A DNA stretch of 64,000 nt. It comes from Prorocentrum cordatum (lineage: Eukaryota; Sar; Dinophyceae; Prorocentrales; Prorocentraceae). Shown one piece after another: positions 1 through 64,000 of the stretch (the stretch's first letter is position 1; every line of letters starts with the position of its first letter). The position numbers were made by a program, and so were the translations under genes. The DNA lies in the NCBI GenBank assembly GCA_963575745.1, contig CAUYUJ010004592.1, positions 432,040 through 496,039 on the forward strand. The letters are read 5' to 3'. The notes under the pieces are model-generated. The model ran no database searches. It was not told the DNA's origin and saw only the letters and a list, made by a program, of their open reading frames with translations.

Positions 1-610
1 TCATCTCCATGCGCACTGTCACAACGCCACTGGAAAACGACCACAGCCTAGCAGCGCCGCGCGCCCAACGAATACGCAAGCAAACGCCACCGATGACACA
101 ATACGGGTCGGCACAATGAGCGAAGCCATGCAATAAATCCACCAACCTCTCCTGGGGCGGGTTCTGATCTTGTTTTTGATGCGAATGCAACCGTGGTGAC
201 GAGCCCCCCCCTCGAGGCCCCAGAACAATGAAAGACGTACACGCGCCGACCTTCTCCTAATCTTTGTCGTCGTCGTCGTTCCTGTCCTCCTCCTCCTCCG
301 CCTCCAATCCCTCCACTTCCTCATCCTCTTCCCTCGCGAACCAACTCTTGCCCTTCTCCTCCTTCTCTTACCCGCCCTCTCCGTTCCCTCTCCGCTCCCT
401 CTCCCTCCTCCCTCCTCCTCCTCCTCCTCCTCCTCCTCCTCCTCCTCCTCCTCCTCCTCCTCCTCCTCCCCCTCGTCCTCCTCCTCCTCCGTTTCCTCCT
501 CCTTCCTCCTCCCCTCACCCCCCCCGTTTCTTCCTCCTCCTCCTCCTCCTCGTCCTCGTCCTCCTCCTCCTGTTCACTCCCATCTCCCTCTCCACCCCTC
601 GCCCTTTTCC
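1..610. repeat. Window start and TCC-rich pyrimidine tract
   Basis: Bases 1-262 show no gene or repeat I can name. From about 264 to 610 the plus strand is almost purely pyrimidine, with an uninterrupted (CCT)n core near 412-492. All open frames here are poly-Pro, poly-Ser, poly-Leu or, on the other strand, poly-Arg and poly-Glu products of the tract, not genes. Confidence 0.8.
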
Positions 611-910
611 CTGAACTGGCACCGACGACACCACTGGGCGAGGGCGATGGCAGCGGCGGCGCCCCTCGGGACCACTGCGACGGAGGCCCCCTTCGCCTCG
701 GCGGCGTCGCCGCTGGAGGCCACCTCCAGGGCGGCGGCCAAACAACAAGATCAACCAGCATCGCATCGGGAAACGGAATCGCATCGGAGTGCAGTGAGGC
801 CGGATCGAGCCGCATCGGCACGGGGTCGGAGTCGAGCCGGATCGGCCGACCCAGGACACACAACAACGAAATTCAAACGTCGGGCCAAATCGGGTCGAAA
901 GAACTCGGCT

Positions 911-1085
911 ACACGCAGGAGTGACCCTAAGTAAGAGTGACCTTTGGTGCGCGGCTTTTTGGGGGCAGCGGGGGGCCAAACGCGGGCGCGCAAGACGCTA
1001 CTATCGCATCGCGTTCGGCGATCGTGGGATCCCACTGGGCCCGCGCCAAAGGTCACTCCGGCGAAAGGTCACTCTTACGTCTAGG
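911..1085. mobile_element. MITE-like element, family 7, copy 1
   Basis: The left end reads GTAAGAGTGACCTTTGG and the right end is its inverted complement (CCAAAGGTCACTC ... GGTCACTCTTAC), so the ~175 bp segment folds back on itself. The motif GAGTGACCTTT occurs twice in the right arm. A diverged second copy lies at 5250-5396. There is no coding capacity, as expected of a non-autonomous inverted-repeat element. I did not find a clear target duplication. Upstream (611-905) is GC-rich sequence with scattered GCATCGG motifs and nothing else recognisable. Confidence 0.55.
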
Positions 1086-1235
1086 CAAAAGAACGTCGGA
1101 ATCGAATCGGGCTGGGCCGGCCGTAATCGGGATCGAATCGGGGCGGCCGCAGCGAAAGGGGCGGCCCTGGGCGCCTGGGCGGTGACCCCCCTTCCGTGGT
1201 GCAGCTGGCCCCCCCCCCCCCTGTCAGGAAAGGGG

Positions 1236-1345
1236 GGGAGGAGGGGGAGCAGGGCCGAGGAGCAGGGCGGGAGGAGGAGGGGGGAGGAAGGGAGAGGAGG
1301 AGGAGGAGGAGGAGGAAGAAGAAGAAGAAGAAGAAGAAGAGCACG
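1236..1345. repeat. GGA/GAA purine tract
   Basis: An imperfect GGA tract passes into GAA units at 1310-1340. It gives poly-Arg, poly-Glu and poly-Lys frames on plus and poly-Ser and poly-Leu on minus. Flanking bases 1086-1235 and 1346-1582 hold nothing I can identify. Confidence 0.85.
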
Positions 1346-1582
1346 CCGCGCGACGCGGTTCGGGCGCCCGCCCAGCCCCCGCAACGGCGGGGCATATAGA
1401 GCTCGCCGACGTAGAAGACGACGAACGGCCCCGCCAGCCTGCACACCAACCGAGCGTCCGTGAGAGGCTCACCCGTGGTGCCAGCTGACGGGGAAGGGCC
1501 TACCTGGGACCACCCAGCACCAGGGGCATGCAAGCAGCGGCCCAACCATAGGTGACCGTGGGGCCCAGGCGGCCAGCCCCTC

Positions 1583-2329
1583 TCATTTCGGCAGCGACGA
1601 CACGAGGTGGCGCAGCTTGTCGATCTCGAGGGACTCCACGGCGGGCAGCTGGGTCGGGCCGAACATGCCAGACGCAGCGATCTGCGCGAGCATGGCAGCC
1701 CGCTCGCCCACGCCGGAGGGGACGGCGGCGGCGGCTCCGCCGGCCGCTGCAGCCTCCGCCTCCACATCCGCCGCGGCGGCTCCGCCAGCTGCACGAGCAG
1801 GCTCCGCCGCCATCACGCCAGCTCCAGCGCCGCCAGGCGCCTCCGCCAGCGTGTCGGTGCGGCGGAGGCGCCGCCTCCGAGGGGCAGGGCGCCGCGCGCC
1901 GTCCGCCCACTCGTCGTCGAGCACCTCCATCTCGTCGTCGTCGCGGGCCGCCGCAGGAGCGCCCTCCGCCGCGCGCACGGGCACGACTGCCCCGCCCGCA
2001 GCTCCAGGACCGCCACCCGCAGCCAAGCGCGCCGCCGCCAGGCGCTGGCGGCGACGCTGCCGCCGAGCCGCCTTTGCCGCACCAGCGGCCTCGGCGGCGC
2101 CAGCAGCGCGTCCACGTACTTCATCGTCAGCAGGGGGAGCAGCAGCAGGCGGGCCGGCGGCCGCCTCCGTCGGCCTCTCTCCGCGCGCGTACAGCGCGGC
2201 GGAGATGGCCGAGCGGGCGACGGCGGCGACCGTCCGCCGCGGCGCTCCTGCCAGGACCGCGGCCCTGACGGCGGCCTCGACGAGGTCGGCGCCGCCAGGG
2301 GCCTCGGAAGCCCCTCTAGGCCTCGGCAT
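1583..2329 (-). CDS. Ala/Arg-rich gag-like protein, single-exon retrogene
   Basis: This is an uninterrupted 248-codon frame from the ATG at 2329-2327 to a TGA at 1583. The start was chosen because it is the first ATG after a relict spliced leader (2385-2399) on the same strand, which leaves a ~55 nt 5' UTR. The N-terminus has a hydrophobic/basic helical segment (AGAPRRTVAAVARSAISAAL). The middle is Ala-rich with an Arg cluster and an acidic DDDEMEVLDDEW patch. The C-terminal ~35 residues are less biased (MFGPTQLPAVESLEIDKLRH). No enzymatic domain is visible. The composition and layout remind me of ORF1/gag-like proteins common in dinoflagellate retroelements, but that is inference. The absence of introns and the leader remnant point to copying from a mature trans-spliced mRNA. 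No poly(A) is seen downstream. Confidence 0.55.
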   Translation of the reverse strand: MPRPRGASEAPGGADLVEAAVRAAVLAGAPRRTVAAVARSAISAALYARGERPTEAAAGPPAAAPPADDEVRGRAAGAAEAAGAAKAARRQRRRQRLAAARLAAGGGPGAAGGAVVPVRAAEGAPAAARDDDEMEVLDDEWADGARRPAPRRRRLRRTDTLAEAPGGAGAGVMAAEPARAAGGAAAADVEAEAAAAGGAAAAVPSGVGERAAMLAQIAASGMFGPTQLPAVESLEIDKLRHLVSSLPK

Positions 2330-2384
2330 CCCGCGAGGCGCCACGCCGCAGGGGGGGGCGCGCGCGGGCGAGGCCGTGCGTCCG

Positions 2385-2399
2385 CTTGAGCCAAAATGG
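2385..2399 (-). other. Relict dinoflagellate spliced leader (DinoSL), 15 nt
   Basis: On the minus strand this reads CCATTTTGGCTCAAG, identical to the 3' 15 nt of the conserved 22-nt dinoflagellate spliced leader. It is followed after ~55 nt by the start of the 248-codon frame. On its 5' side it is cut off by the (TCC)n tract. A leader encoded in DNA directly before an intronless frame is the known signature of a trans-spliced mRNA that was reverse-transcribed and reinserted. Confidence 0.8.
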
Positions 2400-2517
2400 G
2401 AGGAGGAGGAGGAGGAGGAGGAGGAGGAGGAGGAGGAGGAGGAGGAGGAGGAGAGGAGGAGGAGGAGGAGGAGGAGAGAGGAGGGGAGGAGGGGGAGGAG
2501 GAGGAGGAGGAGGGGGA

Positions 2518-2550
<33 letters not shown>

Positions 2551-2640
2551 GAGGAGGAGGAGGAGGAGGAGGAGGAGGAGGAGGAGGAGGAGGAGGAGGA
2601 GGAGGAGGAGGAGGGGGAAGGGGAGGAAGAAGGATCAGGA
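2398..2640. repeat. GGA purine tract
   Basis: About 240 bp of nearly pure GGA on plus begins immediately at the relict leader. The tract probably expanded at the retrogene's 5' end. All frames in it are homopolymeric. Confidence 0.9.
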
Positions 2641-2821
2641 GGGGAAGGATGACGACGACGACGAGGTGGGAGGAGGATCGAGGAGGATCGAGAGGGAACA
2701 AAAGTGGAGAAGGGAGAACCGATGAGGATCGCAGCTGACGATCGAGAGGGAGGGGGAGGAGCGGAAGGAGGCGAAAGGCCAGGCTCTTTCCCGACGGCGC
2801 CCTGCGGCGATGTGCTCTGCA

Positions 2822-2930
2822 GGCGCAGGGGGTGGTGCTTGTGGCAGAGAGGACGGGAAGGATCCCTTCTGCGCCCGCTACCAATCCACGGCACAGTGCT
2901 CTGCGCCTTTCCTGCACCCTCTGCATCAGG
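2822..2930 (+). CDS. Possible isolated exon, unassigned
   Basis: A TGCTCTGCAG acceptor-like sequence precedes ~109 nt that stay open in several frames and end at CATCAG|GTGAGG, a good donor match. The most protein-like frame includes the residues GREDGKDPFCARYQSTAQC. No neighbouring exon can be joined and no family is recognised. The splice-like borders are the only support, so this is weak. Confidence 0.2.
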
Positions 2931-3002
2931 TGAGGCCGTCACTCGGAGGCCAGCAGGCCCGAAGAACGGCGGGGTGGGGGGGGGGCTCACGCCCGAAACT
3001 CC

Positions 3003-3374
3003 TCATCCTCCAAGCGCGTTGAGCGCCTGAAGGCTGCCATCTCGGTGCGCTGTGCCAGAGCGTCGGCGGCGAAACCGAACCCTTTTTTTGTTTTTTGTTT
3101 TATGTTCAACGCAATTTTCGGAGAGGGGAGGCGGAGGCGAAAGGAGAGGGCGCAACAAACAGAGGCGAAACCGAACCTGGCCAGGCCAGCGCCCATCCCC
3201 AGCCGCAGGCAGGGGCTTCGCGAGAGAGGCGGCACGGCCGCAGGTCGCCGCGGCAGAGGAACTGGCGGAGGGGACGCGGATGGCACAGCCGATGAGGAGC
3301 AGGAGCGCGAGCAAGAGGAGGCGAAAGAGTGGAGGCGGCTCCCGCCTGGGTGCCCTGGCCGTCCACGGCCTCAT
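3003..3374 (-). CDS. Possible first exon with a signal-peptide-like N-terminus
   Basis: The ATG at 3374 opens a frame whose residues 17-30 form a strongly hydrophobic stretch (LFRLLLLALLLLIGC) after a basic N-terminus, followed by a small-residue Ala/Ser region typical of a cleavage zone. Beyond about residue 60 the frame turns Arg-rich and looks non-coding, so an exon border would be expected near there. It lies downstream of the GH3 exon on the same strand and so cannot be that gene's start. No other exon was identified. Confidence 0.22.
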   Translation of the reverse strand: MRPWTARAPRREPPPLFRLLLLALLLLIGCAIRVPSASSSAAATCGRAASLAKPLPAAGDGRWPGQVRFRLCLLRPLLSPPPPLSENCVEHKTKNKKRVRFRRRRSGTAHRDGSLQALNALGG

Positions 3375-3439
3375 TCAGTGCGTCCTGGGGCCAGGCAAGA
3401 TCACAACATCGATCCATCGAATCCCACCTCGTTGGGGCC

Positions 3440-4190
3440 ATCTTGCTCTGCTTGTGCATATATATATATATATAGATATATATATGCGTGTGTGAATATG
3501 TTTGTACGCAACGGTTGTCATCTTCACATCCCTCTGCCTGTGGGCTCTGCCTCTCCTCTAGCCCAATCTGGGAGGGAAAGGAAGGAGAGGACTTGGGCTG
3601 AAGGGGAGGGAGGAGACGTCCGCTCGGTCTGCCTACAACGCTCTCTCTCTCTCTCTCTTTTTATCTCTCTCTCTCTCTCTCCGTCCCGCCGGTCTTAAGC
3701 CAATCATGTTTACACCTCTTGTCTTGAGCAACCGGTATGCAACACTGTGTCTCGCAAAGGGTCACCTTTTTCTCCGGTTTCGCTCTCTTGCTTACTCGCA
3801 CTCCCTCTCTCTCTCTCTTGCTTCCCATCTCCCTCCCTGCGTTTCCTCTCCCAGCATGCATAAATATATGGACCCATGCGTGCGCATGTGTGGTGCGAGC
3901 GAGCGCGCGCGCGATCTATCCTTTTCATGTTTTTTCTTTTTTGCTTATCTCTCTCTCTTTATCTCACTCTCTCCCTTTCTCGCGTGTCTCCGTGCCCCAT
4001 TTCTGGCATTGGCTCGGAATCGTACTCGAGATCGAACCGGCTGCGCCAGGATGCGCATAACCGCACTGTGCAGGCATCGGGCCGCATCCGATCACGGGGA
4101 AGTCGAAACCGCATCGGATCGAGCTCCGAGGACTCGACATCGACTCAGCCCTGCAGGGTCCATCCTGTCAGGTTTTCTGAGCCGCGTCCA
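3440..4190. repeat. AT, CT and mixed pyrimidine microsatellites; no gene
   Basis: This holds (TA)n at about 3460-3486, (CT)n at about 3640-3682 and further CT-rich stretches to about 3990, then GC-rich sequence with GCATCGG-type motifs (4075-4140). I see no gene. From 4190 to 4890 I also see nothing firm: one splice-bordered stretch at 4352-4403 (minus) is open but too short to call. Confidence 0.7.
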
Positions 4191-4889
4191 GCCATGGCCA
4201 CGAGAAGGCCTCCCAGAGCACCACACAGACCGCAGACTCCCCAAATCCTCCCCTCGTCCCCCCTCCCTCTTCCCTCCTCGTCACCCCGCCTCCCTTCTCC
4301 ACCCTCCCTCCCCAACACCGCCATGCGGCCAGCGGCCCACCCACTCCTGGAGGGAGGTGAGCTTCGTGTGCATGAGCAGCCGGCTCGACTTGTCCTTCGT
4401 GGTGCCTGCGGCGCGGAGCTAGTGGCCCGGGACTGCTGGCGATGGCGATGGCCGTGACCGTTCCAATCGCAATCACCATCGCAATCACGAAGCACAGAGA
4501 GATGACAAGCAGCGCGAAGCATTGCAACTCTGTGCTGAGCGGCAGCGCGATGCAAGCCGGCACGAAGCAGTGCAGCGCAGGGCGCCACAGCACCTGCCAG
4601 AGCAGTGCAAAGCAACGCAAGGGCCGCCATGGGCCTGCCCTCCCGCCGCAGGCCTGCGGCCCTTGCGAGAGCTCACGAGAAAGCGGCTGCGCGCAGGAGT
4701 GGCCTCAGTGACCTCTTGAGCATCACTTGCTCTGTCCCCGTCCTCACGTTCCGTGGCCCTGGCCCCACTGACCCATTTTCCGCCCCAGAGGGGCATATCT
4801 GATCCCGGGCGAAGGGATCACGGCCCACCCCTCCAGATGGGATGGGTCCCAGGGTTCCACAGCCCCTCCCCTCCAGATGGGATGGGGGC

Positions 4890-5035
4890 AGCCGACGCCG
4901 ACGCCGACGCCCACGGACGACGGACGATGGACTTCGGACGACGGACGGCGGCGACGACGACGACGGACGACGGACGACGGACGACGGACGACGGACGACG
5001 GACGACGGCGGCGGCGGCGACGACGACGACGACGA
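4890..5035. repeat. GGACGAC / GAC tandem repeat
   Basis: Imperfect 7-bp GGACGAC units pass into GAC units. A 19-bp sequence (CCCCTCCAGATGGGATGGG) is also directly repeated just upstream, at about 4828 and 4868. Confidence 0.8.
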
Positions 5036-5249
5036 CGAGCCAAGCCACACCCACAGGGGGAGGGAGGGGGGTGCACCGGCACCCTCCACCACGCCACGCC
5101 CACAGGGCCACGACCACAGGAGGGGCACCCCCGGATCATACATGCTGTCCCCTTCGGGTTTCGCGGGGCCTATCCCCCGTCTCGGGGGGTCGGTCGTCTG
5201 GCGGGGCTGGGATACCATGGCCAAGTGGGGATGGGGATGGGTACCAGAT

Positions 5250-5396
5250 CAAAGATGCTGACCTTCGCGCCTTTCGGGGGCCGCGGGGGGGGGGGGGGGC
5301 GACATTTCAGAGCGCAGGCCTAGGCCGGGGGGGACCCCCTGTAGGGCCGCACCAACGGTCACTGTGGCGAAGAACCACTCTCACGTGTAGTCGAAA
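5250..5396. mobile_element. MITE-like element, family 7, copy 2 (diverged)
   Basis: The left end (GATGCTGACCTTCGCGCC) and right end (GGTCACTGTGGCGAAGAACC ... CTCTCACGTGTAG) match the arms of the element at 911-1085 with substitutions. The interior contains a long G run. Bases 5036-5249 show nothing recognisable. Confidence 0.4.
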
Positions 5397-5433
5397 GAAG
5401 ACCGCCTTCTAAACCTCCCGGGTGGGGGTCCTC

Positions 5434-5616
5434 CTCCTCCTTCTCCCCCTCCTCCTCCTCCTCCTCCTCCTCCTCCTCCTTCTCCTCCTCCTCCTCCTCC
5501 TCCCATCCCCACTCCTCCTCCTCCTCCTCCTCCTCCTCCTCCTCTCCTCCTCCTCTTCTCCTCTCCTCCTCCTCCTCCTCCTCCTCCTCCTCCTCCTCCT
5601 CCTCCTCCTCCTCCTC
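5434..5616. repeat. TCC pyrimidine tract
   Basis: About 180 bp of near-pure TCC on plus. All frames are homopolymeric. Confidence 0.9.
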
Positions 5617-5988
5617 CATACCTCGATCATTCCTCCTCGCCTACGATCGCCCGGAGGCTCTACGGATCCCTTCAAGCCTCACCCGGGGGCTGACGGGTGC
5701 TCCCTGGATGCGCCGCAGGCGGGGCCAGGCGGTCACAATGTGCCTGGGGGGGCCCCACGCGCAATCCCACGTCACCCTCCTGCGCCACGGCGGGAGTGCG
5801 GCCCCGCGCGCCATCCCACGCTCCTCCGCGGACCCCTCGCGGGCGCCGTCTTGGTCCGCCCTTCGAGTCGCGCCCCGCCGTGCTGGCGGGGGCGTCCACC
5901 CTCCAGAGGGCAAGGCACGCGGACGTGCGCACGCAGGAGCGAGGACAGGTGGGATGCCAGCATTCGGCTCGCCGTGCGCCGGTCTCGC

Positions 5989-6088
5989 CTTCCGCGCACT
6001 TGCCCAGGAGCGCGATCTTCGCCGCTCCCTTGGCGATGGGGAGCGTCCCGCCCTCGTTCTTCAGCAGGACTGCGCCGTTGATGATCGT
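5989..6088 (-). CDS. Exon of a glycoside hydrolase family 3 (beta-glucosidase/xylosidase-like) enzyme
   Basis: The minus strand gives 33 codons after a clean acceptor (CCTACAG|ACG): INGAVLLKNEGGTLPI, then AKGAAKIALLGKCA. This matches the well-known junction in GH3 enzymes, where the TIM-barrel domain passes into the second alpha/beta domain (consensus like A-VLLKN-G-LPL...IA-IG). GH3 enzymes hydrolyse terminal beta-linked glucose or xylose from oligosaccharides and are often secreted or lysosomal. The exon ends at GAAG|GCGAG, a GC-type donor, which dinoflagellates use often. I searched by eye for the adjoining exons (KHF, SDW/SDCG, later G--DR motifs) within several kb and found none, so the gene is either spread over long introns or this is a fragment. 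Confidence 0.55.
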
Positions 6089-6640
6089 CTGTAGGCGGCC
6101 GGGCGGCGGGGCAGGGCCGGAGAGGGGAGAGGGGGGATGTGGGGAAGCGCCAAGGCCCAGGAAGAGCCGCCGCGGACGCGCAGCCAGTCTCACACGGCGA
6201 GCTCCCTGTGATTTCCTGTGGCCCCGATTGTGCAGAATCGCGCTCGGCCATTGCCTGCCCAAGTTCTGCAAAGGGCTTGCCCAGTGAGTGATGCCTCTCT
6301 TCCTGAGAGCATGGGGCCCAAGGTATGAAGACCAAGCTGTTGGGCATCCTGACCCAGAGCTCCATTCAATGTTTGAAAAGTTGGAAGACCTTACCGACTT
6401 GCTAGGCCTAGATTATCTAGACGACAACTCGGAGTGTGGCAACGACTTGCGCGCTAATCCAGCTGACGACCATCAGGCCCCACGTTTCGCTGATGCTGCT
6501 CGTGGAGGAGATCGGACCTTCTAAGCTGCGGGTGGAGTTTTCTCCAATGCCCAGGGTCCCCTAAATTCTCAAATTTCCTGGGCGTTCCCGCGCGTCCTCG
6601 GGCTGCCGCGCATGACTTTCCCGTCGGCCAGAGGGCCCCA
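6089..6640. other. No recognisable feature
   Basis: This is moderately complex sequence upstream of the GH3 exon on the minus strand. Short open frames exist on both strands (for example 6288-6524 plus) but none shows family motifs or convincing splice borders. The preceding GH3 exon would be expected here or further right. Confidence 0.4.
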
Positions 6641-8008
6641 AGATGGGCCAAGAGGGCCCCAGAAAGCGCCCAGGAGGGTCAACAAAAACGCGTCCAAGAC
6701 AGCCTAAGAGCGCTCCAAGACGCCCAAGGTGGCCCCAAGACGGCCCCAAGACAGCCCAAGAGGCCCCAAAGAGGCCCTAAGCTCCAAGAGGACCCCCAAG
6801 AGGGCCCAAAGAGGTACAAATCATTGCTTGTCCTTGTGCTTTGCGATGTTTTCCGCGTTCTCGCGTTTTCGGGCTTCCGACGCTCTAGAATGGCCCCAGA
6901 GGCCTCCAAGACCACCCCAAGACGGCCCAAGAGGCCCCGAAGGGGACCCCAAAACGGCCAAAGAGGGCACCGAAACGGCCAAAGAGGAGCCCAAGATCGC
7001 CCAAGAGGGCCCCAAGACGGCCCCAAGAGGGGCTCAAGCGGGGGAACACGAACGGACAATTTGAGCCTTCCGCCCGAAGAGGCCCCCAGGAGGCCACAAG
7101 AGGTCCCAAAGAAAGCCTAAGAGGCCCCCTAGAGGCTCCACGAGGTTCCCAAGAGGCCCAAAAAGAGGCCTCAAGAGTCTCCAACTGGACCCCAAGAGGC
7201 TTCAAAATTGCCTCCAAGAGGCCCCTGGAGGCCTCCCACGATATCCAAACGAACATCCAAGAGGCCTCTAACCCACAAAACAAGGATCCGCCGCCTCCTG
7301 TTCTGCTGACTTATCGCAGGGATGCCCGGCGCGCTGGACTTCTTACGATTTGGTTTTGGTTCCTTTCCAAAAGAGCTCCCCGTGGGGCTTCGGCCCGTCC
7401 CGCCGGCCACCCGACAGGCGCCCAAGTCTCTCAATGACCTCCCAAAACGGCTCAAGATGGTCTCCAAGACGGCCAAGATGGCCCAAGATGGCCTCCAAGG
7501 TGGCCTTCAAGACGGCTAAGATGACTCCAAGATCCTTCCAAGACGGCTCAAGATGCACCCAATAGGCCTCCAAGACGGCCCAAAAGGCCTCCAAGAGGTC
7601 CTCCAGGAGTCCCCAAGATCGCCCCAAGAACGCCCAAGAGGCCTCCAAGATGGTCCCATGACGGCCCAAGAGGCCCCCAAGCCGCCCCCCGAAGAGCCCC
7701 AAGAGGGCCCAAGAGGCCTTCAAGACGCCCACGATGGTCTCCAAGACGGCCCTGAAGCGCACCAAGAGGGCCCCAAGTCGGTTCAGAGAGGCCCCCAAGA
7801 TGGCTTCCGACGGCGTCAGGCGGGTCGGGAACGCCCTAAGACGACCAAAGAGGCACCCCAAACAGCCCCAAAGAGGCCCCTCAGAGGCCCAGGGATGCTC
7901 CCGAGGGGCCTCCAAAAGGCTCCCGGGAAGCTCCGCAGGGGCCTCCTAAGCGGCCTTCCAAGAGGCCTCCCGAGAGGCCTCCCAAGAGGTTCCCAAGAAG
8001 TCTCCTCC

Positions 8009-8155
8009 TCCTACTCCTCCGTTTCCTCCTCCTCCTCCTCCTCCTCCTCCACCATCCTCATCCTCATCCTCATTATCATCCTCATCCTCGTCCTCATCCT
8101 CCTCCTAATCATCATCCTCCTCCCTCTCCTGATCGTCCTCCTCTTGCTCCCCCAC
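8009..8155. repeat. TCC/ATC microsatellite within the array
   Basis: A (TCC)n then (ATCCTC)n tract separates the CCAAGA array from a recurring non-array module (8150-8420). Similar short TCC tracts sit at 10340-10400 and 11478-11500, in the same position relative to the module. Confidence 0.8.
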
Positions 8156-8420
8156 GCGGATCCCCGAATGCTTTCCAAACCGACTCGGGGAACAACTGGC
8201 CCGACAGCTTGGCCAAGCTGTAGCCCAGTTGTCGGCCACATAGTCGCTTCCACAAGGGCAGGGGGCGGCGGTGATTCGCCGTTGGCGTCTTCAATCCGCC
8301 GCCCCCTGTGGTCTTGCCACATGGATGCTGGGCGTGCTGGACGCTAGACGGTTTGGTCTTGGTTCTTTTCCACAAGAACTCTCCCTGGGGCTTCCCCCCG
8401 TCCCTCCAGTCCACTGGCAA
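8150..8420. repeat. Dispersed module associated with the CCAAGA arrays
   Basis: A ~250 bp non-tandem block runs from GGGGAACA...GGCCCGACAGC through GGGGGCGGCGGTGATTCGCC to a CTTTTCCA(C/A)AAGAAC...GGGGCTTC end. Recognisable relatives lie at 10400-10640, 11510-11665, 22740-22900 and 23545-23710, and a partial one at 7290-7400. On the minus strand the same peptide recurs (ANHRRPLPF...HVAERCGKS), so an old coding origin is possible but unproven. Confidence 0.6.
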
Positions 8421-11400
8421 GGAAAGCAATTTGCAGAATTCTCAAACACATTCTCCCATGACGGCTCGAGATGGCTTTCAAGACGGCCAAGATGGTCCAA
8501 GATGGCCTCCAAGATGCCGCCAAGATGGCCAGCATGACCTCCAAGACGGCTCAGATGGCTCCAAGGCGCCTCCAAGACTGCCCAAGCTGCACCCAAGACG
8601 GCCCCAGATGGCCTCAAGATGACCCAAGGCGGCTCAAGCGGCTCCAAAGAGGCTTCCAAGACGGCCCAAGCGGCTCCCAAGAGGGCCTCCAGGCCTCCAG
8701 GAAGGCCCGAAGAGCTCACACTCCTTTCTTTCCCAAGGTTTTGCAATGAGTTTGGGGTTTACTCCTTTTCGGCCTTCCGAATGTCCGAGACGGCCCAAGA
8801 GCTCCCAACGATCGCCCCAAGATCGCTCATGAGGCCTCCAAGATGGCCCCAGAACGGCCCTAGAGGGAGGCCTCCAAGACGCCCAAAATGGCTTCCAAGA
8901 CGGCCCTGAAGCGCCGCAAAGGGCCCCCCCAAGTCGATTCAGAGAGGCTCTCAAGACGGATTCCGACGGCGTCAGACGGGCCAGGAGGCCACCAAGATGG
9001 CCCAAGATGGCTCCGAAGAGGTCTCGGAGACAGCCCAAAGTCCCCAAGAGGGCCTGCAAGAAGGCCCGAAGAGGCCAAAATCATTCATTTCTATGGTGTT
9101 TCGAAGATTTGGGCATTTGCTTCTTTTCGGCCTTCCGACGGCCCGAGACGGCCCAAGATCGTCCCCAAAGATCGCCCCACGATAACCCAAGAGGCATCCA
9201 ATATGGCCCCAGAAAGGCTCCAAGAGGGCCCCAAGACGGCCCAAGGGGCCTCCACGTTGGCCCAGAGAGGCCCTCAAAACGGCATCCGACGGCGTCAGAC
9301 GGGCCAGGAGGCCATCAAAGACTGCCCAATATGGCTCGAGGATGACCCAAGACTGCCCAAGAGGGCTCCAAGAGGCCCTCAAGAGGTCTCCACGACGACC
9401 CAAGAGGCCCCCACGAGGCCAAAATTGTTGATTTCCATTGTTGTTGTTCAACGATGCTGGTATTTGTTTTGTTCTGTCTTCCGACAGCCCAGGACGGTCC
9501 AATAGCTCCCAACGACCACCCCAAGATTGTCTCAGAACGGCCCAGGAAGCCCCCAAGACGGCCCCAAGAGGGCCCCGAGACGACCCACGAGCCCCCAAAG
9601 ATCGCCCCAAGATCGCCCAAGAGGCCTCCAAGATGGCCCCAGACCGGCCCAAGAGGCCTCTAAGACGGCCCCAAGACGGCCCCAAGAGGGCCCCAAGATC
9701 GCCCAAGAGGCCCCCAAGACGCCCAAGCTGGCCTCCAAGACTGCCCTGGAGCACCCGAAGAGGGCCCCCAAGGCGGCTTCCGACGGCGTCAGACGGGCCA
9801 GGAATACCCTAAGATGACCCAAGACGGCTATGACGACGGCTCGGACATGGCACAAGACGGCCCAAGATGCCCCAAGAGGTCTCCAAGACGGCCCAAGAGG
9901 CCCCCAAGAGGGCCTCCAGGAAGGCCCGATGAGGCCAAACTCATTGATGTGCCTTAGGTTTTTGAAGGATTTTAGCATTTGCTTCTTTCCTATCTTCCGA
10001 CGGCCCGAGACGGCCCAAGAGGCCCCCAAGACGGCCCCAAGACGGCCCCAAGGGGGCCCCACGATGGCCCAAGAGGCCCCCAAGACGCCCAAAAGATGGC
10101 CTCCAAGACGGCCCTGGAACACTCCAAGAGGGCCCCAAATCGGCCCAGAGAGGCCCCCTAAGACGGCTTCCGACGGCGTCAGACGGGCCAGGAATGCCCT
10201 AAGACGGCCAAAGACGCCCCCGAGAAGCCCTCAAAGGCCTCACAGAGGCCCACGGAGACCCCCATGTTGTCTCCAAGAGGCTCCCAAGAAGCTCTCAGGA
10301 GGCCCCAAGAGTGCCCCCAGAGGCTCCCAAGATGCCCCCTCCTCGTCCTCCTCATTCTCCTCCTCCTCCTCCTCCTCCTACTCCTCCTCCTGATCTTCCC
10401 CGCCATCCTCCACCAAGTGTTCCCGGAAGGTCTTCTACAACGGCTGGGGGAACACATGGCCCGACAGCGTCGCATAGCTCTTTCCACAACGCTCCGCCAC
10501 ATGGGCGATTCCAAAAGGCAGGGGGCGGCGGTGATTCTCCGTAAGCCCTTGCCACAGGGGTGTCCGGCGTGATGAACCCTGTAGGGTTAGGTTTTGCTTT
10601 TTCCAAAAGAACCCCCCTAGGGCTTCGGCCCGTCCCGCCGACAACCCAAAATGACCCGCCCGCTTCGCCACCAACGTTTCCAACATCGGCCGTTTCGCTC
10701 GGAACATCCTCAAGCAATCGCGATCTTAGGGATCCCAGCCCAAGACCCTTTATGATAATAGTGAACGTTTCGCGCGAGACATCCTCGAACAATGACGATG
10801 TTGGCCCCAGAACGGCCCAAGAGGCCCCCAAGACGGCCCCAAGAGGGCCCCAAGATCGCCCAAGAGGCCCCCAAGACGCTCAAGGTGGCCTCCAAGACTG
10901 CCCTGGAGCACCCGAAGAGGGCCCCCAATCGGCCCTCTTGGGGCCCCCAAGGCGGCTTCCGACGGCGTCAGACGGGCCAGGAATACCCTAAGATGGCCCA
11001 AGACGGCTATGACGACGGCTCGGACATGGCACAAGACGGCCCAAGAGGCCCCCAAGAGGTCTCCAAGACGGCCCAAGAGGCCCCCAAGAGGGCCTCCAGG
11101 AAGGCCCGATGAGGCCAAACTCATTGATGTGCCTTAGGTTTTTCAAGGATTTTAGCATTTGCTTCTTTCCTATCTTCCGACGGCCCGAGACGGCCCAAGA
11201 GCCCCCAAATATCGCCCCAAGATCGCCCAAGAGGCCTCCAAGACGCCCAATATGGCCCCTCAGACGGCCCTGGAACACCCCAAGAGGGCCTCAAATCGGC
11301 TCAGAGAGGCCCCCTAGGACGGCTTCCGACGGCGTCAGACGGGCCAGGAATGCCCTAAGACGCCCAAAGAGACCCCCGAGAAGCCCTCAGAGGCACTTAA

Positions 11401-11659
11401 GTGGCCCAAGATGCCTCCAAGAGGCTCCTAGGAAGCTCCCAGGAGGCCCCAAGAGTGCCCCCAGAGGCTCCCAAGATCCTCCTCCTCCTCCTCCTCCTGA
11501 TCTTCCCCGCCACCCTCCCCAAGTGTTCCCCGACGGATTTCTACAACGGCTGGGGGAACACATGATCCGATAGCTTCGCAAAGCTCTTGCCACAACGCTC
11601 AGCCACATGGGCGATTCCAAAATGCAGGGGGCGGCGGTGGTTCGCCGTAGGCGTTTTCG

Positions 11660-11738
11660 ACATGTGTGTATACATACATTTACATTTACACATGTATGTC
11701 TGTATGTCTGCATGCATGCATGCATGCATGCATGTCTC

Positions 11739-11811
<73 letters not shown>

Positions 11812-11915
11812 GTCTGTCTGTCCGTCTGTCCGTCCGTCCGTCCGTCTGTCTGTCTGTCTCTGTCTGCATGCATGCATGCATGCATGCATGTATGTATGTG
11901 TGTGTATATATATGA
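11660..11915. repeat. GTCT, GCAT and TACA tetranucleotide tracts
   Basis: TACATTTA-type repeats are followed by (GCAT)n, a long (GTCT)n run with GTCC variants (about 11735-11865), then (GCAT)n again and (GTAT/GT)n. The array is flanked symmetrically by GCAT runs. Confidence 0.9.
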
Positions 11916-13540
11916 ATGTGTGTGTGTGCGCAAGCATGGATGATCGACGTCGGCGTTGTTCGCAGAAGCGAGAATGGGGAACGTCAGGGTGTGGGGCCCC
12001 TCCGGCGCCCCAGATCTGGCCGAAATCGGCGCGTTCCCCCGAAACGCCGACCACAACGCCCCCCGGCAGAAAATCCACCCAGTGGCCACACAAAACACGC
12101 ATCGATGCACGGACGCACACACGCAGACTAGAATCACGCACGCGCTCAGCGCGCGCTTAGGTTCTAGCGCAGTCCAAGTCAACTTACCGGACTGGATGAG
12201 GATGGACATCAGCCCGCAAGGATCACCCTCTGGGAGCCTACTCCCTGATGGACGCTTCAGGAGCCATTGAATAAGCAGGCCCTAAAAGATCCTGCTTCTC
12301 TTAGCAGAAACAACGATCAGCCGACCGAAGGTAATCTTTTGGGAGGCTTCGGGAGGCTCGTGGACTGTCGCGGTCTTCAAGATCTGCTGAGCGTCTGGAG
12401 GGCCCCTTGGACTACCTCGGAGGTGCTTGGGAGGTCCGTTGGAAACCCTGGGTGTCAATGCTTCGGGGCCACTCGAACCATCCAAGGGCTGCCACGTTCA
12501 GCCGAAGCCGTATCGGGCGCGGCTTTGGGGATTCCTCAGGTCATACTGTGCCTTGCTGGGAAGCGTTAAGATGTTTCACGACATACGGTACCAGACAGAT
12601 GACGCGGCGTCCCGTACGACTTCGCGCCATGGGTATGCGCGCAGGGCGATTCACCCTTGCTGTTTTCTGAAGAACGCCTGGGAAGGCCCCAGGAAGGCGC
12701 GCAAAACCCAGGGCAGCCTATGGAGGGACGTTCTTAGAAGGCTTTTGAAGGTTTCTGGAGGTAGGCTCTCTCGGGACTGCTTGAGCGCGTCTCGGGCGCG
12801 TCTCTGGGCTCGACGTGTCGAATGGGGTCGGCCGTGCAAAAAAAAAGAAGGTTTCAGGGATTCCTTTTTGTTTCAAGCTGGTCCTCCTACTATCAGTGGG
12901 TCAGGATGCTGGGTGAGGGCGGCGGGGGGGGGGGGAACGAGTAAAGGAGAGATGAGGATGAGGGAGGGGGGAGGCGGAAACGCATGAGGGAAATGGAAAG
13001 GGGAAGGCGTGAAGGAGAGAGAAACAATAAGGAGGAGGGAAAATGACGCAGCGGGGGGAGGGACGAGGAAAGGAAGGAAAAGGAGGTGGAACGGGAGACA
13101 GAAGAATGCCAAGAACAAGAGACCCAAAAACAGAGATACCGGACAGCGGAGGATGGGAGACACGGAAACGCACTTTTGGGCACGCTAAAACCTCGACTGG
13201 AGGGAGCGGGGAGGGGGGGGGGATGGGCGAACTTGAAAACATGGATGTGAAGGAGTTTTTTTTTCCGAAGTTGGGTATCCTTCCGCAGGATGCTGGGCGA
13301 GAGAGGCGGAGGGAGCGAGAAGTGAAAAGACAGATAGGCAGCGCCTCGGAGAGGTCGGAAGGTGAACGCGCCAAACGCTTGGCAGTGAAGCGGTTATGCC
13401 ATCGATATCGAATTCGCTGCCTCTTTAGCCTTGATCATGGGTACGAGCGCTGCAATCCTCTGTTCGCGCTGGGGGGCTTCCTGGTCACTGCAGAAAATCG
13501 GAGGACCGTGGAAACACAAGAAGTAGAACGAGCATTGGCC
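11916..13540. other. No recognisable gene
   Basis: This is mixed-composition sequence. A poly-purine stretch at about 12920-13085 gives Arg/Gly or Ser/Phe/Pro-rich frames. A weak CCAAGA-like reverse motif appears near 12330-12480. No domain motif was recognised on either strand. Confidence 0.5.
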
Positions 13541-13544
13541 AAGG

Positions 13545-13940
13545 TCAAATCGAGCAGAAAAACAGGGAGAGCTTTATCGACCAGCTCTCTATCCTTGAGT
13601 TCGGGCCTAAACCGCGACGAAACAAACGGCTCAAAACCTCAGCTCCTTTCTTCGTCGGTTGCTGGACTAACTTGCCTAGCTTCACAATCCTCCGTTGCGA
13701 CCGCCCCCCCGCGCTTGAGACAGAGGAGCTGGTGCTCTCTGAACTCACTCGCACCCTCGGACCCGACAGGCCCGTCACGGGCCCCACAGACCCTTTTTTA
13801 AGAGCCTGGCCCGACACGGCAACGAGAGCATGACCTCTGGGATCTTCGAACAACTCCTTAACATAATTTGGAGTGCCGTGGAACCCGTCCTGTGGACGGC
13901 GCTCTGACTCTGACACAACCAGACACTGCGCGCATTGCAT
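13545..13940 (-). pseudogene. Retroelement polyprotein C-terminal region
   Basis: A 131-codon open stretch directly continues the RNase H-like region on the same strand. It has non-biased, protein-like composition, with a Cys pair near its start (MQCAQCLVV) and a conserved-looking segment KKGAEVLSRL near the end. I read it as the tail of the same polyprotein. Function is unknown; a zinc-binding tail is possible from the Cys pair alone. Confidence 0.4.
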
Positions 13941-13967
13941 GCCAAACTCTGTGCGCCGTCACCGATG

Positions 13968-14660
13968 CTAATTCACCTCGCGCCTAGACTGAATCGTAGA
14001 CTCGACAGCTCCACGAGACCATCCCATCTCATTACCGAAAAGAGGCAAGGCAGCGCAGGCAACGCGGACAAATGCAGGCGCCCTCGCCTGAGCTAGTTGG
14101 ACTGCTGCCAAGAAGCCTGGATCAGCTGTGGGATGGCCAGAAAGGGCAATATTGGCATGGTTGTCAACTATCTTGTGAGCCTGGCCAAAAAGGTACTCAT
14201 CCCCTGTGAGCTGAACCAACTCTTCTTCGCTACGAAGAAGTTTTACCTGGAACGCCCTAAAAACTTGGCCCCTGAAAGCTCGAATGCAAACTTTCGGACT
14301 CCAGCCAATTTGTTCCCTGGAAACAACTGCCGAAAGAGGCCACTGGACATGCTGGGTCGCACTCGTGCAGTTGAGGCCTAACTTCGAGGGTGTGTCTGCA
14401 GTTTGGCCACGGAGAGCGGCTGCACAATGCTCAGCTGTGGCAGGGTTTTCGGGCAGGGATCCCAGGGCCACCCCTCGCGCAACTGCAAACAGATCATTCG
14501 ACTGGGGCGACAAGAGAGCGATGGCCCACGCCGCGCGCCGCAGGGCCGAAGGCCCTGCTTGGTGCAGGGCCCGTCCGCCGCCAGCTCGAGCGGGGCACCT
14601 CCTGTGATGAGCGACGGGAGTTCCTCGGGCTGCACGTCGAGGCCCCCCCTCCCCTTCAAA
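13968..14660 (-). pseudogene. RNase H-like domain of the LINE-like element
   Basis: The start resembles the first RNase H strand (LELAADG followed, after a frameshift near 14600, by ALHQAGPSALRRAAWAI). It is followed by the helix carrying TAEHCAAAL (the expected acidic E position) and SKLGLNCTS (the expected D region; Asn/Cys here). The C-terminal block has RSEEEL ... FGQAHKIVDNHANIALSGHP, which resembles the H...N-AD-A ending of retroelement RNase H, including the catalytic Asp near DNHA. RNase H removes RNA from the RNA:DNA hybrid during retrotransposition. The frameshift and altered catalytic positions indicate decay. Confidence 0.5.
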
Positions 14661-14875
14661 AACACAACGCCCAGTGCTCGTTGGCGGCGCGGGCAACTCA
14701 TCGTCACCGTAGGGAAACCGTCCACGCGCGAAGCAGCGGCGGCTTCGAGAAGATGGGCAGGGATGTCGAGCTCATCGCGCGCAGCCACGACACCGGGCCG
14801 ATCGCAGGTCCGCGGGCGGCAGTGCCGCCCTCGCGCAGCCCAAGCACGAGATGCCCGGCATCCCGGCCTCTGACT

Positions 14876-16345
14876 TCAGTCCAGATGGAGTCGGAGTGGA
14901 ATCTCCTGCTGCCGAGTGAGTTGTTTCATTTTAAACATCTGAGCAACCATCGAGTCGCGCACTAAATCAGCCGACCCTGTCGGCGTGTGTGAGGGGCTTC
15001 TCCGTTCGCGTCGTGCTTTCTTTCCTGCTCGACTTTCTCTAGCCGCATCCAGCTTCCACCCACCGTTCTCCCGCTCTCCGTCAGCAGAGTCCTCTTCCTT
15101 GCACATGCCGTGCCAAGCAACTGATTGAACGTCGTCAATACTTCGAAGGGAAGCCCCTTCCCTTTTCCCTTCCCCTGTGCGGGGGGGGGTCCGGACCCAG
15201 GGGGGGCCCCGGGGGGACCCCCCGGGGAGCCCCCCCCCCCCCCAGATCCGACTCCCCCGGCAGCCTTCGAGAAAGCCCAGAGGGCGTCTCGAGGAGGTTC
15301 TCGTCCTCGTCCTCCTCCCCCTTTTCCTCCTCCTCCTCCTCCTCCTCCTCCTCCTCCTCCTGCTCCTCCTTACCCTCCTCCTCTTCTTCCTCCTACTCAT
15401 CATCATCATCCTCCTGGTCCTCTTCTTCTACTCCTAGTCCTTCTCACCTCCTCCACCTCCTCCTCCTCCTCCTTTTTCCTCCTCCTCCTCCTCCTCCTCC
15501 TCCTCTCTCCTCCTCACCTTGTTCCTCCTCCTCCTCCTCCTCCCCCTCCTCCTCCTTCCTTCTCTTCCTCCTCCTCCTCCTCCTCCTCCTCCTCCTCTTC
15601 CTCCTCCACCTCCAAACCTTCCTTCTATTCCTTCACCTCTTCCTTTCCTCTCCTTCCTGCTCATCCTCCTCCTCTTTCTCCTCATCCTCCTCCTCCGCCT
15701 CCGCCTCCTCCTCCTCCTCCTCGTCCTCCTCCTCCTCGTCCTCCTGCTCCTTTTCCTCCTCCTCCTGCTCCTCCTCCTGATCCTGCTCCTCCTCCTTCTC
15801 CTCCTCCTCCTCCTCCTCCTCTCCTCCTCCTCCTCCTCCTCCTCCTCCTTCTCCTCCTTCTCGTCCTCTCCTGCTCCTCCTCCTCCTGCTCCTCCTCCTC
15901 CTCCTCCTCTTTCTCCTCCTTTTCCTCCTCCTCTTCCTTTTCCTCCTCCACCTCCTCCTTCTCCTCCTCATTCTCTTCCTCCTCCTCTTTCTCATCCTCC
16001 TCCAGTTCGTCCTCCTCCTCCTCCTCCTCGTCCTCCTCCTCTTCCTCCTCCTGCTCCTCCTCGTCGTTCTCCCCCTCCCCCTCCTCCTCCTCCTCCTCCT
16101 CCTCCTCCTCCTCCTCCTCCTCCTTCTCCTCCGCCCTCCTCCCCCTCCCTTCCTGCTCCTCCTCCTCCTCCTCCTCCTCGTCCTCCTCCTCCTCCTCCTC
16201 CCCTTCCTCCTCCTCCCTTTTCCTCCTCTTCCTCGTCCTCCTCGTCCTCGTGTTCGTCCCTGTCCTCCTCCTCCTCCTCGTCCTCCTCCTCTTCCTCCTC
16301 CTCCTCCTCCTCGTCCTCCTCCGCTTCCTCCTCCCCCCTCCTAGC
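14876..16345. repeat. Long TCC tract with G/C-run block inside the LINE-like element
   Basis: Bases 15300-16345 are almost continuous TCC on plus with sparse interruptions (TTCC, GTCC, ACC), over 1 kb in all. At 15177-15243 runs of 8-14 G or C alternate, forming a near-palindromic GC block. Bases 14876-15170 are unique sequence without a recognisable domain. The tract separates the reverse transcriptase end from the RNase H part. Confidence 0.85.
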
Positions 16346-16478
16346 CCCTTCGATCAGGGTCGGCGGCACAGGCCGCCAGGGCTCTCCAAGCGAATGTGGC
16401 ACGAAAACAAGCAGGGGGCCCGATGTTGGCCGCGCGGGCAAACTCGGCTTACCACTGGAGGCCACTTTCGAACAGCAC

Positions 16479-17600
16479 CTATAACAGTTTGGGGGGCGCG
16501 AACGCTAGATCAATCGCGTTGCCCCGGGACACGTGCGCGCAACGACAAATATCTGGCCATCTCGAGGGAGACAGAGAACAACGCGCGCCAGGGGGCCTCG
16601 GGAACGATTCCAATCGATGGCCTCGCTGGCTTTGGCTTGTTCCCAGAGAGACACCAGGCGGGCGAAACTTGTCGAGGCGCGCGCAGGTCCAACGCGGACA
16701 ATCCATGCCATTCCACTCCGTTGCAGCACAGGCCCCAAGGTCGCACGCACATCCCATTCTCCAGAGGGGACGCGTTTGGCACTTGCAAAAGTGCTACCGT
16801 GCATGGGCGCCTGGCGTCGGGATTGGGCTCTGTGTGTCGCTCCAAGCTCGGCCCTAGAAAACCAAAGACCTCGGACCCATAGGACGACCGATGGGGCAAT
16901 TCCCGCAAGCGGAACCCCACGCGCGACAACTATGGTATTCTTCTTAGTTGGTTTCGAAAGACTCCGTATCTTTCGTGCGCGAACTCCCATGCCATGAAGC
17001 CTACCTTTCTGCTTGCGCCTGCCGCGTTTGATCGACCTGCTGGTGCCTGCTGAGTCATCTGCACCAAGATATGTCACTGCTTCCTTTGCTGCTGTTGATT
17101 GCACTCCTAGCCCCTGCGCTACTTCCACGGTTAAGTCCTTGCTGGAAGCAACAACGGCAGTCCTGCCATTCAGGGTGGCCCCGATGCGGTCACTGACTAC
17201 TCGAAAATCATTGCCGGCACTAACAGCCATATTTAAAGCTATGCTGCTATTTCGCGACGGGATCTGGGCCCCTGAATCATCAACATACTAAACGAAGCGC
17301 GCATGCGAGGGCTGACGTTGCACGAAACAACCAAAGCCCTGTATCGCGTGTATTTATATACAGACACTGTTGTCGCAATCGCCCGCTAGCACTCCAGATG
17401 CAGCACGCGCTGCCCCGAGCGGGCGACGTTGGCGAAGCCTCAAAATCCGCGGAGCTTGCCATGCAGTAGCTTCGCGGAAGCAGTGGGAACATTATGGGCA
17501 AGCATCATATCTCGAGCAAGCCAGGTGAACCGTTTCACGATACTTACTATAATCAGCAACAATCGGGACCGAGAAGCGATGACTGGCTACATCTGCTTCG
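16479..17600 (-). pseudogene. Reverse transcriptase of the LINE-like element
   Basis: Motif A is read at about 17570-17520 (IVADYSKYRETV; Asp at 17552-17554), a D-x-x-K-x-x-(E) pattern typical of dinoflagellate LINE reverse transcriptases. After a frameshift and an in-frame TAG, the catalytic YVDDSGAQ (motif C) is at 17287-17276. The same frame then runs open to 16505 through AVVASSKDL and TYLGADDSAG, the thumb/connection region that follows the palm in this family. The last part shifts frame again near 16560 (GNAIDLAFAPPKLL). The enzyme would prime cDNA on nicked target DNA. The TAG just before YVDD and at least two frameshifts make it non-functional. Confidence 0.7.
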
Positions 17601-18247
17601 CTTCGGGCCGCCAGCGCCCGAGCGCAATCGCCCGCGCCCCATCCCCCGAATGGCCCCCAAGTAACCGCGGCCCAGGGACGACGGAACACGATGCAACGTT
17701 GGGCGGCAAATCCTTTGCCGAATGCGACGCGCCCCTGAATGCAGCGCGATGAGTCGGCACCCTGAACTAGGTTTTGGCAGCGTCGGCACTCTAAATCCCG
17801 GCGGCTGTCAAGGCGGGCGGCCAATCTCCCCGCGACAGCGCCGGGGCTCATCGGGGGCGAGGTGGCGCCGGCATCGGCGAGCATCTGATGCTTCCACGGG
17901 TGCAGCTGATCAAGTGACCTTGCAGTGGCCTTTGGGGCGCTCAGAACTACTGCTCGCGTCGCATCTAATTTCCAAAAACAAGTCCAGAAATAATGGCCAC
18001 CCCGGGTCACGACTGCCACTAATTCGCCTCCGGATGCCTTTTTAAAACTGCCGCCCCTGGAAAATATTCCACGGGGACCGAACGACGCGATGGATAACTG
18101 CGCGCGTATATGATTGCATACATACATGTGTATACACACGCGCGCGCATGCATTGGCATATGCGAGTCGATTGTGCGCGAAGATGCGCAGGCTACTTCGG
18201 TCAACGAGGAGGTAAGTTTCGTCATTCCGAGACACTGCGCGCGGTGC

Positions 18248-18860
18248 GAGGCTGCATGGCTGCGCGCTGGCTCCCAGATCCCAGAATTTACAATTGGTTT
18301 TTCTCGCGCGATTTCGGGGGCGACGCGTGTCGCCCTTTGTGTGCGCGAGGCTGAATGGCCTTATGTTGGCTCCAGGATCCCAAGTACCATTGGTTTTTCT
18401 TCCGCGGTGTCGAGGGCTGATTTATATATCTACCACTCTATCTCTATATATATGTGTGTGCATGATGTGAATGGTCTCGCGTTGGCTCCCCGACTCTCAC
18501 ATTCACAATTACTTTTCTTAAGCGGTTTCGGGGGAGACGCGCGTCGCCGGCTGTCTCTGCGAGGCTGAATGGCCTAATGTTGGCTCCCGGAACCCCAGAT
18601 TTACATTTGGATTTTCTCGTGCGTTTGCGGGGGGCGACGCGCGTCACCCGTTGTTTTTGCGAGGCTGAGCGGCCTTGCGCTGGCCACCGGAATCCAAAAC
18701 TTACACTTGTTTTTTTTCTCGCGCGGTTTCGGGGGCGACGCGCGTCGCCCCTGGTTTTTGTCGTGGAGCTGAATGGCCGTATGTCGGCTCCCAGAATGCA
18801 AGATTTACATGTGTATGATTTCGGGGGGCGACGCGTGTCCCCCGTTGTTTTCGTAAAATT
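18248..18860. repeat. Minisatellite, ~100-bp unit, six copies
   Basis: Units start near 18248, 18347, 18467, 18561, 18661 and 18763. Each has GAGGCTGAATGGCC, then TTGGCTCCC, a TTTACA segment, TTTTTCTCGCGCGGTTTCGG and GGCGACGCGCGTCGCCC (itself palindromic). The second unit is interrupted by AT-rich bases (about 18420-18460). It lies between the endonuclease-like and RT parts of the LINE-like element. Confidence 0.8.
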
Positions 18861-19279
18861 AACTTGCTTTATCTGGGGCGCGGAGCGCCGGGGCGGTCGC
18901 GGAGGCGCCCCCGGCGGCCCCGTTTGCCCCGCCTTCTTTTTGTGTTATACATGCGCACTACAGCGCCAGGAATAACAATTTTCTCAACTGCCCCCTCATC
19001 CCTCACATTGCATCTTGATGCCGTTTTTAGACGTTGCGCTGGCGAGCGGGAAATCAATTCGATCGGAAATCCACAAGCGTGGATGCAGAGCCCCTGCCCC
19101 CCACAGAGCCAGACGCACGCTCCACTCATTCTGGGCGGCGCCGCGGGGATCAGCTGCGGGGCCTGATGAGTCATGCGCGACCGCGCTGAGCGAAAGAATA
19201 TTCGCGACCCTGCGCGGGCCCCTAGCGCCGCCCACCCTGGCTGTCCAACGCCAGTCTTGCCACGCTTGATCCGCCCCGC

Positions 19280-20452
19280 TGGTTTCTGCCCGCTGAGCCG
19301 CAAGGGCGTCGTCTCCATCTGCGCCCAGAGCTCCGGCCCCGAGGCCGGCGCAGAATCGCCGTCGAAAAATCCCCGGGCCAGCGAAACCGAATGGTCCGAG
19401 GGCGAAATCAAACATAACCCTGGGGGCCCTTCGCTGCAGAAGGTTGGCCACTTCGCTCGCGGGCGGCAGCCGACTTTCATCCGCGCCGTTGGGCGAAGCC
19501 ATCCGCGCAAGGCTCTGGACAACGCGTCGAAGCCAAGTCCAACCTTTTGCAATCAAGGCTCTTCCCGGGGCACTCGACACAGGATGCTCAACGTTCACCC
19601 GCCTGGGCGTCGCAACTCTTCAACACCTAGCGACATGTTTGGCGTCCACTCCTGTGCGCTGCAAAAAACAGAGCGGCCTGATTTGCAAACTTCCCCTGGC
19701 GCGTGCTGAGGAGACTGGAAACGACCCTTGGCCCGCCTGCGCGCCGTGGAAATCTCCGTGCAACGATCAACCAGACCATCGAAAAAGGTTCAATCTGGGG
19801 GGGCAGGCTCTGGCCAAAAAGAAATTTATATAGGAATTCCGGGGGCAACTGTTCAAAGCGCGCGCTGGGTGCTATAGCCTTGGCTTGCAAGCTCTAGGAA
19901 CACTTGCCGACGCGGGCGCGTCGTCCGCTTTGAATCGGTCGCGACTGACCGATGCGCTCGCAAGGGCGACTGTGGTGGATGAAACAAAGGAACAGAGACC
20001 GCTGCCATCAACACCGGCAGGAACCACGTTCCAGCCCGCCCCGCCGCCCCCCCCCCCCCCCCACCCCCCCCCCCCCCGCAAATGCACGACCCCCCCGCCC
20101 CGCTAAACCGCTTACCTACCGCGGCTAACGGTATAGCATTAAATTGAATGGAACCTATACAAGGGTGGAGGTAGAGGTTGAAGAGATTGATGGGGGCCAC
20201 CCGGGGGGCCCCAGGATCACGCGCTGCTTCGCGGGGGGCAACCTGCATCGACAATGTGGCTCGAGCGAGCAGTCCACGCTGCGAGCGCACAGAAGTGGCG
20301 ACTCCCGCCGTTGGCAGCGCGCCAGCTGACGGCAAAGCTGGCAACGCTAACAGTGACCAACCTCGGCTTCCAGCCCAGGTGTTCAGAGCTTCAAGATTGG
20401 ATTCTACGCGTCCGATGCCCTGCGCAATTGCGACCAAAGCTGATGATCGCAA
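19280..20452 (-). pseudogene. Endonuclease-like region of the LINE-like element
   Basis: The N-terminal part (20452-20130) reads GWSLLALPALPSAG, GALPTAGVATSV and NLFNLYLH. This resembles the central strands of the endonuclease/exonuclease/phosphatase fold in dinoflagellate LINEs, where a G-G-AI-V segment is followed by -V-NLY-H-. The C-terminal part (19598-19280) has VMFDFALGPF, similar to the (D)-Y/F-A/F-V motif near the end of such endonucleases. The stretch between (20130-19600) includes poly-C at 20048-20078 and several frame breaks. This domain would nick target DNA. It is too decayed for catalytic residues to be assigned reliably. Confidence 0.4.
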
Positions 20453-20593
20453 CAGGCGTTTCTAGATCGTCTTCTTCCCTCAATTCGAGTTACAGGTTTG
20501 AATGTCATGACTGGCAGCATGTCTGCGGGTGGCCTCGGCATCGTCGGCCCTGGTCGAAAACTTGCGAATCGGGGGGGGCACTGGGGCAATCGT

Positions 20594-21973
20594 TTACCAT
20601 GCCCAGCAACTCCGCATCCGCTGCCCAGAGCACTGCCGGCGGCCCCGCTCTGCGCCGCGCTGCGCGGGGCGCGAGGCGGGCCTGCGCCCCCGACGCGCAG
20701 ACGTCAGCCTCCGCCACGACGCTGCGGGGCTGGCCCGGTGAGCGATGCTGGGGGCGGAGCGGGTCGCGGGGTTCTGGCGAATCCCGCCGCCTCGGCTGCC
20801 GCGGCTGACCTCGATTATCAGGAACACTTCTTCCGCTTGACGTTGGGCTCTCGCATCTTCGCCTGAAATTCCTAAGTCCCCGGCTTCGCGTAGGACACGC
20901 AGCTGTTCTTCATCGAGCTTCTCGACCTCGCGTTAGTGTCGACCACGTGCAGATTCTCCATATTTGCCAGCTGCATCTGGCATGTGGACATCATCGGGTC
21001 CATCACCAGCGTCAGCAGTATCATGCGACGTAGCCTTGACGCGCTTCGCCGCGAGCGTCTCCTACCAAGCCACGCTGCCAAGGAACTTAGGCAGACCTGC
21101 GTGCTTCTGCTTAAGCTCCTCGAGGTTGGGAAGCTCGACCGCGGGCACAACATTGGGCACTGCACCTTCTGCTGCTGCCGCAGCAGCATCAGGCGAAAGT
21201 GCCGCCGGTGTTCTCTCGAACTCCTTCTGGGGCTCAACCATCTCCAAACGCTTGGGCCCGAGCCGCTGTCTCTTCTCCGCAATGCACTGCTGGAGCCAGC
21301 TGCTTCCTCTTCTCTTCCAATTCCGACTCCTGCCTCGTGATCACCGTGCGAGTACGCGCCAGCTCTTGAGCAACACGACGATGAGCAGAAGTGGGATTAT
21401 GCAGAGAATTCAGGGCCCTCCGCAGCCGTGCAACTTTGCATTTGAAAGGCTTGCGACTGTTATTGAAATACCCACCAGCAGGAAATGTCGTGAGTGAGTT
21501 CTCAAGTTCTGCCAACTGCACAGCTGTTTTTGATCGCGTTCCAGAATCGCTCGCTGGATCGATCGCGGCATTGACAACTTTACGCTCCTGCGCTCCCTTA
21601 GCCCATGGAGCCTTCGTCGCCTCTCCTGCCTTGCCATCATTTTATCCCCAGGACGCTGGCCACGACCGAGTACCTGAACCAACTCAGCAAGTTGAGCCTG
21701 CATGGTGGCGAAGGCCACGTTCTGTCCAGCACCTCCTTTGCCTCCCGCCTTGCCGTTCTTGCCTTGGCCGACCTTCGTACATGCGGACGTGGGGCTGGCC
21801 GAATACGTCTTGCGATTCTCGAGTCTACGATGCTTGATGTGTGCTGGAGCAGCGCTGCCACACCTGCAGCGCAGCCTGCTGGCCAATCGTGAACCGTTCC
21901 GCATTGCCCGGGTTCCCGGAAGCCTACGCAAGCTTACGAGGACCAGCCACCACATCCTCATTTGACATGGGCA
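20594..21973 (-). pseudogene. ORF1/gag-like remains of the LINE-like element
   Basis: Coding character is strong but spread over three frames. Frame one (21961-21640) has a basic Gly/Lys-rich KAGGKGGAGQ segment then a helical QNVAFATMQAQLAELVQVLG. Frame two (about 21640-21234) is a predicted coiled coil (AVQLAELENS ... ITRQESELEEKRKQL). Frame three (about 21300-20594) contains QKEFERTPAALSPDAAAAAA, LPNLEELKQKHAGLPKFLG, KRVKATSHDTADAGD and DEEQLRVLREAGDLGISGED. The last frame contains at least two in-frame stops (TAG and TAA). The ORF1 role would be RNA binding and particle assembly. Possible starts are at 21968 or 21961, ~180 nt after the relict leader. Confidence 0.55.
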
Positions 21974-22137
21974 GCTCTGAGAAAAGGAACCTGCTCACCA
22001 GAGATCACAAAGACGCGGAGCTTATAGGGGGGCCCAAATCCCACAATGAAGGCCACCAAGAAAGAATGCCGCAAGGTAACCTCTGTGCCAGCCGTGGACA
22101 AACGGTATCCATATGTTCCACTGTGGAACAACACATT

Positions 22138-22156
22138 TTGAGCCAAAATGGCGACG
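22138..22156 (-). other. Relict dinoflagellate spliced leader (DinoSL), 19 nt
   Basis: On plus this reads TTGAGCCAAAATGGCGACG; the minus strand therefore matches 18 of 19 positions of the conserved DinoSL (one T-to-G-type change in the TAGCC part). It stands ~180 nt upstream of the ORF1-like remains on the same strand and marks the likely 5' end of the retroelement copy. Confidence 0.75.
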
Positions 22157-22159
22157 AGG

Positions 22160-22440
22160 CGGAGTGAAACGGAGAAATTGGGATGAGAGATGGGGGAGAC
22201 AAACTTGCATAAAAGACATGAGGAGACAAGAGAAGACTGTGGAACGCGAGACGCAAAAACGCGAAGAGCAACAGAGGGAAAGAGAGAGAGAGAGAGATTT
22301 AGGGAGAGAGAGAGAGAGAGAAACAAAAAGAGAAAGCAAGAAGAACGGACAGCGAGGGATGGGGGAAACGGGAACGCAATCGGGGGAACGGAGGGGTGGG
22401 GTCGAGCTTGACAATAACATTTACTTGAGGGGATTCCTGG
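22160..22440. repeat. GA-rich tract, no gene
   Basis: AG-rich sequence with (GA)n at about 22278-22322. It lies just beyond the relict leader, i.e. it is the genomic flank of the retroelement. Nothing coding was recognised. Confidence 0.6.
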
Positions 22441-24280
22441 TTTTCAAGTTTCCTCTGGGGACCCCAAGAGCACCCAAGATCGCCCCAAGAGCTCCGGGGA
22501 AGCCCTCGAGAAGCCAAACTCACTGCAAAACCAGAGGGGGATTGCGATTTGTATGCTTTCGCGCGTCCGCGTCCGATGCGCTTCCGAAGCTTGCGCATGC
22601 CCACGTAAGCGTCTTGGGGGCATCTTGGAGCTCTCCTGGTGGCCTCTGGGACCTCTTGAGAGCCTCTTGGGGCCATCTTCGACGCTGGATGCCTCCGTGG
22701 TGGCTCCGGAGAGCTCCCCTCTCGTCAACATCCCCGTCCTTCCTCACGTGTTCCCCAAGATGTTCCCACAACGGCTGGGGTCACACTCAGTCCGATAGCC
22801 TGGCCGAGCTCTGGCCAAAACGTTCGGCCGCATAGGCGCTTCCAGACGGCGGGTGTCGGCGCTGATTCGCCGCAGGCGCCTTGAATTCGCCTCCCCGTGT
22901 GCTTATCACGGGGGACCACGGCGTTGAATGGTTTCACTGCTCTGATTAGGCGGAACCTTTCTGAGGGTTCCCAGTGACCTTCGCCTTGACCCGCTGGCCA
23001 CCCGGGAAGACCCGGCCGGACCTCCTTGGCCAGAAAATATGATTCCACAACGGTCAAGACTGCCTCGAAGACGGTCCCAAGACGCCTCCAAGACGGACAA
23101 GATGGCCTCGGCCCCAAGACATCCAATCTGTCCCCGACACGGCCGAATACGCCCTCTAGACGGAAGACCCCCAAGACGCCCAAAGAGCGCTCCATGAGGA
23201 CCTCCAGGATGCCAAAATCGTTGATTCCCCCTGGGTGCTTCAATGGTTTTAGCGCTCTCGCCTGTTCGGGCTTCCGACGCTTCCAGGCGGCCCCATAGGT
23301 CGCTCCAAGACGGCCTTAGGGCCCGAGAGACCCGCAAGACGGCCCGAGAGGGCCCCAAAACGGCCCAAGAGGCCCCGAAGATGGCCCCGCATACCTTCAA
23401 GGCGGCCCAGAAGCGCCCAAAGGGGGTCCCCCACAGAGGCCTCAAGAGGCCCCCAGGAGGCCCTCAGATGCCCCTCAGAGGCCCCTAGGAGCCTCAAGAG
23501 GCCTCCTGTTCGTCATCCTTCTCCTCCCTCTCCTCATCCTGCCCTTTCCTTTCCCAAGTGTTCCCCCAAGGGGTTCCACAACGGCTGTGGGAACACACGC
23601 TGTAAAAGCATGGCCAGACTTTGGCCCAACGCTTGGCCGCATGGGCGCTTCAAAAAGACAGGAGGCCGCGGTGGTTCGCTGGAAGCGTCTTCGAGATATC
23701 CGCCACCGTGCCTTTAGCACGTAGTGGAGTGCCCAAAGATAGTGCAGTCCTGAAAGGGACAAAGTTTGTAAGGTTCTTGAGGGCCCAGACCATCGGTTTC
23801 CAAAGAATTGCTGGAAATTGCTGGCGTGTGTCGCGCGAGCCCTCTGGAACCCTCGAGCAGTTTGCAAGAACCACCTCGTACAGCCAGACGGTCTAACAGC
23901 TCCAAGACGGTCAAATAGGCCCCCAAGACAGCCCAAGGGGCCCCAAGATGTCCCAAGAGGCTCCAAGAACTTTCACAAGAGGGCTCCGAGAACCTAAAAT
24001 CATGTTTCAAGATATTCCAGACGACCCCAACAGAGCCCAAGAGAGCCCCAAGAGGCGGAACGAGAACCGACATTTCGATTCCTCCGCTCCTAGATGATTC
24101 CCGAGGCAGCCAGCAGGCCCCCAAGAGGCCTGCGACATGCACATTAGAAACTCCAAGAAACTCTGAAACCGCCTCCAAAAAACTGCCGGGAGGCCTCCAA
24201 CATATCCCGATAGGCATCCAAGAAGCATCTGACGCACAATCCAGGCACAGTCGGGGGATGGGCCGAAGGCCACTATGCAT
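22440..24280. repeat. Second block of CCAAGA-type repeats with the dispersed module
   Basis: Motif-bearing stretches at 22450-22700, 23040-23510 and 23890-24250 alternate with two copies of the non-array module (22740-22900, 23545-23710). The architecture is the same as at 6.6-11.6 kb but shorter and more diverged. Confidence 0.7.
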
Positions 24281-25535
24281 GTATGTAGTATAGTTATATA
24301 ATATGACAGTGTACTCGTGTGTACGTATGTGTGTACAAATGTATATATGGATGCATGTCTGCTTACATATGGTTAACTATAACATATTTGTATAGTACTC
24401 GTAGGTAATGTGCAGGTGTGTTCTACCAGTGCGATGAAGAAGGAGGAACGCTGAGGGGAATGCAGCGCACTTGAACAGAGCCGAGTGTGTCCCGTCCGCG
24501 TGGCTGATTGACGCTGTGCACTGGAGAGGGCTGAGAAAGCAAATGCCTGCACTGGCTCCGGATTCGGGCAGGAGGGGTTAATGACCCAAATTTGACCTGA
24601 ATTCGCATCGCAGCGAAGCGCGTGGTTGCCCCAAATCAATGCACACACGCAAGTCGTAGTGAATGTGCAAGTGTTGAAGATGCAAATGTGAACGCCACCG
24701 GCGACCTTACGTTTGGCAAGCTGGTGGCTTCTCCCACTTGTGCGGGGCGCTGGGCTCCCCGCGCACCAATCCCACAGCCGTCTTCTGAATTGAGCAAACT
24801 TGTAAGTGGTGCGGCTGGCCGCTGCCGAACCTTCGTCATTTGCGGCATGGCTGTCCCCGTTTCTTGGTGTTCGACGCGGCATAACCTCTGACCTCGAAGC
24901 CCCCCCCACACACATGCTAGAAGCCACAACCGCAAAGTGACTCCAGCAGTTCTCGGATGTGATACGGTTGAGGCTGTTCTGCAGCAAGAAGTGCCTCGAC
25001 GTGGATGGGAGCCTACCGCCTCGAGCTTTTCATTCTACGCGAGGGTCCCACGCCTGGATCAAAAGGTCATGGACCTGGTTAGCTTCTTCGTCGACGGTCG
25101 CTCCAGAGGCAGGGACTTTCTCACACATCCTATATCCCCCTTCCCCTGTCTAGATTTGCGTTCAGCACCCTCTTCCATAAGGCCGCGCCGCGCCTGACGC
25201 GCCACTTTTTCACCCTGGCTTCTGGTGTCCGTTGTAAGTAGCTCCATGGCAGCGCCGCGCTGGTCCTTGGGGAATTCGTACCTGCCCGGCAGGGAGCCGT
25301 GAGAGGGCGCACCTCGACATCCTGTTGGCCCTCCCACTCCTACATCAACACCCGCCCCACTGACCCATTCACATTTGCTCAATCTGAAAACTACACTCCT
25401 CTCTCCTGGAGCCTGTCCGATCGGGGCCCCTGCTTTCCCCTATCTGGCTTCATACTCCGCGAAGGGTTTCCAAGTGAATATGTTATAGCTGTTTGTTTCA
25501 AGTCGGGACGTTTTCGATCTTTCAGAACGTCGATC
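24280..25535. other. AT-rich stretch then unassigned sequence
   Basis: Bases 24280-24420 are AT-rich with TATA/TGTA runs. From 24430 to 25535 composition is balanced. A minus-strand frame near 25190-25300 (EFPKDQRGAAMELL, LMEEGAERKSRQGKGD) and a plus frame near 24960-25090 look mildly protein-like, but no family or good splice border was seen. Confidence 0.4.
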
Positions 25536-25538
25536 CCG

Positions 25539-25870
25539 CTACAGTGTTGCCCCCATTTCGAGATCGGCGCTTTTGAAGGGGCCCTGGGACACACAAATAA
25601 CTAGACACACGTAACAGGACTCCCCCACATTTTCCCGCATGTTCTGGGCTTCTGTCTTCCCCCACACTTCCCATATGTTCTCATATTTCCGAGGGAGTCG
25701 ACGATTAGTTGTGTCTGTGTGTCTTCTTCCCTCCTGAGCTTTGCTCCAGTCGTTGAGAAGGGGGCTCTTGCCCCAGCGCGGGCCAAATTGCTGGATCTCC
25801 GATGCATTCGTCGCTACCGCCCCCTTGCGTTCCCCTCGCCCGCCTTCCCCTGGTTTCCGTCTTCCTCATC
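25539..25870 (-). CDS. Hypothetical gene fragment split by an introner-like repeat
   Basis: The 5' piece (to 25734) has one clearly protein-like frame including AVATNASEIQQFGPRWGKSP and ending WSKAQ at CAG|GAGGG. After the 150-nt repeat (25584-25733) the sequence resumes at CCCAG|GGC, and the same frame continues GPFKSADLEMGATL to a TAG at 25539. The upstream border is uncertain (the frame opens near 25870). No family is recognised. Support rests on the frame continuing across a repeat that has splice-like ends. Confidence 0.35.
25584..25733 (-). mobile_element. Introner-like repeat, family 4, copy 1 (GA-AG)
   Basis: A 150-nt repeat on the minus strand begins AG|GAGGGAAGAAGACACACAG and ends TTTGTGTGTCCCAG|GG. 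It shares body sequence (GACACAA-TAATCG near the 5' end, TTATTTGTG near the 3' end) with copies at 26642-26795 and 29705-29844. The ends contain weak inverted similarity (GACACACA and ACACAAATAA). It could be spliced as a GA-AG intron. Confidence 0.55.
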
Positions 25871-26210
25871 CTCCTCTTCCCTCCACAGCCGGACTTCATG
25901 GGAGAGGGCACGCGAGAGGACACAAGAGCCTTCCGAGGGCCACGCTGCCACAGAAATGCAGGAGGCATGGGTCGCAGGACGCAGGACACGAGGGTACCCT
26001 TGATCTGGCAGGGTCGACCTACTAATCCGGGCCGCCTGTAGGTTCATTCTCCTGCATCCTCAACCTGCTCCTCCTCCTCCCCCTCCATATGTACACAGCT
26101 CCCCTCTCTGATTCCGCCTCACAAGAGGGGGTCACTCGGGGGATCCGGGTCCGCTGGGACATCCAACGGCGGATAGAAAAAAATCAGCGCACTGGAAATG
26201 GATGGTGCAC
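25871..26210. other. No firm feature
   Basis: This is the continuation upstream of the previous locus on minus; several frames are open to about 25990. A short TCC tract lies at about 26065-26085. Nothing else was recognised. Confidence 0.35.
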
Positions 26211-27063
26211 CTAGCTTGCCCCATCCCCTCTCCGCCCTGTCTTTTCCCTCTCCCCCCCCCGCCCCCGCCCACGACTCCTCAACCTTCTGGTCCGAGGCGC
26301 CCCCCGTCCCTGGGACAGCGACGGCATGTGCAAATGGCCCCCCCTATGGACCCTCAAGCCGAGCCGCGCTGGACCGGCTGGTTCGCCGCCGTGCGGCTGG
26401 GAGACGAACGCCCCGGCGAAGTGAACCCCACCCTCCCCCTCAGAAATCGTGGGGGGTAGGGGTAGGGTTCGCATGTGGCCCCCTACCGTGCTGGCAGGCA
26501 CGTCTCGGGTACCGGGGCGTCCACGTGTCCTGGGCCACTGTGGAGCCGCTGGGCCCCCCTCCAGGGCCCGCCGCGTCCAGGAAGGGCCGCCGAGGTGCGC
26601 AGGCCCTTCCAACTGATCCGACTCATCAGGCTGAAGGGGCCCTGGGACACACACAAATAAATACACACAAATAAAAAGTTCCCAATATTTTCCAATATTT
26701 TCTGGGTTTTTGTCTTCCCGCCCAATTCCCATGTTTTCCAATCTTCTCTTGGGGATCGACGATTAATTGTGTCTGTGCGTTTTTTTCCCCCCCTCCTGAC
26801 AGGCGAGCGGCTGTTACGGATGAGACGCCGCGCATCGCTGGCATTCCTTGGGGAGCCCCGATCTCTGGCGTCGCGCCCGTTTCGCAGCGCGGACCTGCAG
26901 AGGTGTAGGCCCAGGCCCTGGGCCCGGTCAGGGCCCCATGGACGCAGATCGTGAACAGAGCCTCCCGTCCTGTTTTTTCTTGAAGATTGAAAGAATACCC
27001 TTCTGGCAAAATGTCCTTTAGTGAAAGCTGCCAGGGGCACTCCACGTACGAACGGCACCGCAT
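26211..27063 (-). CDS. Hypothetical two-exon gene with an introner-like intron
   Basis: Exon 1 (27063-26796) starts at an ATG and is strongly protein-like: LSLKDILPEGYSF, EKTGREALFTICVHGALTGP, AWAYTSAGPRCETGATPEIG. It ends CTGTCAG|GAGGG. Removing the 154-nt repeat (26642-26795) joins to CCCAG|GGCCCC, and the frame continues through PLQPDESDQLEGPAHLGG to a stop at 26211. The total is 699 nt, an exact multiple of three (232 residues). The second half becomes Gly/Arg-rich, and a GT donor-like site near 26475 (CACG|GTAGGG) may end exon 2 earlier. No known family or targeting signal was recognised. Confidence 0.45.
26642..26795 (-). mobile_element. Introner-like repeat, family 4, copy 2 (GA-AG)
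   Basis: This is a 154-nt copy of the repeat at 25584-25733 and 29705-29844. It sits exactly at the junction of two open frames, with CAG|GAGGG at its 5' side and CCCAG|GG at its 3' side on minus. Confidence 0.6.
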
Positions 27064-27249
27064 TCCGAGTATGTAGACCCCAGTGGGGTAGCTAATCGAC
27101 GTTCAAAACAAACGCATGTATCTGGCGAGATACACGTTGATTTGCGGCACGCTCGAACGCTGAACCAATGCAGATTTCCTGTCGACTTGTCAGGGTGGGC
27201 GTTCTCTCAATGCCTATCTCCCCTTTCCCCCAGGACCCGCTCCCCCATG

Positions 27250-27446
27250 CAGAGGAAGAATGAACGGCATAAACATAACCTTTTTGGCGCTCCGCGCGGA
27301 TTTCTTGGATCCGCGCCGGACCCCTCTCCCTGGTGCGTTGAGCGCGCCGGGGGCGGCGCCGGACGCGCCGCGAGGGGGGCACAGCGCAGATCCAAGAAAT
27401 CCGCGCGGAGCGGCAAGAGTCAATGTCTCTGCTGTTTCTCCTTCGA
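27250..27446. mobile_element. MITE-like element, family 1, copy 1
   Basis: Arms of about 50 bp are inverted repeats: GCGCTCCGCGCGGATTTCTT on the left and its complement at 27390-27412. The outer left end has GGCATAAACATAAC, as in other copies. The loop is GC-rich and itself palindromic (GGGGGCGGCGCC). Other copies lie at 33917-34113, 59858-60065 and 61403-61572, with a half copy at 31432-31500. Bases 27064-27249 hold nothing recognisable. Confidence 0.75.
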
Positions 27447-27450
27447 AGTT

Positions 27451-27605
27451 TAAGTCGGGCCTGTCCCCCTACAGGGGAAGCTTGGCAGAAGAATTGAACA
27501 CACCAGAAAATACCCCCAGAATGCCAGAAAATAGTCCAAACATAGTCCCGAGACAATTTTTTGACTATTTTGGAATACTCGCCCTGTAGAGGGACAGGCC
27601 CGACT
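27451..27605. mobile_element. MITE-like element, family 3, copy 1
   Basis: The terminal inverted repeats read AGTCGGGCCTGTCCCCCTAC on the left and, inverted, on the right (GTAGAGGGACAGGCCCGACT). The interior is A/T-rich (AAAATA-type), unlike the surrounding GC-rich DNA. A second copy is at 35601-35787. It begins within a few bases of the end of the family 1 element. Confidence 0.75.
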
Positions 27606-27618
27606 GAATTCGAAGATT

Positions 27619-27887
27619 ACGCGCCAATCCTGGCCGAGACTTATGTTGTTCCCATCCTACTTAAAGACAAGCATCCCAGAAATAATTTCGAGCACCCGGA
27701 AGAGTGTCGAAAGAGTGTCGAACGAGTGTCGAAAGAGTGTCGGACGAGTCTCTCCCAAAGCCCGACACGTGAACACCCTTGAGTTTCGGTACGTACTTTT
27801 TTTCTGGGCGCTCGACATGCTTCCTGGTGGTCGGGGCTAAAATAGGTGGGAACATCATAAAGTTCACGCGCCGATCCTGGCCGAGAC
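27619..27887. mobile_element. MITE-like element, family 6, copy 1, between 22-bp direct repeats
   Basis: The element (about 27641-27865) starts TTATGTTGTTCCCATCCTAC and ends with the inverted form (GTGGGAACATCATAA). Internally GAGTGTCGAAA is repeated 4-5 times. It is bracketed by 22-bp direct repeats at 27619-27640 and 27866-27887 (one mismatch; core GCGCC-ATCCTGGCCGAGAC). A second copy without such flanks is at 33366-33562. Confidence 0.6.
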
Positions 27888-28059
27888 GGCCCCGTCGCTC
27901 TGCGCCGCTCCCGTGGAGGCCCCGGGCGCCGCCCCGGCAGCGCCGCGCCCGCCGAGGGCCCGAGGGCCGGGGCACCGCGCACGGGTGGGGCGCCGAGAGA
28001 CTCTGCGGCGGCCCCGCCCCCCGGGGGCACGTTTTTTCCCGTCGGCGGCGAGGCAGAGG

Positions 28060-28222
28060 CAGCCCGTCCTCGTCCTCGTCCTCCTCCTTCTCGTCGTCCT
28101 CCTCCTCCTCCTCCTTCTCCTCCTCATCCTTCTCCTCCTCCTCCTCCTCCTCCTTCTCCTTCTCCTCCCTCCTTCCTCTCCCTCCTCCTCCTCGCCCTCC
28201 TCCTCCTCATCGCCCTCCTCCT
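28060..28222. repeat. TCC/TTC pyrimidine tract
   Basis: An imperfect TCC tract. Downstream, 28223-28700 is GC-rich with open frames on both strands but no recognised domain; one plus frame (28427-28700) is Arg/Ala/Gly-rich. Confidence 0.8.
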
Positions 28223-28703
28223 GGCCAAGAAGCCACCAGGCCGTCGGAGGCGAGGCAGAGGCAGCTCCAGCGTGTGGCCATGTGGGGCAGCCGGAAGGCG
28301 AATTGTTCGGCGTGCAAGAGAGACGAGGATGGCCGCGCGGGGGGAGGAGTGGGGTGCAGTATACCGACTCGAGACGTGACCGATGTTTGCTGTCATGCGC
28401 GGCCCACCACTCTGCTATAATCGCATGTGGCCTCGGTGCTAAGCGCCCTCCGCGCTTGGGGAGAAACGCTGAGGCGTGGAAGAGTTCCGCGCAGAGCAGG
28501 CCGGTGCGGCCAGCCGAGGCAGCAGGCGGGTGCGGCCCCCCCGGGCACGGGCTCCGCCCATCTCTTGGGTGTCCCAAAGCCGTGCGGTGGCAGGGCCCCC
28601 CCTGGGCAGAGGCCTGGAGCTCCTCGAGATATGCGGTGTGCCATGGAGGGAATTCTGAGGAAACGCCTGCGCCGCCACTGCCAGCGACTGCGCGGCGGGG
28701 ACC

Positions 28704-28789
28704 TATCCATATCCACCGCATGGGAACCGACGCCCTGGTGCCCCAGCGGGCGGTGGATGTGGATAGACATATATATATATACACATATA

Positions 28790-28836
<47 letters not shown>

Positions 28837-28845
28837 TCCCCCCGG
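28704..28845. repeat. Hairpin followed by (TA)n palindrome
   Basis: CTATCCATATCCACCGC at 28705 pairs with GGCGGTGGATGTGGATAG near 28750-28768, giving a 17-bp imperfect stem with a ~30-nt loop. It passes directly into self-complementary ATATATACACATATATATGT-type sequence and (TA)n to 28840. A strong cruciform candidate. Confidence 0.65.
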
Positions 28846-28899
28846 GGGCCCGAATGTGTCCATATCCAGCGCCTGCCGAGGCTCCGAAAACTGACCTCC

Positions 28900-29085
28900 A
28901 GGCGATCCTCCTCCCCCTCACCCTCTCCCCTCCTCCTCCACCTCCTCCTCCTCCCCCCCTCCTCCTTGCCTCCCCCTCCGCCTCGTTCTCCTCCGCCTCG
29001 TCCTCCTCCTCCCTCCTCCTCCTCCTCCTCCTCCTCCTCCTCCTCCTCCTCCTCCTCCTCCCTCCCCTCCCCTTCCCCTCCGCCT
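28900..29085. repeat. TCC pyrimidine tract
   Basis: TCC repeat with a pure core near 29005-29065; homopolymeric frames only. Confidence 0.85.
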
Positions 29086-29336
29086 ACGCCCACGCCTCGG
29101 AGCGACAGACCGGAGTGACATCGAAGTCGGCGAAGACCTCCCCGCAGGGTCCGTCGCCACACGGCTCCGGGACCTCGGCGGGCCCCGTCGCCCGAGCCGG
29201 CCTCGGAGCGAGCGGCCCGAGGCCCAGAGCCGTGCGGTGGCCCAGCAGCCCCACCGGCGTACCAAAAGCGGTGTGGTCAACACAGCGTTGGAGGGGCCCC
29301 CAACTGCTCTCAGACACCCCCTCTGGTTATGAGGCA

Positions 29337-29492
29337 GTTTTTAACACATGGGATTTTTGAAAATATAGGGTTTTTAATACATGATGGATTTATGAATAAA
29401 TGTATGCATGAACTCACCGTTGTTTTTAATACTAAATCCCTGCACTTTTGATACATGATCCGCACGCGGAGCATGTATCAAAACCGCCGCTG
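29337..29492. mobile_element. MITE-like element, family 2, copy 1, with 9-bp target duplication
   Basis: An AT-rich element is bounded by exact 9-bp direct repeats TATGAGGCA at 29328-29336 and 29493-29501. The ends are inverted (TTTTTAACACATG on the left; CATGTATCAAAACC on the right). It contains TGATCCGCACGCGGAGCATG, itself palindromic. A second copy at 31202-31365 is ~75-80% similar by eye. A nine-base duplication fits a Mutator-type source (8-9 for hAT/Mutator). Confidence 0.75.
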
Positions 29493-29704
29493 TATGAGGC
29501 AACCGTGCTGGGAAACTTTCGCTATGCTGGGCCTCCTGGGGCCCTTCCTGGGCCTCGGGGCCGTCGGAGCACGGCTCGAGGATGCAACGCCGGTCCCGTG
29601 GAAGGGGTCCAGACCTATGGGGCGCGCCGGGGCGAGGTGGCCAGGCCAGATCGACTGCTCGAACCGATCGGCGGCGCGCCGAGGGGGACAGTGATAAAGG
29701 ATCC

Positions 29705-29844
29705 CTGGGACACACAAAAAAGTAGACACAAATAATAGGATTCCCCATATTTCCCAATGTTTTCTGGGTTTTCGTCTTTCCCCCCTACTTCCCAGATATT
29801 CCGGGGAGTCGGCGATTACTTGTGTCTGTGTGTTTCCTTCCCGC
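29705..29844 (-). mobile_element. Introner-like repeat, family 4, copy 3 (GC-AG)
   Basis: A 140-nt member of the family. On minus it begins CAG|GCGGGAAGGAAACACACAG and ends TTTGTGTGTCCCAG|GGATCC. This donor is GC instead of GA, and dinoflagellates use both. Confidence 0.55.
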
Positions 29845-30119
29845 CTGAAGTGAGAGGCGGCACACCTGCCCAGAAGGCGGCAGGGCTTTTCAGAAGCCCT
29901 CGGGCCTTCGAAAAGCCGTCGGTAGCTCCGGGGAATGCCCACCCCCTCTGCCTTCACCCTGGGCGCCGCCGAGCGGAAGCGCGTGGTGGAGCATGGCAGG
30001 AGAGCGGGAAAAACCAGAGCGGCACAGAAGAAGCTGGCACCCCGGAAGGAAGGTAGTGCGGGTGCGGTCTCTTGCGAGGTTGGCGAATCTTCTAGGAGGA
30101 GGCAGCTGCTAGTTATCAT

Positions 30120-30945
30120 GGGGGGGAGGGGCGAGATCTTTGACGAGTGGAGCGATTATCGGTGTCCCACTCTGGTGCGTCCTTCTCTGCCTGTAGTCGC
30201 ACTCCTCTTCACCCAAGCGGATTTGGCCCGCGAGCGCTGCTCGCGATCGCCACCACCCCCTCGTTGGAATCGTTAATCAATTAGCGGCCGAACCCTCGAA
30301 CATTTGTGGACATCAATACCGTCATCGCCGACCAGCATTCAAATACGCCAACGAAATAAGCACAACCGCTTGCAAAAGCATCTTCATGATCACCCCATTA
30401 CGGTCAGGAACTTTAGCATGGCGTGTCGCGGCGGCGGCACTGGCGATACTATGCCTGGCGAACTGATCGCGTGTCGTTCCGCTCCGCGGGGCCGGGGGCT
30501 GGGAAGTCTCGGGACATTGATGCCTGGGGACTGAGACGTGGTTAGCGTGACGCGACGAGGCGTGGTGCGCCAAATGTGGCGGCAAAGTTCCCGACAATAT
30601 CACACTTAGCGCTCTCACTGGCAGCACCGCCGTCCTCCCCGATCAGAGCACTTCAGAGCGTCCTGCAGCGAGGACGGGGCCTGGAAGCGGTCCTGGAAAT
30701 GCCCCGCGGCGTAGAGGGATCCTGCGGTGAGGAGGGACGGCCGAATGAAAACACGATGCAGCACCAACGACCGAACTGGAAACAATTTGAATTTCTCCCC
30801 GCACCCTGCGGCCTGAACATTGGCACGTGTTGCGTTCGGGGGATGTTGGGCTCAAGATATGTCCGGCCTCGCTTCTCCACGAGCGCCTCTTCAAAACTGC
30901 AGTCACCCTGTTACCAAAAGGAACACCGAATTATATAGACATCAA
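30120..30945. other. No recognisable gene
   Basis: Balanced sequence with open frames on both strands (for example plus 30576-30938) but no family motif or consistent splice borders. Confidence 0.4.
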
Positions 30946-30948
30946 CTC

Positions 30949-31067
30949 GCCATCGCTCGGACGTCCATCTCCCGTGCATGTTTCGGTTTCGCGCGTGTTT
31001 TTTTTTTGCTCGATGGTCCAGGAGGGTCCTCGCCGAGAAAAAAATGCACATGTCCGAGCGATGCCAG
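30949..31067 (+). mobile_element. MITE-like element, family 5, copy 1
   Basis: Terminal inverted repeats GCCATCGCTCGGACGTCCA (left) and TGTCCGAGCGATGCC (right). The internal order is constant in all four copies: GTTTCGGTTTCG..., CTCGATGGTCC, CTCGCCGAGAAAAAAATGCA. Other copies are at 31900-32027, 54105-54231 and 61627-61756, all in the same orientation. Each ends GATGCCA(A)G, which resembles a 3' splice site. Confidence 0.75.
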
Positions 31068-31201
31068 GTCAGAAGGATTTTCTCGCCACGGCGAGCAGCG
31101 GCCGCGAGAAGGTGCCCGACCCAGATCTCGGGCGCGGCCCGAAGATCGCAGCCCCTCTCGAGCCCAAGGCAGTTTTTACCCAAACGTCTTGACTGTAGAG
31201 G

Positions 31202-31365
31202 GCAGCTTTTAATACGTGGGCTTAAAACATATATGCAATGTTTTAATACATGTTCAATGTATGAATGACTTTATGCACGAACTTATCGTTGTTTTTGATA
31301 CTAACTAAGTCCTTGCAATTTTAATACATGATCCGCACGCGGAACATGTATTAAAAACGGCGCTG
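31202..31365. mobile_element. MITE-like element, family 2, copy 2
   Basis: Matches the element at 29337-29492 along its length (AATACATG, GAACTTATCGTTGTTTTTGA, TGATCCGCACGCGGAACATG). Possible decayed target duplication: AGAGGGCAG on the left, AAGGCCAGG on the right. Confidence 0.65.
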
Positions 31366-31431
31366 CAAGGCCAGGGGCGAGGGGGGGGGCATGCGAAGCG
31401 GCTCCCAACGGGAGGGGCTGTGGGGGGGGAG

Positions 31432-31500
31432 GCCGCAGATCCAAGAAGTCCGTGCGGAGTGCCAGCAATCTTTATGTTTATGGCGTTTCTTCTTCTTCTT
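31432..31500. mobile_element. Half copy of MITE family 1
   Basis: Only the right arm is present: CAGATCCAAGAAGTCCGTGC then TTTATGTTTATGGCG. The left arm is missing or beyond recognition. It lies 65 bp from the family 2 element. Confidence 0.55.
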
Positions 31501-31509
31501 CGACTGCAA

Positions 31510-31885
31510 GGCTCCCGTGGGAAATGGGCGTTGGGCGACCAGAAGATTGGCGCACCCGAGCTGTTCGTTCTCTTCCGCGGGATCTGGTAGAATCCTGAGG
31601 TCCTCCGGGGCCCATCCGTGGCTGCCGAAGAAGGAGGCCAGGAGCAGACTGCGTGCGGCCAGGGCGCCGGTGCAAAAGCGAGGGAGAGGAACGTTGGGCC
31701 GGGGCCGGCCCAGGGGTCAAAGGGGGGGACCTCGTCCTGGAATCGGCAACGCATCGCCGACGCATCGGCGCGAGGCCCCCCGAGGGCGAAGCCGCGCGTG
31801 CCTGGCTGGGGGTGCGCCATCGGGCCCCATGTCGGCGATCAAGGGGCGACGGAGGGTCGACGCTTCCGCCCCTGAGCGGATCCCC
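31510..31885. other. No recognisable gene
   Basis: GC-rich sequence between MITE copies, open on both strands over 200-300 nt (minus 31520-31820 and plus 31510-31850), without any recognised domain. Confidence 0.35.
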
Positions 31886-31899
31886 CCCCTCGCCCCTCC

Positions 31900-32027
31900 T
31901 TGCCGTCGCTCGGACGTCCATTTCCCGTGCATTCTTCGGTTTCGTGCGTGATCTTTTTCTCGATGGTCCAGGATGGTCCTCGATGGTCCTCGCCGAGAAA
32001 AAATGCACTCGTCCGAGCGATGCCAAG
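31900..32027 (+). mobile_element. MITE-like element, family 5, copy 2, between 14-bp direct repeats
   Basis: Same inverted ends as the other copies (TTGCCGTCGCTCGGACGTCC; GTCCGAGCGATGCCAAG). Exact 14-bp direct repeats CCCCTCGCCCCTCC lie at 31886-31899 and 32028-32041 immediately outside. A CTCGATGGTCCT unit is duplicated inside relative to copy 1. Confidence 0.75.
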
Positions 32028-32259
32028 CCCCTCGCCCCTCCCCCCAAGCGTTGCCACGGAGGTCCCCTCGTGTGGCACTGCCAGGGGGTGGGCGCGGCGT
32101 GCCCGCGCGACGCCAGGGCGTGCGGCAGTGCGCGTGCTCGCGTGGGGGCCTGCGGGCGGCGGCGGGAGCGGAGAGCTTCAGAGGGTGCAGCCTCGGTCGG
32201 GCGATGCCTTCGGGGGGCCGCGCTGCGAAGAGATCGCGACGCGGGAGGTACCGTCAACC

Positions 32260-32380
32260 CGTATCAGAAGGACGCGCGATCAGGATGCAAGGGCCTTGGA
32301 CGCCCACTTTGAAGCTTTGCGAGGGGGGCGCGGCCAACGAGAGCGGCCAAGAGTGGATCGAGGAGGCAAGGATGCAAGGG
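32260..32380 (+). pseudogene. Degenerate coding repeat (DARA-DAH-EAL), copy 1
   Basis: Reads TRDQDARALDAHFEAL, then after a frame change GAANESGQEWIEEARMQG. A second, independently broken copy lies at 49140-49260. Because the same peptide is preserved in both although the frame breaks differ, a coding ancestor is likely. The family is unknown, perhaps a retroelement gag. Confidence 0.4.
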
Positions 32381-32545
32381 CAACCCCCGGATAATGAAGG
32401 GTACCCCCCCTTCAAGACCTGAGAGTTTATTATCCCCGGCCGATCCAGATTTGGTCGGGGGAGTGGGGCGGCAAGGCCGAACGCGGGGGGAAGTTCCGCA
32501 TCGAAGGTGCTATCTTCTCATGTTGACTAGCAACATCATCGAAAA

Positions 32546-32701
32546 CGTGTGGCATGGCGATGGGGGACTCGCCAGCTCAGCTTTCGCAAGTCACGAACGT
32601 GTGGCAGGGCTGTGGGATTCTCGCTTTCTCAGCTTTCCCAAGTCACGAACGCGTGGCATGGCTACGGGATTATCACTTTCTTAGCCCTTCCCAAGTCAGG
32701 A
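32546..32701. repeat. 52-bp tandem repeat, three copies
   Basis: Units of 52 bp start at about 32546, 32598 and 32650: ACGTGTGGCATGGC, GGGA-T-TC, TCAGCTTTC, CAAGTCACGA. Divergence increases toward the third unit. Confidence 0.8.
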
Positions 32702-32819
32702 AGTTGTTTGCAAGAGAGGCTTCCTGACGAGGACCGACACGGATCTCCAGAGTGCGGGCCAGCTTCGCATCTCAAAGGCAGGTGGCAAAGATCTTTAGAG
32801 TACGGGCCAAGGATATCGA

Positions 32820-32879
32820 ACTCATCAACATCATTATCATCATCACCGTCATAAACACCAGCAGCAGCATCATCATCAC

Positions 32880-32947
<68 letters not shown>

Positions 32948-33245
32948 GCATCATCATCATCAGCACCATCACCAGCAGCATCACCTTCATCACCAGCATC
33001 AGCATCATCAGCAGTATCATTACCATCATCACCACCATAATCACCATCACCATCAGCATCACCATCCCCATCCCCATCACCATGACCATGACCATGATCA
33101 TGACCATGACCACCACCATCACCATCACCATCACCATTACCATTATCATCATCAGCATCAGCACCAGCACCAGCACCAGCATCAGCATCAGCAACATCAT
33201 CGTCAGCATCATCTGCATCATCATCTACAACATCAACATCACCAT
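32820..33245. repeat. ATC trinucleotide tract
   Basis: (ATC)n with AGC and ACC variants over ~425 bp. The frames give poly-Ile, poly-His, poly-Ser, poly-Met or poly-Asp and are not genes. Confidence 0.9.
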
Positions 33246-33365
33246 CCCATCATCCTCCTGCCGGGAGAACGTGTCTCATCCCCCCCTGGAGCCCGAACTT
33301 TCTCATCCCCAGGGGGTTTACCATCAGGGGCATCGGGTCACCCTCGGGAAGGTTGCCCATCCTTG

Positions 33366-33562
33366 GTGTTATGTTGCTCCCGTCCTACTTAAGGACCGCA
33401 TCCCAGAAATAATTTCGAGCACCCAGAGAAGTGTCAAAAGAGTGTCGAAACAGTGTCTCCCAGGGCGCGGCTCGTGAAAACCCTTGCGTCTCGGTACTTT
33501 TCTTGGGCGCTCGAAAATTTTCCTGGTGGTCAAGGGCTAGAGTAAGTTGGAGCATCATAACC
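33366..33562. mobile_element. MITE-like element, family 6, copy 2
   Basis: Begins TTATGTTGCTCCCGTCCTAC and ends GGAGCATCATAA, with internal AATAATTTCGAGCACCC and GTGTCGAAA units shared with the copy at 27641-27865. Beyond it, 33563-33915 has a directly repeated GGGGTGGCCTCCCCAGAG (33583 and 33723) but no gene. Confidence 0.65.
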
Positions 33563-33916
33563 TTACTGCTCGGGTTGACTGTTTGGGGTGGCCTCCCCAG
33601 AGAGCCGCCAGGACGCCGCGCGGCACGCGCGATACGCAGGATGTACCCTGTCAGCCCGCAGGAGGTTCAGCGCACAGCGCCTCATACGCCAGGGCAGGGG
33701 CGTTTTTTTACGCCCTTGATGTATGGGGTGGCCTCCCCAGAGCAGCCCATCACGAGGTCCAGAGCAATCTGCAGGCGCTTCGTCAGCACTCTTGGCCGCC
33801 CGCCGTTGGGGTGGCACTGGAAGCAGCACTGGTCCGCCCAGGCTGCCCACCCTCGCAGGGCTCCCCCGACCTGGCCCCTGCTGCTGTCGCGCACGTCCCT
33901 GTGACCACAGTGTCTT

Positions 33917-34113
33917 AGGGGAACAAAAAGTGGCATAAACATAAAAACTCGCAGGTCCGCGCGGATTTCTCGGATCGGCGCTGGGACCCCCGCGGCGGCG
34001 CCTCCGGCGCCGCCCCTGGCACGCTCCGCGCGCCCGGGAGGGGGTCCAGCGCCGATCCGAGAAATCCGCGCGGACCTCCGAGTTTTTATGTTTATGTCAC
34101 TTTTTGTTCCCCT
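33917..34113. mobile_element. MITE-like element, family 1, copy 2 (best preserved)
   Basis: About 75-bp arms are almost perfect inverted repeats (2-4 mismatches): AGGGGAACAAAAAGTG, GCATAAACATAAAAACTCG, TCCGCGCGGATTTCTCGGAT. The loop is GCGGCGGCGCCTCCGGCGCC-type palindrome. Both ends abut TA (TTA|GGGG and CCCC|TAT), compatible with a TA target duplication as in Tc1/mariner-type elements. Confidence 0.85.
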
Positions 34114-34985
34114 ATGTCCGCCTGCCCTGCTCGATGCTTCATCAGTCGTCAGTTCGGCGCTGCCCTCGCTCGTCGGCACGCGGGTGGCGCCGCATGCCGC
34201 ACGCCGTGATGCTGCGGCACAGCGCGGCCCCACGCTTTGCGCCCGCCCGCGCGCGCAGGCGCGGCCAGTGTGTGCGTAGCGCGTGAGGGTGACAAGCGGA
34301 CGGGAAGAACTGGGGAAGTCAAAAGGTGCCGAAACCGCTACTCCCCAGGCCTCTCCCGGGGCGCGTTATGACCAAGATTTCGAAGCGAATCCAGCGGTGG
34401 CGACGAGGGCCTCCCGGGAGGCTCAAAACGGCGAAGACGAGGGAAGGGCAGCGGCGTGGGTGCCCTTTCCTCCTCCGAGGAACGGTGGAGACGGCGGGGG
34501 GGGGCTGAGGGCGGGGGAAGGCTCCAGAGGCACGTTGCCGCGGCGGGTGATCCCCGCGGGCCCCCCGTCGCCTCTCGGCAGCGCCCGCCGATGGGCCAGA
34601 GGGCCCCCCCCTCGCAGCTGCGCCGAGCCCGGCCCTGGGCCTCCCGCGGCGTCGGCGAGCTGGAGCCCCAGGGCGATGCCCGAACTCGAGGCGGGAATCG
34701 CCGAGACAAGCAGGCCTGTCTCCAGGATAGAAAGTGCCACCCCTCGTCGTGGCCTCTGCTTCTCCCTTCCCCTCCACTCGACTCCCCTGTGCCCCCCATT
34801 CCTGTGCCCCCTCCCCATCCCACTGCCTCGAACCTAGGTGTGCTGGCACTCCGTATGTATCATGCAGCCAAGGCTGCCGTTGCCCATAGGGACCAGTTTG
34901 CAGAGGCCCAACAAGGGGGCAGCAGCAGCCGCAGCCATGCACGCCATCGACAATCAGAGTGACCTGGGCAGAGCTGCACCCCCTC
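34114..34985. other. GC-rich stretch, no recognisable gene
   Basis: Open frames run through on both strands (minus 34320-34820; plus 34283-34837), with Arg/Pro/Gly bias and no family motif. One Ala/Ser-rich plus frame at 34850-34960 is too short to judge. Confidence 0.4.
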
Positions 34986-35094
34986 AGAACTATTGAGGGA
35001 CACAAAATATTCGCCCCCTCCAGATCGCAAGGTGGATGCGCAGGAGGAGAAGGGCTAGGATGGCTATGAGGAGGAGGAGAAGGAAGGAGGACGA

Positions 35095-35230
35095 GGGATG
35101 TTGATGATGATGTTGTTGATGATGATGGTGGTGATAATGGTGGGGCTGATGATGACGATGGTGATGGTGGCGATGGTGATGGTGACGATGATGATGGTAG
35201 CTGATGGCAATGGTACTGATGATGATGAGC

Positions 35231-35301
<71 letters not shown>

Positions 35302-35335
35302 GATGCTGCTGCTGCTGATGATGATGACGAGGAGG
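35095..35335. repeat. GAT trinucleotide tract
   Basis: (GAT)n with GGT and GCT variants, the reverse orientation of the ATC tract at 32820-33245. Confidence 0.9.
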
Positions 35336-35600
35336 GGAGGTGGGGAAGGAGGAGGCAGGGAAGGAGCCCCCTCGCCTCACCACCTCTCCAAAGCCCCCCC
35401 TCCCGCTCTCCTCTCCCTCGGGGCCCCCTATCCCCCGGGGACCGCGCCTTCGTCCTCGCGCCGTGCCCGACGCCCCCGGGGCTCCCCGTGGTGGCGCCCT
35501 CCAAGGAGGCAAACCGCGACAGAAAAAAACGCTCGGGGGGGGCCTCCGAAATGGGTACGGAAAGAAAGGGTACGGAAAGAACGGGTACAGTGCCCAAGAG

Positions 35601-35787
35601 TTAAGTCGGGCCTGTCCCCCTACAGGGGGATTTTCGACGAAAAATAAAAAATCCCAAACATAGTAACAAAAATCAAAAAATAGCCTGGGGACTATATTTT
35701 AAGTATTGTTTGACTTTTTAGGGTATTTTTGGTGTGTATTTTTTTCTTCGTCGAAAATCCCCCTGTAGGGGGACACGCCCGACATAA
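35601..35787. mobile_element. MITE-like element, family 3, copy 2
   Basis: Long terminal inverted repeats: TTAAGTCGGGCCTGTCCCCC, TACAGGGGGATTTTCGACGA, and their complement ending GCCCGACATAA. The interior is A/T-rich. The outermost TTAA/ATAA may be part of the target. Confidence 0.8.
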
Positions 35788-35789
35788 GG

Positions 35790-36410
35790 GTACGAAGCCC
35801 AACAGCAGTTCCTGGTCATTTTGAACCGGACTCGCTGTCCGCGCCGCCGCGACCTGTCCCTTCGAGACAGGAGGCCGCCCGCCAACGGCGGCCGCTGTTG
35901 GCTTGGGACAGCATTTGTTGTTGGGCATTGTGCAAATTTTTTCCGTACCCATTTCGGGCGTCCAAATGAGGAACCCGGAATTGAGCAGGGACCGACCGTC
36001 CCGGCATTCCTATAGGCCTACCACGACATGCTCTTAGAACCGAGAAATGTTCTAATAACAAAAACAATGCTCTTAGACCACCGACCCCACGACGGCCCCC
36101 GCCAGAACCTGCTCAGAGAACACTTCGTGGAAGCCACAACAGGTTCTTGGAGCATGGTTTGGTAGGCCCACAGGCACGCCAGGACGCTCCGCCTCTGCTT
36201 GACGGAGTGGGCACTTCGGTCCAGGCGCGCCCCTGGCAGCCCCGCACGGCCAGAGGGGCACGGGCGGCGGTCCCAGCACTCGGACGACCTTGTCGTTCAC
36301 CTGGTCCTGGGCGGGGCGACGCCTCCCCCCCAACGAGAGACCTTCTGCAGTGCAGCATGGAGGAGGAGGCCCCCTCCCCGTCCTCCATCCTCCCCATCCT
36401 CCTCCTCCTC
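35790..36410. other. No recognisable gene
   Basis: Balanced then GC-rich sequence. A minus frame at about 36060-36200 (ACLWAYQTMLQEPVV) looks mildly protein-like without a recognised family. Confidence 0.35.
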
Positions 36411-36412
36411 CT

Positions 36413-36414
36413 CG

Positions 36415-36511
<97 letters not shown>

Positions 36512-36653
36512 CATCATCAACCATCACCATCANNNNNNNNNNNNNNNNNNNNNNNNNNNNNNNNNNNNNNNNNNNNNNNNNNNNNNNNNNNNNNNNNNNN
36601 NNNNNNNNNNNNNNNNNNNNNNNNNNNNNNNNTCATCGTCATCGTCATCGTCC

Positions 36654-36721
<68 letters not shown>

Positions 36722-36732
36722 ATCAGCATCAG

Positions 36733-36788
<56 letters not shown>

Positions 36789-36822
36789 GCATCATCATCA
36801 TCAGCATCATCATCAACATCAG

Positions 36823-36867
<45 letters not shown>

Positions 36868-37437
36868 TATCATCATCATCATCATCATCATCACATCACC
36901 ATCACCATCACCATCACCATCACATCACCATTCATCATCATCATCATCATTCAGCATCAATCATCATCATATCATCATCATCTCCAACCATCACCGTCAC
37001 CATCCCAATCAACATCACCATCCACCATCATATCATCATCATCATCATCACCATCATTCTATCATCATCACCATCTACCACATCATCCTCAGAATCATCA
37101 TCCATCCTCATCATCAGCATCATCATCACCTCCATCCTCATCTCTCCCCATCCTCAACTTCGCGGCGGCCTCTCATACATCATCCATCATCATCACATCA
37201 CCATCACCAATACCATCACCATCACCATCACCCATCAATCCTCATCACATCATCATCAGCATCATCATCCTCATCCTCATCCTCATCCTCATCCTCATCA
37301 TCATCATCATCAGCATCAGCATCAGCATCATCATCATCATCATCATATTCATCATCATCATCATGATCATCATCATCAGCATCATCATCATCATCATATT
37401 CATCATCCTCAGCATCAGTATCAGCATCAGCATCAGC

Positions 37438-37468
<31 letters not shown>

Positions 37469-37539
37469 CCATCACCATCACCATCATCATCATCATCGTC
37501 ATCAGCATCATCATATTCATCATCATCATCATCAGCATC

Positions 37540-37584
<45 letters not shown>

Positions 37585-37617
37585 TTCATCATCATCATGA
37601 TCACCATCACCATCACC

Positions 37618-37648
<31 letters not shown>

Positions 37649-37895
37649 ACATCATCATCATCAACATCATCATCATCAACATCATCATCAGCATCATCAG
37701 CATCAGCAGCAGCATCATCATGATCATGATGATCATCATGATCATCATGATCGTCATCATCATCATCAGCATCAGCATCAGCATCGGCATGAACATCAGC
37801 AGCAGCATCAGCATCACCACCATCAGCATCATCATCATCATCAGCATCAGCATCAGCATCAGCATCAGCATCATCAGCATCAGCATCAGCATCAG

Positions 37896-37950
<55 letters not shown>

Positions 37951-37975
37951 GGCATCAGCATCAGCATCATCATCC
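36413..37975. repeat. Giant ATC tract with assembly gap
   Basis: About 1.56 kb of (ATC)n with blocks of variants (ATCGTC, ATCAGC, ATCACC, ATCCTC). Bases 36533-36632 are exactly 100 N, a conventional unknown-size gap, so the true tract length is unknown. Frames give poly-His, poly-Ser, poly-Ile or poly-Met only. Confidence 0.95.
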
Positions 37976-39020
37976 TTCTCCTCCTCCTCCTCCTCCTAGC
38001 CCTCCTCCTCCTAGGCCTCTTCCTCCTCGTCCTCCTGCTCCTCCACCTCCTCTTCCCCCCCCACCTCCGCTGGTCGTGAACGTCATCACGGTGGGCGCTT
38101 GTTATGTTGCAGAATTTTGCCTTCGAGGGCCTTCGCTGGGCCTGGGGACCGCCAGAGCGACTCGGGATGAACAGCTGGTCCCAGGGAAGGAGCGTAGACC
38201 TCTGGAGGACCACGCTGGGAAAACAATCAAGGCGTCCGAAATCTGGAGGAGGGGGAGGGGACGGGCAATCATTTCAGAACCCCCACCCCAGAACAGTCGG
38301 CAGGAGGAGGGGGACGGGGAAAATGATCTCAGGATGCCTCAGAGGTCTGCTGGGGGGGGGGGCTCGAGGAGGCTTGTACTCCTCCTTCTTACGCTCATTC
38401 TTCTGCTTCTGCGTCTCCCCTTTCCTCCTTCCCTCCCTCCCTTCCCCCATCCTCCCTCCCTCCCTCCCTCCCTCCACAACTCCTGTGCATTACTCAATAT
38501 GAGAACTACGAGACTACGATCCTCTCTCCCCCGAATGCGTGCTGAAATTATCCGCCCACCGTGCATTCTTCACGCAAGCATCCATTATGTGGTCGATCAT
38601 GCTTTGACCCTAGTGAGGAGGCCGAACGGTGTCCCTGGCTGCGCGGCAGACGTGGGATTCCGCGGCACGGATTGTGTGTGTATTGGTAATTGTTGTGGTC
38701 CTCTTCGCCCGCGCACCACCCGCGACCCACCCGCGACCCACCCGCGACACTCCCACGACCCACCCACGTTGCTTTGACGAAATTGGCGCGTGCGGCTGGC
38801 TTGTTGTGCAATGTGTAGAATATCGGCGCCTGCGGCGGGCTTCTTCAGAGCCTCGCAGACTGCCGACGACCCCGCCGCCCCCTCACTCTTACCCGCAACT
38901 GCGGCGGGCTATGTTTTTTGTCCGATCGGAGCGTCTTCGGCATTTCAGGACCGCGGTTGCCCTGCATCGCTGGCCTCACTTCAGGACCGGCACGTTTCTC
39001 CCGCCGTGCAGAATGGCGCT
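37976..39020. other. Short TCC and TTCC tracts, otherwise unassigned
   Basis: TCC at 37977-38060, CCTT/CCTC at 38415-38475, and an 11-bp ACCCACCCGCG-type tandem at 38705-38765. The remaining sequence gives open plus frames with no recognised domain. Confidence 0.5.
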
Positions 39021-39264
39021 CTATGCCCCTCCTGTGCCCTCCCCCTCCCCCCTCCTCCCCGCCGCCGCGGCGGCAACCGCCCGCTGGCGCGAGCCCGAGC
39101 TGCCCCGTCCTTCGCCCGTTTCCTCCTCCTCCAGGTGTTGCTTGAGGTGGCCCTTGGCCCCCAGGCCCCGCCCCCCCCAGGGTGCCTCAGGAGGCCCGCG
39201 TGGCCTCTTCAGAGCACCCCCATCTGGAGGCCCAGAGGCCCCCGGGGGGCCCCAAATTGGAGCG

Positions 39265-39385
39265 AAACGCTGGAAACGCCTTGGACCAAGGACGCCTGTG
39301 GCGACACCCGAACACTCCTCCGTCCTTGGAGCAAGACGCTGGGGGCGCCTTGGACCAGGGACGCCTGTGGCGACATCCAAACCCT
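39265..39385. repeat. ~73-bp direct duplication
   Basis: The sequence AACGCC/GGCGCCTTGGACCA-GGACGCCTGTGGCGACA occurs near 39274 and 39347, in GC-rich DNA (39020-39660) without a recognised gene. Confidence 0.6.
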
Positions 39386-39674
39386 CTGCCTCCTCCCCCA
39401 CAGACCCCGCACGTCATGCTTCTTTTCGCAACGTCGACCCCCAGAGGTTCGGACCCTTCCCCAAAACTGGTTTTCATCCTGATTTGTTGTTTTAAAAATC
39501 CTGGGGCCGTGCGAAAACCCGCAGATACCGAAACTGGCGAAAAAAAACCTCCCGTCGCGCTTCTGTTCGCCACGCGAGGGGGTCTGGGCCCCGTCCCCCC
39601 CTCTTGCACCCGCTGCGAAGAGGCCTGGGAGCAGGCGCCCCGACTCCCCCCCTGCCTACTTTCCATAGATGCCT

Positions 39675-39909
39675 CCTAGATGGGGTCCGAGTAGATGGTG
39701 TCGGGGGATCTCGCCGCCTCGCATATACGTCGGCGATACATCGCCGATGCATCGGCGATGCACTGGCGACGTCGGCAATGCATCGGCGACGTCGGCGTGA
39801 ATGAAATTGGGCCCCTCATCACCGATCGCCGACGCAGTGCCGATGCATTGCCGATGCATCGGCGATGAAGCGCGATCCTCCGACCCTATCTACTCCGACC
39901 CCATCTAGG
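39675..39909. mobile_element. MITE-like element, family 8, with ATCGGCG core
   Basis: Inverted ends CCTAGATGGGGTCCGAGTAG (left) and CTACTCCGACCCCATCTAGG (right) extend ~38 bp with few mismatches. The core is a run of overlapping palindromes based on GCATCGGCGATGC and GACGTCGGC. Confidence 0.7.
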
Positions 39910-40124
39910 AAACTCCCCACCTCCCCCCTCCTCCGCTCACCCCAGCCGTCGCCTCCCCATGCGACGACGGCCCTTCGAGACGCCCAACGTGTCCCAAAGA
40001 TGCCCCCAAGAGACTCCCTGCCAGCCATCCGGGGGGCACTTCATGCCCCGGCAACGCGACGCACCCTCATAGCAGCCAAAGTGAAGAGGCGGGCCGAGGA
40101 ATAGGAGAGGCCTGGCAGGAAAGC

Positions 40125-40460
40125 TCAGAGAACGACAAAATGTAGCCGGGACGGGGGTGAGAGCACGGCCATTCGCACCTTCGTGTCTTTATGTTCGCGA
40201 GGGAGGGGAACGAAAAACAACCGCGAAGCTCCGATGGTCAAGCCTGTTGGGAATAAAAAGGGAAGTAACAACATAACAACAGCAGCAACAACAGCAACAA
40301 CAACAATAACAATACTAACAATAACAACAATCATTCCAAGACTGTTCGCTCCTACCGGCCCGCGTGTCATTCACTATGCATATCCCAAGCCCTGGATACC
40401 CGCCCTCTTCGTCTTCGATCGTGCCCCCTTTTGGGGGGTTAAATTCCTTCCCAGCCACGC
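40125..40460. repeat. AAC tract and tail module of the composite repeat
   Basis: (AAC/AATAAC)n at 40265-40335 is followed by AAGACTGTTCGCTC, CCCGC(C)-type GATACCCGCCCT and TCGTCTTCGATCG. The same tail occurs at 43600-43760 and 46870-46990. Confidence 0.65.
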
Positions 40461-40689
40461 GCAATTGGAGAAGCCCCCAGACAGGGAAACGAACGGGACA
40501 AGACAAAAAGAGAGGACGACTGGATCGGAGGAAGGGAGGGATTAAATAGAAGGGCGAGAGGGAGGGACGACGATGCTTTGTCTCGCGAGTTGCGATCCAG
40601 CTTGCGCCATGGCTTGGGCCAGCCATTCCAACACAGGTTAGCAAAGGTTCCGCCATGGGTCGCGCCGTTAACAGCGCCATGTGACACCT

Positions 40690-41450
40690 CTGGTGCTGCT
40701 CGGCGAGGCGTTGGAGACGAATGTGGTGCCCGATGCCATCTCCTGGAGCGCCGCAGGGCCTGGGTGGGTGTGAGGAACAAGCAGGGGCCGCGGGCTTTGT
40801 TGTTGCTGCGCGACACGCGGCATTCACAGCGAGCGGGGAAACCGCATTGTGGTAGCTGGTTTTGGCGCTGCTCAGCGAGAGTGGGAGGCGAAACGGCAAT
40901 CAGAGGTAGCGAGCTCTGACACTTGTCTATGGGATGCGGCAGTCGACACCGGGATCCATTCCATGAGCTATAACGCGGCGGTCACCGCGTGCAGGACAAC
41001 GACCTATGTCAGTGGACAGTGTCGTTGCCCCGCGGCCCCTTTGAAGGTGAAGTGGGAGCCCGATTTCATGAATCACAGCGTTGGGATTCGAACGCGCGGG
41101 GATCTTATGAGCTATATACAATAACGGAGCACCATTACCAAAGCGCCGGGATCTGCGTGTGCGAGAAGGGCAAGCCGCAGCAGCAGGCACTGGCGATGCT
41201 GCTCAACGTGAAATGGGAGGCAACGCTCAAGGAGACATGGGGGGTGAACTGGAGCCCGCCGTCTCCAGCCACAAAGTTGGGGTCAGAGGTCTGGCATTGT
41301 TCGGGAACACATGGGGCACGATACCCCAGCCAAACGCCACCAGCTGCAGCACTGGTACCGGCACGTGCGCGGCAGGCTGGCTGTCCCAATGGGCTCTGGG
41401 GCTGCCCAGCGGGATGTTGAGGGCGAAGTTGGAACGCGTTCTGGGCCTGT
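40690..41450 (+). pseudogene. Degenerate pentatricopeptide repeat (PPR) protein
   Basis: At least four ~35-residue PPR-like units are readable on plus across frame breaks. They are LVLLGEALETNVVPDAISWS (40690 on), GIHSMSYNAAVTAC (40942 on), SAGICVCEKGKPQQQALAML (41137 on) and QWALGLPSGMLRAKLE (about 41389 on). These match the dinoflagellate PPR signature, in which each unit has ISY-A-ISACEKG--W--AL-LL--M---K-EP. PPR proteins bind organellar RNA. Multiple stops and frame changes make this a pseudogene. It is followed by a GGCCTC(C/T)GTGGGCGCG tandem (41465-41615). Confidence 0.55.
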
Positions 41451-41614
41451 GCGGGCTGCGCCAACGGCCTCAGTGGGCAGGGTGGCAGGGCCTCCGTGGG
41501 CGCGTTCGGGGGCAATTTGGCGGGACCTCTGTGGGCGCGTTCGGGGCCTCCGTGGGCTGCGGCAGGGGCCTCTGTGGGCAGCGTGGCGGGGCCTCACTGG
41601 GCGCGTCTGACGCG

Positions 41615-42295
41615 GGAACCGTTGTTGTTGTAGCCGGGGGCCCAGGGGCACAGTTTGGCCCGCATGACTTTCCCTGTCGAATAAACAGGGTGCGAGCGTC
41701 GAGGGGCGCACTTTGACTCAGGAAAAAACAATGCGCACTGGTGGGGGGACCAACAGAAATCATTCTTCAAGAATGGAAATTCAACATCAGCTGACGTGCG
41801 AGGGAGAGGGAATCGAAAGGACGGGGGAGGCGGCCCGGGAGGAGGGAGGAGCAGGAAGGTAAGAGTGCGGAAACAAGTCCTAGCCGAAAACGGCATTCCA
41901 CAAGGAAGTCTCGGGCGGCAACCCACGACGGGGGGGTGATCCCCTGACGGGCGAATCGGGCGGGTGGGACATTCAACTGGGATGCCTGAGTAGGGCGAGA
42001 GCGCGATTCCTAAAAAAGTGTGACGGCGTCCTTGGCGCGAGCGTGGTGCCTGAGCGTCGATACCGCGATTTCTAAATAAACAGCGGAAGTTCACCGGCGA
42101 GAGCACAATTCTTGAAAAAGGGATATCTGGCGGGAGCGGGGGTCTAGACTAAAGCGCAAGGAAATCTTAACCGGGAGCGCCGTTCTTGAGTAAATTGCGA
42201 GGGAGCCTCAGACGGGAGGGGTGGTCCTGACAAAACTGCAAGGAAATCACAGGCGGGAGCGCCGATCCTGAGTAAATCCCACCAGCCCTCTGGGC
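41615..42295. repeat. Composite repeat, copy 1: fixed module plus ~40-bp array
   Basis: The fixed module (41615-41785) contains GTTGTTGTAG, GACTTTCCCTGTCGAATAAA, CAGGGTGCGAGCGTCGA. After it, 41940-42290 carries ~40-bp units of the form GGGAGCGCCGTTCCTGAGTA...TGCGAGGAAG. The 41850-42290 stretch is a diverged duplicate of 47412-47870. Confidence 0.7.
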
Positions 42296-42414
42296 GTAGG
42301 TGGTTCCGGGAGTTTCCTCTTCCAACCTCCTTCGTCCCCTTCGGGGAGGGGTTTACCCCTCCCCCTTAACCTCCTCCCCTGGACTTGGACGGAAGGGGGC
42401 CGCTGGTAGTTAGA

Positions 42415-43095
42415 GCGTCCAAAACGGCCTCGGCGAGGAAGCCAAAATCATCGGTTTTACTAGGGTTTTGGCCGATTTTGGAGGCTCCCGAGGGGGGAGG
42501 CTAATTGGGGGACGCCCTTCCTTTGATCGATCACCTCCAAGATGGCCCCAAGAGCGCTCCCAAGGCTCCCAAGAGCGCCCCAAGAGGGCCTCAAGAGGCG
42601 CCCAAGAGGCCTCAAGAGGCGCCCAACAGGCCCCAAGAGGCGACCAGGAGGCCCCAAGAGGCCTCCAAGAGTCCCCCAAAATACCCCCAAGAGGCCCCCA
42701 AGAGACCCCAAGAGGCTCCCCCGAGGCACCCAAGACGGTCCAAGAAGCTCCCGGGACCGCCAAGAGGCCCCCAAGACGCCCCAAGAGACCTCAAAGAGTA
42801 TCCCAAGAGACGTCCCAAGAGACTCCGCGAGGCATTCAAGAGGCCTTTGACTCTTCTGATCGCCCTTATCCTCCTCCTCCTCCCCCTCATCAGCACCATC
42901 ATCACCATCACCCTCACAATCACCATCACCATCGTCAAGGCCACCACCATCATCGTCATCATCAACATCATCAATATCAACATCAACATCATCATCCGCC
43001 CATTCCTCCTCCTCCTCCTCCTTATTCCTCCTTCCCCACCCTCATCATCCTCCTCCTCTTCCGCCTCCGACTCCTCCTCCATCCCCCCGTACCCC
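42415..43095. repeat. CCAAGA-type array passing into ATC/TCC tracts
   Basis: A ~430-bp array of CCCAAGAGGCC-type units (42535-42850) is followed by (ATC)n and (TCC)n to 43085. Same repeat class as at 6.6-11.6 kb. Confidence 0.75.
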
Positions 43096-43204
43096 TTGGG
43101 GTACGACGGCCTCCAGAGCCCCTTGTTCCTCTGTGTGCTGCCCCGCTTCCATGATCACCTTTATTCGCCTGGGCGTCGTTTCTGGATGGGCTGGTGGGGA
43201 TACG

Positions 43205-43770
43205 CGAAGCGTCAAGAATTGGGAGGAAGTTTCAGGCGGGAGCGGGGGTCCTGAATAAAGTTGGAGGAAGTGTCCGGCGGGAGCTGTGTTTTTGTAGCCC
43301 AGGTGGGCAACAACGCAGTTTGACCCGGATTTGATTATAAAGAAGTTTCAAGCGGGAGCGCCGCTCCTGAGTAAAATGTGAGGAAGTCTCAGACGGGAGG
43401 GGGGGGGTGTCCTGCGTAAATTCGGAGGACGTCTCAGGCGGGAACCGCTGTTGTTGTACTTCGGGGGGGGGGGCAGGGGCGCAGTGTGACCAGGAAGACT
43501 TTCCCTGACAACCAAAAAAAAACAGGGTGCGAGCGTCGAAGGAAGGGCACACTGTGACTGACAGAATCAATGTACACCGGTGATGGGGGGTCAACAATAA
43601 TTATTTGTACAACAACAATCATTTCCAGACTGTTCCCTCTTATCTGCTTGCGCGTCATCCAATATGCATATCCCAAACCCTGGGTGCCCGCCCTTTTCGT
43701 CTTCGATCGTGCCCCCTTTTGAGGGGTATATTCACCCCCTGCCGCGCGTCGTCGGCGACGCCCTTGAAAA
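43205..43770. repeat. Composite repeat, copy 2
   Basis: ~40-bp units (GCGGGAGCGGGGGTCCTGAA...) occupy 43215-43450. The fixed module follows (TTGTTGTACTTCGGG, AGGAAGACTTTCCCTGACAA, GGGTGCGAGCGTCGAAGG), then CAACAATAATTATT and the tail (CAGACTGTTCCCTC, TCGTCTTCGATCGTGCCCCC). Confidence 0.75.
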
Positions 43771-44810
43771 ACAAGGGCAACAGATAACGGGGGATAGTGA
43801 AGACTAAGGGATCGGAGGAAGAGAAAGGGGGAGGCAAGAAGGAGGGGGGCGATGGCTTGCGCTGTGAGTGGCGATTCAGCTTGCGCCACGGCTTGCGCCA
43901 GCCACTCCAACGCAAGTGAACGGTAAGTTTCGTCATGGTTCGCGACATAAGCAGCGCCGCGCGCCGCTCCCTTGAAATAACAGATCGTGGATGCCCCCGC
44001 GGGGGGGCCTGCAATTGCGAACTGGCGCCAGAAACAACTTTCGTGGAACCCTGAAAAAAGGAGAGGGATGTTGGGAAGACTGGAGCGGAAAAGGATAACG
44101 AGAACTGCAACCTCGTCGAAAGGGACGCGGGGGCGTGGAGTGGATTGAGATGGGGTGGACAAGAATAGGGCCTCGGCAGGCTGGGCGGCAAGGAGTGGAA
44201 AAGAGGAACGGGGAAGAGCGCGGGGGGGCGGGGGGCGCACGGAGGAGTCTGGAAGAGGGGCTGGGAATAATTTGGGAGAATGCGGAACGCGAGCGGGAAG
44301 GAGTGGAGATTGTTGGGGCGGGGTGGGGCGGCCTGGGGAGGAATGGGCGGAACGCGGAGAACTGAGGAATAGACAATGGAGCGCGGGCGACATAAAAGTA
44401 AAGATAAAAAGGTGAATAGACAAGAAAGACTGGGGAACAACGTTGGACAGTGGGGGCAGGTGGGTGCGAACGGAGACTGCTGCGAAACAAGGCGCGGGGG
44501 GATTGGAGGGCACCCGGAAGCCTCCCGCGACCTTCGGGGGGCCTCGGAACGGCCCCGATGACCACCGAGCAGTTCCAGGGGCTTCGGAAACCTGCGGGGG
44601 CGCCCCGGGGGCCTCGTCGAGAGAGGCCGTCATTCGAAGCCTGCAAAAGAACCTGCGCCAGTGGGGCACGCGCGTCTCAGAGGCCGGCAAATCGGGCCCC
44701 GGCAAGCGGCGGACCGTCGGCATGGCCAGTGGCAACGCTGGCGATGCGCGCGCCGGCCCGCGGCAACCCGACCCCAAGATGGACAGACAGCGGGCTCGCC
44801 ACAACGACGA
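43771..44810. other. Duplicated short segment, otherwise unassigned
   Basis: Bases 43875-43975 (GCTTGCGCCACGGCTTGCGC ... CATGGTTCGCG) resemble 40600-40680, so the sequence upstream of the PPR pseudogene has been copied here. The remaining GC-rich sequence to 44810 shows no recognised gene. Confidence 0.5.
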
Positions 44811-44814
44811 CGAC

Positions 44815-45265
44815 CACGACGAGAGGGGGGGGGGAGGAGGGGGGAGGAGGAGAAGGAGGAGGAGGATGGGAGGGGAGGAGGGAAGGAGGGGGGAAGGGAA
44901 GGAGGAGAGGGGGGAGGGCGGGGGCCGAAGGGCCGACAGGCTGGCCCTCGGCAGGCGGTGAGGCAGGCAGTCGCGCGGATCATCGGCCTGGCTGGCTGAA
45001 GGGTCGGAGTGCCAGGCTCCAGGCGGCAGGCGGGCCCGATGGGGGGCGGCCAGGGGCGACGACGACGACGACGACAATGACGGCGAGGGGAGGGAGGGAG
45101 GGGGGTGGGGGTGGGGGAGGGAGGGAGGGATGGGGGGGGGGGGGGGGGGCGGGGCAGGGGGGGGCGGAGGGGCGGGAGGGACAACTGCGAAAGGAGAGAG
45201 AGAGTGAGAGAGAGAGAGAAAGTGAAAGAGAGAGGGGGAGAGAGACAAAAACAAAAAGGGGGGGA

Positions 45266-45306
<41 letters not shown>

Positions 45307-45605
45307 CATAAACAAATACATATAATCGCACCGATATGTATATATATATGTATCTATCTATATATATATATGTGTGTATATATATAGAGAGAGAGAGAGA
45401 GAACAACACAAAAGAGAGGGAGAGAGAGAGAGAGAGACATACCTATGTATATTTAGATATGGGGAGAGATGCCACTAGTGCTTCGAGAGATAGAATCAAC
45501 AAAAAAGAAAGTAGAGACAGAAAAGGGAGAGAGAGCGAGAGAAATACATAGCAATACATAGAGTGAGATAACCAAAGAGAGATAGAGCAGATAACAATGG
45601 CGCAT

Positions 45606-45645
<40 letters not shown>

Positions 45646-45990
45646 AACAACAAGGAGAAACAAAACCAGAAACATGAAGAGAAATAGAAAGAGAGAGAGA
45701 GAGGGAGAGAAAACATATAACAACAAAAAACACAAAACACAACAACACAGAGCAGAGAGAGAGAGAGAGAAAGAGATAAACAAGACGCCGCCAAGGAGCC
45801 CCAAGAGACTCCCACGAGGTCCCCAAGAGGCCCTTGAGAGGGATCCAGGGCCGGCGGAATGAGCGAAGCGATTAGATAAACCAACAGCAGAGATATAGAG
45901 AGAGAGAGAGAGAAACAACAACAAAAAAAACAAAGAGAGAGAGAGAGAGAGAGAGAAAAAAAAAAAAAAAGCGAGAGAGAGAGAGAACAA
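44815..45990. repeat. GGA, G and GA purine tracts with TA and TATC segments
   Basis: GGA-rich (44820-44930), CGACGA (45055-45085), G runs (45100-45165), then (GA)n blocks at 45190-45305, 45385-45440, 45608-45640, 45690-45710 and 45895-45985. These are interrupted by (TA)n/TATC at 45335-45385 and a short CCAAGA fragment at 45795-45840. No genes. Confidence 0.85.
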
Positions 45991-46600
45991 ACAAAAGAAA
46001 AAGCGCGGAGGACAGGGAGGACGCGGGCCCCCGAAGCCCGGCCGACCCCGAGACCCAGCCGAACCACGTTTTTTTTCTTGTTTACGCGCTGGGCCCCCCA
46101 CGCCCGCGGACTGCGCCAGGCCCCAGCGCGGAGGGGGAACGACAGAACGGCAAAGGGGAAGCGAGGATGAGCAAGGGGCCAAGGGAGAGGAGGAGAAGAG
46201 GAGATGGAGGGCCCCCCCTTTTTTTCGAAAGTTGGCGATGGTTTCCAAACAAGGTTGCGCGGCGGGGACGGCCGGGGGGGCGAGGCGCCTGAAACTGAGA
46301 TCCAAAACTACTCGCGCGCACCAGCGGGGCACTGTTTCAAATGGATCAGCACAAAGCTGCCCGCAAAAGGGGGGAAAGCCGGAAAGGAGGGGTGAGAGGA
46401 AGGATGAGGTAGGAGGGAAGGGGGCGAATAAAGAAGGAGGACGCACTGGAAAAGGCGGGCAAGAAGGAAGAGGATGAGGAGGAGCAGCAGCAGCAGCAAG
46501 AGGGAGAGGAAGAAGAGGAGGAGGAGGATGAGGAGGACGGGCGAGGGGAGGGGGAGGGGGGGGGCAAGGAGGGAGGGGGGCAGGAGGGGGGCACTTGAGC
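45991..46600. other. GC-rich then purine-rich sequence, no gene
   Basis: 46000-46380 is GC-rich with biased open frames. 46380-46590 is GGA/AGG-rich with an AGC run at 46483-46498. Confidence 0.6.
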
Positions 46601-46604
46601 ATCA

Positions 46605-46995
46605 CGCGCACTCAGAAGTCCCAAACGAGAGCGCGAAAAAGTCCCAAGCGAGAGCGCGATTCTTCAATACATTGTGAGGAAATATCAGGCGGGAGCCGCT
46701 GTTGTTGTAAACCGGGGGCCGGCAACACAGTTTGATCCTCAAGACTGTCCTTGAAAAAAAAACCAGGTGCGAGCCCTGGGAAAGGCAATCGAACAAAAAT
46801 GTGCACCGGACGGGGGGGATCAACAATAATAATTATTCGGAAATGAGAGTTCAACAACAACAATCATTCAAAGACTGTTCGCTCTTACTTGCCCGTGTGT
46901 CATTCAAAACGAGTTTCGCACACCCTCGATACCCGCCCTTTTTTGTCGTCGATCACACCCCCTCTGGGGGGATTCTTTCTCTTTGCGGGGGGCGG
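46605..46995. repeat. Composite repeat, copy 3
   Basis: Two partial ~40-bp units (GAGAGCGCGAAAAAGTCCCA; GAGAGCGCGATTCTTCAATA) precede the fixed module (46690-46860; GGGAGCCGCTGTTGTTGTAA, CAGGTGCGAGCCC), AAC units and the tail (46870-46990). Confidence 0.7.
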
Positions 46996-47059
46996 CGGGC
47001 TTAGACAGGCGGGCAAAGGCGTACATGTGCCCGCCATTGGAATTGGTGTGGGCCCTGCA

Positions 47060-47171
47060 AAAAGAGGAGGGGGAGAACGAGGGAAAGTGGGAGGAAGGGA
47101 GGGGGAGAGACGAAAGAAGAGTGAAAACGCCAGGAGAGAAGGAGCGAAGAGGGGAAGGTTGATTAGAGGCA

Positions 47172-47246
<75 letters not shown>

Positions 47247-47410
47247 GAGATAGAGAGAGAGAACGACAGAGGGAGGGAGGAGGCAGGAGAGGGGAGGGAG
47301 AAGGGAGAAGGGAGAGGAGGGAGAGGGGATAGGGCAAAGAGGCATAAGCATGAGGGAAGAGAGGAGGGAGAGAGAAGAGAGGAGAGGAGGGAGGAGGGAG
47401 GAGGGAGAGG
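47060..47410. repeat. GA/GGA purine tract
   Basis: (GA)n at 47180-47265 is flanked by GGAGGGAGA-type sequence. Confidence 0.9.
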
Positions 47411-47411
47411 G

Positions 47412-48211
47412 AGGAGCAGGAAGGTAAGAGCGCGAACGTTCGAAACAGTCCTAAGCGAAAGCGCCGTTCCTGAAGGAAGTCTCGAGCGGGAGCCCACGAC
47501 GGGCGGGCGATCCCCTGACGGGCGGGTCGAGCGGGTGGGACATTCAAGCGGGATGCCTGAGTTTGGCGAGAGCGCGATTATTGTAACGGCGTCCTTGGCG
47601 CAACGTGTTTCCTGAGCGTCGAAGGCGCGATCCCGGAATAAATTGCATGGGAGCGCAATTCCTGAATAACATGTGAGGGGCTCGCTGGCGGGAGCGGGGG
47701 TCTTGATTAAATTGCGAAGAAGTCTTGACTCATTTGCGAAGAAATCTCAAGCGGGAGCGCCGTTCCTGAACGTAAATTGTGAGGACGTCTGAGATGGGAG
47801 CGGGGGTCCTGACTAAATTGCGAGGGAGTCACAAGCGGGAGCACCGATCCTGAGTAAATTGGGAAGAAATCTCAGGAGCGGGGGTCCTGAATAAATTTGA
47901 GCAAGTCTCAGGCGGGAGCAATTCTTGTTGTACTCTGGGGGCCAGGGGCCCAGTTTGAGCACGAAGACTTTCCCTGTCAAACAGAAAGGTGCGAACGTCG
48001 AGGGCACACTTTGATTGAGAAAAAACAGCGTGCACTGGTGAGGGGGATCAACAATAATTATTTTCAGAAATGAGAGTTTAACAACAACAACAACAACGGT
48101 AACAGCAACAACAACAACAATAATAATTATAATACTGATGATGATAATAATAATAATAATAAAAACAACAGAAACAACACCAACAACAACAACAACAACA
48201 ACAACAACACC

Positions 48212-48268
<57 letters not shown>

Positions 48269-48270
48269 AC
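47412..48270. repeat. Composite repeat, copy 4: longest ~40-bp array plus module and (AAC)n
   Basis: At least ten ~38-42 bp units between 47440 and 47930, such as GCGGGAGCGCCGTTCCTGAA and GGGAGCACCGATCCTGAGTA, each ending TTG-GAGGAAGTCTCA. Then the fixed module (47925-48075; TTGTTGTACTC, AAGACTTTCCCTGTCAAACA, GGTGCGAACGTCGAGG) and a (AAC)n tract (48085-48265). Confidence 0.8.
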
Positions 48271-49135
48271 TGTTTGCTGCTGGCGCCGGCCCGGGCGTAC
48301 AAACCCTGCCCCCTGGTCAGACATACGCAACTGAAAGGAGTTCCCTGTGAGAGCGCGGCCACAGAGTTCCACACTTGCAGGCACCAACGGTAATGCGAGT
48401 CAAAAGGTCACCGTGCAATCAGGGAGCTCCACACGAGCCGACCTGCGCTATTACAGGGGACATGCCGACCCCTATCCCAGGCTGCAAAAGGTTTTCGGAT
48501 AGACGAGAAAGTTGGGGCCCAACCGTGGGATACACGATGGGGGGGTGTCCATCCTCGACAGGTGTGCGTCCGAATAGCCCCCTTGGGATGCATCCCAAGT
48601 TTTCCCCCCTTTTCTTCATTTCCGTCGAATAATCTGGGAGTAGGGGGGAAACATCTTCTGCGACGCTGGGCGAACTCATGCGGTGAACCGTAGCTAGTGA
48701 AAGGAGCCGGGCGTGCAACATGCAAGTATCCCCCGAGGCCGAAACGGCCGATGACTATACATGTGACTCCCTGTCGGACTCCCCTGTCGGCCTTTTCCAC
48801 TTGTAAACGTCGTTTATTTTTAATTGTGCTCATTTCTAATTGTGCTCGTTTCCAATTGTTCTTGGCCCCCCAAGGGCCAGGAAGAGGCCCAGGATAGAAG
48901 AATTAGAAATGAGAGGATCTTGGACCCCAACAAATCAAAGAACTCTCGAATACTAAGAAATGATCAATGTGTACGACGAGGCCTGTAGCGAAACGCGAGG
49001 AAGGAAAAAACACGCAGGAGGCCAGAAGCGCATCCCAAGAGGCCGGCCCCCCAGGCCTCCAGTAGCCCCCAAGAGGCCCTGCACAAGAAGGGGAGGAGGG
49101 GACAGACCGAAACCAACTACAGCTGGCCCGTAACA
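48270..49135. other. No recognisable gene
   Basis: Balanced sequence with no recognised domain. GTGCTC-TTTCTAATT units repeat briefly at 48828-48860 and a CCAAGA fragment occurs at 49030-49075. Confidence 0.4.
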
Positions 49136-49139
49136 TGAG

Positions 49140-49260
49140 GATGCGCGATAAGGATGCAAGGGCGTTCGACGCCCATGTCGAGGCTGTTTGAGCGGGGTGC
49201 GGCCAACGAGAGTGGCAAAGGATGGGCCGAGGAGGCATGGGGATGGAAGGCCACCCTGGG
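49140..49260 (+). pseudogene. Degenerate coding repeat (DARA-DAH-EA), copy 2
   Basis: Reads RDKDARAFDAHVEAV then a stop. In the next frame it continues LFERGAANESGKGWAEEAWG. It parallels the copy at 32260-32380. A plus frame at 49655-49740 (KRAAEIEAATADARAWF) also looks protein-like and may belong to the same unidentified sequence. Confidence 0.4.
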
Positions 49261-50500
49261 GAAAGCCACTCATCCTCACTGCGCGGGTTGACTGTACACT
49301 CAGGCAGCACGACGGGGCGCGGCGAACAGCACATACGGCAGCGGAAGCCGCACATGTCCTCTTCAGCAACGGAGGCAAGGCCGAAAGAGACAGAGGGAAA
49401 GAGAGAACCGATCCTGAGAGGCGCGGGCGCGCGGGAGGCAGGAGGGTGCGAAGGGGCAACAACCGGGAGCGAGAGCGAGCGGCGAGAGGCCAACGACGAG
49501 TGGACGGGGCAGCAAGTCGAGGCGGTGATGGCAATGGGAAGCTGCTGCCGGTCTGCCATGGGCCGAGGGGCCAGGAGCACACGAAGGAGGGGACCTCCTG
49601 ATGCGCTACAGTACCGAAGTGGGAGACCGTGGAGCTAAGACCTCGGGGAGAGATGCCCCGCAGTGCCTCACGAAAAGGGCGGCGGAGATCGAGGCAGCAA
49701 CAGCCGACGCGAGGGCCTGGTTCAGCAGGCCCTGCTCCATGAGGCTGGCGATCGCGCTCCTGGAGGGCGCGCAAAGGCGTCCCCCCCCGAACCGTTGAGA
49801 CTGCGCTTCCCTTCCGAGACAGAGGGGGCTTCCTAGAGGGCAGGGGCCTTCTTAGAAAGGCCCGGGGCCCAGGGCTTCTAAGAAGGCTTCTCAGCAGCCT
49901 GGATGGCCTCTACGACGCCCCCGTGCTTTCTTGCGAGACCAGCCTCCTCGTCCCACCCCTTCGTGCGCGCCGCCAGGAGCCCTCTCCCCCACCTGAGAAT
50001 CGGGCGTTGGTAGAACTGGTTTTAGTGGAACCTCGGGGGCGCCCCCCCGTCCCATGTCCACTAACCGGAACTGCCGTCACCCGAAAAAACACAAGCTATG
50101 GCAAACCTGGTTTAGTGATTCTGGCCAAGTCAAAGGCTCCGGGGCCCTACCACTAACCGGGTCCTGGGGTCCTGGCCATACCCGAAGAAAGGGTCCAGGG
50201 ACTTTAGGCAACTGGTACGCCGGCACGCCGGCACAAAGTGCGGCCATGTGTTGGAGCATTCTCCGTTCTCCACTCTCTCGCCAGCTGCACCCTGCAAAGT
50301 CCTGGTTCGCAGAAGCCTGGTTTCTGAGGCCCTGAGAGAGTCCCGTGGATCGAAGAACACAAATCTCGGTTGCTCTTCCACCCTCTCGAGTCACCGCAGG
50401 GCTCCCGCGACCGCCGCGGGGTTCCTCTGGGCCCCCCCACCCACAGGCCACCGGAGACCACCTTCAAGGGCATATCATGTCGCTTGGAAAGTACTGCAGG
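49261..50500. other. Unassigned, with an inverted-repeat cluster at 50008-50160
   Basis: At 50008-50160 the motif GGTTTTAGTGGA / TCCACTAACCGG / TGGTTTAGTGA / CCACTAACCGGG occurs four times in alternating orientation, suggesting a nested or double foldback element. The rest (including 50160-50500, minus frame AALCAGVPAYQLPKVPG) has no recognised gene. Confidence 0.4.
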
Positions 50501-51120
50501 GGAGGAGGGAGTAGAAGGCGGAGGGATGGGAAGAGCGGGGAGGGGGAGGGGAACATGGAGGAGGAGCAGGAGGAGGAGGAGGAGGAGGAGGAGGAGGAGG
50601 AGGAGGTGATGCCCAACTCACCAGCCTAGCAGTGACGAGCCGCAACACACGCGTGCCACGACGACTGTTGCACCTCGCGGGGTCCCTGGAGGACCCAGCT
50701 ACTCTTGTTGAAGTGAAGTCAGACTGCGCCCACGCTGTGGTACATGGGAGGCGCGCAGGTCGGTAATACATTGCCTGGTGGTAGATGGGAGGTCAACAAG
50801 TCTTCTCACGCCCCCGACGCGCACGCTTCTATCGTCCTCATCTCGAACCCCCCTCCGACTGTGGTTCGGGCGCCACTGTGTCCCTGACTGGCCGTGGAAA
50901 ATTATGGATATTGTCCCGCCCTCGGGGGTGGGCAAATATCCAGATAGGTCTCGCTTGAAGCTTGCCTGAGAATTATGTTCCTACATCTTGGTTGGTAAAA
51001 ACCGCGAGGATGGTGCACGGCGGTTCCTGTTCACAACGAGGGCTCCCGCGTGCATGGCACGCGGATGCGACGCTAGTTTTTCGAGGGGGCCCTCTTCCCC
51101 TCCTCCCTCCTCCCCTGCCC
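50500..51120. other. GGA tract and a short hairpin; no firm gene
   Basis: GGA-rich at 50505-50608. At 50904-50943 GGATATTGTCCCGCCC pairs with GGGTGGGCAAATATCC across a 6-8 nt loop. A minus frame at 50700-50930 (GTISIIFHGQSGTQWRPNHS) is open but unassigned. Confidence 0.45.
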
Positions 51121-51465
51121 CTTCCGCTGCCCTTCTCCTCCTCCTCCTCCTCGTCCTCGTCCTCGTCCTCCTCCTCCTCCTCCTCCTCCTCCTCCTCCTC
51201 CTCATCCGTGCTCCCCTCCCCTTCCCCGCTCCTCCTCTTCCTCCGCCTCCCCAGTCCCTCCTCCCTGCCCCTCAGCCCCCCGCCCGCTCCCTGGCGGCAG
51301 GGGGGGCCAACAGTCGAGAAGGGGGATCGAGGAGGAGGAGGAGGAGGACGAGGAGGAGGAGGAGGAGGAGGCGATCGAGGAGGAGGAGGAGGAGGAGGAG
51401 GCGATCAAGGAGGAGGAGGAGGAGGAGGAGGAGGAGGAGGAGGAGGAGGAGGAGGATGAGAAGGT
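51120..51465. repeat. TCC tract and GGA tract in inverted orientation
   Basis: TCC/GTCC at 51135-51235 and GGA at 51328-51455 are complementary arms separated by ~95 bp of C-rich sequence. The pair could form a long hairpin or triplex. Confidence 0.85.
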
Positions 51466-51649
51466 CACTCCTCCGCCTCCTCCCCGCAGGCCGTCCCGCG
51501 GCGCGGCGCTCCGTCCCCCCTCCCCCTCGCCCCCACTGGGGAGGGTCCCGCTGCCCCCTGGCATCTCGACGTCCGTGCCCGCCGCCGCGGAGGCCCCGAG
51601 GTTCTGCACCTTGTCCGCCAGACGCGGGGCCGGGGGGGGGGTGGATGAA

Positions 51650-52325
51650 GGGCCTTTTCTGCCTCGTCCACCTCCTGCTCCGCCCTGCTCCCCAGAATTC
51701 CTCCTCCCTCCTCCTGCCTGCCGCCTCCTACCTCCACCTCATCGTCCTCCCTCCACGCTCCTCCTTGCTCCTCCTCGCTCCTCCTCGCTCCTCCTCGCTC
51801 CTCCTCCTCCTCCTCCTCCTCCTCCTCCTCCTCTCCTCCTCCTCCTCCTCCTCCTCCTCCTCTCCTCCTCCTCCTCCTCCTCCTCCTCCTCCTCCTCCTT
51901 CCTCCTCCTCCTCCTCCTCCTCCGCCTCCTACCTCCTGCCTGCCTGCCACCTCCTACCTCCTCATCATCGTCCTTCCTCCTCGCTCCTCCTCGCTCCTCC
52001 TCGCTCCTCCTCCTCCTTCTCTTCCTCTCCTCCTCCTCCTCCTTCTTCTCTTTCCCCCCTCCTCCTCCTCCTCATCCACCATTTCCTACCTTATTCAACT
52101 TCCTCCTCCTCCTCCGCCTCCTCCTTCTACATCATACTTTTTACATCTTACCTCCTACCTCTTACTTCCGACCTCCTCATCCTCATCCTCCTCATCATGG
52201 TCCCTCCTCCTCATCGTTCCTCCTCTTCCCCCTCCTCCGCCTCCTCCTTTTTCTGGCTCCTCCCTCCCCTCCACCTACACCTCCTACCTCCTGCTACCTC
52301 CTACCTGTATCCCTTCTCATCATGA
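51650..52325. repeat. Long TCC-based tract with GCTCCTCCTC and CTACCTC variants
   Basis: About 650 bp of pyrimidine repeat. CTCGCTCCTC units occur in two blocks (51765-51800 and 51978-52015), and CTACCTC units at 51728, 51927 and 52150-52310. Confidence 0.9.
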
Positions 52326-52970
52326 GTGTCTCCTCCTGGCGCAACCCCGCACGTGTTGGTAAGGTGGGCTTCCTTGCCATTCATGATCCTGGAACTTGCC
52401 ACTTGCAACACATTCAATGAGGGAGGGCGTGCTGTTTCTAACATACTGGTCTCGCCTTAACGCTTCGCAGATACGCCTTTAAAGCTTGCAGCATTTGGAG
52501 TGCAGGTCGGTTTCATTATCTTGCTCTAACCTTAGCGCCGCCTGCATTCGTTTGACAAGTTTGCAAAGGTTTCAAGGGTTGAGGGCGGTTCATATTGTAA
52601 CGGTTGCTCTCGCCTGAGCGCCACGCGCAATCGTCCCGAACGGTTGCAACATTTCGGGGGATTCGTAGGGTTGGCGTCCGAAGACGTCGGATTGACGGGA
52701 CACAGAAATCACGTCGGTTCGTGGAGCTGGTGTCCCAAGAAATGATACTCTGGCGCGTTTTAGGACTGTCATGGCGCGACCGTCACGTTGATTCGCGACG
52801 TTCAAGCCGCAGAACATGTGTTTTGACACGATTGGGGATTATCGGATGGTTGTATTTTAATGGTGCACTCCCCGCAGTGGAAATAATTTCTTGCAGGGGC
52901 CTGGGAAGAGGAAACCTGGCGGGAGGGTTCATTGCAACGTCGTTGATGCGTATTGGGTCTACGCTTGTCC
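52326..52970. other. No firm gene; three weak ~75-85 bp repeats
   Basis: CTCGCCTTAACGC (52452), CTCTAACCTTAGCGCC (52524) and CTCGCCTGAGCGCC (52608) may head three diverged repeat units. No coding sequence was recognised. Confidence 0.35.
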
Positions 52971-53565
52971 TACCTCCTCCTCCTCCTCCTCCTCCTCCTC
53001 CTCCTCCTCCTCTTCTCGTATTCTCCCTCTCTTCCCTCCTCATTTGCCTGCCGCCTCCTGGCTCCGTCCCCCCTCCTCCTCCTCCTCCTCCTCCTCCTCC
53101 TCCTCCTCCCTCCTCCTCCTCCTCCTCCTCTTCCTCCTCGTCATTATCCCCGCCTTCCGCCCGGGGAGGGGGGGGGGGGAAAGAGAGCTGGCACCGAGGA
53201 GAGGTTAGGAAATCGAGATTTCGTCAATTTTTGGACTCTGTGGAGACCGCTCTGGAGGGGCAACGATAACCTCAGGAGTGCTTGAGTTTTGAGGGTCCCC
53301 TCCCGCCCTGTTTCTCCAGGCAGAAAACAAACTCGCCAATCCTCCTCCTCCTCCTCTTCCTTCCTCTCCTCCTCTTCCTCATTCTCATCCTCTTCCTCAT
53401 CCTTCTCCTCCCCTCCTCCTCCTCCTCCTCCTCCTCCTCCTCCTCCTCCTCCTCCTTCTCTTCCCCTTTTCTCCTCCTCCTCCTCCTCCCTCCCCACCCC
53501 TCCCCCTCCTCATCCTGCCACTCGTCCTCCTCCTACTCCTGCTCCTCCTCCTGGTCGTTGTCGTA
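52970..53565. repeat. TCC tracts
   Basis: TCC at 52974-53012 and 53070-53140, and TCC/TTCCTC at 53338-53550. Between them (53160-53337) lies purine-rich then unique sequence without a gene. Confidence 0.85.
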
Positions 53566-54104
53566 GTCGTAGTCGTCCTGATCGTCGTCGCGGCGGAGAT
53601 TCGTTTCCCTCTATTGTTCGGCGGGCTGGGTACTGTTGGGGTGTTTCTTTATCCCCGGGCATACTCCATTGCTGGCTACCCCTCGCTGGAGAGGATGTGT
53701 GAGCATCTTCTCATCAGGATGGCAATCGAAATCCGCGTTTGTGGTTGTAGTTGTAACTCGTGTGAAACAGTTTGAGCACGCTTGTGCGAGGGATGCAATA
53801 TAGATCGACACATGATTCGCCGAAGGCGTTGCTCAAATTCTACTACTCCCAGTCGCAGCCGTAGCCGCAGCCGTAGTCGCATCCTGGTCGTTGTCGCAGT
53901 CGTAGTCCTGATCGTAGTCGTCCTCGTCGCCGTTGCTGTGCGGCGGGTGCCGCGAAAACTTCTTCAGAAATTATTGGGGGGGGAGCTACTGACCTATCCC
54001 GGTTACCATGATACCTGAGACCGATGCCTTTTTACGTCCGTTGCCACATCAACTGCGAGGTGCTTTTGCATGCCTGGGCGATGCACCAGATACATCGCCA
54101 ACTG
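53566..54104. other. CGTAGT hexamer-like repeats, no gene
   Basis: Degenerate GTCGTAGTCGTCCT-type repeats at 53552-53592 and again at 53845-53938 (GCAGCCGTAGCCGCAGCCGT). The remainder is unique. Confidence 0.5.
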
Positions 54105-54231
54105 GCCATCGCTCGGACGTCCATTCCCTGTGTTTTTGTTCGGTTGTGTGCGTGTTTTTTTCGCCAAATGATCAAGGATGCTCCTCGATGGCCCTCGCCG
54201 AAGGAAAAATGCACACGTCCGAGCGATGCCA
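54105..54231 (+). mobile_element. MITE-like element, family 5, copy 3
   Basis: GGCCATCGCTCGGACGTCCA on the left, CACGTCCGAGCGATGCCAAG on the right, with the family interior (TTGTTCGGTTGTGTGCGTG; CTCGCCGAAGGAAAAATGCA). The short GCCAA on both flanks may be a target duplication. Confidence 0.75.
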
Positions 54232-54655
54232 AGCCAATAGATCGCCGATAGGGCCCCGCCAGAAGCGCCCGACGTTCCTGGGCGGAGTGGGCTATATCGG
54301 GGGCCCCTGCCGACGATCCGATGGGCGCCTGGGGGGGTCGACGCGCGCTCCTGGAGCCTACACCTCTTTTCCCCTGCTTTCGATATACCTCAGGCTTCGG
54401 GACCCTCGGGGCAGGCCTCCTGGGAGATTCCTCTGGGGGAGAGGGAGAGAAATGGTCGAGCCAGGGGGGAGGCCGAGGCCAGAGGAGGAGCCGCCTCCTC
54501 CTCCTCCTCCTCCTCCTCCTCCTGGGCCACCGGGGGCCTCTGCGGCCACGGCCGGACCTGCCTCGACGCCCGCCTCGAGGTCCTGGGCGGAACGCGGCAT
54601 GCGCTCGAAGACAGGTTCGGGGGCCGCTCTCGAGCGGGCACACGGGGGGAGAAGG
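54232..54655. other. GC-rich, no recognisable gene
   Basis: Contains a short TCC tract (54494-54522). The segment CTCGAGGTCCTGGGCGGAAC near 54570 resembles CTCGAAATCCTGGGCTGCAT near 55090, an old duplication. No domain recognised. Confidence 0.4.
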
Positions 54656-54790
54656 GAAGGGCCCCCAGAGGAGGAGGAGGAGGAGGAGGAGGAGGAGGAG
54701 GAGGAGGAGGAGGAGGAGGAGGAGGAGGAGGAGGAGGAGGAGGAGGGAGGGAGGGAGGGAGGGAGGGAGGGAGGGAGGAGGAGGAGGACC
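54656..54790. repeat. GGA tract ending in GGGA units
   Basis: Pure GGA from 54668 to 54744, then seven or eight GGGA units. Confidence 0.95.
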
Positions 54791-55680
54791 TCACCCTCCC
54801 TTCTCCCCCCCAGGCATCCAGCGCTGACATCTTTTCGATGCGTGGCCCGGAGCTTGTGCCGTTTCTTCACGCATCTCTGTAGAAGGGAACTAGCAGGAAA
54901 AGGTCCTCGCAAATCACTGCACGCAGCCCGCCTCGGTGACAGGGCAGCTCCGAAGACACACTGTGCGAGGGAGTGGCACAAATAGATACGAACTCGGAGA
55001 ACAGCCCGAGGATGAGGGGAACGTCCATTACGCCTTCCCTCTGTTCTGGCCTCATGGGGAGCCCCCCTGTCGCCTCGGCTGGACCGGCCTCGAAATCCTG
55101 GGCTGCATGCGCCCCAGGACAATTTTTGAAGGCAGCGAGGTCCCAGTGGAGATGCCCTCCCTCCACCTCCTCCGCCCTCCACCGTCCGTCCTTCTCTCAC
55201 CCTCTGCTCACCCTGGCCCCTCCTCTCTGTGCCTCGCCTCCCTTGGGCCCTGACCCACGGAGGTCCCCAGAGGCTCCCCTCAGGCCCCCAAGAGGCCTCC
55301 AGACGCCCGACACTGGGCCCACCTTCGAAGATCGACCGAAGATGCCTCCACCCCTCGAGCCTCGAAGGTCGAAATTTCGAGAAGGACGCCACGATGCGAT
55401 GTGGCTCAGGCTGCCGATCCCGCGCGGAAGGCCCCGCGCGGCGCGCGATCCCGAGCTCCGCGCGGCGTCCCACTCGCTCACCTGATTGGGCGAAGGGGGG
55501 CAGGCGGCAAAACGCTGGGAGAGGGTGGGAGGAGGGGAGGAGGGACGGAGGTACGGAGGGCAGGGGAGGAGGAAGGCGGAAGGAGGAGGGAGACGATGTG
55601 ACGTCGCAGCAACTTCCCCGAGGCTCGTGTCTGGGCAGTGCAAAAACAGAAAGGACGGCCACCACCCACCGTTCCTCATC
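54791..55680. other. No recognisable gene
   Basis: Balanced to GC-rich sequence. Open frames on both strands (minus 54867-55166, plus 54936-55253) have plausible composition but no family motif. A CCAAGA fragment is at 55265-55310 and a purine stretch at 55500-55600. Confidence 0.35.
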
Positions 55681-55781
55681 CCCCCTCTCTCCCTCACCCT
55701 CACTCCCTCGCTCCATGCTCATTGTGTTGGTCTCTCTTTTTCTCTCTCTTTCTCGTCCTCTCTCCCTCTCGCTCTCTGTGT

Positions 55782-55817
<36 letters not shown>

Positions 55818-56415
55818 CATACCCTCTCTCTACACATATATATATATATACCGCTCTACATCCATCTCTGCACCTCTATATTATTGTTCTTGTTAGCTCT
55901 CGCTCTCTCTCTCCCCCTCTCTTGGTTTCCATGTTTTTGTTTGTTTGTTTGTTTGTTTTTCTCTCTCTCTCTCTCTCTCTCTCCCTAGTTCACTCTCACT
56001 GCCACTCCCCCTACATCCCTCACTCTATTTCCTACCCCTCCTCAATCATTATCTCGCTCTCTTCCTATACACATATATTTATATGTGTATGCAGATGGTC
56101 CTCTGTTTGTTTCTCTCTCTACACATATAAAATATCTATATGTGTGAAAAGAACGAAAGACATATACATACACCAAATAAACCAAAACAAACCTATACCT
56201 GCATATGAAGGTTGTGCCATTATGTGTGTTCTTTTTTGTCTCCGGCTCTCTTTCATGCTGTCTCCCCCCAACACACACACAAGCACTTCCCTCTCTCTCC
56301 CTGTCTGCCTGGCTGCCTGTCTGTACATATGTGTAGTTGTCTGTCTGTCTGTCTGTCAGTATGTCTCTCTCTCTATGTCTCTCGTTCTCTCTCTCTCTCT
56401 CGGTTTTTCTTTCCT
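55681..56415. repeat. CT, GTTT, TA and GTCT microsatellite region
   Basis: (CT)n at 55735-55830, 55885-55985 and 56375-56402; (GTTT)n at 55935-55957; (TA)n at 55838-55850; (GTCT)n at 56337-56365. No genes. Confidence 0.9.
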
Positions 56416-57198
56416 CGCCAGGCGTCCACCCGCCAATGGTCAGACTGCTCGATAATGACGCATGCACCCCACAACGCCCCACACAGACCAGGCCCAACTC
56501 AACTCCCGGGGAAACAGTTCCGCCTCGCAAGAGCACTCAGGGGAAAAAAACAACGGACGCGCGAGCGCAAAGGCCCGAACGGGCCGCAAGACCGAAACAT
56601 CCAAAAACGAGAGGGGCGGGCACGGCGCTGCTCCCTGGGTTGAGCCCCGGGCGTGCGAAACGTTCAGCTCTGCGAGCAGGTGGCAAGCGGGCGGGAGCCC
56701 AAAAAGGCCACGACCAGGAGAAGGAAGTGGGGACGTGGCCCGAACGCAAAAGGCTCGGAAGTCACCCGGCCTTCCGACAAGAAAAACAATCCCACGCCTT
56801 CCCCGAAGGCACAAAACAACCTCGAAGAAGGCGCGAGGGCTTCTGAGGAGTCCCGCCGCCTTCTGAAAAAGGCCTTATCCATTTCAGTTCCCAGCTCGTT
56901 CGCCGCCGGATCATACGCGAGCGCGTTTGCGGGCATACGTTTTCCGCCAGGCGCGCACTCGCCAATCGTCAAGTAGTTCGATAGCGCCTACACACCCAGA
57001 CGCCCCGCACGGACGAGGCCCAGCCCGAATCCCAGGGAAGCAGCTGCGTCTCGCGATAGCCTCGGGGGACAGATGCCTCACGGACCCGCGAACGCGCATC
57101 CGCAAGGGCACGGCGCCCTTCGACCTCCGAGCGGACCGCAGGACCCAAACGTCCGAGAGCGAAGGGGGCGGGCACTACGCTACTCCAACGCGCCCCTA
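56416..57198. repeat. Direct repeat pair, ~240 bp, 0.53 kb apart
   Basis: 56416-56650 and 56945-57198 share CGCCAGGCG, CACTCGCCAAT/CGTC, GACGAGGCCCA(G/A), AAACGTCC, GAGGGGCGGGCAC and similar blocks in the same order. They lie just beyond the 3' end (minus) of the DIRS-like element. They could be its terminal or split repeats, but that is a guess. Confidence 0.5.
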
Positions 57199-57399
57199 GT
57201 CGAACTACGAGAACAGAGAATCACGCCGGGCAGCTGCCACGCAAATATACACGCGGGTTGCCCAGGGGCCGTGATTTTTAATATAAACATACGATTGCAC
57301 CATCGGCTTCTGAGCTGCAGGGTCTCTGATGCGCAGGCTGATAATCACAGATGGTGTGCTCTCTCAGAACAGAAAGAAGGCGAGCAGGACATCAAGCCC

Positions 57400-57980
57400 A
57401 CGTCGGGCGCCACTCGCCTGCGCGTCTCCTGCCTTAGCGCGCGCGAGGTCGGCCACCGCGCCCTCTACGCAGATGCGGGCCGCCCCCCTGGAGGCCCGTC
57501 TCCAGCGCGCCAGGGTGCCCCCCGTGATCCTGGCGCGCAAGGAGATATTCGGAAGCGCCCCGCTGCGGCGGCTGCGCCAGCGGAACGGGCGCGCGAAGCC
57601 GAGGCCCTCGACCGGCGCCTGCGCGGCCGTCAGGCGCATTCCGCGCTGGGCAGCCCAGCTGGCGTCGCCTGCAGTAGCTGCAGCGCGATGCGCGACTGAA
57701 CCGCCGCCGCCTCGGCCGCGTCCTGGCCCGCCGTTGTCTTGGGCGAGGCGACGCGGGAGGCGGTGCGGCATCCGCGGAACGCGACGTCTTCTCTGCGCAG
57801 GTCGAAGACCTCGCCGCCGCGCAGCAGGCCCTCGAAGGCAACCATCAGGAGGCGCGCGATGACGACGCACCCCGCCTCGACTGCCAGGCCTCCTGTGGCG
57901 CCGACGATCTCGGGCGTCAGCGGCAGCGCCCGCGCCGAGGGCCCCCGATTTCGCCGCGCCTTCAGCAGCGCCCAGCTCAA
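57400..57980 (-). pseudogene. Tyrosine recombinase of the DIRS-like element
   Basis: The N-terminal half (57980-57630) reads RALPLTPEIV, RLLMVAFEGLLRGGEVFDL and REDVAF, then SPKTTAGQDAAEAAAVQSR. The Arg in LLRGGEV (57819-57821) corresponds to the first catalytic Arg (box I) and the Lys in SPKT to the beta-hairpin Lys. After a frameshift the C-terminal piece reads ARWRRASRGAARICVEGAVADL, where the position expected for the catalytic Tyr is Cys (TGC, 57469-57471). Such enzymes integrate a circular cDNA by site-specific recombination. With the frameshift and the Tyr-to-Cys change this copy should be inactive. Confidence 0.6.
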
Positions 57981-58135
57981 GTTCAGCTATCGCTCCAGCC
58001 ATCGCGTTGCCGACCGCTGCGACGCCGGCTCCGGCAGCCCGAACGGTCTCGAAGTACATAGTTGGAGACGAGCGCGTCGGCGCCCCCCGTTCTCGCCGAG
58101 CGCCTCGACGCCAGCCTCGGCTGCGCCGTGGCGCT

Positions 58136-59367
58136 TCAGCGGGGAGCTGACCGCGCCGAATCATCGCTGCCTCGTCGCAGCGCCCGCGCGGAGAGGTGAG
58201 GGCCCGGCCGCGGTGAGAAGCAGGGCTCAGCCGAGCGCGCATCAGGCAGCCCCCCCCCCCCACCACCAGCACCACCCCGCAGCGCAGGCGGCGCGGGCGC
58301 GGGCGCGCCCTCGAACGCCGCGCAGCCGACGACAGGGCGCGCGTCTGCCGCGGCCGCGGCCGCGGCCCGCCGACGCAGCGCGGACTGGAGGCGTCGGCTG
58401 CTGTCCCTGCCCTGATGGCAGCGACCGCCTGTCTGCCCGCGACGCGCGCCCGCTGCTGGGGCGGCGGCTCGCGCCGGGCGCCGCGTCGGCCCTGGGGCCA
58501 GAGGGCGCGCGCGCGCCGAGGTGTTTGGCGCGGCGGCCGCGCCCTCGATGTCCGCTCGCGGCGAGGCCGCCGCTATTGGCGCGAGCAGGGTGGCGACCAG
58601 CAGCAACTCGACCGTCGACGAGTGGCGGGCGCTCGTCCGCCGCGAGCTCACCACGTGGAGCACGCTGACCAGCGGCCTCCTGAACTCCAAGATCCTCGCG
58701 AAGCTGCGGGGCCGCGTCGGGCCTGATCGACGCCGACAACCTCGCCGCAACGCCTGGCGCTTCGGCCAGCAGCGCTGCCGAGCGGCCAAGTCGCGCCGCC
58801 GACAGACGCGCCCGCGCGCTGGACTCAAGGGCGGGCCTTCTCGGACAAGGAGGCGCCCCCGCCCCCTGCGCCGCGGCCAGCGGCTGCGCGAGAGCCCCGA
58901 CGAGTCGCCTGACACGCGCCTCCTCTGCGATCTCGGGCGCGTCGCAGTCGCCGATGTAGGACTGCTACCAGCCGCAGTCAGCGCCTCGGCCGCGGCGACC
59001 ACGGGCCGCGGCGCATCCTTGCACCGCTCCGCCAGCGGCGGGAGGCCAGCGCCCAGCGCCCAACGGCGGGGGGGGGGGCGGCGCGGCCGCCGATGGAGGT
59101 GCGGGCGCAGCGCACCGCCATCGACCAGCCCATCGCAATGGCCGCGGACGCGAGGTGCACGAGCGGCTCGCCCTGGCCGAACAGCTTGCCCGTCAGCGGG
59201 CCACCGGCCGCCGCGCACCTATGCCGCGCGCGGGCGTCCTCCTGGCGAAGGAGGCACCCTCCTGATATTCGCCCAACCACGGGAGCAGCTTCCCCTTGGG
59301 CGGTGCGCAACGCCACCCAGCTCGCGGACGCCGCGAGAATGGCCGCCTCACCGACGCGCGGCCGCAA
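58136..59367 (-). pseudogene. RT palm, connection and RNase H-like remains of the DIRS-like element
   Basis: Segment 59367-58978 has ILAASASWVAL, GKLFGQGEP and HLASAAIAMGWSMAV, the RT stretch preceding the catalytic turn. In another frame follows SYIGDCDAPEI (58958-58947 for YIGD), where YxDD is expected, so the first Asp is Gly. A further frame gives LEFRRPLVSVLHVV, TVELLLVATLLAPIAA and later GRDSSRRLQSALRRRAAA, matching the connection and RNase H-like part of dinoflagellate DIRS-like proteins as I recall them. At least three frame changes are required. Confidence 0.55.
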
Positions 59368-59374
59368 TAACTAA

Positions 59375-59839
59375 TTAGGCCCAAGGGCCCGGCTGCCCCT
59401 TCTTCTCGACAGCGTAGGGGCCGCCTGGAAACGCCTGGCCGCCGACGCATGCCATGTCCTCGGCGGGAAGCACCGCGAAGACGCCCAGGCCCGCGAGGTG
59501 CAGCGCGAGGGTCTCCCACTCGCGCAAGGGCGCGACGTGGGCGCGAGCCCGCGGTATCGGGTGGGACCAGTCCGCCTCGCCCCTTCCGCGCCTGCCCTGG
59601 TCCGCCAGCCACTCCGCGACGTCGGGCTCCACGAAGTCGATGGCAGGCAACGTCGCGGCGCGATTGCGCTTCGGCCGGCCAGGGGCCAAATCCGCGCGCG
59701 CGCGGGGCAGCCCCCGCATCGTCGGCCGGCCGCTGTAGTTGACCGTCGAGCTCGCCGCCTCCTCGGCGAGCGGCGGCGCCCGCGCGACCTCGAAGGTGTC
59801 CGAGGCGAACTCCTCAGCCCGAGCGCGGACGAGCGCCAT
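59375..59839 (-). pseudogene. RT N-terminal region of the DIRS-like element
   Basis: A 154-codon open stretch: TVNYSGRPTMRGLPRARADL, GRPKRNRAATLPAIDFVEPD, PRARAHVAPLREWETLALHL, YAVEKKGQPGP. The VEKKG-P segment precedes the first RT strands (R-I-N) in DIRS-like polymerases; here a stop follows directly. The ATG at 59839 lies 19 bp from a MITE insertion, so the native start was probably further upstream. Confidence 0.5.
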
Positions 59840-59857
59840 CGCAGCCTCCTGAAGTAA

Positions 59858-60065
59858 TCAGGAAACGAACAATTGCATAAACAGAAACAACTCGGAGGTC
59901 CGCGCGGATTTCTCGGATCCGCGCTGGGCCCCCCGGCGGCGCCTCAGGCGCCTCTGGCGCCTCCCCTGGCGCGCTCCGCGCGCAAGTGAGGGGGCCCAGC
60001 GCCGATCCGAGAAACCCGCGAGGACCTACGAGTTTTTCATGTTTCTGCCATTCTGCGTGCCCCTG
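59858..60065. mobile_element. MITE-like element, family 1, copy 3, inside the DIRS-like element
   Basis: The arms match copy 2 (GCATAAACAGAAACAACTCG, GGTCCGCGCGGATTTCTCGG; right arm CGAGAAACCCGCGAGGACC). The loop is GGCGCCTCAGGCGCCTCTGG-type. Ends (T)CAGG and CCCTG. More diverged than the copy at 33917-34113. Confidence 0.8.
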
Positions 60066-60119
60066 GGCAAGGTCAGTTTCGCCCCGCGCCGGCAGGGCGC
60101 CCGCGCGGGCCTGCGGGCG

Positions 60120-60900
60120 CATGGAATTGAGGCCCAGGAAACCCCGGCAGCTCTAGGCCTCGATCAGCACGCGATTCGCTGCATCGATTGAGCGGCACCG
60201 GTGGTTTCTCGATCCTATCATATGCTAGGACCGACGCGCGCCTTCGGAGATGTTGGGCAGGGGCAGCGGCAATTGATCGCGGACGCACCCGCCGCTTCAC
60301 TGCAAGGTGAACGCTTGGCTTTCGAACTCCTGCGCGGAGGTCCCCAGGTTGCCAGGGCGCGCCAGGGCGAGGTCCACCAGCGGCACGGCCGAACTGACGG
60401 CCAGCAGCTGGCTGCCGAATCCCGCGGGCACCGACTTCGCCCAGGCCGGCAGCCCCACGGGCGTCTCGGTCGCCGCGCCAGCTGGCCCCCGCCGGCGGCG
60501 CTTTTGCCCCATTCCGCCACAGACAGAAAGGTCGGGGGCCGGGCCCCCCCCGGGCAGACCACCGTCCGACATCAGCACCGCGCCGACTCTTTCCTCGGCC
60601 CCCCTTCGGACCGCGAGGTGCGAGCATTGGCGGGCTTCCTGCCCGCCGCCATCGCTGCCGACAGCCTCGCCTTGCCTGCAGCGTTGCTCTCGCCATCGTG
60701 CCTCTGCATCTCGCGGCGGCGCTCGGCCCGCGCGCGGCCCCGCGGGCTGGTTTACGGGCGCATTACCTCGCGCGGCTTCGCCGCGCCCCGCACTCGCGCC
60801 CTCGTGGCCCAGCACCAGCAGCGCGCGGGCAAGAGCTCCAACCTTGGCGACGGCCCCCCTTCTCGCAAGGGCTACAGGACGGGGCGAAACATGCTTGCCC
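60120..60900 (-). pseudogene. Upstream coding remains of the DIRS-like element
   Basis: Frames on minus are open and partly unbiased: LPAWAKSVPAGFGSQLLAVS, VPLVDLALARPGNLGTSAQ (60470-60297) and AYDRIEKPPVPL (about 60230). Position and strand suggest a gag-like or linker region of the same element. No domain is recognised. Confidence 0.3.
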
Positions 60901-61004
60901 GCCTCGCCCCAGGCGGACCCTTAGCCCAGGCCCTTTTTTCACGGGCGGGAAGCGGGCTCGTCCAGCTTCAGCACGCCCACCTGGATGCCCATGAGCTCGC
61001 CTCC

Positions 61005-61380
61005 TCCTCCTCCTCTTCCTCCTCCGCCTCCTCCTCCTCCTCCACTTTCGCCTTCCGTCTCCTTCATGCTCATCCCTGTTCGTTCCTCCTCCTCCCTCCT
61101 CACCGTCCTCCTCCCTCATCGTCCCTCCTCTCCCCTCCTCCGTCTGCTCCTGCACCCGACAAGCTCGGACCATGTCCGACACCATCTGAAAGCATCAGAA
61201 ACACATTCGAGAACGAACATCCGAACATCCTCCGGGGACACGCGAACATCCGCAGGCCTCAGATCCTTCCCCTCGGCTCCCCTTCCTCCTCATCCCCTCC
61301 TTCTCCTCCTCCTCCTCTTCCTCCTCCTCCTCATTCTCTTCATTCTCCTCCTCCTCCTCCTCCTCCTCCTCCTCCAAACG
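61005..61380. repeat. TCC pyrimidine tracts
   Basis: TCC at 61005-61045 and 61080-61140 and (TCC/TTCC)n at 61285-61378, with unique sequence 61145-61280 between. Confidence 0.85.
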
Positions 61381-61402
61381 TCCCCCCGACCACGGTGGCG
61401 TC

Positions 61403-61572
61403 TCGAAGAAGAGAAGACTGCATAAACATAATAGTTCGGGAGTCCGTGGGGATGTTCTTGGAGTCTTGGTATCCCTTGCGCGCGGAACGCGCAAGCGCTG
61501 CCAGGGGGGATCAGCGCCGATCCAGGACATCCGCGCGGATCTCAGGATGATTGTGCTGGTGCAGAATTTTCC
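61403..61572. mobile_element. MITE-like element, family 1, copy 4 (diverged)
   Basis: Left GACTGCATAAACATAATAGT, right CGCCGATCCAGGACATCCGC with GCGGATCTCAGGATGATTG. The loop has GCGCGCGGAACGCGCAAGCG. About 50 bp separates it from the family 5 copy. Confidence 0.6.
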
Positions 61573-61619
61573 TCGCCACCTTCGCCGTGGGAAAGGGGCC
61601 GCCGAGATCTCGGAAGAAG

Positions 61620-61756
61620 GTGAGCTCGCCATCGCTCGGACGTCCACATCCTGTGTTTGTTTGTCGGTTTCGTGCGTGGTTTTCTCGCCAAGTGCTCAAG
61701 GATGCTCCTCGATGGTGCTCGCCGAGAAAGAAATGCACACGTCCGAGCGATGCCAG
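61620..61756 (+). mobile_element. MITE-like element, family 5, copy 4, with 7-bp duplication and GT-AG ends
   Basis: The exact direct repeat AGGTGAG lies at 61618-61624 and 61755-61761. Because the duplicated target contains AG|GTGAG and the element ends CCAG, the insert can be read as a 137-nt GT-AG intron (61620-61756). The surrounding plus frame stays open if it is removed (EISEEG-ELRNSGSS). Confidence 0.7.
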
Positions 61757-61959
61757 GTGAGTTGAGAAACAGCGGCAGCTCACAAACGGCCCCCGCACCC
61801 CCTGTGGGGGCCCAGACGCGCCCCAGCTCTCCGGGCTGCGCCCCGCTCGTGGCCACGAGGGCCCCCCCCCCGCCGAAGGCCAACTACTGTGGTCTCAACC
61901 GGTCCTCCCCTGAGGAGCGGGCTCGTCGCCAGCCCGATGTTTCGCTTTCGAGCGGCGGC

Positions 61960-62085
<126 letters not shown>

Positions 62086-62295
62086 GTCGCCACAAAGCCG
62101 CGGAAGCCCAGCTTCTCCCGCAGCAGGCCCTGCAGCAGCCCCTCGCTTTCGCAGGCGCGCGCACCGTTCACCTCCCAGGAGGGGCGAAAAGGTCTGCTTC
62201 AAGAAGGGTGGCTTCGAAGGATGCTGGAGCGCCGCATGCCGAGCCGTGGGGCCTCAAGCCGGGCTGGGGGAGCCTCAGGTCTAGCGGAACCTTGG

Positions 62296-62491
62296 AGGCC
62301 TAGAAATGGGCACCAACACCAGCACAGGGGTTTCCCTCCACATGGGGAAGATGATCCTAGATTTCGGTGTTGGTGGCAATCTTTCGGTCACCTTGGAAGC
62401 CAGACTATTACCACCATCACCGAGATCGGGAAATCCTTCCCTCGGTGGAGGCACACCGCCGATATCAGTGTTGGTGTCAACCTCTGGGCCT
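62296..62491. mobile_element. Foldback element with ~86-bp imperfect arms
   Basis: Left arm AGGCCTAGAAATGGGCACCA, ATTTCGGTGTTGGTGGCAAT; right arm, inverted, AGGCCCAGAGGTTGACACCA, ATCTCGGTGATGGTGGTAAT. Nearly the whole 196 bp is a palindrome with a short loop. No second copy was found in the window. Confidence 0.7.
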
Positions 62492-62559
62492 GCGATTAAA
62501 CCGGCCTGGTCCAACGAACCCTTCCCGGCAGCCTTCGAACCTCGGCGCCCTCCAGAGGC

Positions 62560-62995
62560 CGGGCGGCCGGCCTCGGCCGCGGCCGCGGCCGGCGCGGTGG
62601 CGGCGGCGTGTTCGTCGTCGCGGGCCGAGGGCGGTCGTCGTCGTCGTCGCCGTCGTCGTCTAGGATCTAGGAGTGGCGGGCGGCAGGGATGAGGCCGCTG
62701 ATAAGTGGGGCGAGCAGGGCAAGCAGGACCAAAAGGACGGCGACGACAGGAGAAGGCCTGTAAAGCTCCCTGGATGCATCCAGAGGTTTCAGGGGCCCGA
62801 CGGAGACAAAAACGCTTTAGACAGATCGATCCTCGATCCGGATGCAGGATGATGAGGAGGGCGAGGAAGAGGAAGAGGAGGAGAAGGAGAAAGAGGGGGA
62901 GGAGTAGGAGGAGGAGGAGGAGGAGGAGGAGGAGGAGGAGGTGGAGGAGGAGGAGGAGGAGGATTTGGAGGAGGAAGAGGATGAGCAGGAAAACT
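62560..62995. repeat. GGCCGC and GTC runs, then GGA tract
   Basis: GCCTCGGCCGCGGCCGCGGC near 62570, (GTC)n at 62630-62662, purine tract 62850-62990 with pure GGA at 62908-62965. Confidence 0.8.
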
Positions 62996-63600
62996 AGACT
63001 GGATTATACTGGAACTCTGAACATCGAAAGTATCTCAGCGCTAACGGAAAGCCTGACTTCGCAAACAACGCTGCAACGCATTCGAAGGATTCAGAGGCGC
63101 ACTGTGCGCCACCACATGGAACTCTGCCTAGCGCCGCCTTCTGCACAACAGCGCACGCTGCTGGCTGGGCTCTGCCCCCGCCGCCCGACCACGAGCACTG
63201 GACAACGCGCACCCATCCCTTTGCTAAAGCCTCGCAGGTGAGGCGGAATAACTGAGAAGGGTCCTGCAGGTAGCTCGGCCCGCGGGTAGCTCTGCGCTGC
63301 TCTCGCAGTCGGATCCTCCGAACGGGCCCTCGAAGCCTCTCCGAAGGGGCGTTCCGAAAAGCAGTGCTCCTAGAAACGAGCTGCTGAAGTCTGAGACTGG
63401 GCTGAACCCTGCTTACAGTCGGGCCGCTGAAAGAAGGAACGCTAAATAAGGAACGAAGCCCCTTCTTGGCCCTGTAAGCGCCTCCGTGCCCCAGGAGGGC
63501 AAGAGGAACAACACTGGAGGGACCTAAGGAACATCGAGCCCCTTCCGAACCCAAACTGTTCCTTATTCCAGCGTCTTGACTGTACTTGCGATCGCTCCCG
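62996..63600. other. Unassigned; possible small inverted-repeat element at 63446-63566
   Basis: A minus frame (63653-62994) is open for 219 codons with fairly balanced composition (LRGPVRRIRLREQRRATRGP), but nothing is recognised in it. ATAAGGAAC at 63446 and its complement GTTCCTTAT at 63558 could bound a ~120-bp element also containing GAAGCCCCTTC and its partner. Confidence 0.35.
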
Positions 63601-63694
63601 GTCAGTGACGACACTTCGCGGTCCAGTGGCCCCCTCGGGGCCAGCCCTGGCAACTAGACTCCGCGCCCCAAGATCACAAGCTGCCCGAGCAGGT

Positions 63695-63998
63695 CAGCCA
63701 TCGTCGAGCCCAGGGGGTGTCCCAATGGAGCGTCAGGAAGGCGCCCTTTTGCGGGGTGTTGTCCCCCTTGCGGAAGGTCTTCGCATGGAAGTGCGGGCAC
63801 CCGCGTGCCACCGCCAGCAGCAGGGACTTGGCGATGTCCCCCCACAGCTACATGATCTGCGCATTGACCGTCGGCCTACGCCACCGCCATGACGATGGAC
63901 TCGTGCGGCGGACCCCTCTGACGGAAATCCACATTCTCGCCATGCTTGCTCCGCTCCTTGAGACCCTTCGACCCCGCGTCGTATTCGCGCCCCGCATG
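63695..63998 (-). pseudogene. Unassigned coding-like fragment at the window edge
   Basis: From the edge inward on minus one frame reads REYDAGSKGLKERSKHGEN, DFRQRGPPHESIVMAVA. After a frame change another reads DIAKSLLLAVARGCPHF, HAKTFRKGDNTPQKGAFLTL, HWDTPWARRW. Composition is clearly protein-like and the two parts abut, so one ancestral coding sequence with a frameshift (or an intron) is likely. I do not recognise the family. It is cut by the end of the window. Confidence 0.45.
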
Positions 63999-64000
63999 CG

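Follow-up and report, generated by a model that had tools for sequence, protein, structure and literature searches.

Introners that acquire their splice sites in different ways have been described. In the Florenciella type, both splice sites are taken from the insertion site (Gozashti et al. 2022, PMC9860276, Fig. 2E), and introners of Aureococcus are described in the same source as carrying both splice sites and leaving 12 nt behind. Prorocentrum cordatum has been reported to contain introner elements, recognised as introns that have 3-5-nt direct repeats as well as inverted repeats close to their ends (Dougan et al. 2023, PMC10666404). The introner elements of Amoebophrya are described as having direct repeats at exon/intron borders and a transposon-like spread (Farhat et al. 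2021, PMC7789003). In the dinoflagellate Polarella glacialis, many transposon-like families are reported to make introns (Roy et al. 2023, as related in PMC11453091), and the latter source describes the use of GA and GC donors in dinoflagellates.

The family presented here has three copies (c1, c2 and c3) in the window, the whole stretch of 64 kb of P. cordatum DNA that was analysed. As in the Florenciella type (as outlined in PMC9860276), the element would have no splice sites of its own, both would come from the target, and splicing would remove the element together with one duplication. Unlike that type, the family has a GA donor, a 5-bp target duplication (TSD) and a Prorocentrum host, and it is also present in thousands of copies, the sampled ones being mostly outside recognisable genes. 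With the elements of Dougan et al. (PMC10666404) it shares the species and the short direct repeats, although that work, in its account of these elements, counts a pattern in introns and gives neither a family consensus nor a splice mechanism. Direct repeats at exon/intron borders and a transposon-like spread are shared with the Amoebophrya elements, whose description (PMC7789003) features hairpins of 8-20 nt and splice motifs that vary greatly, in contrast to the GA-AG register and weak inverted repeat found here. The likeness to the Polarella introners (PMC11453091), namely a transposon-like repeat making introns in a dinoflagellate, is drawn at the level of general description. Measured by the criterion of Farhat and Dougan, the family has the direct repeat of 3-5 nt, while an inverted repeat of 8-20 nt located no more than 30 nt from either end occurs in c1 only, as the 8-nt GACACACA inverted at equal distance from both ends.

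A preliminary description had placed three minus-strand repeat copies here and had rightly taken the host for a dinoflagellate. The copies were confirmed: their pairwise identity is 75.9-76.7% over 162-163 nt, and a 23-nt core pattern, allowing up to three mismatches, matches the window at these three places only (mean of 0 in 100 shuffles). No further copies of the element were found in the 64-kb window. The ends originally given (25584-25733, 26642-26795 and 29705-29844) lie 4 and 10 nt inside the true ones, homology continuing beyond both. The complete elements, delimited by the ends of homology and an exact 5-bp TSD, are as follows.

25574..25737, minus strand (sense on minus): c1, complete element of 164 nt, 87% identical to the 36-copy consensus
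25569..25573 (left) and 25738-25742 (right): TSD of c1, GCTTT on the plus strand, exact repeat
26632..26799, minus strand: c2, complete element of 168 nt, 94% identical to the consensus
26627..26631 (left) and 26800-26804 (right): TSD of c2, CAGGC on the plus strand, exact repeat
29695..29848, minus strand: c3, complete element of 154 nt, 88% identical to the consensus
29690..29694 (left) and 29849-29853 (right): TSD of c3, AGTGA on the plus strand, exact repeat

The consensus of the element is 163 nt in length (TCAGGAGGGAAA...CCCCTTCA). Its exact 5' end occurs 4,932 times in the genome, which is a lower bound on copy number, and a density of four copies in 158 kb (the window plus 12 arbitrary regions) gives about 10^5 copies as a very rough guess. 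An exact 5-bp TSD flanks 23 of 37 full-ended copies, c1-c3 among them; in six more, four of the five bases match, and the duplication is never longer. When flanks were swapped between copies, an exact 5-bp match arose in 1 of 1,332 cases. A TSD of fixed length is as expected for a cut-and-paste DNA transposon (MITE-like), and an enzyme making 5-bp staggered cuts would have inserted the element. In sense, the element ends are TC...CA, where a solo LTR would have TG...CA, and the window copies are not an LTR pair because each has its own TSD. The terminal inverted repeat was equalled by 19 of 2,000 shuffles for the consensus ends and by 43, 40 and 17 of 500 shuffles for c1, c2 and c3 individually. 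Folding was rejected as evidence since the hairpin energies are not unusual (z-scores of -0.14, 0.26 and -1.64 for the three copies). A core pattern of the element had no exact occurrence in the viral contigs searched. The sampled copies lie mostly outside recognisable genes, with three marginal Pfam matches among the 150 ORFs searched of the 326 that abut them. The element of c1-c3 is very probably a short non-autonomous mobile element.

The link to introns comes from the kinesin genes. Among 75 kinesin loci, four copies were found, all in sense. In locus L094, the complete element makes up the whole putative intron, flanked by the TSD AAGGA and with GA-AG as the sole possible G-N...A-G register; this copy and c2 are identical at 142 of 161 aligned bases. 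Locus L062 has the same TSD and the same GA-AG register, its intron being split by a nested insert, and in L068 and L075 the copies lie within long gaps and are not the intron itself. The predicted splice pattern is AAG|GATCAGG...CCTTCAAAG|GA, with both sites derived from the TSD. The predicted spliced proteins of the two genes score 335.8 and 288.9 bits against PF00225 and align to 1sdm and 3nwn free of gaps at the junction, and several other kinesin motors are uninterrupted at the intron places (single open matches over profile positions 1-325/327). Protein homology shows that removing the element as a predicted GA-AG intron restores the motor domain in both genes; the unspliced versions have a broken frame, as do versions spliced at the internal CAG|G sites of the preliminary description. 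That description had proposed an introner with GA-AG and GC-AG ends, and the idea holds to the extent that the family makes predicted GA-AG introns in two kinesin genes; the sites it named do not, the kinesin register being the target duplication itself (AAG|GA), and c1-c3 themselves are without support as introns. The precise introns seen number two only, both with the TSD AAGGA. An earlier candidate, a plain mobile element without an intron role, was overturned by the longer kinesin gaps and their exon edges. With its many loci (4,932 exact ends, 37 full-ended copies read) and its predicted introns in two genes, the family is an introner on the evidence of sequence.

A mechanism may be proposed that starts from a sense insertion into an exon, at a target site that includes AG|G, for example AAGGA. 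The 5-bp duplication would then supply the donor AAG|GATCAGG and the acceptor CCCCTTCAAAG|GA, so that the new GA-AG intron would equal the element plus 5 nt exactly and the protein would be unchanged. Splicing of the RNA at these TSD-derived sites is suggested by protein homology in the two kinesin genes only. The element would in this way act as an introner whose two splice sites are both co-opted from its target, and c1-c3 would belong to the family's non-intronic stock. Taken together, a mobile element that serves as an introner through TSD-derived GA-AG sites, with c1-c3 as non-intronic copies, is considered highly probable. If so, one and the same family has been caught in two states, as introns and as a mobile element away from recognisable genes, and the rule for passing from the latter to the former would be that the 5-bp duplication includes an AG|G. 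Intron gain would become testable by counting: the rule predicts that, in this genome, exonic insertions in sense at AG|G targets behave as introns in transcripts and that antisense insertions, or insertions at other targets, do not. The scheme could also offer a concrete origin for dinoflagellate GA donors, in which the donor arises from the bases that follow AG in the target.

An exact element 5' end is preceded by AGGA at 62 of the 4,932 places, this being an exact pattern count set against an expectation from base composition of 19.3 (uniform) or 17.8 (60% GC). It is possible, though somewhat unlikely, that the excess is due solely to where the enzyme prefers to insert and not to the retention of insertions that made introns. 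In the sampled set of 23 exact-TSD copies, no TSD read in sense contains AGGA, which argues against a strong insertion preference. Those 23 copies, picked by similarity to c1, show no enrichment for a precise splice register: a G(T/C/A)-AG register is available to one in sense and four in antisense, with 8.5% expected.

Improbable, by comparison, is a reading in which the family is an ordinary transposable element, whether a DNA or an LTR type, that has no particular connection with introns and reached the two kinesin genes by rare lucky insertions. The scarcity of recognisable genes beside the sampled copies favours it, as do the lack of a sense AG|G bias among the targets of the 23-copy sample and the absence of the element from all of the first 20 kinesin loci, which have mostly short gaps. 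A fixed 5-bp TSD is, moreover, common for LTR elements. Against these points stand two precise introns of one type in one gene family, the sense orientation of all four kinesin copies and the threefold excess of AGGA. The ordinary element differs from the introner mainly in weight, since "introner" here means the making of introns by co-opted sites.

The element also occurs as coding sequence, in two annotated P. cordatum proteins, an observation that weighs against the introner reading. The consensus plus TSD comes to 168 nt, or 56 codons, and the consensus is open in two of its three sense frames; in a test made after the fact, two open frames were reached by 8 of 2,000 dinucleotide shuffles and three by none. 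Genes might tolerate the element as a GA-AG intron if the 5-bp target has AG|G and otherwise as an in-frame coding insert. This seems quite doubtful. Length plus TSD is divisible by three in only 18 of 36 copies, which counts against it. If true, a mobile element shaped to do no harm in either role, intron or exon, would go some way towards accounting for the high copy number.

The preliminary description had further taken c1-c3 for introns whose precise removal joins two open, protein-like frames. The best joined open lengths after those removals (369, 735 and 639 nt) are no greater than those from 5,000 random removals in the window (median of 573 nt, quartiles of 402-840), and c1 in phase 0, the first of the phases listed, has only 132 + 42 nt open. 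Open frames on either side of the copies mean little because 43 of 46 full copies, left in place, can be read through without a stop in one or more sense frames. A Pfam search of ten ORFs at or near c1-c3 gave no family at E 0.1, and the spliced products of c2 and c3 had no convincing match among annotated proteins (one 37-bit match over 12%, and none for the other). The TSDs of c1-c3 offer no G(T/C/A)-AG register when the copies are read in the orientation claimed, and nothing marks the three copies as introns at their present positions. That they are nonetheless introns spliced at internal CAG|GA (GC) and CCCAG|GG sites carried by the element is hardly credible: the motifs are present in all three copies, 4 nt and 10 nt inside the ends, the donor is GA in 34 of 36 copies and GC in two, dinoflagellates are reported to use both donors (PMC11453091) and the Aureococcus introners offer a described precedent for extra bases left behind (PMC9860276), but such splicing leaves 19 nt each time, which is not a multiple of three, the acceptor CAG is missing from 11 of 36 copies (counted from the copy alignment rows; 23 of 36 have AG at the fixed position), the joined frames and products are as unconvincing as noted, and the identical sites break both kinesin frames.

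Searches of the window gave no Rfam match at gathering scores and no tRNA, and Pfam on 20 further ORFs produced two matches, both below cut-offs, so that no gene was recognised. Repeats of two other families lie between c2 and c3.

27263..27418, no strand assigned: family B copy, a palindromic repeat of a different family
27454..27609, no strand assigned: family C copy, with a related sequence in the gap of kinesin locus L049 (E 3e-15, 72.5% over 160 nt)

Family B fills introns of the kinesin genes L041, L042, L043 and L050, and several gaps among the first 20 kinesin loci are filled by other repeat families.

The preliminary description correctly placed three copies of a repeat in the window, with pairwise identities of 75.9-76.7%, and the core pattern of the family matches these three only within the 64 kb. 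Their ends had been set too far inward, as homology extends 4 nt past the proposed donor and 10 nt past the proposed acceptor. Exact 5-bp direct repeats, different each time, bound the copies:

25574-25737, minus strand, copy c1, bounded by GCTTT
26632-26799, minus strand, copy c2, bounded by CAGGC
29695-29848, minus strand, copy c3, bounded by AGTGA

By comparison, when 2,000 random triples of places were searched over 41 x 41 offsets, one of them shared a 5-mer repeat.

The genome searched comprises 4,128,499,153 bases in 21,875 contigs, window included; a passage of PMC10666404 gives the Prorocentrum cordatum CCMP1329 assembly as 59.7% GC, 4.15 Gb and 22,724 scaffolds. GC content in the window is mostly 55%-68%. 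A 150-nt query returned 40 scored matches among 4,048 first-look candidates. A profile built from c1-c3 gave 59 matches in 28 loci and the window, and two of these 59 were window copies again. From the remaining 57 copies, 37 with both ends present were kept (including the three window copies and two in identical loci) and 20 with truncated or odd ends were excluded. The 5-bp target-site duplication (TSD) is exact in 23 of the 37 and matches at four of five bases in six more; none of the 37 has a TSD of 6 bp or longer, and exchanging flanks between copies produced one match in 1,332. The consensus, built from 36 copies by omitting one of the two identical loci, is 163 nt long (TCAGGAGGGAAA...CCCCTTCA). 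Median copy identity to it is 93%, with c1, c2 and c3 at 87%, 94% and 88%. Across the genome, exact matches to its 29-nt 5' end number 4,932 (2,462 on one strand, 2,470 on the other), and those to the reversed control pattern number 0. The terminal inverted repeats are imperfect and only weakly above chance, and the repeat may be either a DNA element or LTR-like. At locus L020:642-948, two copies lie head to head with 1 nt between the profile matches.

Kinesin motor genes, located exon by exon (136 matches), provided the sample of introns. The 163-nt family was found in none of the first 20 loci, which have mostly short inter-exon gaps, in three of the next 15, which have longer gaps (L062, L068 and L075), and in one of 40 further exon edges (L094). 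In total, 4 of 75 kinesin loci carry the element, in sense to the gene in all four. In L068 (TSD TCGAT) and L075 (TSD AAATC) the copies lie inside long inter-exon gaps and do not make up the intron.

In L094, a complete 162-nt element sits between two copies of the TSD AAGGA, with exon PGTQAEVFDDCK before the first and DLVQSAVDGYNV after the second. Only one of the six possible registers for the splice sites within the duplicated bases has the form G-N...A-G, namely GCAAG|GATCAGGAGG...CCCCTTCAAAG|GACCTC, which is GA-AG. The 1,133-nt intron of L062 begins and ends with parts of the element (positions 3-142 and its final 25 positions) around a nested insert; it too has AAGGA on both sides and GA-AG termini. 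The predicted spliced proteins of L094 and L062 score 335.8 and 288.9 bits against the kinesin motor PF00225 and align to 1sdm and KIF9 (3nwn) with gap-free junctions and gaps elsewhere; unspliced, both genes have frame breaks. As judged from sequence, the element appears to form two precise introns and two only, both in kinesins and both with the TSD AAGGA. Several other kinesin motors of the genome are one open stretch over profile positions 1-325/327, so neither intron position is always interrupted.

The nested insert of L062, and locus L061, contain the same CCCAAGAGGC-like repeat (11/21/32 nt) seen as large arrays in the window:

6630-11480, array of the CCCAAGAGGC-like repeat
23069-24001, array of the same repeat
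42534-42846, array of the same repeat

The earlier proposal that c1-c3 are introns spliced at an internal CAG|G(A/C) donor and CCCAG|GG acceptor fares poorly. Those sites break the frame in L094 and L062 and leave 19 nt behind at each window copy, of which 14 belong to the element and 5 to the duplication. The best joined open frames, of 369, 735 and 639 nt, do not exceed in length what random places give (median 573). Without splicing, at least one sense frame already runs open through 43 of the 46 full copies, and by manual count CAG is absent at the proposed acceptor in 11 of 36. Protein searches covered the predicted products of c2, which matched one unnamed protein (37 bits, 12% of length), and c3, which matched no protein at E 10. 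Pfam searches of 150 of the 326 ORFs abutting copies gave three families with one match each (best E 2e-4). By these tests, which are weak, genes around the window copies seem absent.

In the mechanism proposed instead, the 5-bp duplication would supply the donor dinucleotide plus the acceptor AG. Since both splice sites would come from the duplication, a target with AG|G(A/C/T) would yield a precise intron; one ending in AGG would also serve, the element's first T completing GT. Random 5-mers are expected to satisfy this rule at 8.5% per orientation. Among the 23 exact-TSD copies, chosen by similarity to c1 or located near such copies, one does so in sense and four in antisense, which is no enrichment. 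No window copy satisfies it in sense, and c2 would give GC-AG in antisense. Genome-wide, AGGA precedes 62 of the 4,932 exact 5' ends, against an expected 19.3 or 17.8. This excess is consistent with retention of intron-making insertions, but it could instead be an insertion preference.

According to passages of Gozashti et al. (PMC9860276), some introners (mobile repeat families that form introns) borrow donor and acceptor alike from the place where they insert; others bring both, adding 12 nt. The 163-nt family would belong to the first kind, and its predicted intron-making mechanism is unusually clear. A passage of PMC10666404 reports enrichment of P. cordatum introns for introner elements, which are defined there by their inverted as well as direct repeats, and GA and GC donors in dinoflagellates appear as already known in part of PMC11453091. 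No published description of the 163-nt family was found in the main-text passages and sections checked.

Several short gaps in the first 20 kinesin loci are occupied by other repeat families also copied in the window:

27263-27418, palindromic repeat (TCCGCGCGGATTTCT.GGATC core, GGAAC...CATAAAC ends)
33916-34115, palindromic repeat, same family, 83% identical to the L042 gap
59857-60066, palindromic repeat, same family
27454-27609, inverted-end repeat (GTCGGGCCTGTCCC...), related to the L049 gap
50000-50163, repeat, 77% identical to the 207-nt gap of L044
35788-35965, repeat, with 78-79% identity to sequences within the L046 and L048 gaps

The palindromic family fills short introns of L041, L042, L043 and L050, and the 35788-35965 repeat is a further putative intron-forming family. 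By eye, the L050 borders have a direct repeat AGGAG, permitting GA-AG too, and those of the L044 gap a direct repeat CAGGA (CAG|GA...CAG|GA). The translated 163-nt element also occurs as coding sequence in two annotated P. cordatum proteins, P0001 and P0002 (L018:2655-3812), which match the peptide from one copy at 81% and 74% identity in a comparison covering one reading frame and candidates of one length range.
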